In this document: positions 1 to 64,000 of the stretch, piece after piece
Layout of the letters: the number at the start of each line of letters is the position of its first letter
Numbering within the stretch: position 1 is the first letter of the stretch
Origin: Paraeggerthella hongkongensis
GTDB taxonomy: Bacteria; Actinomycetota; Coriobacteriia; Coriobacteriales; Eggerthellaceae
Direction of reading: 5' to 3'
Length of the DNA stretch: 64,000 nt
Assembly (NCBI RefSeq): GCF_003340345.1
Contig: NZ_PPTQ01000001.1
Span: 124,001-188,000 of the forward strand
The notes under the pieces: model-generated
What the model was told of the DNA's origin: nothing
What the model saw: only the letters and a program-made list of their open reading frames with translations
Databases searched by the model: none
Position numbers and translations under genes: made by a program

Positions 1-277
1 CTACGGCCAGCGGGCCCGCCAAAGGACCTCGCCCCACTTCGTCAAGCCCCACGATCACCCGCGCGCCGCGCGCTGCAGCCAGCTCGCGCTCGTACGCGTA
101 CATCGAAGCCAATCGCTCGCGCTCGGCAGCCTGCGCCGCAAGACGCTTGCGCGCGCTCTCCATAGCGGCGAGCACCCCTTTGCGCGTCTCAGCCGCCAGA
201 GAGCGCTCCAGCACGGCGAACTCGGCTTCGTCAGCCTGCTGCAATCGTTGCTTTATGTCGGCTACCGTCAGTCCCAT
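1..277 (-). CDS. rnhB: Ribonuclease HII, N-terminal part (cut by window edge)
   Basis: RNase HII removes the RNA strand of RNA-DNA hybrids and misincorporated ribonucleotides in the cytoplasm. Only the first 92 codons are inside the window; the rest lies beyond the left edge. Residues 74-90 carry the family signature GLDEVGRGPLAGP, including the first two metal-binding acidic residues (D79, E80). About 70 residues precede the signature and look helical and rich in Ala, Glu and Arg, an extension seen in several actinobacterial homologues. The start ATG (277-275) follows a GAGAGGGAGAGGG ribosome-binding site. It lies downstream of rplS, the usual genomic company of rnhB. Confidence 0.93.
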   Translation of the reverse strand, partial: MGLTVADIKQRLQQADEAEFAVLERSLAAETRKGVLAAMESARKRLAAQAAERERLASMYAYERELAAARGARVIVGLDEVGRGPLAGPLAV

Positions 278-345
278 GCGTTCCCTCTCCCTCTCCGATT
301 TCTATCGGCGCTCCCGCATCATAGCAGAAGCGCCGCATGCAAAAG

Positions 346-381
346 AAGAACCCCTCGCTCCGTGTGAAACGAGGGGTTCTT
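346..381 (-). terminator. Hairpin terminator after rplS
   Basis: A 12-bp perfect stem (arms 346-357 and 370-381, 12-base loop) stands between the rplS stop and the rnhB start. On the minus strand the stem is followed by CTTTTGC, a short T tract, so it can end rplS transcription or thin it before rnhB. Confidence 0.75.
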
Positions 382-402
382 GTACAGGTTGCTTCGCAGA
401 GC

Positions 403-750
403 TTAGCGGAAAGACTTCTCCTTGATTTTGGCAGCCTTGCCCACCTTGTTGCGCAGGTAGTAGAGCTTGGCGCGACGCACGTCGCCGCGACGGACGACCT
501 CGATCTTCTCGATCTTGGGGGAATGCACGGGGAAGGTGCGCTCCACGCCGATGGAGAAGCTGATCTTGCGGACGGTGAACGTCTCGCGGTTCGAAGCGCC
601 CTGGCGGCGGATAACGTCACCCTGGAACACCTGAACGCGCTCGCGGTTGCCCTCGACGATGCGGTAGTGGACCTTCACGTTGTCGCCCACGTTGAATTCG
701 GGGACGTCCTGCTTGATCTGCTGCTGTTCAATGGCGCGAATGATATCCAT
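403..750 (-). CDS. rplS: 50S ribosomal protein L19
   Basis: L19 is a component of the large ribosomal subunit at the 30S-50S interface. The 115-residue product has the family's usual length and its conserved core, including [16 protein letters not shown] near the start and [13 protein letters not shown] near the end. ATG at 750-748 follows AAGGAACGGGTC. A near-consensus promoter and a leader hairpin lie just upstream, and a terminator lies between it and rnhB. It is separated here from rpsP-rimM-trmD, with which it often forms one operon; that group sits at 32.7-34.5 kb in this window. Confidence 0.98.
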
Positions 751-786
751 GACCCGTTCCTTCTTATATGTTCAGTGAAAACTCGT

Positions 787-810
787 TCGTGTTGTCTCAT
801 AAAGACACGA
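787..810 (-). promoter_or_regulatory. Leader hairpin of rplS mRNA
   Basis: Arms TCGTGT and ACACGA (787-792 and 805-810) form a small hairpin in the 5' leader, about 40 bases before the rplS start. Autoregulatory leader structures are common for ribosomal protein operons, but this one has no recognised class. Confidence 0.35.
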
Positions 811-816
811 TTGGAC

Positions 817-845
817 AGTATACCTCGATGTGCTTCTGCTTGCAA
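817..845 (-). promoter_or_regulatory. Promoter of rplS
   Basis: On the minus strand, TTGCAA (845-840) and TATACT (822-817) are separated by 17 bases, a strong housekeeping-type promoter. It is about 70 bases upstream of the rplS start and is well placed for it. Confidence 0.7.
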
Positions 846-894
846 GGCAATTCCTTGCCTTGTTCGGAAAAACTTGCCTACCTCCAAACCCCGC

Positions 895-1227
895 CTAGAA
901 AAGCATGAGCACCGCGTACGCGGCGACGCCCGATACGGCGCACCACAGAAGAGACTTGGTCTTCCATGCCACCAGCGCAACCACCAGCGCGGCAACCAAA
1001 GGAGCGGCGGCAGGCCAGAGGCCCGCGTCGAACATCCCGGGCGTGAGCAGGTCGTTCGCCACCAATGCGGCAAACGCTGCCGGCGGTATGAACCCAAGCG
1101 CGCGCTCCACGTTCTCGGGCAGGTTGCGCCCCTTGAGCACGAACAGGGGAACCACGCGGCATATCAGCATGGTCACCGCGCAGCACGCGAACACGACGAA
1201 GAAGTCGCCCCATCCCATGGCTTCCAT
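895..1227 (-). CDS. azlD: AzlD-family branched-chain amino acid exporter, small subunit
   Basis: AzlD is the small membrane partner of AzlC in a two-component branched-chain amino acid exporter. The 110-residue product has about four hydrophobic segments and the family pattern VPLFVLKGRNLPENVERALGF near residues 27-47. Its ATG (1227-1225) shares one base with the TAA of azlC (TAATG), so translation is coupled. No gene follows on this strand until rplS; the 144-base gap holds the rplS promoter. Confidence 0.9.
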   Translation of the reverse strand: MEAMGWGDFFVVFACCAVTMLICRVVPLFVLKGRNLPENVERALGFIPPAAFAALVANDLLTPGMFDAGLWPAAAPLVAALVVALVAWKTKSLLWCAVSGVAAYAVLMLF

Positions 1228-1913
1228 TATCCGCGCCCCCTTGCCCACGTGAACAGCAGCGCCGCAGCAACGCCCGCAAGCGACCCCACGAGGATCGCCG
1301 GACCGCCGAAGCCCGCAGCCTTGCACGCGAACACGCCCAGCACGGCCACGCCCGCGGCTATCACGTTAGCGGCCGACACCTTCTGGGTGACCAGCAGGCA
1401 GATGAAGATGGAGGTCATGGCGAACGCCGCAATGGCCAGCGGAATGCCGATGGCGTTGCCCACGAGCACGCCCACCACATTCGAAAGCGCCCAAGAGCTT
1501 TGGGAGAACAGGTTCACCATGGTGGCGCGGCCGACCGACCACTCCCCCTCGGCGAACTTCGACACGTTCACCCCGTAGCTTTCGTCAGTCACGGTAGCCG
1601 CGAACAGGAACGACAGGCGCTTCCTCACGCCGCGGCACGCCGGCGCGAACGCCGCCGAATAGAGCATCTGGCGCGTGTTGACCAAAGAAACGCTCGCGAT
1701 GATGGATGCGACAGGCGAAGCCGCCAGCCACATATTGGGAATCATGAACTGGCCCGCACCGGAATAGAACAACGCCGAAAGCAAGAACACCTGCAAGGCA
1801 TTCAGTCCGATGGAGTCGCACAGGATGCCGCAGGGAATGCCGATGGCAACGTAACCCAACATGATGGGCAACGCCGCTTGAAACGACTGTTTTATGTGAT
1901 CCCCGGTAAGCAT
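1227..1913 (-). CDS. azlC: AzlC-family branched-chain amino acid exporter, large subunit
   Basis: AzlC is the large membrane subunit of the AzlCD exporter. The 228-residue product shows repeated hydrophobic segments and the family motifs YVAIGIPCGILCD and LFYSGAGQFM in its N-terminal half. I start it at ATG 1913-1911. An in-frame TTG at 1931 is unlikely because it overlaps the -10 box of the only visible promoter. With the ATG start, the predicted transcript would begin only about 3 bases before the start codon and there is no Shine-Dalgarno, so this gene may be read from a near-leaderless mRNA. Confidence 0.9.
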   Translation of the reverse strand: MLTGDHIKQSFQAALPIMLGYVAIGIPCGILCDSIGLNALQVFLLSALFYSGAGQFMIPNMWLAASPVASIIASVSLVNTRQMLYSAAFAPACRGVRKRLSFLFAATVTDESYGVNVSKFAEGEWSVGRATMVNLFSQSSWALSNVVGVLVGNAIGIPLAIAAFAMTSIFICLLVTQKVSAANVIAAGVAVLGVFACKAAGFGGPAILVGSLAGVAAALLFTWARGRG

Positions 1914-1922
1914 AGCGTCCCG

Positions 1923-1950
1923 ATTATACAAGTTTTGTGCAGATGCGCAA
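1923..1950 (-). promoter_or_regulatory. Promoter of azlCD, giving a near-leaderless mRNA
   Basis: On the minus strand, TTGCGC (1950-1945), a 16-base spacer and a perfect TATAAT (1928-1923) form a good promoter. The expected start of transcription, about 7 bases downstream, falls within a few bases of the azlC ATG at 1913. Confidence 0.65.
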
Positions 1951-2011
1951 TGGGGGAATCTCGCTTGCCGTCAGCTTGCCGTCAGGAAGCCCGATTTGCA
2001 GCGGACGCAAC

Positions 2012-2071
2012 GGATTGTCGCCCGAAACGTACGGAATCGAAGAGAAAAGCGTACGTTTCGGGCGACAATCC
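2012..2071. repeat. 21-bp perfect inverted repeat with 18-base loop
   Basis: Arms 2012-2032 and 2051-2071 are exact reverse complements (outer end GGATTGTCGCCC, inner end AAACGTAC). The repeat sits in the 230-base gap between azlC and the convergently placed end of dgt's transcript. No T tract follows on either strand, so it is not a typical intrinsic terminator; it could be a small palindromic element or a cruciform or protein-binding site. A short direct repeat, GCTTGCCGTCA twice, lies just to the left at about 1973-1984. Confidence 0.85.
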
Positions 2072-2143
2072 GCCAGCGTGAACGCATAAGCGCGAAACGG
2101 CCGCGCAAGGCGAGCAGCAAACCGCGTACCAACGCGCTGCGCA

Positions 2144-3187
2144 TCAAAAATGCAGGGAATGCGGAATGAAAAGCTGCTGGTAGAGGTTCTTGGCGTAGCG
2201 GTCGGTCATGCCGGCTACGTAATCGGCCACGGCGCGCAGGTCGTCGCTTTCGGGAATGTCGCGGTACTCGCGCGGCACCTCTTCCACGTGATCGACGTAG
2301 TAATCGAACAAATCCTCGATAAGGTGCGTCGCCTTCTCCACCTCGACCGTGACGGTCGGCGCGGTGTACACGCGCTCGAACAAAAACTCCCGCAGCTCCA
2401 TCATCGCGTCCCATACCGTGCTGCTCATGCGAATGTCGTCGACCGCGGCGGAGGTCTCCACCATGTCGCGCACGAGGGTCTCTATGCGCGTAGAGTGGTC
2501 GGACCCTAAAACGGCGTGCGTGGCGGCGGGCAGGTCGGACTCGGAAAGGACGCCCGCGCGAATAGCGTCGTCGATATCGTGGTTCACGTAGGCGATCCGA
2601 TCCGCCGTGCCGACGATGCGGCCCTCCAGCGTTTCGGCCCGCAGATCGCCCGTGTGGTTGAGGATGCCGTCGCGCACCTCGGCCGTGAGGTTCAAGCCCT
2701 TCCCGCCGTTTTCGATGCGCTCGACCACGCGCAGGCTCTGCTCGTTGTGCCGGTACAGCGCCGCTGCCTGAGAAGACGTCGGATCGATGCCCTTGTGGCG
2801 GGCAAGGCAGCGCGCCAAGGCCGACTCTCCCGTATGCCCGAACGGCGTGTGCCCCAGGTCGTGCCCGAGCGAGATGGCCTCGGTGAGGTCTTCGTTCAAG
2901 CCCAGGGAACGCGCGATGGTCCGCGCGATCTGAGCCACTTCGAGCGTATGCGTGAGACGCGTCCGAAAATGATCGCCCTCCGCCGCCAGGAACACCTGGG
3001 TTTTATGCGAGAGCCGGCGAAACGCCTTCGTGTGCAGGATCTTGTCGCGGTCGCGCTGGTAATCGGTGCGCAGAACGTCCGGCTCGGCCGAGCGATCCCG
3101 GCCTTCGCTCTGATCGGCGAACGCCGCATCTGCGGAAAGCGTCTCGTGCTCTCGCTGCTCTTGGTCTTCGCGATGGATGACATGCAT
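2144..3187 (-). CDS. dgt: dGTPase-like HD-domain deoxynucleoside triphosphate triphosphohydrolase
   Basis: This family hydrolyses dNTPs to deoxynucleosides and tripolyphosphate in the cytoplasm. The 347-residue product starts with the typical N-terminal block RDRDKILHTKAFRRLSHKTQ, followed by the HD-domain metal residues (H in RTRLTHTLEVAQIA, HD in SLGHDLGHTPFGH, and D in a later NHDIDDA). ATG at 3187-3185 follows AAGGAGGATTCC; a longer in-frame extension lacks a ribosome-binding site. A TACAAT -10 box is 34 bases upstream. Assignment to the family is firm; the preferred dNTP cannot be read from sequence. Confidence 0.95.
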   Translation of the reverse strand: MHVIHREDQEQREHETLSADAAFADQSEGRDRSAEPDVLRTDYQRDRDKILHTKAFRRLSHKTQVFLAAEGDHFRTRLTHTLEVAQIARTIARSLGLNEDLTEAISLGHDLGHTPFGHTGESALARCLARHKGIDPTSSQAAALYRHNEQSLRVVERIENGGKGLNLTAEVRDGILNHTGDLRAETLEGRIVGTADRIAYVNHDIDDAIRAGVLSESDLPAATHAVLGSDHSTRIETLVRDMVETSAAVDDIRMSSTVWDAMMELREFLFERVYTAPTVTVEVEKATHLIEDLFDYYVDHVEEVPREYRDIPESDDLRAVADYVAGMTDRYAKNLYQQLFIPHSLHF

Positions 3188-3220
3188 GGAATCCTCCTTG
3201 CAACCGACGTCCTGAACGGC

Positions 3221-3226
3221 ATTGTA
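3221..3226 (-). promoter_or_regulatory. -10 box for dgt
   Basis: TACAAT on the minus strand, 33 bases before the dgt start codon. No convincing -35 box is at the right distance. Confidence 0.45.
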
Positions 3227-3236
3227 CCAGATGCAG

Positions 3237-3266
3237 CGCCGTTTCATCAGGGGAAACGAAACGGCG
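3237..3266 (-). terminator. Hairpin between mtnA and dgt
   Basis: A 9-bp perfect stem (3237-3245 and 3258-3266, loop 12) lies downstream of the mtnA stop. It lacks a clear T tract, so it is either a weak terminator of mtnA or an mRNA 3' stabiliser. Confidence 0.5.
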
Positions 3267-3335
3267 AGACGAGACTTGGAGCGGACTTGAAGCGAAGCAG
3301 GAGGCAAGCTGGCGGCCCCTGCCCCGCCTTGTCGC

Positions 3336-4412
3336 CTAGTCCGACAGCTCGTGCGGCAAGAAGACACCTCGCTCGGTGACGATGCGGGAAACGTAGCGCG
3401 CGGGCGTCACGTCGAACGCCGGATTCCACACGTCTACGCCGTCGATGGGGCAAGGCAGCACTTCGGACGGATCGCGCTCCTCGATGGGGACGAGCGAACC
3501 GTCCGAAATGGAGAAATCGATGGTAGAAGTAGGAGCCGCCACGTAGAAGGGAACGTTGTGCTCGGCGGCCAGCACGGCAACGCCGTACGTGCCTATCTTG
3601 TTGGCCACATCGCCGTTGGCGGCGATGCGATCGGCCCCAACGACAACGGCGTCCACCTGGCCCTTCGCCATAAGGCTTGCCGCCATGCCGTCGCAGATGA
3701 GCGTGGTGGGAACGCCCGCGCGGGAAAGCTCCCAAACGCTCAGTCGCGCGCCCTGCCCCACCGGCCTGGTCTCGTCCGCGTACACCCGCTCGATCCCGCC
3801 ACGCTCGGCCGCCGCGTACACCACGCCGAGCGCCGTGCCGTAGAACACGGTCGCCAAGCTGCCGGCGTTGCAGTGGGTGAGCACCCGCGCGCCCGCAGGA
3901 AGCAGGGATGCCCCGTGCGCGCCGATGGCCCGGTTCGCCGCCTCGTCCTCGACTTCCATGCGCTTCGCTTCGCCGAACAGGGTCTCGGCGACCTCGGACG
4001 GAAGCGCGCCCTCCCGCAGCGCCTCGCGCGCAAGAGCCGCGACGCGCTCGACGCCCCAGGCAAGGTTGACCGCCGTGGGCCGAGCGCCCGCAATCCGCTC
4101 GGCAACCGACTCGAGCAGCTCCCAGAAGCGCGGACCTTGCTCGGCGCATCCATGCGACGCGGCCTCCGATGCTCCTTCGTTGCATGCCCACGCAGCCACC
4201 GCGGCCGCCCCCGCTACGCCGATAGCCGGCGCGCCGCGCACCGCAAGCGTCTCGATAGCCCGCACGACGGCACGCCAATCATGCGTGCGGACTATGGAAA
4301 GCTCGCCCGGCAGCAGGCGCTGGTCCACGTACGCGAAGCACGCGCGACCGTCGCCGTCGCGTTCGAGCTCGACGGTGCGCGGCAATCGGTCAAGACGGAG
4401 GGGCTGGCTCAT
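3336..4412 (-). CDS. mtnA: S-methyl-5-thioribose-1-phosphate isomerase
   Basis: MtnA converts 5-methylthioribose 1-phosphate to the ribulose phosphate in methionine salvage and in related 5-deoxyribose disposal routes. The 358-residue product has the normal length, the RGAPAIG motif (59-65), the catalytic Cys in HCNAGSLAT (C181) and the catalytic Asp in GADRIAANGD (D261), plus the C-terminal block WNPAFDVTPARYV. ATG at 4412-4410 follows GAAAGGACCTTTC. It lies 52 bases downstream of the Fe-S oxidoreductase gene on the same strand and may be its operon partner. A kinase of the APH fold, the fold of methylthioribose kinase, lies 6.4 kb away under a shared putative operator. Confidence 0.96.
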   Translation of the reverse strand: MSQPLRLDRLPRTVELERDGDGRACFAYVDQRLLPGELSIVRTHDWRAVVRAIETLAVRGAPAIGVAGAAAVAAWACNEGASEAASHGCAEQGPRFWELLESVAERIAGARPTAVNLAWGVERVAALAREALREGALPSEVAETLFGEAKRMEVEDEAANRAIGAHGASLLPAGARVLTHCNAGSLATVFYGTALGVVYAAAERGGIERVYADETRPVGQGARLSVWELSRAGVPTTLICDGMAASLMAKGQVDAVVVGADRIAANGDVANKIGTYGVAVLAAEHNVPFYVAAPTSTIDFSISDGSLVPIEERDPSEVLPCPIDGVDVWNPAFDVTPARYVSRIVTERGVFLPHELSD

Positions 4413-4464
4413 GAAAGGTCCTTTCTTCGGTTGCAGCATTGTAGCGCACCACAAGCCTCGCGCG

Positions 4465-5694
4465 CTAACCGAGAAGCTGCTGGCAGACCCACGCGCCGTA
4501 TTCCCCCGACCACATGGTTTCAAGCTGGTAGAACGCCAAATCCCAATCGAACCCGTTCTCGAACGCAAGCTCCAGGTAGTTGAGGGACCGCACGGGCGCA
4601 TCGGCCGCGCCCGCCCGCTCGTCGGCGCGCAGCTGCGCCGCAAACGTGTAGGAGCACGTGGGACAGTTCGAAACCAGCACGGCCGCGCCGACGCTCGAAG
4701 CCTCGTCGTCGAGGATGCGGTGCGCCCGCCGCGCGCACAGGTCGGGGTCGACAAGGGAAACGGCGCCGCCCGCGCCGCAGCAAAGGGCGCGTTGACCGCA
4801 ATGGGGAAGCTCGCAAAGCGCGCCTTCCTCGAACAGGGAGCGAAGCGGACCCCCGAACGCGCCGTCGCGGTCGTGGCAGGAGTCGAACACAGCCGCGCGC
4901 GCCATCGCGCCCGTCGACGAACCCGCCGCAGCAAGCACGCGGTCCTTGCCTATCTTCACGCCAGCATCGGCCAAAAGCCGAGGAAGGGCGACGAACTCCA
5001 TGCCCTCCGATTCTTCCGTTTCGGAAAACTCGTCGCGGCAGCCCGGACACGCGAACACGACCTTCGCGATACCGGCCTCGCGCGCACGGCGCACCATATC
5101 GCTCTTGTAAGCTCGGACGCGCTCTCCCAGCCCCCCGGACTTGAGGGGGCTTCCGCAGCAATCGGTAGAGATCACGGGATTCATGCCCCGATCCTGCAAA
5201 AACGAGAACACCTCCCGCGTCAGCTCGGGCGCGTAGCTCGCCAGCGTGCAGCCGGGAAAGAACAGGGTGTCCGATCCCAGCTCGCGCGCGCTTTCCCAAG
5301 AGGGAAGGTCCGCGTAGCCTATGCCGTGAACGGCCCGGTACACCGAAAAGATATGCCATTCCTTGTCGACCTGCGTAGACTCGAACCCCTCCATGGTGGT
5401 CGCGCCAACGCGGGCGAGCACTTCGCGCAAGCTCGCAAGAACGCTGCGGGCGTCGACGTCCGTCGGGCAGGAGCACGTGCAGGAACCGCACATGCAGCAG
5501 CGCCTGACCGCAAGCGCAAGCTCCGGCACGCTGTGCACCGCGTCAAGGGACGGCTCCCCTCTGAACGGCTCGATCAGATCCCGCAACGACGAGATCCCGG
5601 CATCGCTCAGAACCTCGCAGCGGTCGACGCAGGCCCCGCAACCCGAGCACACCGAAAACGCGCGCTCCAACCGATCGAACACGATATCGCCCAT
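4465..5694 (-). CDS. Fe-S/CCG-domain oxidoreductase subunit (GlpC/LutA/HdrB-like)
   Basis: This is a soluble electron-transfer subunit. The 409-residue product begins with two ferredoxin-type clusters (CSGCGACVDRC near residue 16 and CCMCGSCTCSCP near 67). Two cysteine-rich CCG domains follow: one around GCTLASYAPE...CCGSPLKSGG, the other around SCHDRDG...CCGAGGA...NCPTCSY. The architecture matches GlpC, LutA/LldE and heterodisulfide-reductase-type proteins, which pass electrons from a partner dehydrogenase to quinone or other carriers. No partner dehydrogenase is adjacent, so the substrate is unknown. ATG at 5694 follows a G-rich ribosome-binding site. The gene diverges from the nucleoside hydrolase gene and shares its operator region. 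Confidence 0.88.
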   Translation of the reverse strand: MGDIVFDRLERAFSVCSGCGACVDRCEVLSDAGISSLRDLIEPFRGEPSLDAVHSVPELALAVRRCCMCGSCTCSCPTDVDARSVLASLREVLARVGATTMEGFESTQVDKEWHIFSVYRAVHGIGYADLPSWESARELGSDTLFFPGCTLASYAPELTREVFSFLQDRGMNPVISTDCCGSPLKSGGLGERVRAYKSDMVRRAREAGIAKVVFACPGCRDEFSETEESEGMEFVALPRLLADAGVKIGKDRVLAAAGSSTGAMARAAVFDSCHDRDGAFGGPLRSLFEEGALCELPHCGQRALCCGAGGAVSLVDPDLCARRAHRILDDEASSVGAAVLVSNCPTCSYTFAAQLRADERAGAADAPVRSLNYLELAFENGFDWDLAFYQLETMWSGEYGAWVCQQLLG

Positions 5695-5820
5695 CGAGAT
5701 CCGCCCCCCACGGTCTGCGCCCGAACCGCCTCCCGCGGCAAGCCGCGCGACGTCCGAGCAGCAAGGGCTGCGAACACCGTCGCAGCCCCGCCCCTTTACT
5801 ATAGACTGTTGCAAGTATAA

Positions 5821-5837
5821 GATATGATCTAGTATTT
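5821..5837 (+). promoter_or_regulatory. Shared 17-bp operator-like element, copy A
   Basis: On the minus strand this reads AAATACTAGATCATATC. It matches the consensus AWATACTAGNNNNNATC shared with copies at 10795-10811 and 11942-11958. It lies in the divergent region between the Fe-S oxidoreductase (start 5694) and the nucleoside hydrolase (start 5887), 49 bases before the latter start, in an AT-rich island (from 5795 to 5840) inside GC-rich sequence. Either or both genes could be controlled from here. Confidence 0.5.
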
Positions 5838-5886
5838 CACAATGCTCTTCATGCCCAAGCCGCACGCACCGTCCGAGAGGAACATC

Positions 5887-6771
5887 ATGAGCACACTAAC
5901 GCCGAAACGCGTCATCGTCGACTTCGACAACACCATGGGGGTGCCCCGATGCGACGTCGACGACGGCCTTGCCCTCCTCTACCTGCTCGGCAACCCCGAT
6001 GCGGTCCGAGTCGAAGCCGCATGCACCGCGTACGGGAACTCGTCCATCGACGTCGTGCACGACAACACGACGCGCCTCTTCGCGGAATGGAGCTTTGACG
6101 TGCCCATTCTGAAAGGCTGCGCGAACCCCCTCGACAAAACAAGCGAAGCATCGCGCTTCCTTGCGCAAGCGGCGGCGGACGACCGGGGCGCATTGAGCGT
6201 TCTAGCGCTAGGATCGCTGACGAACCTGAAAGGGGCCGCGCGCATCGACCCCGGCTTTTTCGGAAACCTGCGCGAAACGGTGCTCATGGGAGGAGTCACG
6301 GAAAGCCTGGTCATCAACGGACGCATCATGAACGAGCTCAACCTCTCCTGCGACCCCCAGGCAACGCTCGAGGTGCTGTCGTCGCCGACGCCGGTCAGCA
6401 TCGCCACGTCGCAGAACTGCCTGCCGGCGACCTTTTCCCGCAACGACTTCCTGGCGCGCTTCGGCGGCGACTCGTGGATCGCGCGCACGTGCGACCCTTG
6501 GTTCTCCACCATGGAGAACGCGTACGGGTTGGACGGCTTCACCTGCTGGGACCTTGTGGCCGCCGCCTACCTGGCCCAACCGGACCTCTTCGACCAGCAA
6601 CGGCAAGACGTGTCGCTCAACGCCGCGTTCCTCTCCGCCGGCTACCTCGAGAGCGCACGGGCAACCGCGCCTCGAGCGTCCATCGGCGTTCCGCGGATAA
6701 TCGATCCGGAGGCATTCAAGGAAAACGCTTTCCTCTCATGGGAGAGAGCCTTGGCGCGCCTGAGGTTGTAA
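5887..6771 (+). CDS. Nucleoside hydrolase, inosine-uridine-preferring family
   Basis: Members cleave the N-glycosidic bond of nucleosides to ribose and base, using a Ca2+ held by an N-terminal Asp cluster. The 294-residue product keeps that cluster in a spaced form, DFDNTMGVPRCDVDDG (D12, D14, D23, D25, D26), and has the NELNLSCDPQA block. The usual HD pair of the C-terminal catalytic region reads WD (about residue 220), so the leaving-group chemistry or specificity may differ from classical IU hydrolases. ATG at 5887 follows GAGAGGAACATC. No signal peptide is seen, so it acts in the cytoplasm. It ends 33 bases from the tail of the ABC transporter operon, and both share an operator element. 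Confidence 0.9.
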   Translation: MSTLTPKRVIVDFDNTMGVPRCDVDDGLALLYLLGNPDAVRVEAACTAYGNSSIDVVHDNTTRLFAEWSFDVPILKGCANPLDKTSEASRFLAQAAADDRGALSVLALGSLTNLKGAARIDPGFFGNLRETVLMGGVTESLVINGRIMNELNLSCDPQATLEVLSSPTPVSIATSQNCLPATFSRNDFLARFGGDSWIARTCDPWFSTMENAYGLDGFTCWDLVAAAYLAQPDLFDQQRQDVSLNAAFLSAGYLESARATAPRASIGVPRIIDPEAFKENAFLSWERALARLRL

Positions 6772-6804
6772 GGGGGACGCCTTCGCTCGAGCGAACGGCG
6801 CGGA

Positions 6805-7656
6805 TCAATCCTTCGTCACGGCATGCACGAAGGGCGCGCATCCGGCAACGCACACCAGCACGGCCGCACCGTCCGAAACATCCGGCGCGGGAATCGCGAG
6901 CCTTCCCGCGCAAAACGTGCCGTCGGACACCGTTCCTTCGATGGCCGACGATCCCCTGAAGCACCCCTCCACCGTCTCGTTCGCGGGCGCCAGCAAGACC
7001 TCCGAAGGAGGAGCGTCTTGCAGCACCCGGCCCTCGCTCACGTAGATCACCCGATCGCTCATGACCAGCGCCTCCTGCGCATCGTGCGTCACCATGACCG
7101 AGGTCATGTCGAAGCGCCGATGAAGCTCCAGGACAAGCGCGCGCATTTCGTCGCGCAGCTGCTCGTCAAGGCCGCTGAACGGCTCGTCCAGCAAAAGCAC
7201 CCGAGGCTTGCCCGCCAGGGCGCGGGCCAACGCCACACGCTGCTGCTGCCCGCCCGAAAGCTGGTTCGTCCGCCGGTCGCCCATGCCCTCCAAGCGAACC
7301 GCCCGCAAAAGCTCTTCAGCCTCGCGGTGGCGCTGAGGCTTGGACGCCCCCTGCATCTTCAGCGCGAACGCCACGTTGTCGCGCACGCTCATGTTGGGAA
7401 ACAGGCGAATATCCTGGAACACGATAGCTGCGCGGCGTTTATGCGAGGGCAGGTCGTCAACGATTTCGCCGTCGAAGGAAACCGTTCCGCAATCCTGGGG
7501 CATCAGCCCCGAGACGATCTTCAGAATAGTCGATTTCCCTGCGCCCGACTCCCCCAGAAGCGACACGAACTCCCCGTTGGAAACCGAGAAGGAAACGTCG
7601 TCCAGTATAGACTTGCCTCCCAGGGAAAGCCCGATTCCATCAAGAGAAAGGTGCAT
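6805..7656 (-). CDS. ABC importer ATPase (spermidine/putrescine/iron/thiamine-type)
   Basis: This subunit supplies ATP hydrolysis for the importer formed with the next three genes. The 283-residue product has Walker A GESGAGKST (near 35), signature LSGGQQQRV, Walker B VLLLDEP with the following D-loop, and the H-loop VTHD. A C-terminal extension of roughly 60 residues resembles the regulatory OB-type tails of PotA/FbpC-like ATPases but is short. It is the last gene of the operon, starting 27 bases after the second permease. The transported substrate cannot be read from the ATPase. Confidence 0.93.
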   Translation of the reverse strand: MHLSLDGIGLSLGGKSILDDVSFSVSNGEFVSLLGESGAGKSTILKIVSGLMPQDCGTVSFDGEIVDDLPSHKRRAAIVFQDIRLFPNMSVRDNVAFALKMQGASKPQRHREAEELLRAVRLEGMGDRRTNQLSGGQQQRVALARALAGKPRVLLLDEPFSGLDEQLRDEMRALVLELHRRFDMTSVMVTHDAQEALVMSDRVIYVSEGRVLQDAPPSEVLLAPANETVEGCFRGSSAIEGTVSDGTFCAGRLAIPAPDVSDGAAVLVCVAGCAPFVHAVTKD

Positions 7657-7683
7657 GCAAACCCCCTGTAGCCCGTTGCCTTA

Positions 7684-8538
7684 TCACCCGTACAGCTCGC
7701 CGTCCTCGCGCATACCGAACTGCCTCATCAGCCATTCGAAGAAAAGAAACACGGCGAACGTCGAAGCGATGAACACAAGCCCGTACGCCGCGGCAATGGT
7801 TCGATCGCCTCCCGAAAGGTAGGGAAACATTACCACGGCAAGCGTCCTCACCGCGCCGCCGCCGATCAGCAACGTGAGGAAGTACTGGGAAAACGACATG
7901 ATGTACGCCATGGACAGCGACGACACGATACCCGGAAGCAAGGCCGGAAGGGTCACATGCCGCACCGCCTTCAACGGAGACGCCCCCAGCGCTTTGGCCG
8001 CGTCCTCGAGCCGCGTGCCCACCGCGTCGGTCATATCCATCATGATGACGGCGGAATACGGCAGCGCAACGATGGCGTGGGCCAAAACCACCCCCGGAAC
8101 CGTTCGCGCGATGCCCGCCTTGATGAACAGCACCTGCACGCCCATGGCGAACACCGTCGTCGGTATGAGAAACGGCGTGACGAGCCCGAAGCCGAACGCC
8201 TTGCGTCCCGCCCATTCGTAGCAGCTGACGGCGCGCGCCGCCAACGCTGCGACGAGCGTGGTCAGCACTGCCGCGGCCAAGGCGATGAGCACGCTTTGGA
8301 CCATCATCGAAAGCCCCGTGTCGCGGCCCTCCGACAAAACCAGCTCCACGCCTCTTAGGGAAAACGATTGAGGCAGCAGGTGGGGCCAGGCCCAACTGTC
8401 GGCGAAGGCCCACAGGGCCACCACCGCGATGGGCAGCAAGACGATTGCCACGTGCACGGCGACGAACACCTTGGACAGCCTGCCCTGCCGCGCTGCGGAA
8501 ACTCGCTTGCTTGGCTTCGGCGCGTCGATAGACGTCAT
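7684..8538 (-). CDS. ABC importer permease 2
   Basis: The 284-residue integral membrane protein has about six hydrophobic segments and the binding-protein-dependent permease loop EDAAKALGASPLKAVRHVTLP (about residues 180-200), which docks on the ATPase. ATG at 8538-8536 stands 2 bases after the stop of permease 1, with AGGAGC as ribosome-binding site, so the two permeases are translationally linked. It is the PotC/YnjC-like half of the translocation pore. Confidence 0.92.
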   Translation of the reverse strand: MTSIDAPKPSKRVSAARQGRLSKVFVAVHVAIVLLPIAVVALWAFADSWAWPHLLPQSFSLRGVELVLSEGRDTGLSMMVQSVLIALAAAVLTTLVAALAARAVSCYEWAGRKAFGFGLVTPFLIPTTVFAMGVQVLFIKAGIARTVPGVVLAHAIVALPYSAVIMMDMTDAVGTRLEDAAKALGASPLKAVRHVTLPALLPGIVSSLSMAYIMSFSQYFLTLLIGGGAVRTLAVVMFPYLSGGDRTIAAAYGLVFIASTFAVFLFFEWLMRQFGMREDGELYG

Positions 8539-8540
8539 GC

Positions 8541-9416
8541 TCACCGCTCCTTCCGCTCGCGCTGCACGATGGCGAAGTACGCGACGGCGAGCACCGTGCA
8601 GATCAGAGCCATCACGCCGTTCAACGCCATCGCGTAGCAGCGATTGAGGATGTCGGGATCTTGGAACTCTATGTAGGCGAGCACCGGAAGCGCCTTGGGA
8701 AGCGTCGGCCCGAGCAAGAACGGAACCTCGTAGGATCCGAACGCGAATGCGAACACCACCAAAAACGCCTTCGCAACCGCACCTTTGCACAAGGGCAGGG
8801 TCACCTCGAAAAACGATCGCAACGGCCCCGCGCCCAGCGTAGACGACGCCTCGCCGAGCGACGAGCTTATGTTCATCATGATGGAAGCCGTGCAAAACGC
8901 GACGAAAGGCACTTCCTTCCACAGGTACACCGCAATGATCCCCCAGCCCGACGAAGCGCCCACCACCGAAACGACGGATCCCGGATCTTGAGCCAGGCCG
9001 AGCCAGCACATGAGCCGCGGAACGAGGCCCGAGCCCGCGAACAGGCAGATCACCGCCAAGGCAACCAGAGCGTGCATGACCATCAGCGGCAGGCGAATGC
9101 CGACCAGCCGAACGAACCGGCCCGATCGGGCTCTCGTCATGAACCCGGCCAAAGCCACGCCGCCCACGACGGCCAGCACCGAGGACACCGCCGCTAGGTA
9201 CAGGCTGTACGAAACGGAGTCCTTCAAGTCCGACCGAGCGAACACCTGCACGTAGTAATCCAAGGTGAAATCCGTGCGGCCGAGAAACGGCATGATCCCG
9301 AACCCCTGCAGCACCCCGTTCGCCACCCCGTAAAAGAAGACGGCGAGCAGCACGGCCGCGGGAAGCGCAAGCACGTACGGAACCAACCGTCTTCTTATGG
9401 TACGGGGCAGCGGCAT
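8541..9416 (-). CDS. ABC importer permease 1
   Basis: The 291-residue membrane protein has about six transmembrane segments and the permease coupling motif EASSTLGAGPLRSFFEVTLP near residue 190. I chose ATG 9416 over an upstream in-frame start at 9449, because the latter lies inside the preceding gene. It starts 5 bases after the stop of the binding-protein gene, with AGGGAAG before it. It pairs with permease 2 to form the pore. Confidence 0.92.
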   Translation of the reverse strand: MPLPRTIRRRLVPYVLALPAAVLLAVFFYGVANGVLQGFGIMPFLGRTDFTLDYYVQVFARSDLKDSVSYSLYLAAVSSVLAVVGGVALAGFMTRARSGRFVRLVGIRLPLMVMHALVALAVICLFAGSGLVPRLMCWLGLAQDPGSVVSVVGASSGWGIIAVYLWKEVPFVAFCTASIMMNISSSLGEASSTLGAGPLRSFFEVTLPLCKGAVAKAFLVVFAFAFGSYEVPFLLGPTLPKALPVLAYIEFQDPDILNRCYAMALNGVMALICTVLAVAYFAIVQRERKER

Positions 9417-9421
9417 GACGA

Positions 9422-10714
9422 CTACTTCCCTACAACCTCGTCGAGCCACAGCTGCTCGATAAGGGGAACCACCGGACCTGCGGCCTCGGCAACGCGCGCG
9501 CCCAGCAGCTCGTCCAACGCAAGCTCGCTGCCCTTCAGCTCGATTCCCTCGAAGGCCGCCCGATCTTCAGCCGGCAGCTTCTCCATGTCGAGCACGCTGA
9601 TGTTTCCCAGCTCCTTGTACTGGTCGAGCTGCATCTGCGGGCTCATGACCTCGTTGATGGCCACCAATGCCGCCGCCTTGTGGGGAGCGTTTTGCGCAAT
9701 GGCCATGAAGTTCGTGTTGCCCACGGTTCCCGTGTCCAGCAGAAACGGCTTGACGGTCTTCGGAAGGGCCCCGTTGTCGACGTCGGACTGGGGGCTTCCG
9801 TAGCCCATGCCCAAAACCAGCTCGCCGTCGGCGAACATGGACCGGACCGTTGCGGAATCCGCCGGGAACGTTGCGCCCTGGTTCCACAAGTGCGGGTTGA
9901 GCGAGCGCAGGTATTCCAGTCCGGGATCGACGATGGCCTTCACTTCTTCGGTCGTCGGGTCGGTCATGCGCGAGAGCTTTTCGAACTCGTCTTTGCCGAC
10001 GACGCCCGCAATCAGGCACTCGATGAATCCCGTTCCCGTAAAATCGCCCGGCTGAGGATACGTCACCTTGCCGGGGTTCTCTTTGCAAAACGCCGTGAAT
10101 TCCTGCAGGGTCCTCGGCGGGTTCGGATGGGAAGCCGAATCGATCCACAGATGCATCTGCGCTTTGGCGTACGGAGCCTCGAACCCTTCGGTAGGGCTGC
10201 CGAAGTCGTACGCGTTGTCGGCAGCGTCTTTGTCGCAGTACTCGTTGAAATTGGGAAGGTACTCGCAGAACGGGCCCCACAGGTACCCGTTCTTCTTCGT
10301 GGAGTAGAAGTTCTCGCCGTTGATCCAGATGAAGTCGATGGTCCCCTCGCTCACGCCTGCCTGCATCTCGCCCGAAAGCTGCGTGAGGATGTCGTTGATG
10401 TCCATGCCGACCAGGTCGAGCGTGATATCGTACCGCTCTTTCAGCCGCGGCGTTAGAACCTTCTCGATCCACGTGTTGCGAGGCTCGCTGCCGCCCCATC
10501 CGTACCAGGAAACCGTCTGGCCCTTCGCTTCTTCCAGGACCGCGTTCCAATCAGCGTAGTCGATCGAAGCTGCGGCGGCGCCCGCGTCGGATCCCCCGCC
10601 CGAAGCGCTCGAGCATCCCGCGAGCGCCCCGCCGCACGCGATCGTCAACCCCGCCGTCGCTCCCAACGCCAAGAAACGACGGCGAGAGTACATCTGCTGC
10701 GCAACCTTGTCCAT
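9422..10714 (-). CDS. ABC importer substrate-binding lipoprotein, YnjB-like
   Basis: The 430-residue product begins with a twin-arginine-like stretch, SRRRFLALGATAG, and a lipobox LAGC, so it should be exported and lipid-anchored at Cys. The mature start, WNAVLEEAKGQTVSWYGWGG, is the pattern of the YnjB group of extracellular binding proteins, whose ligand is not firmly established. ATG at 10714-10712 follows GGGGAAGGAATCGGT. It is first in a four-gene operon (binding protein, two permeases, ATPase). Its AT-rich upstream region carries an operator-like element also found at the nucleoside hydrolase and kinase genes. A nucleoside-like ligand is my inference from these neighbours. Confidence 0.9.
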   Translation of the reverse strand: MDKVAQQMYSRRRFLALGATAGLTIACGGALAGCSSASGGGSDAGAAAASIDYADWNAVLEEAKGQTVSWYGWGGSEPRNTWIEKVLTPRLKERYDITLDLVGMDINDILTQLSGEMQAGVSEGTIDFIWINGENFYSTKKNGYLWGPFCEYLPNFNEYCDKDAADNAYDFGSPTEGFEAPYAKAQMHLWIDSASHPNPPRTLQEFTAFCKENPGKVTYPQPGDFTGTGFIECLIAGVVGKDEFEKLSRMTDPTTEEVKAIVDPGLEYLRSLNPHLWNQGATFPADSATVRSMFADGELVLGMGYGSPQSDVDNGALPKTVKPFLLDTGTVGNTNFMAIAQNAPHKAAALVAINEVMSPQMQLDQYKELGNISVLDMEKLPAEDRAAFEGIELKGSELALDELLGARVAEAAGPVVPLIEQLWLDEVVGK

Positions 10715-10794
10715 ACCGATTCCTTCCCCTTGTGCCATCATGATACGATCATGAGATTCATCAACCGTACACTAGTAGTATATATCTAATAGTA

Positions 10795-10811
10795 GATCAT
10801 AGCTAGTATAT
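10795..10811 (-). promoter_or_regulatory. Shared 17-bp operator-like element, copy B
   Basis: On the minus strand this reads ATATACTAGCTATGATC and matches AWATACTAGNNNNNATC. It lies in an AT-rich island (10765-10812) 80 bases before the binding-protein start. The island also contains ACTAGTAGTATATA and a second ATGATCTACTATT on the minus strand that resembles ATGATCTAGTATT at copy A, so more than one binding site is possible. Confidence 0.5.
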
Positions 10812-10853
10812 GTGCGAACCAGATCGCTCAGCGGCGCGCATCGTGCAGCGCTC

Positions 10854-11885
10854 TTACGCGGACCGCTTCAAAAACGCCTGGCATTTCAACTGCGCGAAGA
10901 AGTCGTCCGACAGATACGCTTGAATCTTGCGAAACGTCTTGTCGTTCTTCAAAGGCCGGTTGGGATCGTGGTATTCAACCTGCGCCATAGCGCACCAGGT
11001 AACGCCCCGCAAGCACGTGAGGGTAAGGTAAGCGAAGAACCGCTCGACGAACCCTTCCGTCGGGAAGCGCCCATCCACGGAATCGATGTAAGCGCGCACG
11101 AACAGATCGCGGCGCGCATCGTCGAACACGATATCGCTGTCCCAGAACGTCGTGGTGGGAGCCACGAAGAACGCCACGTCCTGCGCGGCGTCGCCCACGA
11201 TCGGCTTTTCCCAGTCGACCACGTAGGCGAAGTCGCCCGCTTCGGGAATCAGGAAATGGGCCGCGATGCACTCGGTGTTCACGATGTGCGAGCGCATCGG
11301 GTCGCCCTCGTGCGCTTCCACCACGCGATCGCACGTTGCAAGAAGGTCCTCGATCTCGCGCGCCACGTGCGCATCGACGAACCTCGACCCGGCGTAAACC
11401 CGGTACATGCGCAGGCTCTCGTCCCTGATCTCCGCCAACGGGTTTCTCGGCCTGATCAGCGTGCATTCGTCGGGAACGGAAACGCTGTGAACGTCGGCCA
11501 GGCTTTTCGCTGCCTTCGAAAGATCGTCGTCGCGCTCGAGATCGAGCAGGCGCCCTGCGCAGAACCCGATGACTTGAACGCCCCTGTCCACGACGCTTCG
11601 GGTCTCATCGACGTAGACGGCGCTCGGCGTGCGGCCGGATACGGCAAGGGCGCGCAGGGCACCGTGCTCGTACGACGCCTGCTCCCGCAAGCCCAACTGG
11701 CTCGCATAGTTCATGCGCAGCACGTAGCGCGCGCCCGTCACCGGGTGGTCGAAGGCGAAATTCGCATTATGCTCCCCGTTTCCCAAAGGAATCGCGGCAA
11801 GCGAAGCGCCGCGAGGGATGTCCAGCGCCTCGCGCAGCGCATGCGACGCGCGAAGATAGCGGCAAGCTTCGTCCATTCCGTGCAT
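10854..11885 (-). CDS. APH/choline-kinase-fold phosphotransferase with altered catalytic loop
   Basis: The 343-residue product has the order of an aminoglycoside/choline/methylthioribose kinase: a nucleotide-binding N lobe (GNGEHNANFAF near 35-45, YVLRMNY near 54-60) and the metal-binding VVDWEKPIVGD (D224). The catalytic loop that normally reads HGDxxxxN aligns to NTECIAAH (203-210), so the catalytic Asp is Glu. The substrate is unknown; choline, thiamine and methylthioribose kinases share the fold. ATG at 11885-11883 follows AGGGGGCGCA; upstream in-frame TTG and downstream ATG are weaker choices. It is a single-gene unit upstream of the ABC operon, with its own copy of the shared operator. 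Confidence 0.82.
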   Translation of the reverse strand: MHGMDEACRYLRASHALREALDIPRGASLAAIPLGNGEHNANFAFDHPVTGARYVLRMNYASQLGLREQASYEHGALRALAVSGRTPSAVYVDETRSVVDRGVQVIGFCAGRLLDLERDDDLSKAAKSLADVHSVSVPDECTLIRPRNPLAEIRDESLRMYRVYAGSRFVDAHVAREIEDLLATCDRVVEAHEGDPMRSHIVNTECIAAHFLIPEAGDFAYVVDWEKPIVGDAAQDVAFFVAPTTTFWDSDIVFDDARRDLFVRAYIDSVDGRFPTEGFVERFFAYLTLTCLRGVTWCAMAQVEYHDPNRPLKNDKTFRKIQAYLSDDFFAQLKCQAFLKRSA

Positions 11886-12232
11886 TGCGCCCCCTAGCAA
11901 GCATGATCGGCAAGATATATATCAGACTATGTGATTTATTGGATACTGTCTAGTATTTGCATAGTTTATCTACCAAGGAGCATGGCGCTTGAGCGACAAC
12001 CGGCATACGGCAGCCGAGCAAAGCTCCTTGGCAAGAATTCATCGGATTCGTCATTGTAGCGCACTGGCCGTTGCGAAAAGACGATGATGCCCCTTGTTCG
12101 AGAATGGTAATGGTTCGGCTACCGGCAGATGACGGTTCGGCGAGCAACGAGCTTGCCCGATTATGGTGAACGAAACACCGCCGAACGATTCCCGACGGCC
12201 GCGAACCGCAACCGCCACGACGAAGGGGTCCT
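11886..12232. other. 347-base divergent intergenic region
   Basis: The left part (about 11915-11970) is an AT-rich island with the shared operator element. A 9-bp inverted repeat, CCAAGGAGC/GCTCCTTGG (11973-11981 and 12023-12031), follows. A TACAAT on the minus strand at about 12054 could be a -10 box for the kinase gene. I see no clear promoter for the P-type ATPase and no small gene. Confidence 0.5.
11942..11958 (-). promoter_or_regulatory. Shared 17-bp operator-like element, copy C
   Basis: On the minus strand this reads AAATACTAGACAGTATC and matches AWATACTAGNNNNNATC. It is 57 bases upstream of the kinase start at 11885, inside an AT-rich island. With copies A and B it defines a candidate local regulon. 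Confidence 0.5.
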
Positions 12233-14977
12233 ATGAGCAACCATCAACCACCGAAGCGCCGCGGGCAGCACAGCGCCGCTCGCATCCGCGCGCCCAAGAA
12301 CGCCGAGGAACGTCAAAACGTCGCGCAGCACGCCTGGCACGCCATGTCGCGCGAACAGGCCATCAAGGAGCTCGACACCTTCCCCGACGGCCTGTCGCCC
12401 TCCACGGCGCATGACCGGTTGGCCGAATTCGGCCCGAACGAACTCAACGCCAAGCCTCCGCGCACGTTGGCGAACATGGTACGCGAGCAGCTGTCGGACC
12501 CCATGATCCTCATCCTCTTGACCGCAGCCGCGCTTTCCGCCCTGTTGCAGGAATGGGTCGAAGCCGGAATCATCGCGGCCATCGTGGTGGTCAACGCCGT
12601 CATCGGCATCGTGCAGGAGCAGAAAGCGCAATCGTCGCTGGAGGCGCTACGCAGCCTGAGCGCGCCGGAAGCCCGCGTCATGCGCGGCGGCATCGAGACC
12701 GTCGTGCCTGCGCGCGACCTGGTGCCCGGAGACCTCGTGCTGCTCGGGGACGGCAGCATGGCCCCGGCCGACCTGCGGCTGACCAGCACGGCGGGACTGC
12801 GCATGCAAGAGGCCGCCTTAACCGGGGAATCGGTGCCAACGGACAAGAACGCCGCATCCGAAGCGCTTCCCGGAGCCCCCTTGGGAGATCGCGCCAACAT
12901 GGCCTTCGCCACGGCCATCGTCACGGCGGGGCGCGGCGAAGGCGTGGTGGTGGCGACCGGCATGAACACCGAAGTGGGGCGCATCGCCGGCATGCTCGAG
13001 GAAAGCGACGGCCTGGACACGCCCATCAAGCGCAAGCTCGCCTCCTTCGGCAAGGGCCTCACCATCGTGGGCGTGATAGCCGCGCTGGCCGTGATCGCCA
13101 TAGGCCTAGCTTACGGGCGACCGCTCGCTCCCCTATTGCTGCTGGCCGTGTCGCTGGCCATATCGGTGATACCGGAAAGCCTGCCCGCCACGGCAACCGT
13201 GACCATGGCGCTGGGGGTTCAGCGCATGGCGCAGCACGAAGCCCTGGTCAGGCGCTTGCCCGCCGTTGAAACGCTGGGCGGCGCCACCGTCATCTGCACG
13301 GACAAGACCGGCACGCTCACCGAGAACCGCATGAACGTGGTGCGCGTGGCCCTTGGGCCCGACCTTGCTCGAAAACGCCAGCTCGACCCCGAGCAAGCAC
13401 GCGAGAAGCACGCCCGCCTCTTCGAGCACCTTGCGTTCACCGCCGTGCTCTGCAACGATGCGGTGCTCTCCCCTGCGGAATCGGAAGCCGTCGGCGACAC
13501 GGTGATCGGAGACCCCACCGAAGGCGCGCTGCTCCTGCTCGCGCGCGACGGCGGCATCGATCCGGGAGAGCTGCGCGCCGCATACCCGCGCCTTGCCGAA
13601 CGCCCCTTCGATTCCGACCGCAAGCGCATGTCCACGGTGAACGACCGCGAGGGACAGGCCGTCGTGTCCGTGAAGGGCGCGCTCGATTCGATGCTGCCGC
13701 GTTGCGCCTACCTGCTTGACCAGGACGGCCCCCGTCCCCTTACCGACGAGGATCGCGAGCATGCCCTCGCGCTGGCCCAAACGCTCTCCGACGAGGCGTT
13801 GCGGGTGCTGGCCTTCGCAACCCGCGCGCTTGCGGGCGCGCCGGACGAAGACGACGACATCGAACGCGACCTGGTGCTGATCGGCATCGTGGGCATGATG
13901 GATCCGCCCCGACCGGACGTGCGGCACGCGGTCGAAACATGCCGAACCGCAGGCGTGCGCACCGTCATGATCACGGGAGACCACGCCGCCACGGCACGCG
14001 CCATCGGGCGCGACCTGGGCATCCATCGGCCGGGAGACCTCGTGGTTACGGGCGAGGAGCTCGACCGCATGGACGACGAGGCCCTTGACGAAGCGGTCAA
14101 GCACGCTTCGATATTCGCCCGCGTGTCGCCTTTGCACAAGCTGCGCATCGTGCGCGCGCTTCAGCATGGCGGCGAGGTCACCGCCATGACGGGCGACGGC
14201 GTGAACGACGCTCCCGCGCTCAAGGCCGCCGACATCGGCGTTGCCATGGGCATCACCGGAACCGACGTGGCCAAGGACGCTTCGGACATGATCCTCATGG
14301 ACGACCGCTTCACCACCATCGTCTACGCGGTGCGCGAGGGCCGTCGCGTGTTCCGCAACATCCAGAAGGTGGTAGCGTTTTTGGTCGCCGACAACGTCGC
14401 CCAGATCATCGTGCTGCTGACGGCGCTTGCCCTCAACTGGAACGCCCCGCTGACCGCCGTCATGATCCTGTGGGTGAACCTGGCAACGGCGTCGCTTCCG
14501 GCGCTGGCCCTGGGCGTAGAGCCTGCCAGCCGTCACATCATGGAGCACCCGCCCATGCGCGCGAACAACCTGCTCGACGCAAAGCTCGCGCGCCGCGTGG
14601 GGTTCCAGGGCGTGTTCATCGCCGTCTTGGCCTTGGCCGCGTTCGCTATCGGCCGCGAAGCGGGAGGGGACGCGCTCGGCTGCACCATGGCCTTCGGCAC
14701 GCTGGCCTTCTCGCAGGTGCTGCGCGCGCTCAACCAGCGCTCCACCACCGACCCCGTTTGGGACCGCGGCGAAACGCGCAACCCGCAGCTTGCCTGGGCT
14801 GTGGGCGCAAGCTTCGCCCTCATGATGATCGTGCTGCTGGTGCCGCCCGTCATCGAGGCCTTCGGCGGCACTTCCATGAACGCATGGCAGTGGGCGCTCG
14901 TCGGCGGCTTCGCCCTCCTTTCGGTCGTGCAGACCGAGATCGCGAAAGCCATCGGCCGCTGGCGCGCAAAGAGCTAA
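12233..14977 (+). CDS. P-type cation-transporting ATPase (P2, calcium-ATPase-like)
   Basis: This is a membrane ion pump energised by ATP. The 914-residue product has the cation-ATPase N domain, about ten hydrophobic segments, the actuator motif LTGES (near 197), the phosphorylation site DKTGTLT (near 357), and the hinge GDGVNDAPAL (near 653). M4 reads IPESLPA, keeping the ion-ligand Glu. M6 reads NLATASLPALALG, where calcium pumps usually have an Asp after the Thr; that ligand is Ala here. The family is firm but calcium specificity is doubtful. ATG at 12233 follows GAAGGGGTCCT. It is transcribed alone and ends convergently with the next gene, 40 bases away. Confidence 0.92.
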   Translation: MSNHQPPKRRGQHSAARIRAPKNAEERQNVAQHAWHAMSREQAIKELDTFPDGLSPSTAHDRLAEFGPNELNAKPPRTLANMVREQLSDPMILILLTAAALSALLQEWVEAGIIAAIVVVNAVIGIVQEQKAQSSLEALRSLSAPEARVMRGGIETVVPARDLVPGDLVLLGDGSMAPADLRLTSTAGLRMQEAALTGESVPTDKNAASEALPGAPLGDRANMAFATAIVTAGRGEGVVVATGMNTEVGRIAGMLEESDGLDTPIKRKLASFGKGLTIVGVIAALAVIAIGLAYGRPLAPLLLLAVSLAISVIPESLPATATVTMALGVQRMAQHEALVRRLPAVETLGGATVICTDKTGTLTENRMNVVRVALGPDLARKRQLDPEQAREKHARLFEHLAFTAVLCNDAVLSPAESEAVGDTVIGDPTEGALLLLARDGGIDPGELRAAYPRLAERPFDSDRKRMSTVNDREGQAVVSVKGALDSMLPRCAYLLDQDGPRPLTDEDREHALALAQTLSDEALRVLAFATRALAGAPDEDDDIERDLVLIGIVGMMDPPRPDVRHAVETCRTAGVRTVMITGDHAATARAIGRDLGIHRPGDLVVTGEELDRMDDEALDEAVKHASIFARVSPLHKLRIVRALQHGGEVTAMTGDGVNDAPALKAADIGVAMGITGTDVAKDASDMILMDDRFTTIVYAVREGRRVFRNIQKVVAFLVADNVAQIIVLLTALALNWNAPLTAVMILWVNLATASLPALALGVEPASRHIMEHPPMRANNLLDAKLARRVGFQGVFIAVLALAAFAIGREAGGDALGCTMAFGTLAFSQVLRALNQRSTTDPVWDRGETRNPQLAWAVGASFALMMIVLLVPPVIEAFGGTSMNAWQWALVGGFALLSVVQTEIAKAIGRWRAKS

Positions 14978-15017
14978 CCGCGCGGAGCAAGCTCGTCGAC
15001 GGCGTCCTCGCGCAACG

Positions 15018-15386
15018 CTAGATGCGCGGCCCCAGCTGCGCGCGCGTTCGGCGGACTCCCAGGACGCCGAACGCGATGCCCGCAAGGGAGCACGCGAGGA
15101 CGATCCACGGCCAGATGCCCGGCTCCACCACGCGAGGAACCACGAGCACGACCCACGGCCCCAGCATGTCCATCACGGTGCCGAGGGCGAACGAATCGGC
15201 CGCGCGCACGAGGACGATCCAGGCGAGCGAGAACGCCGCCGCGCACGAGCAGGAGGCGATCAGCAGCCCGTAGCGCGCCCTCGCGCGCACGAGCAGGGCA
15301 ACAGCGGCTGCGACCAGCAGCAACGCCATGACGATCCAGAGCACCTGGGCAATTGTGAGCAGCGTTCGGATAAGCTCGATGTTCAC
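15018..15386 (-). CDS. Small integral membrane protein, unrecognised
   Basis: The 122-residue product consists almost entirely of four predicted membrane segments with short polar loops and a basic C-terminus (RRTRAQ). I do not recognise the family. The start is GTG at 15386-15384 after GAGAGGGGGTAGGGCC, 4 bases downstream of the stop of the preceding gene. It is third and last in a tight unit with a surface SGNH hydrolase and another small membrane protein, so a role in the surface protein's function or anchoring is possible but unproven. Confidence 0.7.
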   Translation of the reverse strand: MNIELIRTLLTIAQVLWIVMALLLVAAAVALLVRARARYGLLIASCSCAAAFSLAWIVLVRAADSFALGTVMDMLGPWVVLVVPRVVEPGIWPWIVLACSLAGIAFGVLGVRRTRAQLGPRI

Positions 15387-15390
15387 GGCC

Positions 15391-15732
15391 CTACCCCCTC
15401 TCGTCCAACGCGCTCGACACGCGCTCGACCGCATCCTGGGCCCGGTCGACGATACCCGCCGCACGTTCGGCGATGCCGCGCGCTTGCTCGAGCAGATCCT
15501 CGAGCGACTGGGCGCGCTCGACCGTCAGCTGCCCCACCGCCAGCAGATCGGGCACCGAGTAGGACACCTCGCGCCCGATAAGCTCCGCCACGGGGACCCG
15601 TGCCCACGGCGGCGCCATGCCCAGCGCCACGACCAGGCACAGCGCCGCCAGCAGGCGGTCGGGCGTGAGCGCGTCGCGAACGCGGCGCAGCACTGCGCGG
15701 GCGGTGTCCGCAGCAGTCGCCGGCCTGCTCAT
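15391..15732 (-). CDS. Small membrane protein with C-terminal helix, unrecognised
   Basis: The 113-residue product has one clear membrane segment (about residues 27-42, LLAALCLVVALGMAPPW). A helical, charged C-terminal half (about 65-113) has the heptad-like look of a coiled coil. Its ATG (15732) overlaps the TGA of the SGNH hydrolase by 4 bases (ATGA), so it is translationally coupled to it. No function is assigned. Confidence 0.72.
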   Translation of the reverse strand: MSRPATAADTARAVLRRVRDALTPDRLLAALCLVVALGMAPPWARVPVAELIGREVSYSVPDLLAVGQLTVERAQSLEDLLEQARGIAERAAGIVDRAQDAVERVSSALDERG

Positions 15733-17420
15733 CGACGGTATCCTTCACGCTTGCGGCGCGCCGCGCACGCTCCTAGAGCGCCGGCCGCCATAAGACACGC
15801 AACGACAGCGAGGGCTCCCGGAGCCCCGTCGCCCGTGGACGCGAGGCGCTGGGGAGCGGGCACGGGCTCGGTCGGCGCGGGAACAGGCACGATCGGCGCA
15901 GGATCGGGTACGACCGGAGCGGGATCGGGCGCGCCCGGCGCGTAGGTCGCATCAACGACCCCGTTCACCAGCTCGGCGATGAGCGCATGGCCGTCATGGT
16001 TCGGATGCGGGTCGACGTTGAACGAGATCGAGCCGTCGGCGGCGCGCCCGATGGAGACGTTCGTCAAGCCGGGATTGTTGAACGGCTCGTACAGGTTCAC
16101 GGCGGCGTAGCCTTCCGTGTTCCGGACGAACGCCTCGTTCATGATCTCGATGTAGCGCGCGCCGGCGCTGCCGAGGTCGATGGACAGGGGCAGGTCGGGA
16201 TCCACATGCGCGGCCAGCTTGGGGAACAGCGTGCGCACGTCGAGCACCTGGCCGTAGAACGGGTTGTACAACGTGGTCCAATACACCTGGGCGCGCGGCG
16301 CGCGGGCATGGACGGCATCCAGGATGGCCGGCTGGTTCGTCGTCGCGAACGTCTCGCAGGCGGCGAGCAGCTCAGGGTCGGCGACAAGGGCCGCGTTGAT
16401 GCGCTCGATGGCGGCCGACACCTTCTCGAGCAGCTCTTTGACAGGGTCGGGGCGCACGGCGACGAGCGCGTCGCCCGCGTCCGAAACGAGCGCGTCGCCC
16501 GCGTCCGCCGCCAGCGCGGCTGCGTCCGAACCCGCCGCGGCTTCGTCGGCGAGCGCCGCCTCTATCTGCGCTACATCCGCATCGCTTAGATCGCTGATGG
16601 GCTCGAGCGCCTCGGCGATGATCTCGATGAACCGCCCCAGCAGGTCGTTCGAGCCGATGGTTACGCTCACCGCGGTCGCATCGGCAAGCGCCGCGTCGTA
16701 GGCGCCCGCCTGCAGCGCGTCGAGTAGCTGCGTGCTCGTCCAGCCCGAGGCAGCCAGGTTGTCCGTCACCGACGGGCCGAACGCGTCGGCGAAGTGCGCG
16801 CCCACCAGCGACACGAACGCGTCGGAGGGCGTGGGTTCCTGATCGTAGCACTGGTCGCTGTTATCGTATTCGGACAGCGCGTAGCCGGCGGCGATGCTGT
16901 CTCCGAACGCCACGTACTTCGTGAGCAGCGGCTCGCAGGCTATGCGCTCCTTCGCGATGCCCGCGGCCGCAAGCCGTTCGACCATCTCCGCATTGCGCAC
17001 GGTGAACGTCGTCGTGTCCGCGAGTCCTGCGAACGCGGCGGGGTCCACATCCACGACGCCCTCGATGTCGATGCGCTCCACCGCGCCCGATGCGGCCGCC
17101 ACGCCGCTGAAGGCGCCCGCCGCGATGCCCTCCACCGCGTAGGTGGCGGGATCTTCCCATGCTTCCATCACCATGATGGAGGCGGGGACCGCGACGATGC
17201 CCGCAGCTCCCTCCGGCAGTCCGGCCAGCACGACCGCGCCTTGCGCTGCACCCGCGTCGCGCACGATCGTATACGACATGTCCATGCCCGACTTCTTGTG
17301 CACGACGGTGTCCCCCGCCGTCGCGAACGCCTGCAGCGGGCAGAGCGCGAGCACGAGCGTCGCCGCCAGGATTCCCGTCGCGATGCGGCGCGCACCCGGC
17401 ATGATCGATCCTCCAGCCAT
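15729..17420 (-). CDS. Surface-anchored SGNH/GDSL hydrolase with LASTG sorting signal
   Basis: The 563-residue product is an exported esterase-like enzyme. In order: a signal peptide (about 1-35, ending near AFATAGD); a region of about 110 residues resembling BspA-type leucine-rich repeats; an SGNH domain with block I VAFGDSIAAGY, block III GSNDLLG and the catalytic Asp-His in DPHPNHDGH; a proline-rich repeat (PAPVVPDPAPIVPVPAP); and a wall-sorting tail LASTGD, a membrane segment and RRKREGYRR. The substrate is unknown. ATG at 17420 follows GGAGCGAGGGA; a longer in-frame start at 17498 adds a very basic leader and is less likely. It heads a unit with two small membrane proteins. Confidence 0.88.
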   Translation of the reverse strand: MAGGSIMPGARRIATGILAATLVLALCPLQAFATAGDTVVHKKSGMDMSYTIVRDAGAAQGAVVLAGLPEGAAGIVAVPASIMVMEAWEDPATYAVEGIAAGAFSGVAAASGAVERIDIEGVVDVDPAAFAGLADTTTFTVRNAEMVERLAAAGIAKERIACEPLLTKYVAFGDSIAAGYALSEYDNSDQCYDQEPTPSDAFVSLVGAHFADAFGPSVTDNLAASGWTSTQLLDALQAGAYDAALADATAVSVTIGSNDLLGRFIEIIAEALEPISDLSDADVAQIEAALADEAAAGSDAAALAADAGDALVSDAGDALVAVRPDPVKELLEKVSAAIERINAALVADPELLAACETFATTNQPAILDAVHARAPRAQVYWTTLYNPFYGQVLDVRTLFPKLAAHVDPDLPLSIDLGSAGARYIEIMNEAFVRNTEGYAAVNLYEPFNNPGLTNVSIGRAADGSISFNVDPHPNHDGHALIAELVNGVVDATYAPGAPDPAPVVPDPAPIVPVPAPTEPVPAPQRLASTGDGAPGALAVVACLMAAGALGACAARRKREGYRR

Positions 17421-17724
17421 TCCCTCGCTCCTTCTTCGAGTTCGGACGAATCGCTTGCGAATGCCGGTTCCGGCGCTGGGACGCCGTCTGATCAGCATTC
17501 CAGCGCATCAAGCGCCACTGCGACAGCATAAGTATGGCGTGCGCGCATGCGGCACGCAAGCGCGGTGGCAGGAAGCGGGGACCGACGGCACGAAAGCCGA
17601 CGGTCGAGCGGCGAGCGGCGGCGCGTGGAGAGTTTGCGCGACCGAGCCGTCATCCTGCCATGCAACCCCGAGAAGGGCTACTATTGTTTCACTACTGAAA
17701 CAATTACAACGAACGGGGAGCAGC
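17421..17724. other. 304-base divergent region between SGNH hydrolase and double-MarR gene
   Basis: The region separates two divergent genes. It contains the inverted repeat at 17683-17704 close to the regulator gene. I see no clear promoter for the hydrolase, no small gene and no other repeat. Confidence 0.5.
17683..17704 (+). promoter_or_regulatory. Palindromic operator, ATTGTTTC-N6-GAAACAAT
   Basis: Two perfect 8-bp arms (17683-17690 and 17697-17704) with a 6-base spacer lie 20 bases before the double-MarR start. Arm length and position are typical of a MarR-family autoregulatory site; TTGTTTC may also serve as part of the promoter. Confidence 0.6.
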
Positions 17725-18669
17725 ATGGCCACCGCCGCGGGCGCGCACGACGAAGACGATCTGAAGCTCGATTCGACGTTCTTCGTCGCTTTCGACCTTA
17801 CTCATCGCGCGCTCAAAAGCGGCCTGGCGCAAGCAAGCGACCTCAGCGTGACCCAGTACCGCGTGCTCGTGAAGCTTTTGGCCGCCCGGACGACGGGCGC
17901 AACCCAGTCGAGCCTCGGCAAGCTGCTCGCGCTCAAGCCCAACGTGGTGACCCAAGCTATGAACGTGCTCGTAGACGCCGGTTTTGCCACGCGAAGCGGC
18001 GGCAAGGCCGATGCGCGCGTGCGCACCGCGCGCATCACCGAGGCGGGCGTTCGCCATGTGGCCGAAGCGAACGAGGCCATCGTGGAGCGCCTGTACGCGC
18101 TGTTTCCAACCGAGGATGCGGTTCACCGCGCCATCCTTGAAGCGTCCATAGCCGCCGGCGCGAGCATCGACCCGCCGCTGGGCGGCGATGCGTCGTCGCG
18201 CTACGCTGCATCGCGCGCACTCGTATCACTTGAACTGGTGAAACGCGGGATGGAAGACGCCCTGCGCACCGCATGCGGCGCGTCGCTCAGCGAATGTCGC
18301 GTGCTGCAGCGCCTTGGCGAGGTGAACGAGCCCTTGCGCATCGGCGACCTTGCCACGCAGCTGCAGATGACGCCCGTAGCCGTCGCGCGGGCGGTAGACG
18401 GACTTGTCGGGCATGCATGGGCGCAACGGCTGGCAAGCCCGCACGACCGCAAAGCCGTGTTCGCGGCCGCTACGCCTCAGGGCCTGCGCCAGCAGAAGAT
18501 CATCGTACGCACCATCGACCTCCTTGCGCGCACGCAGCTGTGGAGCCGCCTCGACGACCATCAGCGTCGCGCGCTCGCCCGCGCCTGGCGCGTCGTCATC
18601 GCCGACATGCAGGCGCGCAAGGAGGCCGAGCGCAAAGCAGCGCTCGGCCTCCTGCAACCTCTCGAGTAA
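17725..18669 (+). CDS. Transcriptional regulator with two tandem MarR domains
   Basis: The 314-residue product contains two winged-helix MarR units. The first spans about residues 20-130 (recognition region LGKLLALKPNVVTQAMNVL, wing around KADARVRT). The second spans about 165-290 (IGDLATQLQMTPVAVARAV, wing around SPHDRKAV). Ordinary MarR proteins are about 150 residues and dimerise; here one chain could form the pseudo-dimer. The N-terminal half may also bind a ligand. ATG at 17725 follows GGGGAGCAGC. A perfect 8-bp palindrome lies 20 bases upstream and is probably its own operator. It is divergent from the surface hydrolase and convergent with the respiratory operon. Confidence 0.88.
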   Translation: MATAAGAHDEDDLKLDSTFFVAFDLTHRALKSGLAQASDLSVTQYRVLVKLLAARTTGATQSSLGKLLALKPNVVTQAMNVLVDAGFATRSGGKADARVRTARITEAGVRHVAEANEAIVERLYALFPTEDAVHRAILEASIAAGASIDPPLGGDASSRYAASRALVSLELVKRGMEDALRTACGASLSECRVLQRLGEVNEPLRIGDLATQLQMTPVAVARAVDGLVGHAWAQRLASPHDRKAVFAAATPQGLRQQKIIVRTIDLLARTQLWSRLDDHQRRALARAWRVVIADMQARKEAERKAALGLLQPLE

Positions 18670-18702
18670 GACGCCGGGGCCCGCCGGCGTCGTAGCGCCC
18701 GC

Positions 18703-19428
18703 CTACGCGCGCGCCTTCTTCAGCAGCGCGGACGCGCCGAACAGCATTCCCAGGTTCACCACGACGTCGGCAGCAAGCCACATTCCCACGACGCCCACGT
18801 TGATGCTCGCCGCGTTGATGGCGGAAAACGTGCCCACCGTCAGCACCATGACCGCAAAGCCGCAGCCCGCCGTGGCCGCCACAAGGTTCCAACCTGCGCG
18901 CTTCTCGTTCCGAGCACGCGCCAGGCACGCGCACACCACCATCGACGCGGCGCCGAGCAGCGTGCCGATGAACGCAGCCCACACGACGAGCGCGGCTACC
19001 AGCACCGGCAGCGCCGGCAGCTTCGAGCTCATGGAATGCACTTGCACGCCCGACAGGATTCCCGAAAGCACGACGAACAGGCACACGATGGCCGCAAGCG
19101 CCGTAGCCCAGCCCCACAGAAACGCGGTCGCCGGTTTGCCAGCGCCCGGCACGCCGCGCGCGAACAGCAGGCCGTGCAACGCGACCCCGGCCGTGGACAG
19201 CACCATCGCAAGCGAGGCCAGGAACAGAAACGCCACGAAGGCCGATCCCGTCAAGATGGAGCACACCACGTCCAAGATGGGAACCCCGGAAGCCGATATG
19301 TAGTCGTAGGCCAGCGCGCCGGACAGGTCCATGGCGGCCAGACCGATCCTCCCGACAACAGCCACGGCCAGCGCCATCAGGAACAGCATCGCGTACGGAC
19401 GGGCCATGCCCTTCAGTTGCTCTTTCAT
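18703..19428 (-). CDS. Polytopic membrane protein of the flavoprotein-cytochrome operon
   Basis: The 241-residue product has about six membrane segments and no recognisable catalytic motif or haem-binding signature. It is the last gene of a four-gene unit, starting 15 bases after the flavoprotein stop with GGGAGGGG before the ATG (19428). From position it may be a membrane anchor, a quinol-interacting subunit or a transporter for the substrate or product of the flavoprotein; sequence does not decide between these. Confidence 0.75.
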   Translation of the reverse strand: MKEQLKGMARPYAMLFLMALAVAVVGRIGLAAMDLSGALAYDYISASGVPILDVVCSILTGSAFVAFLFLASLAMVLSTAGVALHGLLFARGVPGAGKPATAFLWGWATALAAIVCLFVVLSGILSGVQVHSMSSKLPALPVLVAALVVWAAFIGTLLGAASMVVCACLARARNEKRAGWNLVAATAGCGFAVMVLTVGTFSAINAASINVGVVGMWLAADVVVNLGMLFGASALLKKARA

Positions 19429-19443
19429 CTCGCATCCCCTCCC

Positions 19444-21300
19444 TTACGCGCCTGCGCCGGTCATCTCGTGCTCCACCGCAGAGGTGCCGCACAGGTATCC
19501 GCCGCAAAACGCCAGTCCGACGTCGCCCATGAGCGAACCCAGGATGGGATCGCCCACGTAGCTGTTCTCGCCGCAAGCCCCTCCGGCGGTGTGCCACCCG
19601 GCGTACAGGCCCTCGATGGGCCGCCCATCGGTGCCCATAACCTGCATGTCCTCGTTGATCAGCAAGCCCGCTTTCGTGCCGTACAGGTTGCCGCCGATGC
19701 GGCACCCGTAGAACGGCGGCTCCTTGACGGCGTGCAGCCATTCGGGAGGCATCGGGTACAGGTAATCGTCCTCGCCCTTCTCGCAGCACGCGTTCCACTT
19801 TTCCACGGCCTCGGTCAGAACGCCTTCGGCCAACCCCAGATCGCGTTCGAGCTCTTCCAACGTGTCGCGCTTCTTCAACACGTCGGCGTCGATGGCGTCC
19901 TGCACGCCGTGGTGCCAGTCGCGGTAGTGCTCGGGCACCTTGTCGATCTGCTCAAGGTCGGGCGTGATGAGCTTGCGGCAATGCTCCTGCGCGAAGCCCG
20001 CCAGGTGATCCTCGTAGTTCGCGTCGAAGATGATGTAGGAGCGATGCCCCGGAGGCGTCATCTGGATGGTGGCCAGATCGCCCAAGGCGTAGATGGCGTT
20101 CGCGCCGTCCTCGGCCACGCGGCTGTCCAGGTAGCGCAAACGGTTGCCGCAGCGATCGATGGTCAGCCACGGCTGTCGCGACAGCTGCGTCATGCCGTCG
20201 TAGAGGAAGCGCGCCCACTGCCCGCCTTCGGCCTGCCAGTCCACGCCGCCGTCGAAGCTGGCGGAGCTGTTGAACCCGGACACGTCGGCACCCGCGCCCA
20301 ACCCCATGCGGAAGCACTCGCCCGTTTCGCCGCCCACCAGGTAGCTTGACGCGCAGCCCATGGCCGCCGTGGGAATGTACTTCTCCAGAAGCGCCTTGTT
20401 GTTGCAGAAACCGCCCGCCGTGAGAATGACCGCGCGAGACGCGTGGATGTACACCTCGCGCTCGAAGTCCTCCTTGGCCACCAGGCCCACGATACGACCG
20501 CCCGCATCGCGCACGAGCGCCACCGCCGGGCACTGGAACTTGTACTCGACGCCCTTGCGCTGCCCGTAGCTGAACATGGCGTCCGTGGCGTCTTTCATCT
20601 TGAGCACGTGATGGTCGAGCGTCGAGTTCTTCGGCGCCACGTACACGGGAACCTCGCCCAAGCGCCACCGCACGCCGCAGTCCGCCATCCAGTCCAGGCT
20701 CTTGCCGCCCTCGCAGGCAAGCTTGTAGATGAGCTTGGGATCGGCCGCATAGTGATACTCGTCCATGGCCCAATCGGTCAGGGCCTTCGGATCGAAAGGA
20801 TAGGACGGGAAGGCGAAGCGCTTCTCGTCCTGCCCGCTGTAGCCGCCCAAGATTCCGCACATGCCGGCCGATTGCGCGTTGCCGCCATGCAATCCCATGG
20901 CCTCGACGCAGATGGTCTTCGCGCCCAGCTCGGCTGCGCGCGCCGCCGCGTTCAGGCCGCCGCCGCCCGCGCCCACCACGCAGATATCGCATTCGTAGTC
21001 CCACTTCTGCGGCACCGCGCGCGGCGGAATGGGCGTTGCGTCGTCTGCGGGAAACGCTGCCGCGTTATGCTCGCGATACGTGCCGTCCTCCCACGAGGCG
21101 TTCGTCGCCGCGCTGTCGGGAACCTGAACGTTCTTCGACCCGTCGGCTGCCCAATCGCCGATGACTCCCGCCGGCACCGCATGCGCCGCGGCTGCGGGCA
21201 TGACCGCCGCAGCCGCCGTACCGCCCACGACCGCCGCCGCGCCCGTCAGGAACGCGCGGCGCGACATTCCCTCCGCGCTGCGTCCGTTATGCTCCTTCAT
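19444..21300 (-). CDS. Exported FAD-dependent reductase (fumarate-reductase flavoprotein family)
   Basis: The 618-residue product begins with a twin-arginine signal (MSRRAFLTGAAAVVGG), so it should fold with FAD in the cytoplasm and act outside the membrane. A Rossmann FAD site, VVGAGGGGLNAAARAAELG, starts near residue 108, and the FAD_binding_2 fold of fumarate/urocanate/steroid reductases follows, with a capping domain and the C-terminal GGACGENSYVGDPILGS region. It lacks its own FMN domain; that is encoded by the next upstream gene. The electron acceptor is unknown. In Eggerthellaceae such operons reduce many organic acceptors in anaerobic respiration. ATG at 21300 follows GGGAGGGG. Confidence 0.9.
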   Translation of the reverse strand: MKEHNGRSAEGMSRRAFLTGAAAVVGGTAAAAVMPAAAAHAVPAGVIGDWAADGSKNVQVPDSAATNASWEDGTYREHNAAAFPADDATPIPPRAVPQKWDYECDICVVGAGGGGLNAAARAAELGAKTICVEAMGLHGGNAQSAGMCGILGGYSGQDEKRFAFPSYPFDPKALTDWAMDEYHYAADPKLIYKLACEGGKSLDWMADCGVRWRLGEVPVYVAPKNSTLDHHVLKMKDATDAMFSYGQRKGVEYKFQCPAVALVRDAGGRIVGLVAKEDFEREVYIHASRAVILTAGGFCNNKALLEKYIPTAAMGCASSYLVGGETGECFRMGLGAGADVSGFNSSASFDGGVDWQAEGGQWARFLYDGMTQLSRQPWLTIDRCGNRLRYLDSRVAEDGANAIYALGDLATIQMTPPGHRSYIIFDANYEDHLAGFAQEHCRKLITPDLEQIDKVPEHYRDWHHGVQDAIDADVLKKRDTLEELERDLGLAEGVLTEAVEKWNACCEKGEDDYLYPMPPEWLHAVKEPPFYGCRIGGNLYGTKAGLLINEDMQVMGTDGRPIEGLYAGWHTAGGACGENSYVGDPILGSLMGDVGLAFCGGYLCGTSAVEHEMTGAGA

Positions 21301-21313
21301 CGCAATCCCCTCC

Positions 21314-21805
21314 CTAGTTTCCCGCAGAGACAGCAGCGCTTGCGCCCGCTTCCGCTTGCGCAAGGGCATCCTCGACCGCCTGCTTGACGCCGGCAGTGGT
21401 GATGGTAGCCCCGCTCACGGCGTCGATGTCGGCGCCCTGCGCCGCGTCGATCAGGGCCGCGTACTTGCCGTCGCGGATGGCCTCGAAGCCGCCGACGCTT
21501 TGCGTTTCGCCTTCCTGCGTTGTTTCTATGCAGGTCAAGCGGTTGTCCTGAACCAAAAGCGTCACCGTCACCAAACCGTCCATGCCCTTGCCCGTGCCGG
21601 TGTACACGCCGTCGTGCAGCGTTCCTTCAGCCTTTTTCGCAGGATCGACCGTCACCTGCGCCGCCCACGGATCGTCCGTGCGCAGCGCCAGCTGCTCGGC
21701 GCTCGCCGCATCTTTCGATCCTGATCCCTCGAACCCCGCGCCGCACCCCGTAAGGCCCAGCGTCAGCGCCGCAGCGCATCCCGCAGCCACAGCCGTCTTC
21801 TTCAT
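21314..21805 (-). CDS. FMN-binding domain lipoprotein (covalent flavin carrier)
   Basis: The 163-residue product has a lipoprotein signal ending LTGC. Its FMN-binding domain has the flavinylation motif SGATITT (near residues 135-141), where a Thr normally receives FMN from ApbE. It would shuttle electrons outside the membrane from the cytochrome to the flavoprotein encoded 13 bases downstream. ATG at 21805-21803 follows AGGAGG; an in-frame GTG two codons earlier overlaps that site. No apbE gene is in the window, so the transferase must be elsewhere. Confidence 0.92.
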   Translation of the reverse strand: MKKTAVAAGCAAALTLGLTGCGAGFEGSGSKDAASAEQLALRTDDPWAAQVTVDPAKKAEGTLHDGVYTGTGKGMDGLVTVTLLVQDNRLTCIETTQEGETQSVGGFEAIRDGKYAALIDAAQGADIDAVSGATITTAGVKQAVEDALAQAEAGASAAVSAGN

Positions 21806-21862
21806 ACGCACCCTCCTCGGTCTTCGGGAACGGCGATCGAAACCGCGTTCCCGGTCCAGCCC

Positions 21863-22432
21863 CTAACGCTTCGAAGCGTCGTTCCATCCGGCGGGAACTT
21901 CGTAGTCATGGCAGGTATTGCAGTACATCTGGGAAGCTTCGTGGACGCCATGGCAGTTGCTGCAATCGATGGCCTCCCCCTGATGCGAGCGATGCGGGTT
22001 CACGCCCGCCCGGCCTCCCCAATCCTGCGTTGCGGCCACGACGCTCTCCCAATCATGGCAACCGCTCTGCGCGCACATACCCTTGTCGGCGGTAACGCCC
22101 GTCCGCACGATGCGGCCCGCCTCGTCCGTTTCGAAATCGCCGGATACCCAGGCCACGCCTTCGGCCACCTGTTGATCGATCTTCGCCTCGTGGCATTCCA
22201 GACAGGTTGCGTTCGCCCGCTCGTGCGCGTTCGCCAGCAGCGTTTCGTCGTGATAGTAGCCCTCCACGTACGCGTCCATCGGATCGTGGCAGATCGCGTT
22301 GCAGAAGCCGGGTTGCTCGTGCCACACCCAAAAGCCTCCGCCCGCGGCAACCGCCGCAATCGCGACCACCGCCACCACGATCGGCCATTTCCTCTTTCCG
22401 GAGCGCTTCTCGCTCGGCTCGTTTCCCTCCAT
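21863..22432 (-). CDS. NapC/NrfH-like membrane-anchored multihaem cytochrome c
   Basis: The 189-residue product has an N-terminal membrane anchor (about 17-38) and five Cys-His haem sites: C44NAIC48H, C77LEC80H, C120AQSGC125H, C157SNC160H and C171NTC174H. The first has three residues between the cysteines and the third has four, against the usual two. Family members oxidise menaquinol and pass electrons to an extracytoplasmic reductase, here most likely via the FMN lipoprotein to the flavoprotein. ATG at 22432 follows AAAAGGAGGGGCC. It is the first gene of the operon, and a paired 8-bp inverted repeat flanks its likely promoter. Confidence 0.92.
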   Translation of the reverse strand: MEGNEPSEKRSGKRKWPIVVAVVAIAAVAAGGGFWVWHEQPGFCNAICHDPMDAYVEGYYHDETLLANAHERANATCLECHEAKIDQQVAEGVAWVSGDFETDEAGRIVRTGVTADKGMCAQSGCHDWESVVAATQDWGGRAGVNPHRSHQGEAIDCSNCHGVHEASQMYCNTCHDYEVPAGWNDASKR

Positions 22433-22451
22433 GGCCCCTCCTTTTCCCTTT

Positions 22452-22489
22452 AGTTCATTGTTGTATCTTTTTCGTTTCACTAATGAACT
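22452..22489 (-). promoter_or_regulatory. Inverted repeat flanking the cytochrome-operon promoter
   Basis: Perfect 8-bp arms AGTTCATT (22452-22459) and AATGAACT (22482-22489) are 30 bp apart centre to centre, about three helical turns. On the minus strand, TTCATT and TACAAC are 16 bases apart and could be the -35 and -10 boxes, so one arm would overlap -35 and the other would lie just past -10. Confidence 0.45.
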
Positions 22490-22736
22490 TTATGGAGCGC
22501 ATGCTAGCATCTTTGCGAGCGCGGCGAAACCCGCCGTTGACGAGCGGAATCGTTTCGTCAACGAAAGAGGCGGGAACGCGGGGCGCTTGCGGCAATGCGG
22601 CGGTCGTGCCGTACGACGCCCCTTCCGCGTAACCGATACGCCGCATAGCGCGCTCTCCCATGCAGCGCCCCTTCCGTGCAGGTCGCGCACCATGCAACTC
22701 GCACGCCGTACAGCGCTCCTTCCGCAGGCGGGCCTT

Positions 22737-22791
22737 ATTGACGCTTTGCGAAAAGTGTTAATTGACGATCCGTCAATGATGGGCGTATGCT
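22737..22791 (+). promoter_or_regulatory. Promoter and palindromic operator of the TetR gene
   Basis: ATTGACG-ATC-CGTCAAT (22761-22777) is a perfect 7-bp palindrome. Its TTGACG (22762-22767) also serves as a -35 box, with TATGCT (22786-22791) 18 bases further on as -10. A direct copy of ATTGACG lies at 22737-22743. This is the expected layout for a self-repressing TetR regulator. Confidence 0.65.
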
Positions 22792-22882
22792 GCGCTCATC
22801 AGGGGATCGACACCATCGCCTTTGCAAGCGGCTTAGCGAAAGCAGGCAAGCGCGAAGAACGACCGTCGGCAAGGAGGGAACC

Positions 22883-23503
22883 ATGGGCACCGCGAACGAC
22901 AAGGCAGCACGAAGCGCGCCGTCGGCTACGCGCCGCGCGGACATCGTGGCAGCCGCTCGGGCGCTCTACGAAGAGCGCGGGCTCTCCAAAACGTCCGTCC
23001 AGGACATTACGGATCGCGTGGGCGTGACGCGCTCGCTGTTCTATCACTACTTCCCCGACAAGGAGGCCGTGACGTCGGCGGTGCTTGACGACTACGTTGC
23101 CGATTTCATCGAAGCCACCCATTATTGGAACGCCCAGCGACGCACGGGCGACATCGAGCACGCCCTTTCGAGCGTGGTCAAGCTCATGCGCCTAGGCGTG
23201 TTCGAGCACGACGCCTTCCGCCGTTCGCTCGCCTCGCGCGAGAACGCGGCGCTCTACATCGACTTCGTGAACCGCGTGGCCGACCGCATAGCCACCTACA
23301 TTGTAGAGACCACGGTGCAGGACTACAGCGCGCGCCATCGCGTGCGCATCGACCACGTCTACGAAACGTTCTACGTCCTTATCTTGGGAATCGTGGGCTA
23401 CTTGCGAACGCACCCCGACGCTGACGACGAAGTGCTGAAAGACCTTATCGTGCAAACGCTCCACATGGACAGAGGGCGTCCCGAAACCGACGATACCGAA
23501 TAG
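22883..23503 (+). CDS. TetR/AcrR-family transcriptional regulator
   Basis: The 206-residue product has a classical TetR DNA-binding domain at residues 18-65 (IVAAARALYEERGLSKTSV, then GVTRSLFYHYFPDKEAV) and a divergent ligand-binding C-terminal part. ATG at 22883 follows AAGGAGGGAACC. It has its own palindromic operator upstream. It is divergent from the cytochrome-flavoprotein operon and 78 bases upstream of the DUF5692 gene on the same strand, so it may control either or both. Confidence 0.93.
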   Translation: MGTANDKAARSAPSATRRADIVAAARALYEERGLSKTSVQDITDRVGVTRSLFYHYFPDKEAVTSAVLDDYVADFIEATHYWNAQRRTGDIEHALSSVVKLMRLGVFEHDAFRRSLASRENAALYIDFVNRVADRIATYIVETTVQDYSARHRVRIDHVYETFYVLILGIVGYLRTHPDADDEVLKDLIVQTLHMDRGRPETDDTE

Positions 23504-23530
23504 CGCCAAGCGGCGCGTATACCGGAAGAA

Positions 23531-23551
23531 ACAGGTCGAAAGGCGACCTGT
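23531..23551 (+). promoter_or_regulatory. Hairpin between TetR and DUF5692 genes
   Basis: ACAGGTCG and CGACCTGT (23531-23538, 23544-23551) form a perfect 8-bp stem with a 5-base loop, 30 bases before the DUF5692 start. There is no T tract. It could be an operator or an mRNA structure tuning expression of the second gene. Confidence 0.4.
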
Positions 23552-23581
23552 GCGAAGCATACCCGAAAGAAGGAGGGTTCC

Positions 23582-24577
23582 ATGTTGTTCCAAGTGTACG
23601 GCGAGAACGCCGTGTACCAATGGCTCGGCTGGGCGATGGTGTTCATCTGCCTGATCCTGGTCAACGAAGTGGCGCGTCGTTCCAAGGCGGGAGGCGTGTT
23701 CTGCTTCCTGATCCTGCCCGCAGGGCTGACGGCGTACTTCATCGCCATCACCATCGGCGCCATGTCAGGCGCTCAGTGGGCGCTCGACAACCCCACGCAT
23801 CTGTACATGAACAGCTGGTTCCACTACGCGAAGCTGTACGCGGCAACCATCGGCTGCATCGGCTTCATGGCACTCAAGTACAAGTGGGGAAAGATCGGCA
23901 AGTCGCATTGGTTCAAGTGCTTCCCGTTCGTCATCGTGGCCATCAACATTCTGATCGCCGTGGTGAGCGACTTCGAAAGCGCCATTCGCGCCTGGGGCAC
24001 CACGTGGGTGTCCACCGAGGGCGTCACGCTCTACGGCGGCTGGCACAACGTGTTCAACGGCATCGCGGGCATCTTGAACATCTTCGTCATGACCGGTTGG
24101 TTCGGCATCTACGTGTCCAAGAAGAAGCAGGACATGCTGTGGCCTGACATGACCTGGGTGTTCATCATCTCCTACGACATCTGGAACTTCTGCTACACCT
24201 ACAACTGCCTGCCCACGCACTCCTGGTACTGCGGCCTGGCGCTGCTTCTGGCCCCCACCGTGGCGGCGATGCTGTGGAACAAGGGCGGCTGGATCCAGAA
24301 CCGCGCGTTCACGCTGGCCATCTGGTGCATGTTCGCGCAGTGCTTCCCGCTGTTCCTGGACGACAGCGTGTTCGCCGTGCAGTCCGTGAACGACCCGAAC
24401 GTGAACCTCGTCGTATCGGTGCTGGCGCTGGCGGCCAACGTGGCCGCGCTGGGGTACGTGGCGTACCGCAGCAAGAAGCTTGGCAGAAACCCCTACACCA
24501 ACGAGATATTCGTGGGAACGAAGGACTACGAGCAAGCCATGGCTCGTCGCGAGGACGCTCCTGCTCAGACGGCGTAG
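23582..24577 (+). CDS. DUF5692-family polytopic membrane protein
   Basis: The 331-residue product has about nine membrane segments, many Trp and Tyr residues in the interfaces, and a short charged cytoplasmic tail (TKDYEQAMARRED). I associate it with DUF5692, a family of unknown function that I recall from Eggerthellaceae. ATG at 23582 follows GAAGGAGGGTTCC. It is probably co-transcribed with the TetR regulator and ended by the terminator at 24629-24660. Transport or membrane redox roles are both possible; no catalytic motif is visible. Confidence 0.8.
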   Translation: MLFQVYGENAVYQWLGWAMVFICLILVNEVARRSKAGGVFCFLILPAGLTAYFIAITIGAMSGAQWALDNPTHLYMNSWFHYAKLYAATIGCIGFMALKYKWGKIGKSHWFKCFPFVIVAINILIAVVSDFESAIRAWGTTWVSTEGVTLYGGWHNVFNGIAGILNIFVMTGWFGIYVSKKKQDMLWPDMTWVFIISYDIWNFCYTYNCLPTHSWYCGLALLLAPTVAAMLWNKGGWIQNRAFTLAIWCMFAQCFPLFLDDSVFAVQSVNDPNVNLVVSVLALAANVAALGYVAYRSKKLGRNPYTNEIFVGTKDYEQAMARREDAPAQTA

Positions 24578-24628
24578 CGCCTGGCATATCGCAAGGCTTG
24601 CAACCGACAGCCTACATGCATTTTGCTT

Positions 24629-24660
24629 GAAGAACGGCCTGGGAATCCGGGTCGTTCTTC
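24629..24660 (+). terminator. Terminator of the TetR-DUF5692 unit
   Basis: GAAGAACG and CGTTCTTC (24629-24636, 24653-24660) form a stem followed by TTTG on the plus strand, 50 bases after the DUF5692 stop. The rest of 24661-24856 shows no gene. Confidence 0.7.
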
Positions 24661-24856
24661 TTTGCGTCCCGGCGCCTCTCGCGCACAATTCCCTCCCCTG
24701 TCGCCGCAACCGCCGCCGGGATCCGGGCCCCGGCGCGCGAGGCGCGCATCCCGGTAACGCTCGAGCCCGGACGCGGGTTTACCAAGCAGGCCCCGCATTG
24801 CTCGAGTCCAAACGCGAGGCCGCCAAGAAGGCGCGCGCTACTCCCTCTCCCACGCA

Positions 24857-24890
24857 GAAGGACCCGCAGCACATTCGCTGCGGGTCCTTC
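24857..24890 (-). terminator. Hairpin terminator after ppdK
   Basis: A 14-bp perfect stem (24857-24870, 24877-24890) with a 6-base loop lies 26 bases past the ppdK stop. A T tract is not evident, but the stem is strong and can act from both sides. Confidence 0.7.
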
Positions 24891-24915
24891 AAGCATGCAC
24901 GCTATTTGACGACGC

Positions 24916-27654
24916 TTACTTGTCGCGCGCGTCGCCCATCTTCTCGGCAAGGGCGGCCTGGCCAGCGGCCAAGCGAGCCAGCGGCACGCGATACGGCGAG
25001 CAGCTGACGTAGTCCAGCCCGATCTTGTGGAACATCTTCACGGAGTCGGGATCGCCGCCGTGTTCGCCGCATACGCCGCACACGATGTCGGGATTGCCCT
25101 TGTGGCCCAGCTCGACGCCCATCTCGACCAGCTTGGCAACGCCCGGATCGATGGTGGCGAAGGGGTTGTACGGCAGCAGGCGCTCGGCCAGGTACTGCGG
25201 AACGAACTCGGCCTCCACGTCGTCGCGGCTGAAGCCGAACGTCGTCTGGGTCAGGTCGTTCGTACCGAAGCTGAAGAAGTCCGCCTGCGTGGCGATCTCG
25301 TCAGCGGTAACGGCAGCGCGCGGCAGCTCGATCATGGTGCCCACGGGGATGTCCAGCTCGATGCCCTGCTCGGCGGCAACCTCAGCGATGGCCTCCTCGG
25401 CCACGCGACGCAGCTTCTCCAGCTCGGGCAGCACGGACACCAGCGGGATCATGATCTCGGGCTTCGGATCCAGGCCGCGCTTCTTGAGCTCGGCGCATGC
25501 CGTGGCGATGGCGCGCACCTGCATGACCGGCAGGATGGGATACACGATGCCCAAACGGCAGCCGCGCAGGCCCAGCATGGGGTTGGCCTCGCTCATCGAG
25601 TCGATCTGCTCCATGAGCTTGCGCTTCTCGGCGATGGTCGCCTTGTCGCCGCCGGTAGCCTCCAGCTTGGCGATCTCCACGTCAAGGGCGCGCGGGCTTT
25701 CCAGGAACTCGTGCAGCGGCGGATCGAGCAGGCGCACGATAACCGGCAGCCCGTCCATGGCTTCGAACATGCCCAGGAAGTCGCCCGTCTGAGCAGCCAG
25801 AAGATCGTTCACGGCCTTCTCGCGCACGGCTTCGTCCTCGTTCAGGATGAAGGTCTGGATGATCTGCTTGCGATCGCCCAGGAACATGTGCTCGGTACGG
25901 CACAGGCCGATGCCCGCAGCACCGAAACCGCGGGACAGCTCGGCGTCCTCGGGGTTGTCGGCATTGGCGCGCACGCCCAGCGTGCGGAACTCGTCAGCCC
26001 ACTCCAGGATGGTGTCCAGGTCGCCGGTAAGCTCGGGAAGCACCAGGTCGACAGCGCCCAGCACCACGATGCCCGACGTGCCGTCGATGGAGATCATGTC
26101 GCCCTCGTTGATGACGACGTCGGTGCCCACCACGATAGCCTGCTTCTTCTCGGCATCGATGCGCAGCGCCTCCACACCGCACACGCACGGAGTGCCCATG
26201 CCGCGCGCGATAACGGCAGCATGAGAGGTCTTGCCGCCGTGCGAGGTCAAGATGCCCTCGGCAGCGATCATGCCGGCCAGGTCGTCGGGGTTGGTCTCCC
26301 AGCGAACCAGCACGCACTTGCGACCAGCCTCGGAAACCTCGACGGCGTCCACAGCCGAGAACACGGCTTCGCCCACGGCAGCGCCCGGAGAGGCGTTCAG
26401 GCCGCGAGCCAGCACGTCGTAATCGGCGCTCTTGTCGAACTGCGGGTGCAGCAGCTGATCGAGCTGGTCGGGATCGACGCGCATGACGGCCTCCTCCTTC
26501 GAGATGAGGCCCTCCTTCTCCATCTCGATGGCGATGTGCAGCGCGGCGGCGGCGGTGCGCTTGCCCACGCGGGTCTGCAGCATCCACAGCTTGCCCTGCT
26601 CGATGGTGAACTCGATGTCGCACATGTCGCGGAAGTGGTTCTCCAGCGTCACGAACACTTCCTCCAGCTCGCGACCGGCCTCTTCCAGGCCCGCGACCTC
26701 TTTGAGCTCGGCGATGGGGCTCGTGTTGCGGATGCCCGCCACCACGTCCTCGCCCTGGGCGTTCACCAGGTAGTCGCCGTAGAATTCCTTGTCGCCGTTA
26801 GCGGGGTTGCGCGTGAACGCGACGCCCGTGGCGGAGGTGTTGCCCTTGTTGCCGAACACCATGGACTGCACGTTGACGGCAGTGCCCAGGTCATCGGCGA
26901 TCTTGTTCTGCTTGCGGTACAGCGTGGCGCGCGGGTTGTTCCAGCTGCCGAACACGGCCTCGATGGCAAGCTGCAACTGGGCCATGGGATCCTGCGGGAA
27001 CTGCATCGCGCCGTCCACCACGAGGCTCGGATAAGCTTCGGCGGAAACGTTCTCGGCGAAGATCTGCTTGAACTCGGCCACAAGCTCCTGCAGGTCCTCG
27101 GCGGTCAGGTCGGTGTCGGACGCCACGCCGCGCAGGTTCTTCATAGCGGTGATGGCGTTCTCGAACAGGTCGCCGTCCAGGCCCATGACCACGCCGGAGA
27201 ACATCTGGATGAAGCGACGGTAGGAGTCCCATGCGAAGCGCGGGTTCTCGGTCTGCTTGATCAGGCCGTTGATGGACTGGTCGTTCAGGCCCAGGTTCAG
27301 CACGGTGTCCATCATGCCCGGCATGGACATGGGAGCGCCGGAGCGAACGGAGACGAGCAGCGGATCCTCGGCATCGCCGATCTTCTTGCCCATGCGGGTC
27401 TCAAGATCCTCGCGGTACTCGCGGATGGTGTCGAGCGCGCCTTCGGGCCAGGTGTTGCCGGCATTGGCGTACTCCATGCACGTCTGGCACGTGATGGTGA
27501 ATCCCGGAGGTACGGGCAGACCGATGTTGGCCATTTCAGCAAGGTTCGCGCCCTTGCCGCCGAGGATCGCCTTCATGTTGGTATTGCCCTCGGTCACGTT
27601 GTTGCCCTGAGCGTCCTTGCCGAACGCATAGACTCGCTTGACTTCTTCAGTCAC
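24916..27654 (-). CDS. ppdK: Pyruvate, phosphate dikinase
   Basis: PPDK interconverts pyruvate, ATP and phosphate with phosphoenolpyruvate, AMP and pyrophosphate; it serves gluconeogenesis or PPi-linked glycolysis in anaerobes. The 912-residue product has the full length. It opens with the ATP-grasp domain (GGKGANLAEMA), has the phosphohistidine loop GGKTSHAAVIARGMGTPCVCG near residue 470, and ends with the PEP-binding barrel (GTNDLTQTTFGFSRDD, CGVCGEHGGDP). The start is GTG at 27654-27652 after AAGGAGAAAAA. The Thr two residues before the catalytic His is the known target of the regulator encoded just upstream. Confidence 0.98.
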   Translation of the reverse strand: MTEEVKRVYAFGKDAQGNNVTEGNTNMKAILGGKGANLAEMANIGLPVPPGFTITCQTCMEYANAGNTWPEGALDTIREYREDLETRMGKKIGDAEDPLLVSVRSGAPMSMPGMMDTVLNLGLNDQSINGLIKQTENPRFAWDSYRRFIQMFSGVVMGLDGDLFENAITAMKNLRGVASDTDLTAEDLQELVAEFKQIFAENVSAEAYPSLVVDGAMQFPQDPMAQLQLAIEAVFGSWNNPRATLYRKQNKIADDLGTAVNVQSMVFGNKGNTSATGVAFTRNPANGDKEFYGDYLVNAQGEDVVAGIRNTSPIAELKEVAGLEEAGRELEEVFVTLENHFRDMCDIEFTIEQGKLWMLQTRVGKRTAAAALHIAIEMEKEGLISKEEAVMRVDPDQLDQLLHPQFDKSADYDVLARGLNASPGAAVGEAVFSAVDAVEVSEAGRKCVLVRWETNPDDLAGMIAAEGILTSHGGKTSHAAVIARGMGTPCVCGVEALRIDAEKKQAIVVGTDVVINEGDMISIDGTSGIVVLGAVDLVLPELTGDLDTILEWADEFRTLGVRANADNPEDAELSRGFGAAGIGLCRTEHMFLGDRKQIIQTFILNEDEAVREKAVNDLLAAQTGDFLGMFEAMDGLPVIVRLLDPPLHEFLESPRALDVEIAKLEATGGDKATIAEKRKLMEQIDSMSEANPMLGLRGCRLGIVYPILPVMQVRAIATACAELKKRGLDPKPEIMIPLVSVLPELEKLRRVAEEAIAEVAAEQGIELDIPVGTMIELPRAAVTADEIATQADFFSFGTNDLTQTTFGFSRDDVEAEFVPQYLAERLLPYNPFATIDPGVAKLVEMGVELGHKGNPDIVCGVCGEHGGDPDSVKMFHKIGLDYVSCSPYRVPLARLAAGQAALAEKMGDARDK

Positions 27655-27711
27655 TTTTTCTCCTTAACCCGAAGTGCTTTTCGTTACCGTTTCGAACCTT
27701 GAGTCACAGGT

Positions 27712-28596
27712 CTAGCCCATCATATCAGCCGATGGCGGATGAACGCGCTCATAGTAGCGCAAAATCTCTTGAGCGGTTTCCTCAACGGCTCGATTTTCGG
27801 TGTGAATGACAATGCAGCCGAGTTTGCGCATCAGGGCGCGCGCCTTCTCCAGATCCTGGTAGACGAACTCGGGATCGGCGTAGCGCGAAGCCACCCCGCC
27901 GGCACGGCCGAGCCTTCTCTGGCGGATGCTCACCAGCACTTCCGCCGTGGTCATTAGCCCGAACAGCCGGGTGCGCTCCACATCGAAGATCTCCTTCGGC
28001 GGCTCCGTCGAGGGATCGAGCGGAATGTTCGCCACCTTGTAGCCCTGCTGCGAAAGGTAGATGGACGTCGGCGTTTTCGACGAGCGGGACACGCCCAAAA
28101 GCACGATGTCCGCCTGCGCGATCTCCTGCGGGTTGCGGCCGTCGTCGTGAGCGATGGTGAACTCGATGGCCTCGATCCGCCTGAAGTAGTACTGGTCGGC
28201 CACGTGCACGCTGCCCGGCGTCGTGGACGGAGCGAGCCCCGTCATGCGCGCGATGGCCCCCACGGCGCTCGTCATAAGGTCGACGGCCACTACGTCGTCG
28301 CGCGAGGCGGCGTACTCCGCCAGCCTGCGCGACAAGCCGGCGTCCACCAGCGTGTAGAAGACCAGGATACGGCCGTCGCCCGTGCGCTGCCGGTGGAAAG
28401 CGCTGTGCTCGTCGATGAACGCCTCGATCTCCTCGAACGTGCGCGCCTTCGGCAGCACCTCGATGATGGGATTCGTGACGCCGAACTGGGCGGCGGCCGC
28501 ACGGGCCACCGCCTGAGCCGTCAAGCCCACCGAGTCGCTTACCACATGGATGGTGGGCAGCGGCGTCGCGTTCTCGTGAACGATGAAATCGCCCAT
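27712..28596 (-). CDS. Pyruvate, phosphate dikinase regulatory protein (kinase/phosphotransferase)
   Basis: Members of this family (formerly DUF299) inactivate PPDK by ADP-dependent phosphorylation of a Thr next to the catalytic His and reactivate it by phosphate-dependent removal. The 294-residue product has the family's P-loop-like motif GVSRSSKTPTSIYLS, and the following stretch is typical (GYKVANIPL). ATG at 28596 is 5 bases past the glyS stop, and the gene precedes ppdK by 57 bases, which supports PPDK rather than PEP synthase as its target. Confidence 0.95.
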   Translation of the reverse strand: MGDFIVHENATPLPTIHVVSDSVGLTAQAVARAAAAQFGVTNPIIEVLPKARTFEEIEAFIDEHSAFHRQRTGDGRILVFYTLVDAGLSRRLAEYAASRDDVVAVDLMTSAVGAIARMTGLAPSTTPGSVHVADQYYFRRIEAIEFTIAHDDGRNPQEIAQADIVLLGVSRSSKTPTSIYLSQQGYKVANIPLDPSTEPPKEIFDVERTRLFGLMTTAEVLVSIRQRRLGRAGGVASRYADPEFVYQDLEKARALMRKLGCIVIHTENRAVEETAQEILRYYERVHPPSADMMG

Positions 28597-28600
28597 GGCG

Positions 28601-30691
28601 CTACTTGGCCGACTTCGCCATCTTGCCGAAGTCCGCCACGTGGGCGAACACGGCCACGAAGCGGTTCAGCAAGCGCAGGCGGTTCTCGCGCACCGCCTGG
28701 TCCTCGTCCATGATCATGACGTCCTCGAAGAAGGCGTCGATCGGCGCGCGCAGAGCCGAAAGCGCGGCGAGCGCGGCGGCGTAGTCGTCGGCGGCGAGCG
28801 CCTCGGACACGCGCGCGGCGGCCTCGTCGGTTGCGGTCAGGAGCGCGCGCTCCGCGTCGGCCGCCAGGGCCTCGTCCACGTCGGTGCCCAGCTTCGCGTC
28901 GCGCAGGTTGTTGGCGCGAGCGTACGCGATGGCCAGATTGTCGAACGCGTCGGGCGCGTTGGTGCGGGCCGCTTCGAGCGCGCGGGTGCGGGCGATAATC
29001 TGCGCCGGCTCCTCCACACCCGTGGCCAGCACGGCATCAACGGCGTCGGGCGAGCAGCCGCCGTCGCGCAGCATGACCTTCGTGCGCGTGACGAAGAAGT
29101 CCGACACCTCGGCGCGAACCGCGTCCCGATCGAACGCCACGCCGGCCGCCTGGTAGGTGGACAGCGCCGCATCGACGGCCGCCGCCAGGGAAACGGGCAG
29201 CCCCGCCTCGAGCATGGCAACGATGCCGATGGCGCTGCGGCGCAGGGCGAACGGATCGGACGAGCCGGTCGGACCCTGGCCTACCGCGAACAGGCCGCAG
29301 ATGGTGTCCAGCTTGTCGGCGGTCGCCACGATCTTGCCCACGTTGGACGCGGGCGGCTCGTCGCCGGAGAAACGCGGACGATAGTGATCGGCGATGGCGC
29401 GTGCCACCTGGTCGCTTTCGTTCGCGGCCTCGGCGTAGTACGACCCCATCACGCCCTGGACGCTGGTGAACTCCACCACGGCGTTCGTCACCAGGTCGGC
29501 CTTGGCCAGATACGCGGCGCGCTCGGCATCGGCGGCGTCGGCTTCGGAAAGCCGCGCGTCGCAAGCCAGGTGCTTCGCCAGCGCCACGATGCGGTCGGTC
29601 TTCGCCTTCATGGTGCCGAGCGTTTCCTGGAACACCACTTCGTCCAGACGATCGACGTATGCCTCGAGCGGGCGCTTGAGGTCCTCTTCGTAGAAGAACT
29701 TGGCGTCGGACAGGCGGGCGCGCACCACGCGCTCGTTGCCGTCGATGATGGTGGAAGCATGCGCCGGGTCGCCGTTGCTCACCACGATGAAGTTGTTGGT
29801 CAGCTTGTCGTTCGCATCGTACAGCGGGAAGTAGCGCTGATGCATGAGCATGGCGTCGACGATGATCTCCTCGGGCACGCGCAGGAACTCCTCGTCGAAG
29901 GTTCCCACCAACACGGTCGGCTGCTCGCAGAGGTTCGTGACCTCCAGCAGGGTCTTCTCAGGCAGCTCGGCGCGAGCGCCCGTCTGCGCCTCGGCCTGCG
30001 CCACGCCGACGCGAATGACCTGCTCGCGAGCCTGTTCGCTCGTCACCACATGCGCAGCCTCGACAACGTTCAGCAGGTCGGCGGCCGTGGCCACCTCGTG
30101 CGGGCCGGGCGCCAGGAAGCGATGGCCGCGCGTCAGGTTGCCGGCCGTCAAGCCCGCGAAGGAAACGGGGATCACGCGCTCGTCCAGCATGGCCACAAGC
30201 CAGCGCACCGGGCGCGAGAAGTACTCGCTCGTGGTGCCCCAGCGGCAGGACTTCGGCCACGAGATGCCCTCGATCACGCCCTCCAGCACGCCAGGCAGCA
30301 GCTCGGCCACGTCGCGCGCGGGAACGCTTCTCGTAGCGAACACGTACTCCACGCCGTTCTCCTCGCGGCGCTCGAGCGCTTCAACGTCGACGCCCTTGCC
30401 GCGCGCGAAACCGGCGGCGGCCTTCGTCGGGTTGCCTTCGGCGTCGAACGCGATCTTAGCGGACGGACCGCGGAACACCTCGTCAAGGGCCTCGGTTGTA
30501 TCGGCCACGTCGGACACCATCGCGATCAGGCGGCGAGGCGTGGTGTAGATGGCCACGTCGCCATGCGGTATGCGCACTTCGTCGAGCGCGGCCGGGACCA
30601 GCTTCTCAAGCTGAAGCGTTGCCTTGTGCAGATCGAACGCCGGAATCTCCTCGGTGCCGATCTCGAATGCGAGCGTATGCAGGGTGCTCAT
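28601..30691 (-). CDS. glyS: Glycine-tRNA ligase, beta subunit
   Basis: The beta chain binds tRNA in the alpha2-beta2 glycyl-tRNA synthetase. The 696-residue product has the usual length, the N-terminal [10 protein letters not shown] motif, the HD-like central part and a C-terminal anticodon-binding domain ([20 protein letters not shown]). Its ATG overlaps the glyQ TGA by 4 bases (ATGA), with AAAGGAGGAGGCACG before it. It is followed closely by the PPDK regulator. Confidence 0.97.
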
Positions 30692-31653
30692 CGTGCCTCC
30701 TCCTTTCCTGCCTCGACGTCTTCGGCGGGCTTGATGCCCACCACGTGCTCCATGTAGCTTGCGCACACAGCCTTCGCCAGCGTGCGAACGCGCAGGATGT
30801 AGGCCATGCGCTCGGTTGCGGAGATCACGCCGCGCGCGTCGAGCAGGTTGAACGTGTGGCAGCACTTGAGCACGCTGTCGTAAGCGGGCAGCGGCAAATC
30901 GGCATCGAGCGTGCGCTTGCACTCGGCTTCGCGCTCGTTGAACTCCTGGAACAGGAAGTCGGTGTCGGCCACTTCAAAGTTGAACTTGGAGTACTGGCGC
31001 TCGTTTTCCAGGTACACGTCGCCGTACGTGAACGTCACCCCGTCGGCTCCCCGGCTCCACACGATGTCGAACATGCTGTCCACACCCTGCACGAACATGG
31101 TCAAGCGCTCCAGGCCGTAGGCGATCTCCACCGGGACCGGGCTGCACTCGAAGCCGCCGACCTGCTGGAAGTAGGTGAACTGGGTCACCTCCATGCCGTC
31201 GATCCACACCTCCCAGCCAAGGCCCCAGGCGCCCAGCGTCGGGCTTTCCCAGTCGTCTTCCACGAAGCGGACGTCGTGCGCGTCCACGTCGATGCCGATG
31301 GCGCGCAGGCTGCCCAGGTACAGGTCCTGGATGTTGTCGGGCGAGGGCTTCATGAGCACCTGGAACTGGAAGTAGTGCTGGGTGCGGTTGGGGTTCTCGC
31401 CGTAGCGGCCATCGGTAGGACGGCGGCTGCCCTGCACGTAGGCCGTGCGCCACGTGTCGGGTCCCAACGAGCGAAGCGTGGTAGCGGGCGCGTTCGTGCC
31501 GGCGCCCACCTCGTTGTCGTAAGGCTGCAGGATAACGCAGCCCGCGTTTGCCCAGTAGCGCTGCAGGTTCATGATGACGTCCTGGAACGTCGGCGGCAGC
31601 TGATCGGCAGCCCCCTGCTGCTGCGCCAAAGCGTTTGCAGTTTCGGTTGACAT
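30688..31653 (-). CDS. glyQ: Glycine-tRNA ligase, alpha subunit
   Basis: The alpha chain carries the class II aminoacylation site that charges tRNA-Gly. The 321-residue product has the conserved blocks [31 protein letters not shown] and [22 protein letters not shown] at 31653 follows AAGGAGAGCC. It heads the glyQ-glyS-regulator-ppdK series. I see no T-box leader in the 48 bases before it. Confidence 0.98.
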
Positions 31654-31701
31654 GGCTCTCCTTGTCCTCGTACGGAATCCCTCAGTGTGTTCGAACGCCC
31701 G

Positions 31702-32265
31702 CTATTCCAGCAGGCCGAAATTGTTCAAAGGCCAGTACACCAGCGCCCCCCGACCCGTAACCGAGCTGACCGGCACGGCGCCGAAGAAACGCGAGTCCTG
31801 CGAGTTGGTCCTATTGTCGCCCATCACCCAGATGAAGCCCTGCGGAACCGTGTAGGGATAGGTGACGTCGCTTGCCAGCGGATACGACGGCAAGCCGTTG
31901 GTGTAAGGTTCGGAAAGCGCCCTGCCGTCCACGTAGACCAGGCCGCTGTCGTCGATGGTGACCGTCTGCCCGCCCACGGCGATGCAGCGCTTGATCAGGA
32001 CGCGCCCGGGAATCTCGGGGTCTTGGAACGTCACGATGTCGCCCGGCGCAGGCTCGCGGAAATAGTAGCTCACCTTTTCGGAGAACACCATGTCCCCCGT
32101 CATGATGGTCTCTTCCATGGAGCCGGAAGGAATCTCGTACGGCTGGAACACGTAGGTCCTCAGCAACCATGACAGCCCGAAAACGAAGGCCACCATGATG
32201 ACCAGGCTGAAAAACGACCTGAGTATGCTCGGACGCTGACGATCGGCGTGCTGACCGGAATTCAT
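31702..32265 (-). CDS. lepB: Signal peptidase I
   Basis: This membrane-bound Ser-Lys protease removes signal peptides of exported proteins. The 187-residue product has one N-terminal membrane segment (about 13-35), the catalytic Ser in PSGSMEETI, the catalytic Lys in GRVLIKRCIAVGG, and the family box MGDNRTNSQDSRFFG. ATG at 32265 follows AAGGACAAGCAGG. A 474-base gap with inverted repeats separates it from trmD. Confidence 0.96.
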   Translation of the reverse strand: MNSGQHADRQRPSILRSFFSLVIMVAFVFGLSWLLRTYVFQPYEIPSGSMEETIMTGDMVFSEKVSYYFREPAPGDIVTFQDPEIPGRVLIKRCIAVGGQTVTIDDSGLVYVDGRALSEPYTNGLPSYPLASDVTYPYTVPQGFIWVMGDNRTNSQDSRFFGAVPVSSVTGRGALVYWPLNNFGLLE

Positions 32266-32739
32266 GAAGCCTGCTTGTCCTTTCGATGCGGGCGCGCGGC
32301 GCCCGAATGAGATCACGAGTGCCTATGATAGCGCGTTCGAGCGATTCGCCCGACCCGTTCGACAAAGTTTGCAGAAAAATCCCGATCACCGGGCGAAAGA
32401 GCAAAAGCCGCAGCAAGGCGAAGCCCCCGAGCTGCCGGGCGAACGCGGCGCGCGCACGAAAAACCGCCTTCGCTGGCAGGTTTTGACGGTTAGAGGTTCG
32501 TCGATGGACCCCTCGTTTTCGTCAGCGATCAAGCTGATTTGCATTCCACCAGGTCAGAGCATTGCGAAGACAAAACCGAGCACTCGAACGAAACCAGCGG
32601 GCCGGCCAAACGACCTCAAACCGTCAAAAGCTGCCACGGAACGTGATTTTTCGTGCGCTGAGCGAGAATCGGCCGGTCGCGACGCGGCAAAGGCCAGCCA
32701 GGCCGCGGAGCAGCAAGGCGACTGCCCGCCTTCGCCGCC
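32266..32739. other. 474-base intergenic region between lepB and trmD
   Basis: It contains the diverged inverted repeat at 32452-32658. No open frame here has a ribosome-binding site or recognisable product, and no clear promoter or terminator is visible. The base composition is a little lower in GC than the flanking genes. Confidence 0.5.
32452..32658. repeat. Imperfect 46-bp inverted repeat (39 of 46 matching)
   Basis: Arms 32452-32497 and 32613-32658 are reverse complements at 39 of 46 positions, including blocks of 12 (GCGCACGAAAAA) and 11 (TTTTGACGGTT) identical bases. Weaker similarity continues about 30 bases inward. The central spacer is 115 bases. It looks like two old inverted copies of one element, or a long RNA hairpin. 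Confidence 0.8.
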
Positions 32740-33459
32740 TTACAGGGCGTCGAGAAACTTCCGATCTTCGGGAGACAAGTCCACGGCATCGAGCAAGTCG
32801 GGGCGCAAGCGATAGGTGCGCTCCAGGCTGCATTCGCGACGCCAGCGAGCCACGGCTGCGTGGTTTCCCGATAAAAGAACCGGCGGAACCTCCATACCGC
32901 GAAACGAAGCCGGACGCGTGTACTGGGGATACTCCAAAAGGCCGTCGGCGAAGCTCTCGCCGAGAGCGCCCGTCTCGGCTCCCAGCACGCCCGGAACCTT
33001 GCGCACCACAGCGTCGATGACCACCATGGACGCCAGCTCGCCGCTCGTGAGCACGTAATCGCCCAGCGATATCACGCGATCAGCCAGCGTGTAGGCGCGC
33101 TCGTCGATGCCTTCGTAATGGCCGCACACGAACACCAGACGGTCTTCCTGCGCCAACTCGCACGCCAGCGCGTCGTCGAAAGGAGTCCCATGCGGGCTCA
33201 GGAAAATCGTGCAGGGGCGCGCAGGATGCCTGGCTACGATGTCATCGTGCGCCTCGAAGATGGGTTCGCATTTCATGACCAGCCCGTCGCCGCCGCCGTA
33301 CGGGTCGTCGTCGGTAGTGCGATGCCTGTCGTGCGTCCAATCCCGCAGGTCGTGCGCCTTGAATTCCAGTAGGCCCTTCTCCTGTGCGATGCGCATCATG
33401 GAAGACCCCATAACGGAATCGTACATGGACGGAAACGTCGAGAGCGTCTCGATGATCAC
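32740..33459 (-). CDS. trmD: tRNA (guanine-37-N1)-methyltransferase
   Basis: TrmD methylates G37 of tRNAs with S-adenosylmethionine and prevents frameshifting. The 239-residue product has the knotted SPOUT fold motifs: FVCGHYEGIDERA, ISLGDYVLTSGELA and ADGLLEYPQYTRPASF. The start is GTG at 33459 after AAAGGACCCTTCC. It ends the rpsP-khpA-rimM-trmD operon and starts 43 bases after rimM. Confidence 0.97.
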   Translation of the reverse strand: MIIETLSTFPSMYDSVMGSSMMRIAQEKGLLEFKAHDLRDWTHDRHRTTDDDPYGGGDGLVMKCEPIFEAHDDIVARHPARPCTIFLSPHGTPFDDALACELAQEDRLVFVCGHYEGIDERAYTLADRVISLGDYVLTSGELASMVVIDAVVRKVPGVLGAETGALGESFADGLLEYPQYTRPASFRGMEVPPVLLSGNHAAVARWRRECSLERTYRLRPDLLDAVDLSPEDRKFLDAL

Positions 33460-33502
33460 GGAAGGGTCCTTTCAGGCAAACGGAAAGCGCCGCGCAAGGA
33501 CG

Positions 33503-34024
33503 CTACAGATCGAGCAAGCCGTCGGGCAAGGCCACGTCGATGCGGCGGGCATCGTCGTCGAAACCCACAACGAAAGCATCTACCAACGGGATGAGCGCCG
33601 ATCCGCTCCCGTCCGCTCGGGCAACCGAAAGAAGCGTTTGGCCGGGATTCTCGAGCACGTCCTCCACAACGCCCACGTACCCGATGCAAGCATCGTGCAC
33701 CTCGTAGCCCGCAAGGTCGTCGTCAACCGCGACCAGCGCATCTTCAGGCAGATCAGCCCGTCGAACCAGGCAATGACACCCAGCCAGCAGCTCTGCCGTG
33801 TCGATGCTGTGCACGCCTTCGAATGTGACCAGGTACGCGTCTTTCCCCTCGTGCTTCACGCTTTCCACGATACCGCGACGCGGCCCGTCATGCCGAGGCG
33901 GAACGAACGCCACCTCCAGGCCTTCGGACAGCAAAAAGGGAAGACCCGGCACGCTGCGCGCGACGAGCCCTCCCGATAAGGTTTTTGTTCGAGCCAGTTC
34001 GGCTACGTTAACCCATGCACGCAT
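33503..34024 (-). CDS. rimM: Ribosome maturation factor RimM
   Basis: RimM assists assembly of the 30S head through S19. The 173-residue product has the N-terminal beta barrel and the PRC-barrel C-terminal half, with the linker motif GCHCLVRRADLPED and the C-terminal LIPLVDAFV. The first ATG (34024) directly follows the khpA stop (TAAATG), so the two are read in sequence. Confidence 0.93.
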   Translation of the reverse strand: MRAWVNVAELARTKTLSGGLVARSVPGLPFLLSEGLEVAFVPPRHDGPRRGIVESVKHEGKDAYLVTFEGVHSIDTAELLAGCHCLVRRADLPEDALVAVDDDLAGYEVHDACIGYVGVVEDVLENPGQTLLSVARADGSGSALIPLVDAFVVGFDDDARRIDVALPDGLLDL

Positions 34025-34279
34025 TTAATCGAGAAGTTCCACTTCGACATGCGTGTTCGTACGAGAAGCAGCAGCACGGGCAAGGGTGCGGATAGCCTTG
34101 ATGACACGACCCTGGCGGCCGATCACCTTGCCAGCGTCCTCTTCATGCACGCGCACCTCGACGAGGATCGTTCCGTCCTCCGCGTTGCTCGCCGTGATCT
34201 CGAGATCGTCTTCAAACTCGATAAGCGGACGTACAACGGATTCAACCAGACCGACGATGTCTTCCGTCTGCTCGGCCAT
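34025..34279 (-). CDS. khpA: KH-domain RNA-binding protein KhpA
   Basis: KhpA is a single KH-domain protein that binds RNA with KhpB and affects cell division and sRNA biology in Gram-positives. The 84-residue product has the GxxG loop in VIGRQGRVIKAIR. ATG at 34279 lies 5 bases after the rpsP stop without a strong ribosome-binding site, suggesting coupling to rpsP. Confidence 0.93.
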   Translation of the reverse strand: MAEQTEDIVGLVESVVRPLIEFEDDLEITASNAEDGTILVEVRVHEEDAGKVIGRQGRVIKAIRTLARAAASRTNTHVEVELLD

Positions 34280-34284
34280 AGGAT

Positions 34285-34530
34285 TTACGCGTTCTCGCGG
34301 GCGCGCCTGATCAGCGAAGCGACCGTGTCGGTCGGCTGTGCGCCGTTCTTGATCCACTGGTCAACCTTGTCCATGTCAAAAGACACCATGGCAGGCTCGG
34401 AGCAGGGATTGTAACGACCCACTTCCTCGATGAACTTACCGTCGCGCGGGCAGCGCGAATCGGCGACGACGATGCGGTAGTACGGACGCTTCTTGGCGCC
34501 GTGACGGGCCAGGCGAATTTTAACTGCCAT
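34285..34530 (-). CDS. rpsP: 30S ribosomal protein S16
   Basis: S16 is a small-subunit assembly protein. The 81-residue product is complete, with [20 protein letters not shown] at the start. ATG at 34530 follows AAAAGGAGTTCATCTTC. It heads its operon and is preceded by a good promoter and a leader hairpin. Confidence 0.98.
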
Positions 34531-34573
34531 GAAGATGAACTCCTTTTGCTTCTTACATACGATTCATGCCTCA

Positions 34574-34591
34574 ACACCGTCATTACGGTGT
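34574..34591 (-). promoter_or_regulatory. Leader hairpin of the rpsP operon
   Basis: ACACCGT and ACGGTGT (34574-34580, 34585-34591) form a perfect 7-bp stem with a tetraloop in the 5' leader, 44 bases before rpsP. It may take part in autoregulation. Confidence 0.4.
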
Positions 34592-34611
34592 AGGGAAAAC
34601 AGCAATTGCTT

Positions 34612-34640
34612 ATGATACGGCGAAACTACCGGTTTGACAA
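34612..34640 (-). promoter_or_regulatory. Promoter of the rpsP operon
   Basis: On the minus strand, TTGTCA (34640-34635) and TATCAT (34617-34612) are 17 bases apart. It lies 82 bases upstream of the rpsP start. The remaining 34641-34829 shows no gene. Confidence 0.65.
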
Positions 34641-34829
34641 GCGGATTACCAAGCCGAATTTTAAGCGTTTCAGGCCAAACGCGCAAAGCGAGGTGCAATC
34701 GTCCTCGAAAAGCCCACGTTTGAGCGCGCCCGACATGTGCGCGGTAGCCGCCGCAATGGCGGAATGAGCGCGCCCTTGACTCACCCAACGCAGTATAGTA
34801 TTCTGCCAAACCAATCAAATAGGATATCT

Positions 34830-34909
34830 GCCGCCGGGTAGATCAAGACGCGAGCATGCGCACTTTCATCAGTAGGCCTGAGAAGATGAAAGAGGCGGCA
34901 TGCTTTTTT
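34830..34909 (+). promoter_or_regulatory. Terminator-controlled leader RNA, candidate guanidine riboswitch
   Basis: Two exclusive folds are visible. Terminator: GCATGC (34854-34859) pairs with GCATGC (34898-34903), and CTTTCATC (34863-34870) pairs with GATGAAAG (34885-34892); six Ts follow (34904-34909). Alternative: GCCGCC (34830-34835) pairs with GGCGGC (34894-34899) and removes the terminator's right side. The structure ends 13 bases before the start of a guanidinium-type exporter. Such genes are regulated by guanidine riboswitches; a class IV (mepA-type) relationship is possible, but I cannot confirm the class by eye. Confidence 0.6.
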
Positions 34910-34922
34910 ATTGGGAGGAATT

Positions 34923-35246
34923 ATGAACTGGGTTATCTTGATCATTGCCGGACTGTTCGAAACGTTCTGGGCGTACGAGCTCAAGCTTTCGGAGGGGTTC
35001 ACGAAGCTTGTCCCTAGCCTGCTTACCGTTGGCGGCATGATCATCAGCTTCGGGCTTTTGTCGCACGCGCTCAAAACGCTGCCGCTCAGCGTCGGGTACG
35101 CGGTATGGACGGGCATCGGCATGGTCGGGGCGGCCGTCCTGGGCATGGTGGTGCTCAAGGAGCCGGCAAGCGCGCCTAAGATCATCTGCATCGCGTTGAT
35201 TGCCGTGGGGATCATCGGCCTCAACCTTACGACGCATGAAGGATAG
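34923..35246 (+). CDS. gdx: SMR-family guanidinium exporter (SugE/Gdx-like)
   Basis: The 107-residue product is a four-helix small multidrug resistance protein. The catalytic Glu is in LFETFWAYELK (E13), and the sequence has the Gdx-type features WAYELKLSEGF and YAVWTGIGMVGAA, pointing to guanidinium/proton exchange rather than broad drug export. It works as an antiparallel dimer. ATG at 34923 follows GGGAGGAATT. Expression appears to be gated by the leader RNA immediately upstream. Gdx-type identity is strong; single or paired function is not decided. Confidence 0.9.
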   Translation: MNWVILIIAGLFETFWAYELKLSEGFTKLVPSLLTVGGMIISFGLLSHALKTLPLSVGYAVWTGIGMVGAAVLGMVVLKEPASAPKIICIALIAVGIIGLNLTTHEG

Positions 35247-35271
35247 AACCGGCGAAACGAAGGAGAAGAGC

Positions 35272-35997
35272 ATGAAGAGATTCATCGCCGAAGACTCGTT
35301 TTGGAACCTGTTTCCCAAGTCCGCCATCGGCATCATCGTCGTTCGCGGCATGAAAAACGCAAGCGACGTGCCCGCCGACGATGCCGCCGAAATCTCGAGG
35401 CTGCTGCGCGACGCGAACGAGCAGGCGAACGCCTACCTGACCAGCAACGTGATTTCCGAAAACGAGCCCGTCAAGGTATGGCGCGAAGCGTACCGGCAGT
35501 TCAAAACGAAGAAGGGCGCGCGCTGCTCGATCGAGAACCTGCTCAAGCGCGTGCTGAAGGGCAACCCCGTAGGATCCATCACGCCCTCGGTCGACATCTA
35601 CAACGCCGTTTCCCTCAAGTACGCCCTGCCCGTCGGCGGCGAGGACATCGACTCGCTCGTCGGCGACTTCCGCCTGGGCATCACCGAAGGAGGCGACGCG
35701 TTCACGCCCATCGGAGAGGACGGCGACGATCCCACGCTGCCGGGCGAGCTGTGCTACCGCGACGACGTTGGAGCCGTATGCCGCTGCTTCAACTGGCGCG
35801 ACGGGCAGCGCACGGCGCTTTCGGACGATTCGAGCAACGCGATCCTCGTCGTGGAGTGCTTGGAACCCGAACGGCGCGAAACGCTGGAAACCGCGCTTGA
35901 CGAGTTCGCCGCCCTCATGGAGCGACACCTAGGCGCAACCGTAACGACGCGCACCGTGATCGACCGCGAGCATCCGGAAATCGTCATTGCCGAGTAA
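35272..35997 (+). CDS. B3/4-domain protein (PheT-like editing domain, stand-alone)
   Basis: The 241-residue product matches the B3/4 domain of phenylalanyl-tRNA synthetase beta, which in that enzyme holds the editing pocket; free-standing versions are common but poorly understood and may act on mischarged aminoacyl-tRNAs or small amino compounds. Visible features are SVDIYNAVSLKYALPVGGED and the C-terminal ILVVECLEPERR. ATG at 35272 follows AAGGAGAAGAGC, 25 bases after gdx, so both should be under the same leader RNA. Confidence 0.85.
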   Translation: MKRFIAEDSFWNLFPKSAIGIIVVRGMKNASDVPADDAAEISRLLRDANEQANAYLTSNVISENEPVKVWREAYRQFKTKKGARCSIENLLKRVLKGNPVGSITPSVDIYNAVSLKYALPVGGEDIDSLVGDFRLGITEGGDAFTPIGEDGDDPTLPGELCYRDDVGAVCRCFNWRDGQRTALSDDSSNAILVVECLEPERRETLETALDEFAALMERHLGATVTTRTVIDREHPEIVIAE

Positions 35998-36006
35998 CTG
36001 CGAAAG

Positions 36007-36047
36007 AGCGTCTTGCGCCATCCGGCAAACCGACGGCGCAAGACGCT
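36007..36047. terminator. Bidirectional hairpin terminator
   Basis: A 13-bp perfect stem (AGCGTCTTGCGCC at 36007-36019 with 36035-36047) separates the convergent B3/4 and GNAT genes. No strong T tract follows. Confidence 0.65.
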
Positions 36048-36079
36048 GGGAACAGCCTAGACCAGGCTGCGAACTAGCC

Positions 36080-36586
36080 TCAGCAGCCGCGGTTTTCGCG
36101 TGCGGTGCTCTTGTAGAAGATATGCACGTCCTCGTAGGCGCCCATGAAGTTGACGAAGCCCCCGGGAATGGTGCCGACGCGCGTGAAGCCCATATCCTCG
36201 TACAGGTGAATAGCCCCCTCGTTGCTTGCCACCACCGCGTTGAACTGCAGGCCTTGAAAGCCCTTCTTTGCCGCCTGCTCGAGCGAATCCGCTACAAGCG
36301 CACGGCCGAGCCCGACGCCGCGCGCGCTTGACGCTACCGCATAGCTGGCGTTGGCAATGTGCGCGCATCGACCCACGCTGTTCGGATGAAGGATGTACAA
36401 GCCGAACAGCTTCGAGTCGATGGCAGCCACCGTCGTCAGAGCCTGCGCGGCGAAAAACTCGCGCGCCGTATCGATCGTAAGCGGCTCGATCTGCGGAAAC
36501 GCTTCCCCGCCTTCGACCACTTCGTTCCACACCTTGATCATGCCCGGAAGATCCTCTTCACGGTACGGGCGTATCTCGAGCGCCAT
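36080..36586 (-). CDS. GNAT-family N-acetyltransferase
   Basis: The 168-residue product carries the GNAT fold with the acetyl-CoA pyrophosphate loop GVGLGRALVADSLEQA and the C-terminal block ASNEGAIHLYEDMGFTRVG. The subfamily resembles L-amino acid or phosphinothricin-type acetyltransferases, but the acceptor is unknown. ATG at 36586 follows ACAGGAGGCGCGCC. It appears to be a single-gene unit facing gdx-B3/4. Confidence 0.9.
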   Translation of the reverse strand: MALEIRPYREEDLPGMIKVWNEVVEGGEAFPQIEPLTIDTAREFFAAQALTTVAAIDSKLFGLYILHPNSVGRCAHIANASYAVASSARGVGLGRALVADSLEQAAKKGFQGLQFNAVVASNEGAIHLYEDMGFTRVGTIPGGFVNFMGAYEDVHIFYKSTARENRGC

Positions 36587-36704
36587 GGCGCGCCTCCTGT
36601 CGTTTATCGCCGTCAACCTGCGCGGAGCGAACGCGCCGCGCAGGCAAGTATAGCAGAGGCCGGCACCCGCCCGAAAGCAACCGGCAACCGTCGGCAAACG
36701 AAGA

Positions 36705-36726
36705 TCCGCCGGCAGTCGCCGGCGGA
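36705..36726 (-). terminator. Hairpin terminator after ffh
   Basis: TCCGCCGGC and GCCGGCGGA (36705-36713, 36718-36726) form a 9-bp GC stem with a tetraloop, 7 bases past the ffh stop. On the minus strand TCTTCGTTTG follows. Confidence 0.65.
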
Positions 36727-36732
36727 ATCATG

Positions 36733-38145
36733 CTACTGCCCCATCATGTCCTGGAGCTTTTTGATATCGGACATGCTCATGCCGCCCATGCCGGGTATCC
36801 CTCGACGTCGACGGCCCTTCTTGCCCTTCTTTCCCTTTCGACCGCCTTGCATCTCCTCCATGGCGGGCATCATTTTCTTCATCATCTTCTTCGTCTCGTT
36901 GAACTTCTTCATAAGCTGGTTCACGTCCGAGACGGTGACGCCCGCACCCGCCGCGATGCGCGCGCGACGGCTCCCGTTCAGGAGGTCGGGCTTTTCGCGC
37001 TCCGCTTTCGTCATGGAGTTGATGATGATCTCCATGTGGTCGAAGGCGCCCTCGTCCACCTGGCCGGAGGCCATGGCCTTGTCACCGCCCGGCAATGCGC
37101 TGATCAGCTTCGAGACGCCGCCCATCTTGCGTACCTGGCGGTTCATTTCGATGAAGTCGTTCAGGTTGAGCTGCGCCTTCATCATGCGCTCGGCGGACTC
37201 GGCCTCGATCTCCTCCTGCTGCACCGCCACGGCGCTTTCAATGAGGCTGACCACGTCGCCCATGCCCAGGATGCGCTTCGCCATGCGGTCAGGATGGAAC
37301 TCGTCAAGCGAATCGGGCTTCTCGCCCGAGCTGATGAACTTGATGGGCTTGCCGGTGACCTGCTTGATCGACAGCGCGCCGCCGCCGCGGGCGTCGCCGT
37401 CCATCTTCGACATGATCACGCCGTCGAAATCAACCCGCTCAGCGAATGCGCTGGCCACGTTCACCACGTCCTGGCCGGTCATGGCGTCCACCACCATGAG
37501 GATTTGATCGGGCTTGACCGCGCGCTTGATGGCCTCGGCCTCGTCCATCATCTCGTCATCGACGTGCAAGCGGCCCGCCGTGTCGACGATGACCACGTCG
37601 CGCAGATTGTCGATGGCGTCCTGCACGCCCTCGGTCGCGATCTTCACGGGATCCTGCCCGTCGCCGCGATACACGCGCACGCCGATCTCGCCGCCGAGCG
37701 TTTCCAGCTGATCGGCCGCAGCAGGACGGTACACGTCGCAGGCAACCAGCAACGGAGAGTGGTTCTCTTGCTTCAAGCGGTACGCCAGCTTCGCGGCCGC
37801 GGTAGTCTTGCCGGAGCCCTGCAAGCCCACCAGCATGATCACGTTGGGTATGCGGCTCGACAGCACCAACTTGGAGTCCGTGCGCCCCAGAAGTCCGGTC
37901 AGCTCGTCCAAAACGATCTTGATGACGTTTTGAGCAGGCGTGAGCGAGTCAAGCACCTCTGCGGTCAGGCAGCGTTCCTTCGTGTTCGCGACGAAAGCCT
38001 TGACCACCTTGAAGTTGACGTCCGCTTCCAGAAGCGCCATGCGGATCTCGCGCATGGCGCCGTTGATGTCGTCCTCGGTCAGGCGGCCCTTGCCGCGCAG
38101 ACCGGAAAATATGCCCTGAAGGCGTTCGGAGAGGTTTTCGAGCAT
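36733..38145 (-). CDS. ffh: Signal recognition particle GTPase Ffh (SRP54)
   Basis: Ffh binds signal sequences and SRP RNA and targets nascent membrane proteins to FtsY. The 470-residue product has the N domain, the G domain (GLQGSGKTTAAAKLA, DVYRPAAADQL, DTAGRLH, TKMDG-like SKMDGDARGG) and a Met-rich M domain ending MSMSDIKKLQDMMGQ. ATG at 38145 follows CGAGGAGCTTACCGACC. A TATAAT box lies about 50 bases upstream. Confidence 0.98.
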   Translation of the reverse strand: MLENLSERLQGIFSGLRGKGRLTEDDINGAMREIRMALLEADVNFKVVKAFVANTKERCLTAEVLDSLTPAQNVIKIVLDELTGLLGRTDSKLVLSSRIPNVIMLVGLQGSGKTTAAAKLAYRLKQENHSPLLVACDVYRPAAADQLETLGGEIGVRVYRGDGQDPVKIATEGVQDAIDNLRDVVIVDTAGRLHVDDEMMDEAEAIKRAVKPDQILMVVDAMTGQDVVNVASAFAERVDFDGVIMSKMDGDARGGGALSIKQVTGKPIKFISSGEKPDSLDEFHPDRMAKRILGMGDVVSLIESAVAVQQEEIEAESAERMMKAQLNLNDFIEMNRQVRKMGGVSKLISALPGGDKAMASGQVDEGAFDHMEIIINSMTKAEREKPDLLNGSRRARIAAGAGVTVSDVNQLMKKFNETKKMMKKMMPAMEEMQGGRKGKKGKKGRRRRGIPGMGGMSMSDIKKLQDMMGQ

Positions 38146-38526
38146 GGTCGGTAAGCTCCTCGTCGTATGCGTCGATTAAGCGTAGTGGTTCGAATTATAC
38201 GACAGCATTCCCGCTCCGACCACAAACACACAAGCAATCCGACCGCGCTTCGGAAACACGCGCGTCTCTCGGCGGCGGCATCGTCGACGACGCCGATAGT
38301 GCGCTGGACATGATAAGCGGCCCGTTCGACGAATTCGCTCAAAAGAGAAGGGTTCGCCGACAGAACTTCGTTGAAAGGCTCTCTCTGATGAAGCGCTGAG
38401 GTTCATGAGGCTCTTCCGCCCGAGCTTCGGCCTGCCTTTGAGTTTCTGCACGCGCAAACGCGCAGCAGCGCAAAACCCAAGAGCCGCCCCTTGAAACTGG
38501 CGACAAGATCGCAAGCGGCCACCGCG

Positions 38527-38677
38527 CGTGCGATTCTTCCCTTAATGTTGCGTTCGGAGGACGCGTTGGGGGATGATCTTCGATAGGGGTATGCATATTG
38601 CCTGGTCGCAGGTATTCTCCGTTAGCGGACGAGTCTCAACATGCGCTCGAACGCAACATTAAGGGAAGAATCGCACG
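38527..38677. repeat. 151-bp unit bounded by 30-bp perfect inverted repeats
   Basis: Arms 38527-38556 and 38648-38677 are exact reverse complements (outer end CGTGCGATTCTTCCC, inner end TTGCGTTCG), enclosing 91 bases. No target-site duplication is visible on the flanks. The form fits a miniature inverted-repeat element or paired ends of a deleted transposon; transposase is absent from the window. Confidence 0.85.
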
Positions 38678-38866
38678 ACAAGCAAGCTACTCCATAGTAA
38701 ACGCCACCCGGACCGGCTCTGCTACGTCGAGCAGTTCAAGCACGGGGACATGGACCGCAGGAACCTGCTCTTCGAGCACGAAGCGCACGACCCATCGGGA
38801 GATCGGGACCTCATAGCGTACTGGACCAGGCAGTATCCTCGCAATATCGAGGATGGTTCAGTATAG
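38663..38866 (+). pseudogene. Remnant of a protein gene, C-terminal part
   Basis: An open stretch of 67 codons without a usable start runs from inside the right repeat arm to TAG at 38864. From about 38699 it has coding-like composition, with G/C third positions and a plausible globular sequence, RHPDRLCYVEQFKHGDMDRR then LLFEHEAHDPSGDRDLIAYW. There is no ribosome-binding site or ATG before it, so it is probably the tail of a gene cut by the repeat element. I do not recognise the family. Confidence 0.5.
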
Positions 38867-38991
38867 AGCCTGGAAGAATTAGGGCGCGCATGGGGGAACT
38901 GCAGCAATTCCGAGCGTGCGGAAGGCCATATCTTGGCCGCTTCCGAAAACGCGACCAAGGCTTTACCAACGAAGCGACCGCAAGCGCACGC

Positions 38992-39023
38992 TCGGCACCT
39001 GATTCTTTCGTCGCAGGTGCCGA
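38992..39023 (-). terminator. Hairpin downstream of ftsY
   Basis: TCGGCACCTG and CAGGTGCCGA (38992-39001, 39014-39023) form a 10-bp stem about 40 bases past the ftsY stop. There is no T tract; a terminator role is likely from position. Confidence 0.5.
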
Positions 39024-39064
39024 TTCATGCCCAAACTTGCGAACCCTCCCGCCCGGCCGCTCTG

Positions 39065-39985
39065 CTAGCTTCGTTCGTCGAACTCGCCGACGAGGGCGCG
39101 CGCGAAATCGTGGGCGTCGAACTCCTTGAGGTCGTCAAGCCCCTCCCCTACGCCGATCTTGAGCACGGGAAGGTTCAGCTCGTGAGACACCGCGAGCGCG
39201 ATGCCGCCCTTGGCCGTGCCGTCCAGCTTCGTGACGATCACGCCGTCCAGATCGAGCGCGCGATCGAACTCGCGCGCCTGCTGCAAGCCGTTCTGCCCGG
39301 TGGTCGCATCGGTCACGAGCACCGTGTACACGGGCATGTTCGCGCGCTTGCGCACCACGTTCACCACTTTCTCGAGCTCGCGCATGAGGTCGGCCGACGT
39401 ATGCAGGCGCCCGGCGGTATCGACCAGCACCAGATCGGCACCCTCCTGCTCGGCGCGCTCGATGGTGTCGTAGCACACGCTGGCAGGATCGCTGCCGCGC
39501 TCGCGCGTGCACACGGGCACGTCCGCGCGGCGCGCCCACACCTCCAGCTGCTCGATAGCCGCCGCGCGAAACGTGTCGGCGCTGCCCAGAAGCACCTTGC
39601 GCCCCTCGTCGGTGGCCGCTTTGGCGATCTTGCCCACCGTGGTGGTCTTGCCAGTGCCGTTGATGCCCACGAACAAGACGATGGCTTCGCCGCCGCCGAA
39701 CACGTCCTGGCCGCCTTCCGCAAACGTGCTGGCAATCTGGTCGTTCAGCAGGTCGAGCACGGCGTACGCGTCGGGCAGCGCCTTGCGGGTGGCCTGGTCG
39801 CGCAGGTTCTCCACGATCTCGGACGCGGCAGCGCCGCCGATGTCGGCCAGGATGAGCGTTTCCTCCAGCCCATCCCAGAACTCTTCGTCCAAATCCGGGC
39901 CGCGGTCGAGCAGAACGTTCATCTGCTCCTTGAACTTGTCGCGCGAACGGCTCAGCCCTTCGCTGATCCTATTGAAAAATCCCAT
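39065..39985 (-). CDS. ftsY: Signal recognition particle receptor FtsY
   Basis: FtsY is the membrane-associated GTPase that receives SRP-ribosome complexes. The 306-residue product is a compact NG-domain form without the long acidic A domain. It has GINGTGKTTTVGKIA, DTFRAAAIEQL, DTAGRLHTS and TKLDGTAKGG. ATG at 39985 follows AAAGGAGCCCGAT. It lies downstream of smc on the same strand, separated by a 286-base gap with an 18-bp inverted repeat. Confidence 0.97.
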   Translation of the reverse strand: MGFFNRISEGLSRSRDKFKEQMNVLLDRGPDLDEEFWDGLEETLILADIGGAAASEIVENLRDQATRKALPDAYAVLDLLNDQIASTFAEGGQDVFGGGEAIVLFVGINGTGKTTTVGKIAKAATDEGRKVLLGSADTFRAAAIEQLEVWARRADVPVCTRERGSDPASVCYDTIERAEQEGADLVLVDTAGRLHTSADLMRELEKVVNVVRKRANMPVYTVLVTDATTGQNGLQQAREFDRALDLDGVIVTKLDGTAKGGIALAVSHELNLPVLKIGVGEGLDDLKEFDAHDFARALVGEFDERS

Positions 39986-40156
39986 ATCGGGCTCCTTTCT
40001 CAGCAACTTGAACAGTGTAGCTCAAAAAAAGCCCCCCGTCAGCGACGCAGATTCCCCTGAAGCCCGCACCCCGCAAACATCGCGCCCGTCCCATCCCCTG
40101 GCTCCCTCGCAGACAGAAGCGAACCGCCCTGCACCACGCACAACGCCTGCAAAGGA

Positions 40157-40262
40157 GCCGGGCGGCGGTGCCCACCAAGCGAGTTCCGCACGAGTCGAAC
40201 CGCCCAGCGGGCTGTTCGCGCGAGCTCAGGATTGTTCGAGCGGCTGGGCACCGCCGCCCGGC
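40157..40262. repeat. 18-bp perfect inverted repeat with 70-base loop
   Basis: GCCGGGCGGCGGTGCCCA (40157-40174) and its exact complement (40245-40262) bracket 70 bases between smc and ftsY. The right arm starts 10 bases past the smc stop, so the pair could fold at the 3' end of the smc mRNA; no T tract follows. Confidence 0.8.
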
Positions 40263-40271
40263 GCCCGAAGG

Positions 40272-43200
40272 CTATTCGGCATGGCGCAGAGCGTTCTCGA
40301 GCTTCTGGCTGACCACCTTCGTCACGCCGTCGGCCTGCATGGACACGCCGAACAGCACGTCGGCCATCTCCATAGTGCGACGCTGGTGCGTGATCATGAT
40401 GAGCTGCGTGGAGTCGCGCAGCGATTCCAGGTACGCCGTCAAGCGACGCAGGTTCGAATCGTCCAGCGCGGCCTCCACCTCGTCCAGGATGTAGAACGGC
40501 GTCGTGCGGATGCGGTACACCGCGAACAGGAGCGCAAGCGCCGTGAGCGATTTCTCCCCGCCGCTCATGAGCATCATCTTCGTAATGCGCTTTCCGCGCG
40601 GCTGCGCGGTCACCTCCACGCCCGTGGCCTCCAGATCATCCGGATCAACCAAGGTCAAATGAGCCGAACCGCCCGGGAAGAGCACGGCGAATATCTCCTG
40701 GAAGTTCTTGTCGACCGCTTCGTAGGTGCGAATGAAGTCCTCTTTCATGCGCGCATCGATGACACGGACGATCTTGGAAAGCGACCGGCGGGCGCCGTCC
40801 AGGTCGGCCAGCTGCGCAGCCAGGTAGTCGTAGCGGCTCTTGAGCTGCTCGTACTCTTCGGCGGCATCCGGGTTGATGGTACCCATGTTGGCGATGCGAC
40901 GACGCAGCTTGAAAGCGGCATCCTCGGTTGCCCCCCGGTCCTCGAGCTCGGGGGTCTCGAGCGCGCGATCGAGCGGCACGCCGCAATCGTGGACGATGGC
41001 GTTGACCGCGCCTTCCACCTGAACCTCCAGGCGGCCCTTCTCCACGCGAGCCTCGGACAGGCGGGCGTTCGCGGCATCGAAGGCATCGTGCGCAGCTCGC
41101 GCCGCTGCGCGAGCCTCGTTGACCGCAGCGTGCAGGCCAGCCGACGAATCCTGTGCGGCCGTCGCCGCTTCCTCCAGATCGCGCGTCCAGCGGCGAGCGC
41201 TCGCGGTAAGCTCCTCGAACAGCGCGAGCAAAGGCTCGATGCGCTTCTGGGCCACCGTTTTGCGCGCAAGGGAATCGCGCGCTTCCGCATCGCTTGCATC
41301 GACGGTTTCCAGATCGCGCGTTCTCGCGTCCACCATGCGCGACGTGTACGTTTCGCGTTCGGACAGCGTTGCCGCCTTGAGCTTCGCTTCCGAAAGCGAA
41401 TCGCGCAGCTGAGCCGCAAGCTTGCGCAGGGGGACCACCGTGTCCTGCGCCTCCTGGAGCTTCGCCGCGCCTTCGTCCAGGCTCTTCTTCAACTGAGCCA
41501 GACGCTGCTCGAGCGCCTCCACCGAAGGGCGAGCCTCGGCAACGGTGCGCTCGGCCTGCGCGCGCTGGCCCTCGATGTCGGAGAACTCACGGCGCACCGA
41601 AGCGAGCTTCTCCTCGGCGCGTCGGGCGTCTGCGCGCGCCGCGTCGGTCTTGCCTCGCAGCTCGGCCAACTGCTGCGACAGCTTCAAGCTGTCGGCCTGC
41701 GCGCTGCGCAGCGTTTCCTCGGCAGCCTGAGTGCGCTTTTCCGAAGCGGCGCGCGTCTCCTCGGCAGCCGACAACCGAGCGCGCAGCTCATCGGCGCGTC
41801 GAGCGCGCGCGAGAACGCCCTCGGCATCCTCGACCGTCGCCGAACCAACCGTCACCTTCCCGTTCGGCCATACGACGCACCCGTCCGTCGTGACGAAACG
41901 AGCACCAGAGAGGTCGCGCGCATGAGCCGCGAACGCATCTTCCCGGCTATCGCACACCACCACATCGCCCAGAAGCGCCTCGACCGCGCGAGACGCCTCC
42001 TCGGGATACGAGAGATCGTCCACCAAGGCACGGCCGAGCCCCGCTTGCGCGGCAGCGCGCGCAGGCGCCGACGTCGTCTGCTTCCCCGCGCGGGAAACGA
42101 GCACGACCTCGCCCTGCTCGTCGCAAGACAGAAGAGCAGCCGCAACCGCGCTCGCGCGAACCTCGTCGTCCACCAACAGCGCCGACACGTCCGCGCCCAG
42201 CAAGCGCTCCACCAGCGCCTCGGCACCGGCGGGCGCGCGCACCGCGCGGGCGATCGGCTCGATCCCCGCCTCCAGCTCGTCGGCATGGTCCAGCAGCCAT
42301 GCGAGCGCCGGCCCCGAGGCCGCTGCGGCGCGCTCAAGTTCCTCAAGACCCTTGATCTCCGAAGACAGCAGGGTTGCGGCCTCTCGCGCCTGATCAAGCT
42401 CCGCGCGCGCCGATTCGCGTGCAACCAAAGCCTCGCCAACCTTCGCGCGCGCAGCAGCTTCCCGCTCGGTCAACGCAGCCAGTTCGGCTTCGGCCTGCGC
42501 TGCGGCTTCGGCCTGCGCTGCGGCTTCGGCCTGCGCACGGCCCAACTGAAGCTCCAGCTCCTTGCCGTGGCCTTCAATCAACTTCACATGGGCAAGCCCG
42601 CTTGCCAAAGCCTCCTGCGTCTCGGAAAGCTCACGGCGCGCCTGCTCTTGCGCGCGCTCGTCAGAGCGCTTGGCCTTCTCGATATCCTCGAGCTCGCGCT
42701 CGAGGTCTCGCCTGCGTTTGGCGTTTTGAGCCTGCTCCTCGGTCAACCGGGCAACGGCCGCATCGGCAGCCTCGCGACTTGCGCGAACCTCGGCCAACTG
42801 CGCCGCCGCCTGCGCACGGTCCGCTTCCGCCTGAGCGCGCTTGACCTTGTTCGATTCCAGCGTAACGCGCAGGTCGGCTTCGTAGCTTTGCGCAGCGCGG
42901 CGCTTCTCGTGCAGCAAAAGCACCGCGCCGTCGAACCGCTCGACAGCCGAAGACGCGCGCCGATGCCGACGGGCCAGGTCTCCCGCGTCCACGCTTTCGC
43001 GCCGAATCTTTTCCTGCAGCTCTTCCGCATGCGCCTCGGCCTTGCCGATGGCAGCCCGCTTCTCTTCAAGCTCGGCCTGAAGGGCCTGCTCGCGGGTTTG
43101 CGCGCCGTCCCATGCTCGGCGCAGCGTGCGCAGGTCGTCAACGGCCAGCGACAAGCTCAAATCGGACAGTTCGGCCGCCAGCCCCTGATAGGCGCGGGCG

Positions 43201-43832
43201 CGTTTCGCCTTGCGCTCGAGCGGACCCAGCTGACGCTCCACCTCGGCTGCAACGTCCTTTACGCGCGCCAGGTGGGCGTCCATGGCCGCCAGCTTGCGCT
43301 CGCTTTTCGCCTTGCGCTGCTTGTGCTTGAGAACGCCGGCCGCCTCTTCGATGAGCGCGCGACGATCCTCCGGCTTCGATTGCAGAATGGAATCCAGGCT
43401 TCCCTGGGAAATGATGGAATGCGTGCCCGTGCCCAACCCCGAATCGTGCAGGATGTCGAGCACGTCCATGCGCCGCGCGACCGTGCCGTTGATCAGGTAC
43501 TCGCTCTCGCCGGAGCGGTACATGCGCCGCGTGATGGCCACCTCGCTGTAATCGACCGGAAGCGTGCCGTCCGAATTGTCCAGCACCAGGTCCACTTCCG
43601 CAACGCCCACGCTCTTGCGCGCCGAGGACCCCGCGAAGATCACGTCCTCCATGGCCTGTCCGCGCAGGTGCTTGGCATTGCGCTCGCCCAGCACCCACAG
43701 CACGGCATCGGAAATGTTGGACTTTCCCGATCCGTTCGGGCCGACCACGGCAGTGATGCCCGGCTCCATGGCCAGGACGCTGCGGTCGGCGAACGACTTG
43801 AACCCTTTGAGGACCAGTGACTTCAAGTGCAT
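40272..43832 (-). CDS. smc: Chromosome segregation protein SMC
   Basis: SMC forms the ATP-driven condensin ring that organises the chromosome. The 1186-residue product has the N-terminal head (FKSFADRSV, GPNGSGKSNISDAVLWVLGE), a long coiled coil, the hinge near 500-650, a second coil and the C-terminal head with signature LMSGGEKSLTALALLFAV and DEVEAALDD. An Ala-Glu-Gln repeat sits in the first coil. ATG at 43832 is 6 bases past the rnc stop. Confidence 0.98.
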   Translation of the reverse strand: MHLKSLVLKGFKSFADRSVLAMEPGITAVVGPNGSGKSNISDAVLWVLGERNAKHLRGQAMEDVIFAGSSARKSVGVAEVDLVLDNSDGTLPVDYSEVAITRRMYRSGESEYLINGTVARRMDVLDILHDSGLGTGTHSIISQGSLDSILQSKPEDRRALIEEAAGVLKHKQRKAKSERKLAAMDAHLARVKDVAAEVERQLGPLERKAKRARAYQGLAAELSDLSLSLAVDDLRTLRRAWDGAQTREQALQAELEEKRAAIGKAEAHAEELQEKIRRESVDAGDLARRHRRASSAVERFDGAVLLLHEKRRAAQSYEADLRVTLESNKVKRAQAEADRAQAAAQLAEVRASREAADAAVARLTEEQAQNAKRRRDLERELEDIEKAKRSDERAQEQARRELSETQEALASGLAHVKLIEGHGKELELQLGRAQAEAAAQAEAAAQAEAELAALTEREAAARAKVGEALVARESARAELDQAREAATLLSSEIKGLEELERAAAASGPALAWLLDHADELEAGIEPIARAVRAPAGAEALVERLLGADVSALLVDDEVRASAVAAALLSCDEQGEVVLVSRAGKQTTSAPARAAAQAGLGRALVDDLSYPEEASRAVEALLGDVVVCDSREDAFAAHARDLSGARFVTTDGCVVWPNGKVTVGSATVEDAEGVLARARRADELRARLSAAEETRAASEKRTQAAEETLRSAQADSLKLSQQLAELRGKTDAARADARRAEEKLASVRREFSDIEGQRAQAERTVAEARPSVEALEQRLAQLKKSLDEGAAKLQEAQDTVVPLRKLAAQLRDSLSEAKLKAATLSERETYTSRMVDARTRDLETVDASDAEARDSLARKTVAQKRIEPLLALFEELTASARRWTRDLEEAATAAQDSSAGLHAAVNEARAAARAAHDAFDAANARLSEARVEKGRLEVQVEGAVNAIVHDCGVPLDRALETPELEDRGATEDAAFKLRRRIANMGTINPDAAEEYEQLKSRYDYLAAQLADLDGARRSLSKIVRVIDARMKEDFIRTYEAVDKNFQEIFAVLFPGGSAHLTLVDPDDLEATGVEVTAQPRGKRITKMMLMSGGEKSLTALALLFAVYRIRTTPFYILDEVEAALDDSNLRRLTAYLESLRDSTQLIMITHQRRTMEMADVLFGVSMQADGVTKVVSQKLENALRHAE
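42485..42535. repeat. 18-bp tandem repeat inside smc
   Basis: The unit CGGCTTCGGCCTGCGCTG occurs nearly three times in a row and encodes repeated AEAAAQ in the coiled coil. It keeps the reading frame, and copy number may vary between strains. Confidence 0.8.
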
Positions 43833-43838
43833 GTGAGG

Positions 43839-44756
43839 CTACCCTTGCTTGCGCTGCTTCGCGCGCTCTCGTTCGGACTTCTTGCGGGCCTTCTGCTCGG
43901 CGCGTGCGGCAGCCTTCTCTTCCTTGGCCTGCTTGGCTGCGGCGGCTTTCTCCGCGCGCACGCCCTCGTCGACGCCCAGGCCGAAGAACTCGCCCAAACG
44001 AGCGAGCGTGCTTTTGGCAGCCTGGCTCTCGGCTTCCTTCTTCGTGCGCCCGGTGCCGCGGGCAAGCCCCTGCGACCCGGCGAACACCTGCGCCACGAAC
44101 GTGCGGTCATGCGGCGGCCCCTGCGTTTCCACCAGCTTGTACGTAGGCGTGATGCCGTCTTCTTGCAGCTTTTCCTGCAGCGCGCTCTTCGGGTTCTCCG
44201 GTTCTTTCGCCATGTCCACCGACATGCGCGGAATAAGCGTTTCGCGCACGAAGCTCACGGCAGCGCCCATGCCGCCGTCCAGAAACAGCGCAGCCACCAC
44301 GGCCTCGTACACGTTCTCGAGCGCAGAATGCAGTCCGCGCCGACCCGTTCCCGTCTCGGAAGACCCGAACACGATCACGTCCGTGAACCCCAGGCGCTCA
44401 GCTACCTCCGACAAGCTCGCGCCCGAGACGAGAGCCACCTTGATGCGCGTCAAGCCGCCTTCGTCCAGATCGTGAAAGCGATCGAACGCGATGGTGGCCA
44501 CGATGGCGCCCAAAATGCTGTCGCCCAAAAACTCGAGCCGCTCGTAGGAGTACTTGACGGCCTTGCCCTCGGTAGCCGAAGGGTGGGTTATAGCCGAAAG
44601 GAGCAGTTGCTCTTGATTGAACCGGTACCCCAGGATGCTCTGAGCCCGATCGAGCTTGCCGCGCTGCTCGTCGGTCAGCATCATGGGAGTTTCGAACCTC
44701 TTGTCAAGATTCGAAACCGAAGGCTCGTTGGAATCGAACAGGTTCTCAAGCGTCAT
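43839..44756 (-). CDS. rnc: Ribonuclease III
   Basis: RNase III cleaves double-stranded RNA in rRNA and mRNA processing. The 305-residue product has the catalytic signature YERLEFLGDSILG, the second acidic pair in ENVYEAVVAALFLDGG, and a double-stranded RNA-binding domain (KSALQEKLQED...KKEAESQAAKSTL). A tail of about 50 residues rich in Lys, Arg, Ala and Glu exceeds the usual length. The ATG overlaps the plsX TGA (ATGA). A Met at residue 25 is an alternative start. Confidence 0.96.
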   Translation of the reverse strand: MTLENLFDSNEPSVSNLDKRFETPMMLTDEQRGKLDRAQSILGYRFNQEQLLLSAITHPSATEGKAVKYSYERLEFLGDSILGAIVATIAFDRFHDLDEGGLTRIKVALVSGASLSEVAERLGFTDVIVFGSSETGTGRRGLHSALENVYEAVVAALFLDGGMGAAVSFVRETLIPRMSVDMAKEPENPKSALQEKLQEDGITPTYKLVETQGPPHDRTFVAQVFAGSQGLARGTGRTKKEAESQAAKSTLARLGEFFGLGVDEGVRAEKAAAAKQAKEEKAAARAEQKARKKSERERAKQRKQG

Positions 44757-45778
44757 TCTTGACCGCCGTTTCCCGGAGCGCCCGCCTGGACGCCCGTAGC
44801 CGTCTGCGCGATTATATCCGTGATGCCCGCACGTACGAAGTTCGCCGTGGTCAGAACGCCGCTCTTTATCGCATAGGCGTTCGACGAGCCATGCCCCACG
44901 ATGCATGCGCCCTTCACGCCAAGAAGCGGCGCGCCGCCGTACGTATCGGGACTGACCTGCGCCATAAGCTGCTTCAAGCCGCCCTTGATGGTCAAGGCGC
45001 CCAGCTTGGTAACCGGCGTCGCCATCATGACGTCCTTGAGCGTTTTGAACAGCACCTTGGACGTGCCCTCGATGGTCTTCAAGCACACGTTGCCCGTGAA
45101 GCCGTCAGTGACGATCACGTCGTAGGTGGCGGCCAGGATGTCGCCGCCTTCAGCGTTGCCCGCGAAGTTGGAAAGCTGCTCTTTCAGCAGCTCGTGAGCC
45201 TCCTGGGCGAACTGGGACCCCTTCGTGTCCTCCTCGCCGATGTTCAGCAGGGCGGCGCGAGGGTTCTCGATCCCGAGGATCTTCTCGGCATACACCGACG
45301 CCATGCGGCCGAACTGCACCAGGTATTCCGGCTTGCAGTCCGCATTCGCCCCCACGTCGCACATGACCACGGGACGAACCGGCGACGGGATGACCGTCGC
45401 AAGCGCGGGGCGCGCTATGCCTTTGATGCGGCCCATGACCAACGTCCCGGCCGCCAGGCAGGCCCCCGTAGAGCCCGCAGAGAAAAACCCTTGCGCCGCG
45501 CCCTCTTTCACCAGGCGGCAACCCACCACGATAGACGAGTCCTTCTTCTTGCGCACGGCGTTTGCCGGATGCTCGGCCATGCCGATAACCTCGGTGGTAG
45601 GCTGAGCTACGCAACGCTCGTGCTGAGAGGCGAAGGGCTCGACCACCTCGGCCGGACCGCACAGGATAACAGTCAGGTCGGAATCGGTCGATAGCGCATC
45701 GGCAACGCCTTCGAGCACGACGGCCGGAGCGTTGTCGCCCCCCATGGCGTCGACGGTGATGGTAACTTTATCGGGCAT
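44753..45778 (-). CDS. plsX: Phosphate acyltransferase PlsX
   Basis: PlsX makes acyl-phosphate from acyl-ACP for phospholipid synthesis with PlsY. The 341-residue product has the N-terminal VDAMGGDNAP, the central STGACLAAG and the C-terminal VTDGFTGNVCLKT. ATG at 45778 follows GCGAGGACACC. It is coupled to rnc by a 4-base overlap and follows rpmF, with a terminator between them. Confidence 0.97.
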   Translation of the reverse strand: MPDKVTITVDAMGGDNAPAVVLEGVADALSTDSDLTVILCGPAEVVEPFASQHERCVAQPTTEVIGMAEHPANAVRKKKDSSIVVGCRLVKEGAAQGFFSAGSTGACLAAGTLVMGRIKGIARPALATVIPSPVRPVVMCDVGANADCKPEYLVQFGRMASVYAEKILGIENPRAALLNIGEEDTKGSQFAQEAHELLKEQLSNFAGNAEGGDILAATYDVIVTDGFTGNVCLKTIEGTSKVLFKTLKDVMMATPVTKLGALTIKGGLKQLMAQVSPDTYGGAPLLGVKGACIVGHGSSNAYAIKSGVLTTANFVRAGITDIIAQTATGVQAGAPGNGGQE

Positions 45779-45875
45779 GGTGTCCTCGCATTCCTCGGTG
45801 GAGTCGCGTGGACGCATGCGTCCGACCGCAATCGCGCGAGCGGGCGCATGCGCGCAGCGCATAGCTTCCTTCAAC

Positions 45876-45881
45876 AGTATA
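45876..45881 (-). promoter_or_regulatory. -10 box for plsX
   Basis: TATACT on the minus strand, about 98 bases before plsX and just past the rpmF terminator. The -35 region is unclear because it coincides with the terminator's T tract. Confidence 0.4.
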
Positions 45882-45896
45882 GACGAACATACAAAA

Positions 45897-45943
45897 AAGC
45901 CTCCCGGCTCGTCACGCAAAAAGCGTGATGTGCGGGGAGGCTT
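45897..45943 (-). terminator. Intrinsic terminator after rpmF
   Basis: Arms AAGCCTCCC and GGGAGGCTT (45897-45905, 45935-45943) with an inner hairpin (TCACGC/GCGTGA) are followed on the minus strand by six Ts. This is the clearest terminator of the ribosomal and lipid block. Confidence 0.85.
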
Positions 45944-45982
45944 GTCAAGGCGCGGACGTAAGCGCTCGCGCGCAGGAGACGG

Positions 45983-46162
45983 TTAGTCCGTCTCGATGAC
46001 CTCGCGGTTCTTGTAGAAGCCGCAGTTCGGGCACACGCGGTGCGGAAGCTTGGCTTCGCCGCACTGGGGGCACACGGAGCGGGAAGGCGCCGCGATCTTG
46101 TCGTTGGTGCTGCGACGGGCATGAGTGCGGGCACGGCCCATTTTGCGCTTAGGTACTGCCAT
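45983..46162 (-). CDS. rpmF: 50S ribosomal protein L32
   Basis: L32 is a large-subunit protein with a zinc ribbon. The 59-residue product has MAVPKRKMGRARTHARRS and the metal Cys pairs CPQC and CPNC. ATG at 46162 follows AAGGAGATAGAGATC. It normally follows yceD directly; here an ABC exporter gene lies between them. Confidence 0.97.
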   Translation of the reverse strand: MAVPKRKMGRARTHARRSTNDKIAAPSRSVCPQCGEAKLPHRVCPNCGFYKNREVIETD

Positions 46163-46233
46163 GATCTCTATCTCCTTGCTTTTTGCCGAGCGGTACGCTC
46201 GCTCGCTTTCGCTTAGTAAACACGCGAAGTGGT

Positions 46234-46262
46234 ATGGTACCAAAGGTTTGTGGGTCCCGCAA
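46234..46262 (-). promoter_or_regulatory. Promoter of rpmF
   Basis: On the minus strand, TTGCGG (46262-46257) and TACCAT (46239-46234) are 17 bases apart, about 70 bases before rpmF. It would make rpmF independent of the upstream ABC exporter gene. Confidence 0.5.
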
Positions 46263-46418
46263 GGGTCCTGCGAGGTCATTTTTGCAAACGGCATGCAGGA
46301 TTCATAAACCACTGGCACTTTCACGACAAACGCATCGTTGATCATAGCGCAAAACCAGCCCTACGTGCTCGAAAAGCGCCAAGATGCGAGAGAAGAGCAC
46401 GCGCGCAGGAAGCTGAAC

Positions 46419-48269
46419 CTAGGAGGCTCCGAACTGCATGCGGTAGTAAGCGGCGTACGTGCCGCCCAAAGCCAGCAAGTCCTCATGGGTGCCCAGCTCC
46501 GCCACGCGCCCGTCGTCCACCACGGCGATGAAGTCCGCCCCGCGAATGGTGGACAGGCGATGCGCGATGATGAGCGTGGTGCGTCCGGCCGACAGCTCGT
46601 CGAGCGAGCGCTGCACGGCGCGCTCGCTCTCGTTGTCAAGGGCGCTCGTGGCTTCGTCCAAGATGAGAATGCTCGGGTTGCGCAGAAACACCCGCGCGAT
46701 GGCGATGCGCTGCTTTTGGCCGCCGGACAAGCGAGCTCCGCGCTCGCCCACGAACGTATCGTAGCCGTCGGGCAGGCTCTCAACGAACTCGTGGATGTTC
46801 GCGCGCCGTGCGGCCTCCTCTATCTCCGACGCCGTCGCATCGGGCCGTCCGTACGCAATGTTCTCGGAAATGCTGCCGCCGAACAGGTACACGTCCTGCT
46901 GCACGATGCCGATCGCCTCGCGAAGCGACGATGCCGTAATCGTACGGATGTCGATGCCGTCGACTTCGACCGAACCCGACTGGGGATCGTAGAACCGAGG
47001 GAGCAGCGAACATGCGGTGGTCTTCCCGCCGCCCGAAGGCCCTACCAACGCCACGGTGGCGCCTGCCGGCACGGCCAGGTCGAACCCCCGCAGAACGTCG
47101 CGCCGACCATCGTAGCTGAACCGCACGTCGCGATAGCGAACCGCTCCCCGCGCACGCGCGCCGCACGTTCCCGCCTCGCCGCAAGCGGCCGCATCGAAAC
47201 CGTGCGCCGTCCGGGCAACGCGCAGGTCCAAGGCCCCCGGCACATCCTGGATGTCGGGCCGCACGGCCAGAACCTCCATGAACCGGCGAAAGCCGGCGTA
47301 GCCCTTCTGGAACGTCTCCACGAAGTTGATCAGCTGCTCGATAGGAGAAATGAAGATGCCGATGTACAAAGCGTAGATGGCCAGATCCGTCACCGCCAGT
47401 TCGCCCTGAGCCACGAAGTACCCGCCGCCCACTACGGTAACCGCGTACAACACGCCGATGAACAGCGAGTTCACGGCATGGAACGACCCCATGAACCGGT
47501 ACGAGCTTTCCTTGGTCCCCACGAACCGATCGTTCACGCGGCTGAACTTGCCGATCTCCACGGACTCGTTTCCAAACGACTTCACCACGCGAATGCCGCC
47601 GAGGGAATCCTGCAATCGAGCATTGATGTCGGCCATTTTCTTGCGGTTCTCGGTGAAGATGAGGCGTTTGCGGTAGTTGCGCCATGCGGCGTAGGCGGCC
47701 AGCAAGACGGTCGCTCCCAGCATGATGGCGGTCAGCGGCACGTTGATGAAGAACAACAGCGCGAACGATCCCACGATCTTCAGGATGCAGATGAACAGGT
47801 TCTCCGGCCCGTGATGAGCCAGCTCCGACACGTCGAACAGGTCGGTTACCAGCTTGCTCATCATCTCGCCGGTATTGTTGCGGTCGTAATAGCCGAAACT
47901 CAAGCGTTGATACTGCTTGAACAGGTCCATGCGCATGTCCGCCTCCATGCGCACGCCCATGATATGGCCCCAGCTGGTGATGAAGTACTGGCACGCCGTG
48001 CGCACCGTGTACAATGCGGCGAACAGAAGGGCGATCCACCCGAGCGATGCTAAAACGACGTCGGCCGATCTGGTGAAAAAGTCCCTGGTAAAGAAGTTCA
48101 AAAGCTGAGGAAACGCCAGATCGACCGCTGCGAGCACGGTGGCGCACGCCAAGTCGAAGAAGAACAGGAACTTATACGGCTTGTAGTAGCTTGCGAATCG
48201 GGCGAACACCGTGCGCGCAGAGACCTTCGGGTCGCTTTGAGGTTTGGTCGTAGTATCCATACCGCCCAT
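46419..48269 (-). CDS. ABC exporter, fused membrane and ATPase domains
   Basis: The 616-residue product is a half-transporter that would dimerise. Six membrane helices occupy about 35-330, and the ATPase domain follows with GPSGGGKTT, signature LSGGQKQR and ILILDEATSALD. A Cys- and Ala-rich linker of about 35 residues (around AAACGEAGTCGARARG) sits between the domains. The cargo is unknown; relatives export lipids or drugs. ATG at 48269 follows CAGGAGCGCTACA; a second ATG at 48260 is possible. It lies between yceD and rpmF. Confidence 0.92.
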   Translation of the reverse strand: MGGMDTTTKPQSDPKVSARTVFARFASYYKPYKFLFFFDLACATVLAAVDLAFPQLLNFFTRDFFTRSADVVLASLGWIALLFAALYTVRTACQYFITSWGHIMGVRMEADMRMDLFKQYQRLSFGYYDRNNTGEMMSKLVTDLFDVSELAHHGPENLFICILKIVGSFALLFFINVPLTAIMLGATVLLAAYAAWRNYRKRLIFTENRKKMADINARLQDSLGGIRVVKSFGNESVEIGKFSRVNDRFVGTKESSYRFMGSFHAVNSLFIGVLYAVTVVGGGYFVAQGELAVTDLAIYALYIGIFISPIEQLINFVETFQKGYAGFRRFMEVLAVRPDIQDVPGALDLRVARTAHGFDAAACGEAGTCGARARGAVRYRDVRFSYDGRRDVLRGFDLAVPAGATVALVGPSGGGKTTACSLLPRFYDPQSGSVEVDGIDIRTITASSLREAIGIVQQDVYLFGGSISENIAYGRPDATASEIEEAARRANIHEFVESLPDGYDTFVGERGARLSGGQKQRIAIARVFLRNPSILILDEATSALDNESERAVQRSLDELSAGRTTLIIAHRLSTIRGADFIAVVDDGRVAELGTHEDLLALGGTYAAYYRMQFGAS

Positions 48270-48388
48270 TGTAGCGCTCCTGACGCGCGCAGCATAAGAC
48301 AACGGGGTCAATGTCTCGTGTTCGGCAACAAGCCGGAAAACGGATCACTGGCCCCGTTGCATCGTCCCATCGAAACCAAAGGGGGAAT

Positions 48389-48937
48389 TTACTTCTCCTC
48401 GAAGGGGAAATCTTTCAGGACTGCGAAGGGGTTCGGCGGCACGTCGTCTTCGTCGGATGCCGGCTCGCAACCGCAGGGACCTTCGTTGAGGTTCGCTCCG
48501 CAGGTTGAGCACAGGCCCTTGCACTCGTCGTCGCACAACGGCACCAGCGGAAACTCCAGCAACAGCGCAGCCGTGGCAAGCGGTTCGACGTCGATGACCT
48601 TGTCTTCGGACAGCAGGTCGAATTCGTCCTCGTCCATATCCTCGGGCGCGGCTTCCTCGGAATTCAGCAGGAAATAGCCCTCTATCTCGCCCGTAACGGG
48701 AAACGCGATGGTCTCGAGGCAGCGGGCGCACGCCGTTTTGGCCTCGCCCTCCACCGTGCCGGTCACCAGCAGGGCGTCACCTGTGTTGGATATATCGATC
48801 TGCCAGCTCAAAGGAGCCGAGAAGTCGTACAGATCAGGGCCCGACTTGACGACGGGCACCGTAAGTTCGCCTTCGAAATGAGCGCTTTCGGCAGGCGTGA
48901 AAAGCTCGAGGGGTACGTGGATGCGCGTCGCGTCCAT
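48389..48937 (-). CDS. yceD: YceD-family (DUF177) protein
   Basis: DUF177 proteins accompany rpmF and are linked to 23S rRNA accumulation. The 182-residue product has the conserved CARCLE and the C-terminal CDDECKGLCSTCGANLNEG Cys pattern. Its ATG overlaps the upstream stop by one base (TAATG). It is separated from rpmF by the ABC exporter gene. Confidence 0.93.
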   Translation of the reverse strand: MDATRIHVPLELFTPAESAHFEGELTVPVVKSGPDLYDFSAPLSWQIDISNTGDALLVTGTVEGEAKTACARCLETIAFPVTGEIEGYFLLNSEEAAPEDMDEDEFDLLSEDKVIDVEPLATAALLLEFPLVPLCDDECKGLCSTCGANLNEGPCGCEPASDEDDVPPNPFAVLKDFPFEEK

Positions 48938-49410
48938 TAGCGCCCCGAAGCAAGAGAGTTGGCGTTCAAGCGATCGCGGCAACGGCGCACGTTGCCCAAC
49001 AGCGTATCGAGGCTCTGCTCGACGTGGCCGAACACCTCGTCGGCGTAATCTTCGGCACCGGCGCGGGTCTGACGCTCCAGCTCGCGCGCATCGGCGAGCA
49101 CCTGATCGGCCTGCTGCTGGGAGATGCGAACGATCTCCTGCTCGCTGGCGATGGTCATAGCCTGGCTACGTGCATCCTCGATCATGCGGTTGGCCTCGGC
49201 CTCTGCGTCATCGAGCAGGCTTTGCCGCTCGCGTACGATCTGACGAGCCTGAGCGAACTCACTCGGGAACGTGTCGCGAATTTCATCCATGATCTCGAAC
49301 GCCGCGGCGATGTCAACCTGGCGCATGTTGCCTTTGCCGAAAACCGGCTTAGAGTCCTCAAGCAGAATCGAGAGCTCTTCTAACAGCCCCAAGACTCCTG
49401 TTTCGTCCAT
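48937..49410 (-). CDS. Coiled-coil protein resembling ATP-synthase b subunit/DivIVA
   Basis: The 157-residue product is mostly charged helix (AQARQIVRERQSLLDDAEAE, then ARSQAMTIASEQEI) without a membrane segment. Such proteins are found before yceD in Actinobacteria and are often annotated ATPase or DivIVA-like; function is unknown. ATG at 49410 follows GGAAGGACAATC. Confidence 0.82.
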   Translation of the reverse strand: MDETGVLGLLEELSILLEDSKPVFGKGNMRQVDIAAAFEIMDEIRDTFPSEFAQARQIVRERQSLLDDAEAEANRMIEDARSQAMTIASEQEIVRISQQQADQVLADARELERQTRAGAEDYADEVFGHVEQSLDTLLGNVRRCRDRLNANSLASGR

Positions 49411-49573
49411 GATTGTCCTTCCACCCTGGCGTGCTGCGTTTCATCTGCGTTGGCGCGCACGGGCACCATCGCGCGCATGCGTCGCAATATTCTAGCACGT
49501 ATGGTCGGGAAACCGACTTCCAATGCACAAAGCAAGCACATTTCACCCGGTCGGAACGTACGTTACAGTTCCC

Positions 49574-50056
49574 TTACGCGTCGCCGAACTTCTTCAGCAA
49601 CGCCTCGTGCACGCAGGGGGGAACGAACTGCTCCACCTTGCCGTGCAGGCTGGCTATCTCGCGAACGATGGACGACGAGAGATACATGTACTGCGGAGGC
49701 GACATGATGAACAGCGTTTCAAGCTCTTGGTTCAACTGATAGTTGAGGGCCGTCATCTGGAACTCGTACTCGAAGTCGGTAATAGCGCGCAAGCCTTTCA
49801 CGACCACGGTCGCATCCATCTTGGCAGCGAACTCGACCAGCAGATCGTCGAAGGGCTCTACGCGCACGTTGGGCAGATGGCTGGTGGCCTTGCGCACCAG
49901 CTCGACGCGTTCCTCCAGCGTGAACAGGGGCTGCTTTTTCGGCGACGCCGCCACGGCCACGATGATCTCGTCCACCAGCTGGGCTGCGCGGGTTATGACG
50001 TCAAGATGCCCGCTCGTGATAGGGTCGAAGGTTCCGGGCGTCAATGCACGTTTCAT
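49574..50056 (-). CDS. coaD: Phosphopantetheine adenylyltransferase
   Basis: CoaD makes dephospho-CoA from 4'-phosphopantetheine and ATP. The 160-residue product has TPGTFDPITSGHLDVI with the T/HxGH nucleotidyltransferase motif and the C-terminal YMYLSSSIVREIA. ATG at 50056 follows GAGAGGAAACG. It is 28 bases past rsmD, its usual partner. Confidence 0.97.
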   Translation of the reverse strand: MKRALTPGTFDPITSGHLDVITRAAQLVDEIIVAVAASPKKQPLFTLEERVELVRKATSHLPNVRVEPFDDLLVEFAAKMDATVVVKGLRAITDFEYEFQMTALNYQLNQELETLFIMSPPQYMYLSSSIVREIASLHGKVEQFVPPCVHEALLKKFGDA

Positions 50057-50083
50057 GAATGGGTCACGTTTCCTCTCGTTTGG

Positions 50084-50677
50084 TCACACAGTGCGGCTGG
50101 ACTCGTCAAGCAGCAGCACGTCCACGACAGTATCGCCGTACTTCTTTCGCTGCGCAAGGGACAAATCGCGCGCTTTTGCCGCTTCGTCCACCGACGAAAC
50201 CGAAGCGGCGTCGTGCTCGTACACCACCAGGGCGTCCTGCGCAAGCGCGCCGCGTAGCCTGAGCGCCGCCACCAAATCCAGGACAGCCTCCGCTTGGTAG
50301 GCGTACGGAGGATCCAGGAACACGAGATCGAACGGGGGACGCGCATACGTCGGAGGCTCCTTGAGCACGTCCGCACGGTGAATGCGCGCGTCGCGCGGCT
50401 CAAGCCCCAGCGTTTTGGCGTTCGCGCACAGCGCGCGCATGGCCTCGCCGCCGCACTCGTAGAAATGGGCGCATCGCGCCCCGCGCGACAGCGCCTCGAA
50501 CCCCAGCGCGCCCGACCCCGCGAACGCGTCGAGCACGACCGCTCCCTCGAAACCTCCGCGTGCGCTGTTCACCACGCTCATCATGGATTCCCGAACCCGG
50601 TCGGTGGTGGGGCGGGTGCCCTCCCCTTTCGGCGCCTTGAGCGTGCGCCCGCGGTACTCGCCTGCGATGATTCTCAT
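50084..50677 (-). CDS. rsmD: 16S rRNA (guanine-966-N2)-methyltransferase
   Basis: RsmD methylates G966 of 16S rRNA. The 197-residue product has the SAM-binding LDAFAGSGALGFEALSRGA and the catalytic FLDPPYAYQ. ATG at 50677 follows GGGAGGATAGC, one base past the recG stop. Confidence 0.96.
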   Translation of the reverse strand: MRIIAGEYRGRTLKAPKGEGTRPTTDRVRESMMSVVNSARGGFEGAVVLDAFAGSGALGFEALSRGARCAHFYECGGEAMRALCANAKTLGLEPRDARIHRADVLKEPPTYARPPFDLVFLDPPYAYQAEAVLDLVAALRLRGALAQDALVVYEHDAASVSSVDEAAKARDLSLAQRKKYGDTVVDVLLLDESSRTV

Positions 50678-50678
50678 G

Positions 50679-52883
50679 CTATCCTCCCTGCACGGCATGC
50701 TCGCCCGCGAACATGCGCCTCATCTCGCGCGCGAGCGGGCGATGCGCCGCATCCTCGAGCGCCGGGTCCTCGTCTATGATCGCGGCCGCATCGGCATGCG
50801 CCGCCTCGATGATCTTGCCGTCCCGCACCACGTTCACCAGCTTGAGGCCGCTCGCGCCGTGCTGACGGTTGCCCAGGATATCGCCTTCGCGACGAAGCGA
50901 CAAGTCGTAGCTGGCAAGCTCGAAGCCGTCGTCGGTGCGCTCCATGGCCGCCAGGCGCGTGAGCGCTGCGTCCGATTTGGAAGCCGAGATCAAGTGAACC
51001 TGCGCCGCAAGGCGGCCGCGCCCCACGCGTCCGCGCAGCTGATGCAGCTGCGAAAGGCCGAAACGATCGGCGTCCTCCACGATCATGATCGTGGCGTTGG
51101 GAACGTCCACGCCCACCTCTATGACCGTAGTAGCCACGAGAACCTGCGTCTCCCCCGACCGGAAGCGGTCCATGACGGCCTGCTTCTCCGCAGAGCGCAT
51201 GCGCCCATGCAGAAGCTCCACGTTCCAGTCGGCGAACACGGTCGCTTGCAAGTAGGTTGCCTCTTTCGCAGCGGCGGCCACGTCGTCTCCGGCCAGGTCG
51301 TCGTCGCTTTCGATGCTGATGGCGGCGTACTCGTACGCCTCTTCGTCGGCCTCGCGGCGACGCCCGCCCGATCCCCCGTCGGATGCTTTCGCGTCCCGCT
51401 CCTCGCCGCTCTGCCCGATAAGCGGACACACCACGTACACCTGCTCGCCGCGCGAAAGCGCTTCGCGCGCGGCATCGTAAGCGTGGCCGCGATCGGCCTT
51501 TTGATGCACGAACGTGGTCCGCTGCGCCGTGTCGTTCGGCCGCTGCTTGATATAGGACAGCGTCAAGCCGCCGAACAGCGCCAGCGCAAGGGTGCGCGGG
51601 ATGGGCGTGGCCGTAAGGAACAAGGCATCGGGCGCATCGCCTTTCGACAGCAGCTTCGCGCGCTGCTCCACGCCGAAGCGCTGCTGCTCGTCGATCACCA
51701 CAAGGCTCAGGCGCTTCGGAGCCACGTCGTCCTCCAAAAGGGCATGCGTTCCGATGAGCACGTCCAACGAGCCCTCCGCGAGCCGATGCAGGATCGCCTC
51801 GCGCTCCGCAGCGGACGTCGATCCGGTCAAGACGTCCCACGACACGCCCGCGGCGTCAAGCAAAGGGCCAAGGCTTTTCCCATGCTGGCGGGCAAGCACC
51901 TCAGTAGGCGCCATGAGCAGCGCTTGCGCTTGGGTGTCGGCCGCCGCCGCCAGCGCGAACGCGGCCACGACGGTCTTGCCGGTGCCCACGTCGCCCAACA
52001 GCATGTGGTTGGCGACCGTCGGCGCGGCCAGCTGCCCCAAGATGTCCGCCTTCGCCCGCTTCTGCTCCGCCGTCAGCTCGAAGGGCAGTGCGGCGGCAAG
52101 CGCGCCTATCCGAGGACCGTCCGTCCGATGGCGCACGGCCTGGCGACCGGCGCTGCGCTCACGGCCCTGGCTCATGAGCATGAGCTCCAGGAACAGCAGC
52201 TCCTCGTAGACCAAGCGGCGCCGCGCCTCGGCAACCTCCTCCATCGAATGGGGGGCATGGATGCTCGATAATGCAACGCCTCTGCTCATCAAGCGGTATT
52301 TCGCTCGAATCTCAAGAGGAAGCGGATCGTACAGGCCCGCGCACGCGTCAAGCGCGTTGCCGACGAGCCGACGCATCCATGCAGCCGACACCTTCTCGCA
52401 CGCCGGATGCACGGGAATGATCATGCCCTCCGCCGCATTGGGGCCTTCAAGGACTTCAAGGTACGGGTTGGTCATGCGCTTGAAGCCGTAGTTGAACTCC
52501 AGCTTCCCCGCCACCGCAATCCTCATGCCGGGCTTGACCTGGTCCATGAGCCACGGTTGACGAAAGCACGTCACCATGAGCAGCCCCGTGGAATCCACGA
52601 GCGAAATCTCCACCAGGGAAAGCCGGGGCTTGGGACGCTTGAGCTTGATCTCGTGGACCGATCCCTCGATGGTGCAGGAGCTGCCGATGACCGCCGAGGC
52701 CACCGTCTCTTTGGCGGACAGGTCGACGTACCTGCGCGGGAAATGGGTCACCAGGTCCCGCACCGTGCGAATGCCGAGCCCCGCCAGCGCCTTGGCGCGA
52801 CCGGGGCTCACCAAACGGACGCGCTCGACGGATTCGTCGAGCGCGAGAGTGGCTGCAAGTCTGTCGGGCTGGCCGTTATTCAA
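50679..52883 (-). CDS. recG: ATP-dependent DNA helicase RecG
   Basis: RecG remodels stalled forks and Holliday junctions. The 734-residue product has the OB wedge domain, helicase motif I LLGDVGTGKTVVAAFALA, motif II DEQQRFG and motif VI LHQLRGRVGRG. The first in-frame start is TTG at 52883, which overlaps the end of the preceding gene by 8 bases and lacks a strong ribosome-binding site, so coupling is likely and the exact start is uncertain. A run of about 25 charged residues (GGSGGRRREADEEAYEY) is inserted in the helicase C-terminal domain. Confidence 0.96.
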   Translation of the reverse strand: MNNGQPDRLAATLALDESVERVRLVSPGRAKALAGLGIRTVRDLVTHFPRRYVDLSAKETVASAVIGSSCTIEGSVHEIKLKRPKPRLSLVEISLVDSTGLLMVTCFRQPWLMDQVKPGMRIAVAGKLEFNYGFKRMTNPYLEVLEGPNAAEGMIIPVHPACEKVSAAWMRRLVGNALDACAGLYDPLPLEIRAKYRLMSRGVALSSIHAPHSMEEVAEARRRLVYEELLFLELMLMSQGRERSAGRQAVRHRTDGPRIGALAAALPFELTAEQKRAKADILGQLAAPTVANHMLLGDVGTGKTVVAAFALAAAADTQAQALLMAPTEVLARQHGKSLGPLLDAAGVSWDVLTGSTSAAEREAILHRLAEGSLDVLIGTHALLEDDVAPKRLSLVVIDEQQRFGVEQRAKLLSKGDAPDALFLTATPIPRTLALALFGGLTLSYIKQRPNDTAQRTTFVHQKADRGHAYDAAREALSRGEQVYVVCPLIGQSGEERDAKASDGGSGGRRREADEEAYEYAAISIESDDDLAGDDVAAAAKEATYLQATVFADWNVELLHGRMRSAEKQAVMDRFRSGETQVLVATTVIEVGVDVPNATIMIVEDADRFGLSQLHQLRGRVGRGRLAAQVHLISASKSDAALTRLAAMERTDDGFELASYDLSLRREGDILGNRQHGASGLKLVNVVRDGKIIEAAHADAAAIIDEDPALEDAAHRPLAREMRRMFAGEHAVQGG

Positions 52884-54510
52884 CGGACATCACGATGGGA
52901 TACAGGGGCTGGTCGCCGCGATGGGCGTCGATCTCAAGATCCTCGTGGGCCTCTTCGATGCGCGCCACCAAAGCGTCGAACGCATCGTCGTCGATGTCCT
53001 CGCCCGCCAGGATGGTCAGCGTGTCTGCGTCGTCGGCGTCCATGACGGACAAAAGCGCCATGACAACCTCCTCGGTCGAAGAACCGACGGACTCGATGGA
53101 GCCGTCGGCGATGCCGATGACGTCGCCTTCCTTGATGGGATTGTCGTGCGCATCCTTGGAATCCTTGATGGCGGTAGTGACCTCGCCGGTCTTCACGTCG
53201 GCGTACGCCTCGGTCATGGACTCGACGTTGTCGTCCAAGCTGGCGTCCTCGTCGAAGCCGAACAGAGCCGCAAACGCCTCGGGCACGCTGCGCGTCGGAA
53301 CCACGGCGCACGGTTTGTCAGCCAGCTCGCAGGCGCTCTGGGCCGCCATGATGATGTTCTTGTTGTTCGGCAAGAAGATCACGGCGTCGGCGTTGACCTC
53401 GCCCGCAGCGTCCAAAAGGTCCTTCGTGGACGGGTTCATGGTCTGCCCGCCGGAAACAACCACGTCGACGCCCAAGCTCTTGAGTATCTTCGCGTTGCCC
53501 TCGCCCGCGGCAACCGCCACGAAGCCGAGCGGCTTGGAGACGGCGGCTTCCTCGGCAGCCAGCGCGTCGGTGCGCGCCGCGCTCTGAAGCTGCATGTTGT
53601 GGATATGCACCTCGGAGATCTGGGAATCGTGCGTCAAGAACCAGCCGAGCACCTCGTCGGGACGGTTGGAGTGCACGTGCACCTTGAAGTTGGGATGCAT
53701 GCCCACCATCAGGTCGCAGTCGCCCATCGTGGGCAGAAACTCGCGCGCGGCGTCCACGTCGACCGTATCCGAATGCACCAAGAACTCGGTGCAGTAGCGA
53801 AACGCCGAGCCCTCCCAGTCGTTGACCTGCTCGATCTCGACCTTCGGCGCGGCGTTGCGGGCGAAGGCCAGCTCGTCGCGCAGCGGACCCTCCTTGCCGG
53901 TCAGCGCGGCCACGAACGCGTCGAAGAAGATGGCCAGGCCGAAGCCGCCGGCGTCCACCACGCCGTTCTCCTTGAGAACGGGAAGCAGGTCGGGCGTGCG
54001 CTGCACGGAAGCGTAGGCTTCCTCCACCACGGCGGCCAGCGCTTCGTCGCACGAGAGCTTCTTCTTGCGCGCGCGCTTGGCGGCGGAGGCCGAGTCCTTC
54101 AGCACCGTGAGGATGGTTCCCTCGACCGGCTTGCGCACAGCCTGGAAGGCCACTTCCTGGGACTTGGAGAACGCTGCCTCGATGCTGTCGGCGTTCAGCT
54201 CGTCGTGACCAACGCTGCCCTCGCACAGACCGCGCAAAATTTGCGAGGTGATGACACCGGAGTTACCGCGAGCGCCCATGAGCGCGCCGGTCGTGATCGC
54301 CTTGCGAATTTCCGCGCCGCTGGCCCCGATGGGAAGCGCGGCAAGGTTCTCGACAACCGTCTCGAGCGTCAGCGACATGTTCGTGCCGGTGTCTCCGTCG
54401 GGCACGGGAAAGACGTTGAGACGGTTGATCTCGTCTTTGCGCTCGCTCAAGGTCTTGCTCGCCGCCGCAATGGCGTTGAGCAGGTCGTTCGCGGTATAGG
54501 ATTCTGACAT
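52876..54510 (-). CDS. fakA: FakA-type fatty acid kinase / DAK2 domain protein
   Basis: FakA phosphorylates fatty acids presented by a FakB (DegV) partner. The 544-residue product has the DhaL-type ATP domain (FPVPDGDTGTNMSLTLE, GARGNSGVITSQILRG), the middle domain and a C-terminal FakB-binding domain with LIAA-like VIGIADGSI and ILAGEDIDDD. ATG at 54510 follows GAAGGAG. Next to asp23 and rpmB, the usual order. A DegV partner is not in the window. Confidence 0.93.
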   Translation of the reverse strand: MSESYTANDLLNAIAAASKTLSERKDEINRLNVFPVPDGDTGTNMSLTLETVVENLAALPIGASGAEIRKAITTGALMGARGNSGVITSQILRGLCEGSVGHDELNADSIEAAFSKSQEVAFQAVRKPVEGTILTVLKDSASAAKRARKKKLSCDEALAAVVEEAYASVQRTPDLLPVLKENGVVDAGGFGLAIFFDAFVAALTGKEGPLRDELAFARNAAPKVEIEQVNDWEGSAFRYCTEFLVHSDTVDVDAAREFLPTMGDCDLMVGMHPNFKVHVHSNRPDEVLGWFLTHDSQISEVHIHNMQLQSAARTDALAAEEAAVSKPLGFVAVAAGEGNAKILKSLGVDVVVSGGQTMNPSTKDLLDAAGEVNADAVIFLPNNKNIIMAAQSACELADKPCAVVPTRSVPEAFAALFGFDEDASLDDNVESMTEAYADVKTGEVTTAIKDSKDAHDNPIKEGDVIGIADGSIESVGSSTEEVVMALLSVMDADDADTLTILAGEDIDDDAFDALVARIEEAHEDLEIDAHRGDQPLYPIVMSVE

Positions 54511-54596
54511 GGTGGTTCTATTCTCCTTCAAATTAGCCCGCCGCGCGCGTCGTCCTCGCGCGGTGCGCAGCGGTTCGTCAAAGACAGGCGGCGATG

Positions 54597-54944
54597 CTAC
54601 TTGCGCACCTTCACGCCCTGCACGTGCACCTCTACCCCGTCGAGCGGGACGCGAGCGTACTCGGTCAAGGCGAACGTTACCTGGTCGATGAGGTTCTGCG
54701 ACACCGTGTTGATGTTCGTGCCGTATTCGATGACCACGTACAGTTCGACGTGCACGCCGCCGTCGGTCGCGGTCACCACCACGCCGCGACGAAGCCGGGA
54801 GGCCGGGAGTATCTTCGCGATGCCGTCGGCAGCGGAGGGCGCAGCCATGCCGACCACGCCGTAGCATTCGAGCGCGGCATTGCCGACCATATCGGCCAAG
54901 ACATCGTTGGCAACATGGAGGTTGCCAGGTATCGTATCGTTCAT
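54597..54944 (-). CDS. Asp23/Gls24-family envelope stress protein
   Basis: The 115-residue product has the Asp23 fold (ALECYGVVGMAAPSAADGIA, VVTATDGGVHVELYVVIEYG). Members are membrane-associated and often encoded before fakA; the exact function is unclear. ATG at 54944 follows AAAGGAACGCC. It is divergent from rpmB. Confidence 0.93.
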   Translation of the reverse strand: MNDTIPGNLHVANDVLADMVGNAALECYGVVGMAAPSAADGIAKILPASRLRRGVVVTATDGGVHVELYVVIEYGTNINTVSQNLIDQVTFALTEYARVPLDGVEVHVQGVKVRK

Positions 54945-55067
54945 GGCGTTCCTTTCCGAGCGCGGACGGACCGCGCGCTGCAAAACCTGCTTCAGCAGTA
55001 TAGCGCAAGGCCTTGCGCCCGTGCGACGTGCCCAATTGCAACTGAAAGTATATTACACGAAAAATTC

Positions 55068-55097
55068 TTGTGGCCGTTTGAGTTTATGTGCTATAGT
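55068..55097 (+). promoter_or_regulatory. Promoter of rpmB
   Basis: TTGTGG (55068-55073) and TATAGT (55092-55097) are 18 bases apart, about 65 bases before rpmB. Confidence 0.6.
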
Positions 55098-55163
55098 GTG
55101 AAGGCTTTTTTGTCATCAACGGCTTGCGCCGACGAGCAACCAACGTACATGGAGTGATGAACG

Positions 55164-55355
55164 ATGTCGAAGATTTGTGAAGTTTGCGGTAAGGCTCCCG
55201 TGGCGGGTCGCAGCATTAGCCACTCGCACCGCGTGAGCAATCGCTGGTTCCGTCCGAACGTGCAGAAGATCACGATCAAGGACAACAAGGGCCGTGTCCG
55301 CAAGGCCAACGTGTGCACGAAGTGCATGAAGGCCGGCAAGGTCGAGCGCGCGTAA
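55164..55355 (+). CDS. rpmB: 50S ribosomal protein L28
   Basis: The 63-residue product is a complete L28 with the zinc-type Cys pairs CEVCGK and CTKCMK and the block SHRVSNRWFRPNVQ. ATG at 55164 follows GGAGTGATGAACG. It is a single-gene unit with its own promoter and terminator. Confidence 0.98.
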   Translation: MSKICEVCGKAPVAGRSISHSHRVSNRWFRPNVQKITIKDNKGRVRKANVCTKCMKAGKVERA

Positions 55356-55397
55356 GTTCGCGCTTCGCGCGACCGCTCGTCGCGCATGCATCGAGTA

Positions 55398-55425
55398 AAA
55401 AAGCCCGCATCGCTGCGGGCTTTTT
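55398..55425. terminator. Bidirectional intrinsic terminator
   Basis: A GC stem GCCCGCA/TGCGGGC with a TCGC loop is flanked by A5 on the left and T5 on the right, so it serves rpmB (plus) and the zinc-ribbon gene (minus). Confidence 0.9.
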
Positions 55426-55484
55426 CTCGTTGGGCAGCACGCTCGACGGCGAAAGCCCTGGCTCGGATCCGAATCGGTACCGAT

Positions 55485-56204
55485 CTACTCTAAGATGAGC
55501 AGACGGCCGCAATGGGGGCATGCGGCCATGTTTCCCTGCGCGCGCATGTCGATGAGCCGGCCGTGCTCGATTCCCATGCGGCACGCCCCGCAGTTGGACC
55601 CCTGCAAGCGCGCGACCGCAACGCCACCCGTACGGGAAAGCGTTTTCGCGTACGCCTCGAACAGCTCCTCCGGCAACGCCGCCGCCAACGATGCGCGCTC
55701 GGCCTCCAATCGGGCAAGGCCGTCCTTGAGCGCGCCGCCTTCCTTCACGAACACCTGGGTGGCCGCTGCTTCTTGGGAATCGATGTCGGCAAGCGCCTTC
55801 GCCACCTGGGCTTGCACGGCCTCTATCTTCGCCAGCTCTTCGCCTACGGAGGTCAGTTCGCCTTCCAGGAAGTTGCGGCGTTTTGCGAAGCCGTTGAGCT
55901 CCTTCGTCCGAGCCTCGACGGCACGGTAGTCTCCGCGCGCACCGTCGATCTCGCCTTGGACCTTGCGCTGCTTCTCGGCCAAGGACGCGTCCTCGTCGGT
56001 GATGCGCGCGAGTTTCGCGTCGGCTTCGGCATGGAGCGCATCGAGCTGCGCGCGCTTCTGGTCGACCGCCTTGCGCTTGGTTCGCGCGTCAAGGATGATG
56101 CGACGCTGGGGAAGCTCTTCAAGCTGCTTTCGCGCGCGCATGGCCTCCAAATCGATATGCTGCATTTGGAGCAGCGTTGCAAGATCATCGGTATCTACAT
56201 GCAT
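55485..56204 (-). CDS. Coiled-coil zinc-ribbon protein (DUF164/zf-RING_7)
   Basis: The 239-residue product is a long coiled coil (about 10-170) followed by a C4 zinc ribbon (CGAC near 205 and CPHC near 230). Its role is not established; the gene commonly precedes or follows Nif3-family genes, as here. ATG at 56204 has several alternatives only 4 bases apart. It is 49 bases past the Nif3 gene. Confidence 0.9.
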   Translation of the reverse strand: MHVDTDDLATLLQMQHIDLEAMRARKQLEELPQRRIILDARTKRKAVDQKRAQLDALHAEADAKLARITDEDASLAEKQRKVQGEIDGARGDYRAVEARTKELNGFAKRRNFLEGELTSVGEELAKIEAVQAQVAKALADIDSQEAAATQVFVKEGGALKDGLARLEAERASLAAALPEELFEAYAKTLSRTGGVAVARLQGSNCGACRMGIEHGRLIDMRAQGNMAACPHCGRLLILE

Positions 56205-56253
56205 GCGTTTCCTTTGTCTGCGTCTCAGCGCCGCGCACGCGACGTTGCGACCA

Positions 56254-57159
56254 TTATACCCGTACCGTTTCGGGGTACGTCCAGTTATCCCGTTGATCGA
56301 CCATCATCACAAGCTCATCGGGAATGCCCGCGCTTTTGACGGCCGCCGCAAGCACCGGCACAAGCGGAAGCTCGCTGGTGTCGTGCCCCAGCTCGATCAC
56401 GCCCAAGCCCGCCTGGGAAAGATCGAGCGCTTCGTGGTACTTGATCTCGCCGCACACCAAGCAGTCGGCCTGGGCGCGCAAGGCAGCGCGGCCCACGTCG
56501 CCGGTTGCGCCGGTGCAGGTGACCACGCGGTCCAAGTCGCGCGAGAAATCGCCCCATACGCGAGGAGCGCGCGCGAACACCGAAGTACAGCGCGCGGCCA
56601 GCTGGCCCAGGGTGAGCGCATCGCCTTCGCCAAGCCCGCACACCTGCCCGTATCCCTTGCCCTGAGCTCCGGGGATAGGCAGCAAGACGCGATGGAACAC
56701 CAGGCTCAACATGCCCGGAAGCACGCAGCGGGCGCGCGGGCTCACGTCGAGGGCCGTATGGTAGGACATGATCGCCACGCCGCGCTCCACCGCGCGCCAC
56801 ACGCCCGCGCCCGAACACGCCGCCACCGACGATGCCGGCTTGAAGGAGTCCGGCGGAGCAAGAAACGCCGGATGGTGCGTCACCAGCACGTTCGCTCCGG
56901 CGTCGGCCGCAGCGTCGATGGCCGCCACCGTGGGATCGAGGGCAACGGCCACCCCGGTCACCACGCGCGCGGGATCCCCCACCGTCATGCCGGTGCGGTC
57001 CCACGACTCGGCGTCCGCGGGCGGGAACTCGGCAAGAAGGGCGCGCTCGAGCGCGCCGATCGTAAGGGTTGCCACCGGCTTCGAAAGCGGGCCGGACGCA
57101 CGGCAGGCAAGGCCCTTCTGCTTCTTACCGTCCTTTTGGTTCTTCTTAGCTGCAACCAT
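56254..57159 (-). CDS. Nif3-like dinuclear metal-centre protein
   Basis: The 301-residue product has the Nif3/DUF34 metal residues in VTHHPAFL and the later CGEIKYHEALD and ELGHDTSE. Relatives include GTP cyclohydrolase-like enzymes, but the general function is unsettled. A basic leader of about 30 residues (KKNQKDGKKQKG) precedes the domain. ATG at 57159 follows AAAGGAGCAGCGTC. Confidence 0.92.
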   Translation of the reverse strand: MVAAKKNQKDGKKQKGLACRASGPLSKPVATLTIGALERALLAEFPPADAESWDRTGMTVGDPARVVTGVAVALDPTVAAIDAAADAGANVLVTHHPAFLAPPDSFKPASSVAACSGAGVWRAVERGVAIMSYHTALDVSPRARCVLPGMLSLVFHRVLLPIPGAQGKGYGQVCGLGEGDALTLGQLAARCTSVFARAPRVWGDFSRDLDRVVTCTGATGDVGRAALRAQADCLVCGEIKYHEALDLSQAGLGVIELGHDTSELPLVPVLAAAVKSAGIPDELVMMVDQRDNWTYPETVRV

Positions 57160-57204
57160 GACGCTGCTCCTTTGCTCGAATTGCAAGAAACGACTGCATC
57201 CAGA

Positions 57205-58014
57205 TTACTCGATGGGTATTTCGCGACGGTCCCCGTCGGCTGTCGGCACCGTAACCGTTCTGTAACCGGCTCGAGCCATGAGGCGGTACGCCTGCTCGAT
57301 ATCGCGCGCAACGTTTTGGGGCTTGTGCGCGTCGGTGCCCACGGTGCACGGAACGCCCGCGCGGCAGAACGCCTCGAGCAACGCAGGCGCGGGGAACATC
57401 TCCTTGCAGGCGTAGTACGAACCCGACGTGTTCACCTCGATCATGCGGCCCGCTGCCGCGCACGCCTGCGCAGCCTGCTCGTAAAGCGGCTGCGGGTCGA
57501 AGCTGGGATAGAACCCGAACTTCTTGGCCAGATCGGGATGGGACATCACGTGGAACGGCATGGTCGACGACACGGCCTCGCACCACACCTCGAAGTAGCG
57601 CCGCCAAATGGCGTCCGCGCCCACCTCGTCCCAGCGACCGCGCTGGGCGGGGTCGTCGAACGGCCAGCGATCCACGAAGTGCACCGACCCCAGCACCAGG
57701 TCGAACGGCGCGAAATCGTCTTCGGAAAGCACGCGGTCCTCGTCGTCGCCCAACCAGTCCAGCTCGCAGCCCGCAATGATCTCCATCTCCGGATGGGCTG
57801 CGCGGGCAGCCTCGATGGCGGCCAGGTACTCGCCCACCCGATCGGCGGGCATGGCCAGGTAGCTCTGCGGATCGAACGCATCGGTCAGCGGAAAGTGCTC
57901 CGTCACGGCGATGGTGGAAATGCCTGCCGCCGCAGCCGCGGACACCAGCTCCTCCACCGTGCCCTCCCCGTGGTTCGTAAAGCACGTATGCGTATGCGTG
58001 GTAACGAGTTCCAT
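57205..58014 (-). CDS. PHP-domain histidinol-phosphatase-type phosphoesterase
   Basis: The 269-residue product has the PHP metal motifs THTHTCFTNHGEG, AVTEHFPLTD, GSVHFVD and GTDAHKP. The HisJ group dephosphorylates histidinol phosphate, but several PHP phosphatases have other roles; no histidine genes are near, so the substrate is uncertain. ATG at 58014 follows AAGGAGCTTGTGAACAGC. Confidence 0.9.
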   Translation of the reverse strand: MELVTTHTHTCFTNHGEGTVEELVSAAAAAGISTIAVTEHFPLTDAFDPQSYLAMPADRVGEYLAAIEAARAAHPEMEIIAGCELDWLGDDEDRVLSEDDFAPFDLVLGSVHFVDRWPFDDPAQRGRWDEVGADAIWRRYFEVWCEAVSSTMPFHVMSHPDLAKKFGFYPSFDPQPLYEQAAQACAAAGRMIEVNTSGSYYACKEMFPAPALLEAFCRAGVPCTVGTDAHKPQNVARDIEQAYRLMARAGYRTVTVPTADGDRREIPIE

Positions 58015-58066
58015 GCTGTTCACAAGCTCCTTAACGCGATCGGGTTCGAAAACCCGGAGGGTCGTA

Positions 58067-59272
58067 TCAGTTCCAATCCAGGCTTTTGCGCATCGCTTCG
58101 ACGAACGCGTCGACGTCCGCTTCGGTGGTGTAGCGGCCCATCGACACGCGCAGCGCGCCATGAGCGCGATCGGCGTCGATTCCCAAAGAGCGCAGCACGT
58201 GGCTCGGCTCGAGAGAATGCGACGAGCACGCCGAGCCGCCCGACACGCCGAAGCCCTGCATGTCCAAGCGCAGGATGAGGGTTTCGCTCTCAAGCCCGTC
58301 TACCAGCACATGCACGATGTTGGGCAGAAACGCGTCGTCGTCCGGCTCGACCCGAACCGTAGCGCACACGCCCTCCAGAGCCCCAAGGCAAGCGTACAGC
58401 TTGTCGCGCAGCGCCCGCAAGCGCGCCGCCTCGGTCTGCCATTCGGGCTGCACCGCGCGCACGGCCGCGGCGAACCCTGCCGCAGCGGCGACGTTCTGCG
58501 TGCCGCTGCGCCGACCGCTTTCCTGCCCGCCGCCCGTCTGGTAGGGTTCGAACGGCGTGCGGGTTTTCAGGTACAAGGCGCCGATCCCCTTAGGGCCGCC
58601 CACCTTGTGCGCGGAAAACGAAGCGGCGTCGACGCCCCATGCCTCCAAGTTCACGAACGTCTTGCCCAGCGCCTGCACGGCGTCGGTATGGAAGAGCGCG
58701 CCTGCTGCATGCGCGACGCGCGCAAGGTCGGCTATCGGCTGGATGCTGCCCACCTCGCTGTTCGCCGCCTGCACGGAAACGAGCACCGTGTCCTGGTCGA
58801 GCGCGCGCTCAAGCGCCTCGACCTCGATGAACCCTTGGCGGTTCGGCGCGAGCTTGGTAACGCGAAAGCCCTCCGCCTCCAGGCGCTTCGCCGGAGCCAG
58901 CACGGCGTCGTGCTCCACTGCCGTGACGATCACGTGAAGCGCAGCCAACCCCTTGCCCGCGCGCCTGCGCGCGTCGGCGGCCGCATGCGCCAACCCCACG
59001 AGAGCGGCGTTGTCCGCTTCCGTGGCGCCCGAGGTGATCACGATCTCGTCAGGCCGGCGCGCGCCCAAATCGGCAGCGAGCGACCTGCGCGCGTCCTCGA
59101 GCGCTTTGAACGCCGCGCGTCCGGGGGCGTGGAGCGAGTTGGCGTTGCCTCCCACGGCAAGGTTGGCGCGTCCGGGAACCTGGTAGGGTGCCATGGCCGC
59201 CGCAGCCTCTTCGCACAGGGGCGCCGTAGCCGCGTAGTCCAGGTACACGTAGTCTTCGGGCACCGAGCGCAT
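58067..59272 (-). CDS. Cysteine desulfurase family (NifS/IscS-like)
   Basis: This PLP enzyme takes sulfur from cysteine for Fe-S clusters or thio-modifications. The 401-residue product has the N-terminal YLDYAATAPL, the PLP Lys in SAHKVGGPKG, GGGQESGRRSGTQN and the catalytic Cys in SGGSACSSHSLEPSHVL. ATG at 59272 is 4 bases past rpe. No iscU or mnmA lies beside it in the window. Confidence 0.94.
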   Translation of the reverse strand: MRSVPEDYVYLDYAATAPLCEEAAAAMAPYQVPGRANLAVGGNANSLHAPGRAAFKALEDARRSLAADLGARRPDEIVITSGATEADNAALVGLAHAAADARRRAGKGLAALHVIVTAVEHDAVLAPAKRLEAEGFRVTKLAPNRQGFIEVEALERALDQDTVLVSVQAANSEVGSIQPIADLARVAHAAGALFHTDAVQALGKTFVNLEAWGVDAASFSAHKVGGPKGIGALYLKTRTPFEPYQTGGGQESGRRSGTQNVAAAAGFAAAVRAVQPEWQTEAARLRALRDKLYACLGALEGVCATVRVEPDDDAFLPNIVHVLVDGLESETLILRLDMQGFGVSGGSACSSHSLEPSHVLRSLGIDADRAHGALRVSMGRYTTEADVDAFVEAMRKSLDWN

Positions 59273-59276
59273 GAAC

Positions 59277-59981
59277 CTACGCCCCCTTCGCGGCAAGGGC
59301 GGCCGCGCGCGCCTCTTCGGCGACGGCGGTGATATCGGCGATGGCCTGCGCGGGGTCCTCGGCCCCGCACACGGCGTTGCCGCACACCAGGACGTCGGCG
59401 CCGGCCGCCGCCACCAGCGGAGCCGTTTTCAAGCCTATCCCGCCGTCCACCTGCACAAGCGGGGAAACGCCCAGCGCGCGCGCCATCTCCACCACGCGCT
59501 CGACCTTCTTCTCGCTGCCTTCGATGTAGCTTTGGCCTGAAAAGCCCGGCTCCACGCTCATGATGAGGACCATGTCCAGATCGGCGAGAACCGGCGCCAG
59601 CGCGCCGGTGGGCGTGTTCGGCTTCAAGCTGACCGCGGCCTTCGCGCCGCCCGCATGGATGGCTGCCACGGCGCGCGACAGCTCGTCGGCCCCTAGCGCT
59701 TCGGCGTGGACGGTCACGATGTCCGCGCCCGCGTCGAGGAACCACGGCAGCTGCTCGAGCGGGTTCGAGATCATGAGGTGAACATCCAGCGGCAGCTCGG
59801 TCGCGCGCTTGAGCTGCTTGAGCACGGGCACTCCCATGGTCAGGTTCGGGACGAAATGCCCGTCCATGACGTCTACGTGCACGTATCCCGCGCCGGCTTT
59901 CTCCAAGAGCGCCACGTCGCGCCCCAAGTTCATGAAATCGGCTGATAGGATGGACGGTGCGATCTTCACCGGTTCGAACAT
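59277..59981 (-). CDS. rpe: Ribulose-phosphate 3-epimerase
   Basis: Rpe interconverts ribulose 5-phosphate and xylulose 5-phosphate. The 234-residue product is a TIM barrel with IAPSILSADF, HVDVMDGHFVPN, MSVEPGFSGQ and VDGGI. ATG at 59981. It is followed 4 bases on by the cysteine desulfurase and is divergent from the alkyltransferase homologue. Confidence 0.97.
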   Translation of the reverse strand: MFEPVKIAPSILSADFMNLGRDVALLEKAGAGYVHVDVMDGHFVPNLTMGVPVLKQLKRATELPLDVHLMISNPLEQLPWFLDAGADIVTVHAEALGADELSRAVAAIHAGGAKAAVSLKPNTPTGALAPVLADLDMVLIMSVEPGFSGQSYIEGSEKKVERVVEMARALGVSPLVQVDGGIGLKTAPLVAAAGADVLVCGNAVCGAEDPAQAIADITAVAEEARAAALAAKGA

Positions 59982-60158
59982 GGCTGCGTTCCTTCCTCGT
60001 CGCTTGCTGCCGTCATTCTAGCGCAACCGACGCGCGCACGCTTGCAACCGACGCGCGGCAGGCGAAAAACAACACGCAGCCGCAAGCTGCGCCGACCTCT
60101 TGCGCGATTCCTTGGTTGCCGAACCGTAACATCGAGGATCGTCCGAGCGGGACTGCAT

Positions 60159-60164
60159 TATAAT
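60159..60164 (+). promoter_or_regulatory. -10 box for the alkyltransferase-VanZ/YjeF unit
   Basis: A perfect TATAAT lies 29 bases before the ATG at 60193. No good -35 box is at the expected distance. The in-frame ATG at 60163 overlaps this box and is therefore not used. Confidence 0.5.
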
Positions 60165-60192
60165 GAGGCGAAACCGACCGGAAGAAGGCAAG

Positions 60193-60669
60193 ATGGCTTC
60201 AAGCACCGGGATGTACTTCGCGTACCGCACCCCGCACGGACCCATCACCATACGCACGAGCGACCGCGGCGTCACGCACGTGGCGTTCGGCGACGTGGCC
60301 CTGCCCGGCGTTCGTCATCCCAGCCAGCTTGCCACCCGCACGGCCAACGAGCTTTTGGAGTACTTCGCCGGAAAGCGCACCTTCTTCGACATCCCGATCG
60401 ACGCCGAGGGAAGCGCGTTTCAGCGCGCCGTATGGTCCGAGCTTGCCCGCATCCCTTACGGAGCATCGCGCACGACGGCCGAAGTGGCCGCGCTCATGGG
60501 GAAGCCGGGCTCCTACCGATCGGTCGGGACGGCGGTCAAGAAGAACCCGCTTGCCATCTTGGTTCCCGACCACCGCGTGGTGGGAAGCGACGGCCGCCCG
60601 GTCGGCGCCGATGCATCCGCGCGTCTCAAGAGGGCGCTGCTCGACATGGAACGGAAACGCCTGACGTGA
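60193..60669 (+). CDS. O6-alkylguanine-DNA alkyltransferase homologue lacking the active-site Cys
   Basis: The 158-residue product has both parts of an Ogt/MGMT protein: the N-terminal domain (HGPITIRTSDRGVTHVAFGD) and the helix-turn-helix catalytic half (FQRAVWSELARIPYGASRTT, SYRSVGTAVKKNP). The invariant PCHRV reads PDHRV, so alkyl transfer to Cys is impossible. Alkyltransferase-like proteins usually have Trp or Ala there; Asp is unusual. It may still bind and flag alkylated DNA, or have a new role. ATG at 60193 follows GAAGAAGGCAAG. Its stop overlaps the next start by 4 bases (GTGA). Confidence 0.9.
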   Translation: MASSTGMYFAYRTPHGPITIRTSDRGVTHVAFGDVALPGVRHPSQLATRTANELLEYFAGKRTFFDIPIDAEGSAFQRAVWSELARIPYGASRTTAEVAALMGKPGSYRSVGTAVKKNPLAILVPDHRVVGSDGRPVGADASARLKRALLDMERKRLT

Positions 60670-62702
60670 GCACGTACGCTTCGAACATCATCTTCGCGGC
60701 CACCGCATTCCCGCTGGCCGCCTTCCTGATCACGCTGCCTTACCTTATCTACCAGTACCGACGATTCGGCTCGATCCCCTGGCTAAGGACCCTTGTCGTG
60801 TACTCGTTCGTCTTCTACTTGATGTGCGCGTACGTTCTTGTACTGCTCCCGCTGCCGGCCGACCGCTCCGCCGTGGTCCCCTACGCCGCCGCGCCCCAAC
60901 TGGCTCCCTTCAACTTCCTGCGGCAGTTCTTGGCGCATACCGCGTTCTCGCCCGCCGACCCGGCCTCGTGGATCGCCGCGATACGCAGCCCTTACATCTA
61001 CGAGGCGCTGTTCAACGTGTTGCTGCTGGTGCCCCTTGGCATGTACCTGCGCTACTACTTCCGCCGCACGTGGTGGCAGACCTTGCTCATCGGCTTCGCC
61101 GTGACGCTGTCGTTCGAGCTTTCGCAGCTCACGGGCCTTTGGGGTTTGTACGAGCACCCGTACCGACTGTTCGACGTGGACGACCTGATCACGAACACGC
61201 TGGGCGCTATGACGGGGTTTTGGCTGGTCGGCCCGCTCATGCGCGCGCTGCCCGATATCCGTCTTGTCAACGAGGAGGCGCGCCAAGCCGGGTTGCACGC
61301 CGGAGCCCTGCGGCGCGCGCTTTCGTTCGCGATGGACTTCGCGCTGGCGCTCGCAGCGACCTCGGCCTGCATGTTCGCGCTGCGCAGCACGGGCGTCCTT
61401 GCCGCCGTCGCCGCGCCCGGCGCAGACGACGGCGTTGCGGCGGCCATCCTGACGTGCGCCTGCCTGGTGGTGTTCGGCGCGATTCCCGTGCTCGCCCACG
61501 GCCAGACGCCAGCCCAAAAGCTCCTGCGGCTGCGCGTTGTGCGGCCCGACGCCTCCCCTGCCCGCTGGTACCAGTACGCAGCGCGCTACGGCCTGCTGTT
61601 CCTGTTCGCAGCGCTCCCGCTGTTCGCGTTGCTGCTGGTCATCGGTGCGGGCGCGTCGCAAGGCGGAGAGGCTGGAGCGGTCGGCAGATTCGTTGCCGCA
61701 CAGCGCGGGTACTTCACGGGCGCCTGGGCCGCGCTCATGCTGGCATGGGCGATCTCGCTTGTCATGAGGGCAAGGCACGCCGTGCGCGCAGGCACCCCCT
61801 TCGTCATGCTCAACGGATTGATGAGCAACACGCGCGTCATGACCGAGCGGGGCGTTGAGATCGAGCGCGAGCGGCGGCGCGCGCTGAACGTGGCCGACGT
61901 GGCGCGACTCGAGCAGATGATAGCCGAAGACGGCACGCCCCTTTCCGCGCTCATGGAGCAAGCGGGGATCGCCGTGGCGGAAGCGGTGCGCGATTGGGCG
62001 CCCGATCCGGTTCCCGTTGCGGTCTTGGCGGGATCGGGCAACAACGGCGGCGACGGATGGGTTGCGGCGCAAGCACTTGCGAAAGCCGGGTACCCCGTGA
62101 CGCTGATAGCGCCCGACCTGGCAGAGCGTCTGCATGCCGAACCTGCGCGAACGGTTGCCATGAGCGTGTTCTCGCAGGCTGCCAAGCAGGGCCTTCCCCT
62201 TAACGTGCTCATCGCGCCCGATGCCGACATCCTGACCGATGCGATCGAGCGGGCGGACGTCGTCGTGGACGCGCTTCTGGGAACCGGGTTCGCGGGAGCC
62301 GAAGTGCGCGAGCCGTACGCGACGTGGATCAAGGCGGCCAACCGCAAGCGCTTCGAGGGACCGCGCGAGCGGGGTCGCGGACGGCATCGCAAGCGCGTCT
62401 ACGAGCAGGGCGACCACGCCCGGCTGCCCTACAGCCTTCCCGCGAAGGCCAAAGGAGCGCCCTTCGCCGTGTCGATCGACGCCCCAAGCGGCCTATCGGC
62501 CCAAACGGGAGCCGCGGCCGCCCCCTGCTTCGCCGCCGACATGACCGTGACCATGCTGGCTTACAAGCCGGGGCTCATCGCGCCCGGAGCCCAGCGATGG
62601 ACCGGCATCGTCGCCCTTGCGAAGCTTGTGGACACGCGTCCTTATCTGGAGAAGCTTCGGCTCCTTGATGCAGAGCCGAAACCTGCGCCCCCTACTCTTT
62701 AG
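60666..62702 (+). CDS. VanZ - RDD - YjeF N-terminal (NAD(P)HX epimerase) fusion protein
   Basis: The 678-residue product joins three parts in one frame. About 1-190 is a VanZ-like membrane domain (with YEALFNVLLLVPLG and VDDLITNTLGAMTGF). About 215-380 is an RDD-type membrane domain (FAMDFALALAATSA, GQTPAQKLLRLRVVRPD). About 400-678 is a cytoplasmic YjeF_N domain with GSGNNGGDGW, DALLGTGF and DAPSGLSAQTG, expected to epimerise R-NAD(P)HX. A basic stretch of about 38 residues (557-596) is inserted before DAPSG. The start is GTG at 60666, coupled to the gene upstream. VanZ-RDD fusions are known; joining an epimerase domain is unusual. Confidence 0.88.
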   Translation: MSTYASNIIFAATAFPLAAFLITLPYLIYQYRRFGSIPWLRTLVVYSFVFYLMCAYVLVLLPLPADRSAVVPYAAAPQLAPFNFLRQFLAHTAFSPADPASWIAAIRSPYIYEALFNVLLLVPLGMYLRYYFRRTWWQTLLIGFAVTLSFELSQLTGLWGLYEHPYRLFDVDDLITNTLGAMTGFWLVGPLMRALPDIRLVNEEARQAGLHAGALRRALSFAMDFALALAATSACMFALRSTGVLAAVAAPGADDGVAAAILTCACLVVFGAIPVLAHGQTPAQKLLRLRVVRPDASPARWYQYAARYGLLFLFAALPLFALLLVIGAGASQGGEAGAVGRFVAAQRGYFTGAWAALMLAWAISLVMRARHAVRAGTPFVMLNGLMSNTRVMTERGVEIERERRRALNVADVARLEQMIAEDGTPLSALMEQAGIAVAEAVRDWAPDPVPVAVLAGSGNNGGDGWVAAQALAKAGYPVTLIAPDLAERLHAEPARTVAMSVFSQAAKQGLPLNVLIAPDADILTDAIERADVVVDALLGTGFAGAEVREPYATWIKAANRKRFEGPRERGRGRHRKRVYEQGDHARLPYSLPAKAKGAPFAVSIDAPSGLSAQTGAAAAPCFAADMTVTMLAYKPGLIAPGAQRWTGIVALAKLVDTRPYLEKLRLLDAEPKPAPPTL

Positions 62703-63147
62703 CTTTCAGGAAGTAGAAACCGGCCAGCGATCCGTCCTCGAAGAAGCTGATGCGGAACTCGGCGGAGCCGTTCTCGTAGGACGCCTGCTCGATAACGGTT
62801 GCGTACGAGCGACCCTTGCTCTCGCCATGCAGAAACGTCTTGTCGCCGTACTCGACGAACGCGCCGTACTCGTCTTGCGCGGCGCTCAGGTTCTGGGAGA
62901 GCTGCTCGGCCGTCACGCCCGCGTCCTGATAGCGCGCGGCAAGCGCCTCGTAGTCGCGCGCATTGAACTCGTCGACCACTTCATGGGCCCAGGCGGTCAC
63001 GCCCTCCTCGGTCGCCCATGACGGCAGGCCCTTCTCGACCTGCGCGTCGGGCTGCGAACATGCCGTAAGCAGCGCGCACGCAAGCAGCGCCGCTGCAAGC
63101 GTCAACGCGACGGCAAGCCGTCCCCGCCCCTGCCTCGATGCACTCAT
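62692..63147 (-). CDS. DUF3887-type lipoprotein
   Basis: The 151-residue product has a lipoprotein signal (LLACALLTAC) and a compact domain of the DUF3887 kind (AHEVVDEFNARDYEALAARY, EFRISFFEDGSLAGFYF). Its role is unknown. ATG at 63147 follows GGAAGGAC. Its stop overlaps the convergent fusion gene by 11 bases. Confidence 0.85.
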   Translation of the reverse strand: MSASRQGRGRLAVALTLAAALLACALLTACSQPDAQVEKGLPSWATEEGVTAWAHEVVDEFNARDYEALAARYQDAGVTAEQLSQNLSAAQDEYGAFVEYGDKTFLHGESKGRSYATVIEQASYENGSAEFRISFFEDGSLAGFYFLKAKE

Positions 63148-63523
63148 ACCAGCCACGTCCTTCCCTGCTCGATTCGCATGTAGCGTTCGACCATTATACC
63201 GAAAGCCCTACCAAAGCCCGGCGCGCATGAAAAAGCCCCTCTTCAACCGGGGGAATCGAAGAGGGGCTGCGCAATGCGCACCAAGGAGAAGGGGAAGGTG
63301 CGCATGTTCTGCGACCCGTCGCGAAGTTGAGAGAGATGAGGTTCACGCGAGTGACGAAGCGGCGGGTCTCGAATCGGTTGTCAGAGCCTTGCGCGAAGGC
63401 GCACAGCAAAGACTACCTTCGATGCCAGAAGGGCGCAACGAACTTGGACGTTCGGTGAACCCTTGGTCATCGCTTCGTTAATCAACTGTAGATTTGATCA
63501 TGCGACCAAAACTGCAACGCGCG
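63148..63523. other. 376-base region downstream of gpsA, with possible RNA structure
   Basis: Besides the terminator at 63234-63268, the minus strand shows ATGCGCACC/GGTGCGCAT (about 63274-63314) and GACCCG/CGGGTC pairings. The terminator is about 255 bases past the gpsA stop, leaving room for a long 3' leader or a small RNA. No protein gene is supported. Confidence 0.4.
63234..63268 (-). terminator. Intrinsic terminator for the gpsA-side transcript
   Basis: An 11-bp perfect stem, AGCCCCTCTTC with its complement (63234-63244, 63258-63268), is followed by a T tract (TTTTTC) on the minus strand. Confidence 0.85.
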
Positions 63524-64000
63524 CTACAACCCGTAGAATTCCGTGGTCAAAGGCCGGTTCGTAAGCGTATGGGCCACGTCGTGGGGGTCGGCCCCTTCCC
63601 ACACGATGCTGCGCACCACGTCGGTGATGGGCAGTTCCACCCGGTACGCGTCGCCGAGCGTCTTGAGGGTCTTGCACGCCAGAGCGCCCTCGGCCACCAT
63701 GTGCGTCTGCGCGGTGAAGTCGTCGAGCGTGGACCCTTCGGCCAGCAGCTTGCCGAAGCGGCGGTTGCGCGAATGCTCGGACGTGCACGTGGCGATCAGG
63801 TCGCCCGTGCCCGCCAGCCCCATGCACGTGATGGCCTGCCCGCCGCAGCGCACGGTCAAGCGGCTCATCTCCGCCAGGCCGCGCGTCATGAGCATGGCGG
63901 CGGTGTTGTCGCCGTAGCCCAGCCCGTAGGACACGCCCACCGCGATGGCGATGACGTTCTTGAACGCAGCGCACAGCTCCACGCCGCACACGTCGTCGCT
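63524..64000 (-). CDS. gpsA: Glycerol-3-phosphate dehydrogenase [NAD(P)+], C-terminal part (cut by window edge)
   Basis: GpsA makes sn-glycerol 3-phosphate from dihydroxyacetone phosphate for phospholipids. The visible 158 residues cover the substrate domain, with the conserved GVELCAAFKNVIAIAVG, MTRGLAEM and the GLAGTGDLIATCTSEHSRNR signature. The N-terminal half lies beyond the right edge. It ends at TAG 63526-63524. Confidence 0.96.
   Translation of the reverse strand, partial: SDDVCGVELCAAFKNVIAIAVGVSYGLGYGDNTAAMLMTRGLAEMSRLTVRCGGQAITCMGLAGTGDLIATCTSEHSRNRRFGKLLAEGSTLDDFTAQTHMVAEGALACKTLKTLGDAYRVELPITDVVRSIVWEGADPHDVAHTLTNRPLTTEFYGL

Follow-up and report, generated by a model that had tools for sequence, protein, structure and literature searches.

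The GGAM-1 motif, now guanidine-IV, was described by Lenkeit et al. 2020 (PMC7736828). In this class, guanidine binding has been reported for the 92-nt emrE leader of Raoultibacter timonensis (apparent KD 190 µM) and for the L. lactis member (PMC7736828). Switching ON by guanidine is documented for the L. lactis and C. botulinum members (PMC7736828, PMC11611296). The upper stem of the terminator is at the same time the P2 hairpin of the aptamer, and ligand binding is therefore taken to keep the lower terminator stem open through the kissing interaction between the two hairpins, without a classical antiterminator (PMC7736828). A second relevant system is CtdA, a stand-alone B3/4 protein that deacylates canavanyl-tRNA-Arg (Hauth et al. 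2023, PMC10018355). This activity was shown for the P. canavaninivorans and C. perfringens proteins, and many ctdA genes are placed under guanidine-I and -IV riboswitches (PMC10018355).

The window analysed here is a whole stretch of 64,000 nucleotides from Paraeggerthella hongkongensis; all features below are on its plus strand unless otherwise stated. It carries, at about positions 34812–34922 and directly before an SMR gene starting at 34923, a leader that is almost certainly a guanidine-IV (GGAM-1) riboswitch of the transcriptional ON type, for which we infer both ligand binding and the direction of switching. With the described guanidine-IV RNAs (GGAM-1 or mepA motif, PMC7736828; C. botulinum, PMC11611296), the leader shares two hairpins, a kissing interaction, the conserved loop letters, a 3′ hairpin that doubles as an intrinsic terminator and a position before a sugE/Gdx gene. 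It differs from the Lactobacillales leaders by its kissing pairs, GCC/GGC instead of the ACC/GGU most often found there, and from known members by a loop 2 that starts with AG rather than GU and by a CtdA-like gene that comes after the exporter.

Transcription is expected to start at about 34811, from a sigma-70-like promoter-like site (TTGACT-17-TATTCT, 34776–34804, 9/12 consensus matches). Two sites of this grade were found in the 1.5 kb scanned, compared to 0.2 expected. The first hairpin, P1 (34826–34843), is formed by AUCUGCC (34826–34832) and GGUAGAU (34837–34843) closing a GCCG loop (34833–34836). The second one, P2 (34863–34892), has arms CUUUCAUC (34863–34870) and GAUGAAAG (34885–34892) and a loop AGUAGGCCUGAGAA (34871–34884), and constitutes the upper part of a larger hairpin, 34852–34905. 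The lower stem of the latter is made of the 5′ arm GAGCAUGCGC (34852–34861) and the 3′ arm GCGGCAUGCUU (34895–34905, G34897 bulged). This hairpin, followed by six U (34904–34909), is an intrinsic terminator, as is the case in guanidine-IV RNAs, and it is the terminator with a six-T tract that an earlier note on this DNA had described. A ribosome-binding site, GGGAGGA (34913–34919), precedes the exporter gene. Folding of 34826–34915 gave −33.3 kcal/mol compared to −24.0 ± 2.98 in shuffles (z −3.1), only 1/200 of which was as good.

The class was assigned with a covariance model, R1, built on six Firmicutes leaders only, none of them from the window's own phylum. Its training alignment was A2; a trimmed version, A3, was set aside because P2 was misaligned. 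With R1, the window element reached 43.6 bits at an E of 4.9e-10; the next-best match in the window had an E of 0.9, and in the whole 2.86 Mb genome this element is the sole match with E up to 1. The same motif is present in Firmicutes leaders (for instance L025, L028, L043, L044 and L054). Within the same family, R1 picks up elements in 43 of the 138 genomes, the three weakest being doubtful. For the order of Pediococcus, 39 of 118 genomes have matches, and several of these are weak. One weak match (L136:480–620) resembles a T-box leader (GGUGGUACCACGG) and is a false positive. Two guanidine-IV elements in tandem, each followed by its own SMR gene, were also observed (L043:1392–1949).

The SMR gene of R. 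timonensis is preceded by the same motif as the window leader. R1 matches that genome strongly at two places, this SMR leader and a site upstream of a CtdA-like gene; the SMR-gene leader compared here is therefore very probably the published guanidine-binding emrE leader. The element upstream of ctdA in Raoultibacter genomes (L133, L135) is a second and divergent guanidine-IV element, with CCC/GGG kissing pairs and CCGGAU replacing CCGGGU.

The Rfam 15 scan of the window gave no match, either at the gathering threshold or up to E 10, and guanidine-I and -III were also searched for in the whole genome without a match, in agreement with the earlier note, which had seen no hallmarks of classes I to III. 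The same Rfam scan misses the R. timonensis control locus and other guanidine-IV members, so that the negative scan does not count against class IV. Rfam 15 thus seems to lack the guanidine-IV class. In practice, these riboswitches go undetected by it and are hence overlooked in standard annotation. The earlier note had left the choice between class IV and a new class; class IV is the answer, and no new class has to be invoked. What we describe is a known RNA class in a known type of gene context.

Structural conservation was evaluated in 47 distinct sequences. With the model structure and the kissing pairs, 93.7% of cells were paired; shuffles reached 73.2% and slid controls no more than 42%. 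The fit of this alignment to the nested structure is an advantage for the nested pairs but not for the kissing pairs. Changes on both sides were seen in 18 of 25 pairs. They include two pairs in P1, where 98.9% of cells were paired, as well as pairs of P2 and of the lower terminator stem.

The kissing interaction consists of three pairs, GCC (34833–34835) with GGC (34875–34877). Over both alignments, 73 of the 75 complete leaders are compatible with them (L032 is truncated, and five short leaders were scored by eye): GCC/GGC in 49, ACC/GGU in 21, CCC/GGG in 2 and GCC/GGU in 1. They are broken in L044 and in a decayed leader, L004. The GCC/GGC, ACC/GGU and CCC/GGG exchanges covary, and the conserved partner of the second GCC of the GCCGCC hexamer (34830–34835) is the kissing GGC; the first GCC (34830–34832) is part of P1.

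Another partner had been proposed for this hexamer. In the earlier note, GCCGCC would pair with GGCGGC (34894–34899) to take away the right side of the terminator, and a guanidine switch working by this antiterminator is the first alternative to be considered. Both hexamers are indeed present and fully complementary. However, forcing their pairing destroys P1 and gives −24.4 kcal/mol, 7.8 worse than the best fold (−32.2 kcal/mol). The exact GGCGGC is also confined to the window, being absent from the other 47 sequences of the alignment, and the best six-base complement in the terminator arms averaged 4.37/6 (46 sequences including the window), no better than the null mean of about 4.4 in shuffled arms. 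The two hexamers thus stand as sequence, not as a functional alternative stem, and we regard switching through them as very unlikely.

The loop of P2 was then compared position by position. The letters conserved among the relatives aligned here are present in the window, UAGG at 34873–34876 and GAAG at 34882–34885. The loop starts with AG (34871–34872), whereas most relatives have GU; L131 and the Lactobacillales leader L177 also have AG, which is therefore a natural variant. In published work, mutation identified U67 of a guanidine-IV RNA as required. On our mapping of positions, U67 probably corresponds to C34877 of the window. The change at C34877 is balanced by G34833 and is common to R. 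timonensis.

Besides the antiterminator, three further readings of the leader were weighed against a guanidine-IV riboswitch. A Gd4v variant, sensing a ligand other than guanidine, would have the same architecture of two hairpins, kissing loop and terminator (PMC9788692), a likeness that the window leader shares. Genes downstream of Gd4v RNAs are mostly those of a transaminase, a GNAT or a MATE protein, and these RNAs are never found upstream of sugE (COG2076) genes (PMC9788692), in contrast to the window leader, whose first downstream gene encodes a Gdx-type SMR protein. Moreover, the terminator of Gd4v RNAs that precede their typical gene bears an additional hairpin (PMC9788692); the window leader has none, its loop 34871–34884 being unpaired. 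A Gd4v identity has, in our estimation, an even smaller chance than the antiterminator. Another orphan motif upstream of sugE, such as GGAM-2, is hardly credible: GGAM-2 is found upstream of sugE in Actinobacteria, but in Actinobacteria only, without guanidine binding and without an obvious expression platform (PMC7736828), while the window element is matched by a model built on Firmicutes alone. Equally remote is a constitutive terminator or attenuator without ligand, with hairpins conserved for other reasons: the terminator is strong, but the kissing pairs covary across phyla, the conserved loop letters are kept and guanidine is bound by what is very probably the counterpart in R. timonensis (PMC7736828).

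The gene directly downstream of the leader (34923–35246) encodes a 107-aa SMR protein (PF00893). Its best match among solved structures is the exporter Gdx-Clo (PDB 6wk5, E 8.8e-32), with which it shares 57 of 104 residues over the full length. G10, E13, W16, S42, Y59 and W62, which we take to be the six binding-site residues of Gdx-Clo, are all kept. By its sequence, this gene encodes a Gdx-type SMR protein and putative guanidinium exporter, as the earlier note had recognized, and the leader thus has a guanidine-related gene (sugE/Gdx) downstream, as guanidine-IV RNAs do. The logic of a terminating guanidine riboswitch before a guanidinium exporter, which that note had read from the sequence, was right in kind. 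Two more SMR genes lie side by side elsewhere in the genome (C23:8720–9321, L153 and L155), without a guanidine-IV match, and are possibly a paired SMR transporter.

A second gene, absent from the earlier note, starts 25 bases past gdx in the same direction (35272–35997) and probably forms one operon with it. It encodes a 241-aa CtdA-like protein in which the B3/4 domain (PF03483, E 1.1e-21) spans residues 70–201, which makes it a stand-alone B3/4 protein. The only other B3/4 match in the genome is in an 849-aa frame, probably PheT. The window gene resembles ctdA (PMC10018355) in encoding a stand-alone B3/4 protein under a guanidine riboswitch and differs from it in being second, after gdx, and not first. 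By this likeness, the protein probably guards against the toxic amino acid canavanine. Neighbourhoods of B3/4 genes in plasmid records of Sinorhizobium, Lactococcus and Collinsella added no canavanine operon. Further downstream, a GNAT acetyltransferase gene (36080–36697, minus strand) is convergent with the CtdA-like gene and lies outside the set of genes downstream of the leader; GNATs are known partners of guanidine-IV.

The association with CtdA-like genes extends through the family, in which most guanidine-IV elements precede such a gene. A CtdA-like gene starts within 600 bases of 34 of the 47 R1 matches. An SMR gene comes first in seven of the 47, with ctdA next in two of these, the window included, and for the remaining six neither gene is nearby or the case is doubtful. 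In another genome of the same genus (G001, loci L004 and L139), gdx is in fragments in different frames and the leader L004 is decayed (22.8 bits, with damage to P2 and to the kissing pairs); the CtdA-like gene is intact there, with 82% identity.

Taken as a guanidine-IV riboswitch, the leader would work as follows. Without guanidine, the nascent RNA would fold the full terminator hairpin (34852–34905) ahead of the six U, and transcription would halt short of the exporter gene. In the presence of guanidine, P1 and P2 would be locked together by the kissing pairs (34833–34835 with 34875–34877); this lock would keep the lower terminator stem open and let the polymerase read through into gdx and the CtdA-like gene. 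The switch would thus most likely turn on a guanidinium pump and its neighbouring gene when guanidine builds up, the inferred outputs being guanidinium export and canavanyl-tRNA editing.

It is possible, if rather doubtful, that guanidine-IV serves this family mainly as a canavanine alarm and not as a detoxification switch. Exporter and deacylase would then be co-induced, and the trigger may be a breakdown product of canavanine, for instance hydroxyguanidine. In the family of P. hongkongensis, guanidine-IV elements are tied mainly to CtdA-like genes; this association, like the added covariation of the kissing loop, extends the published observations and overturns none of them.
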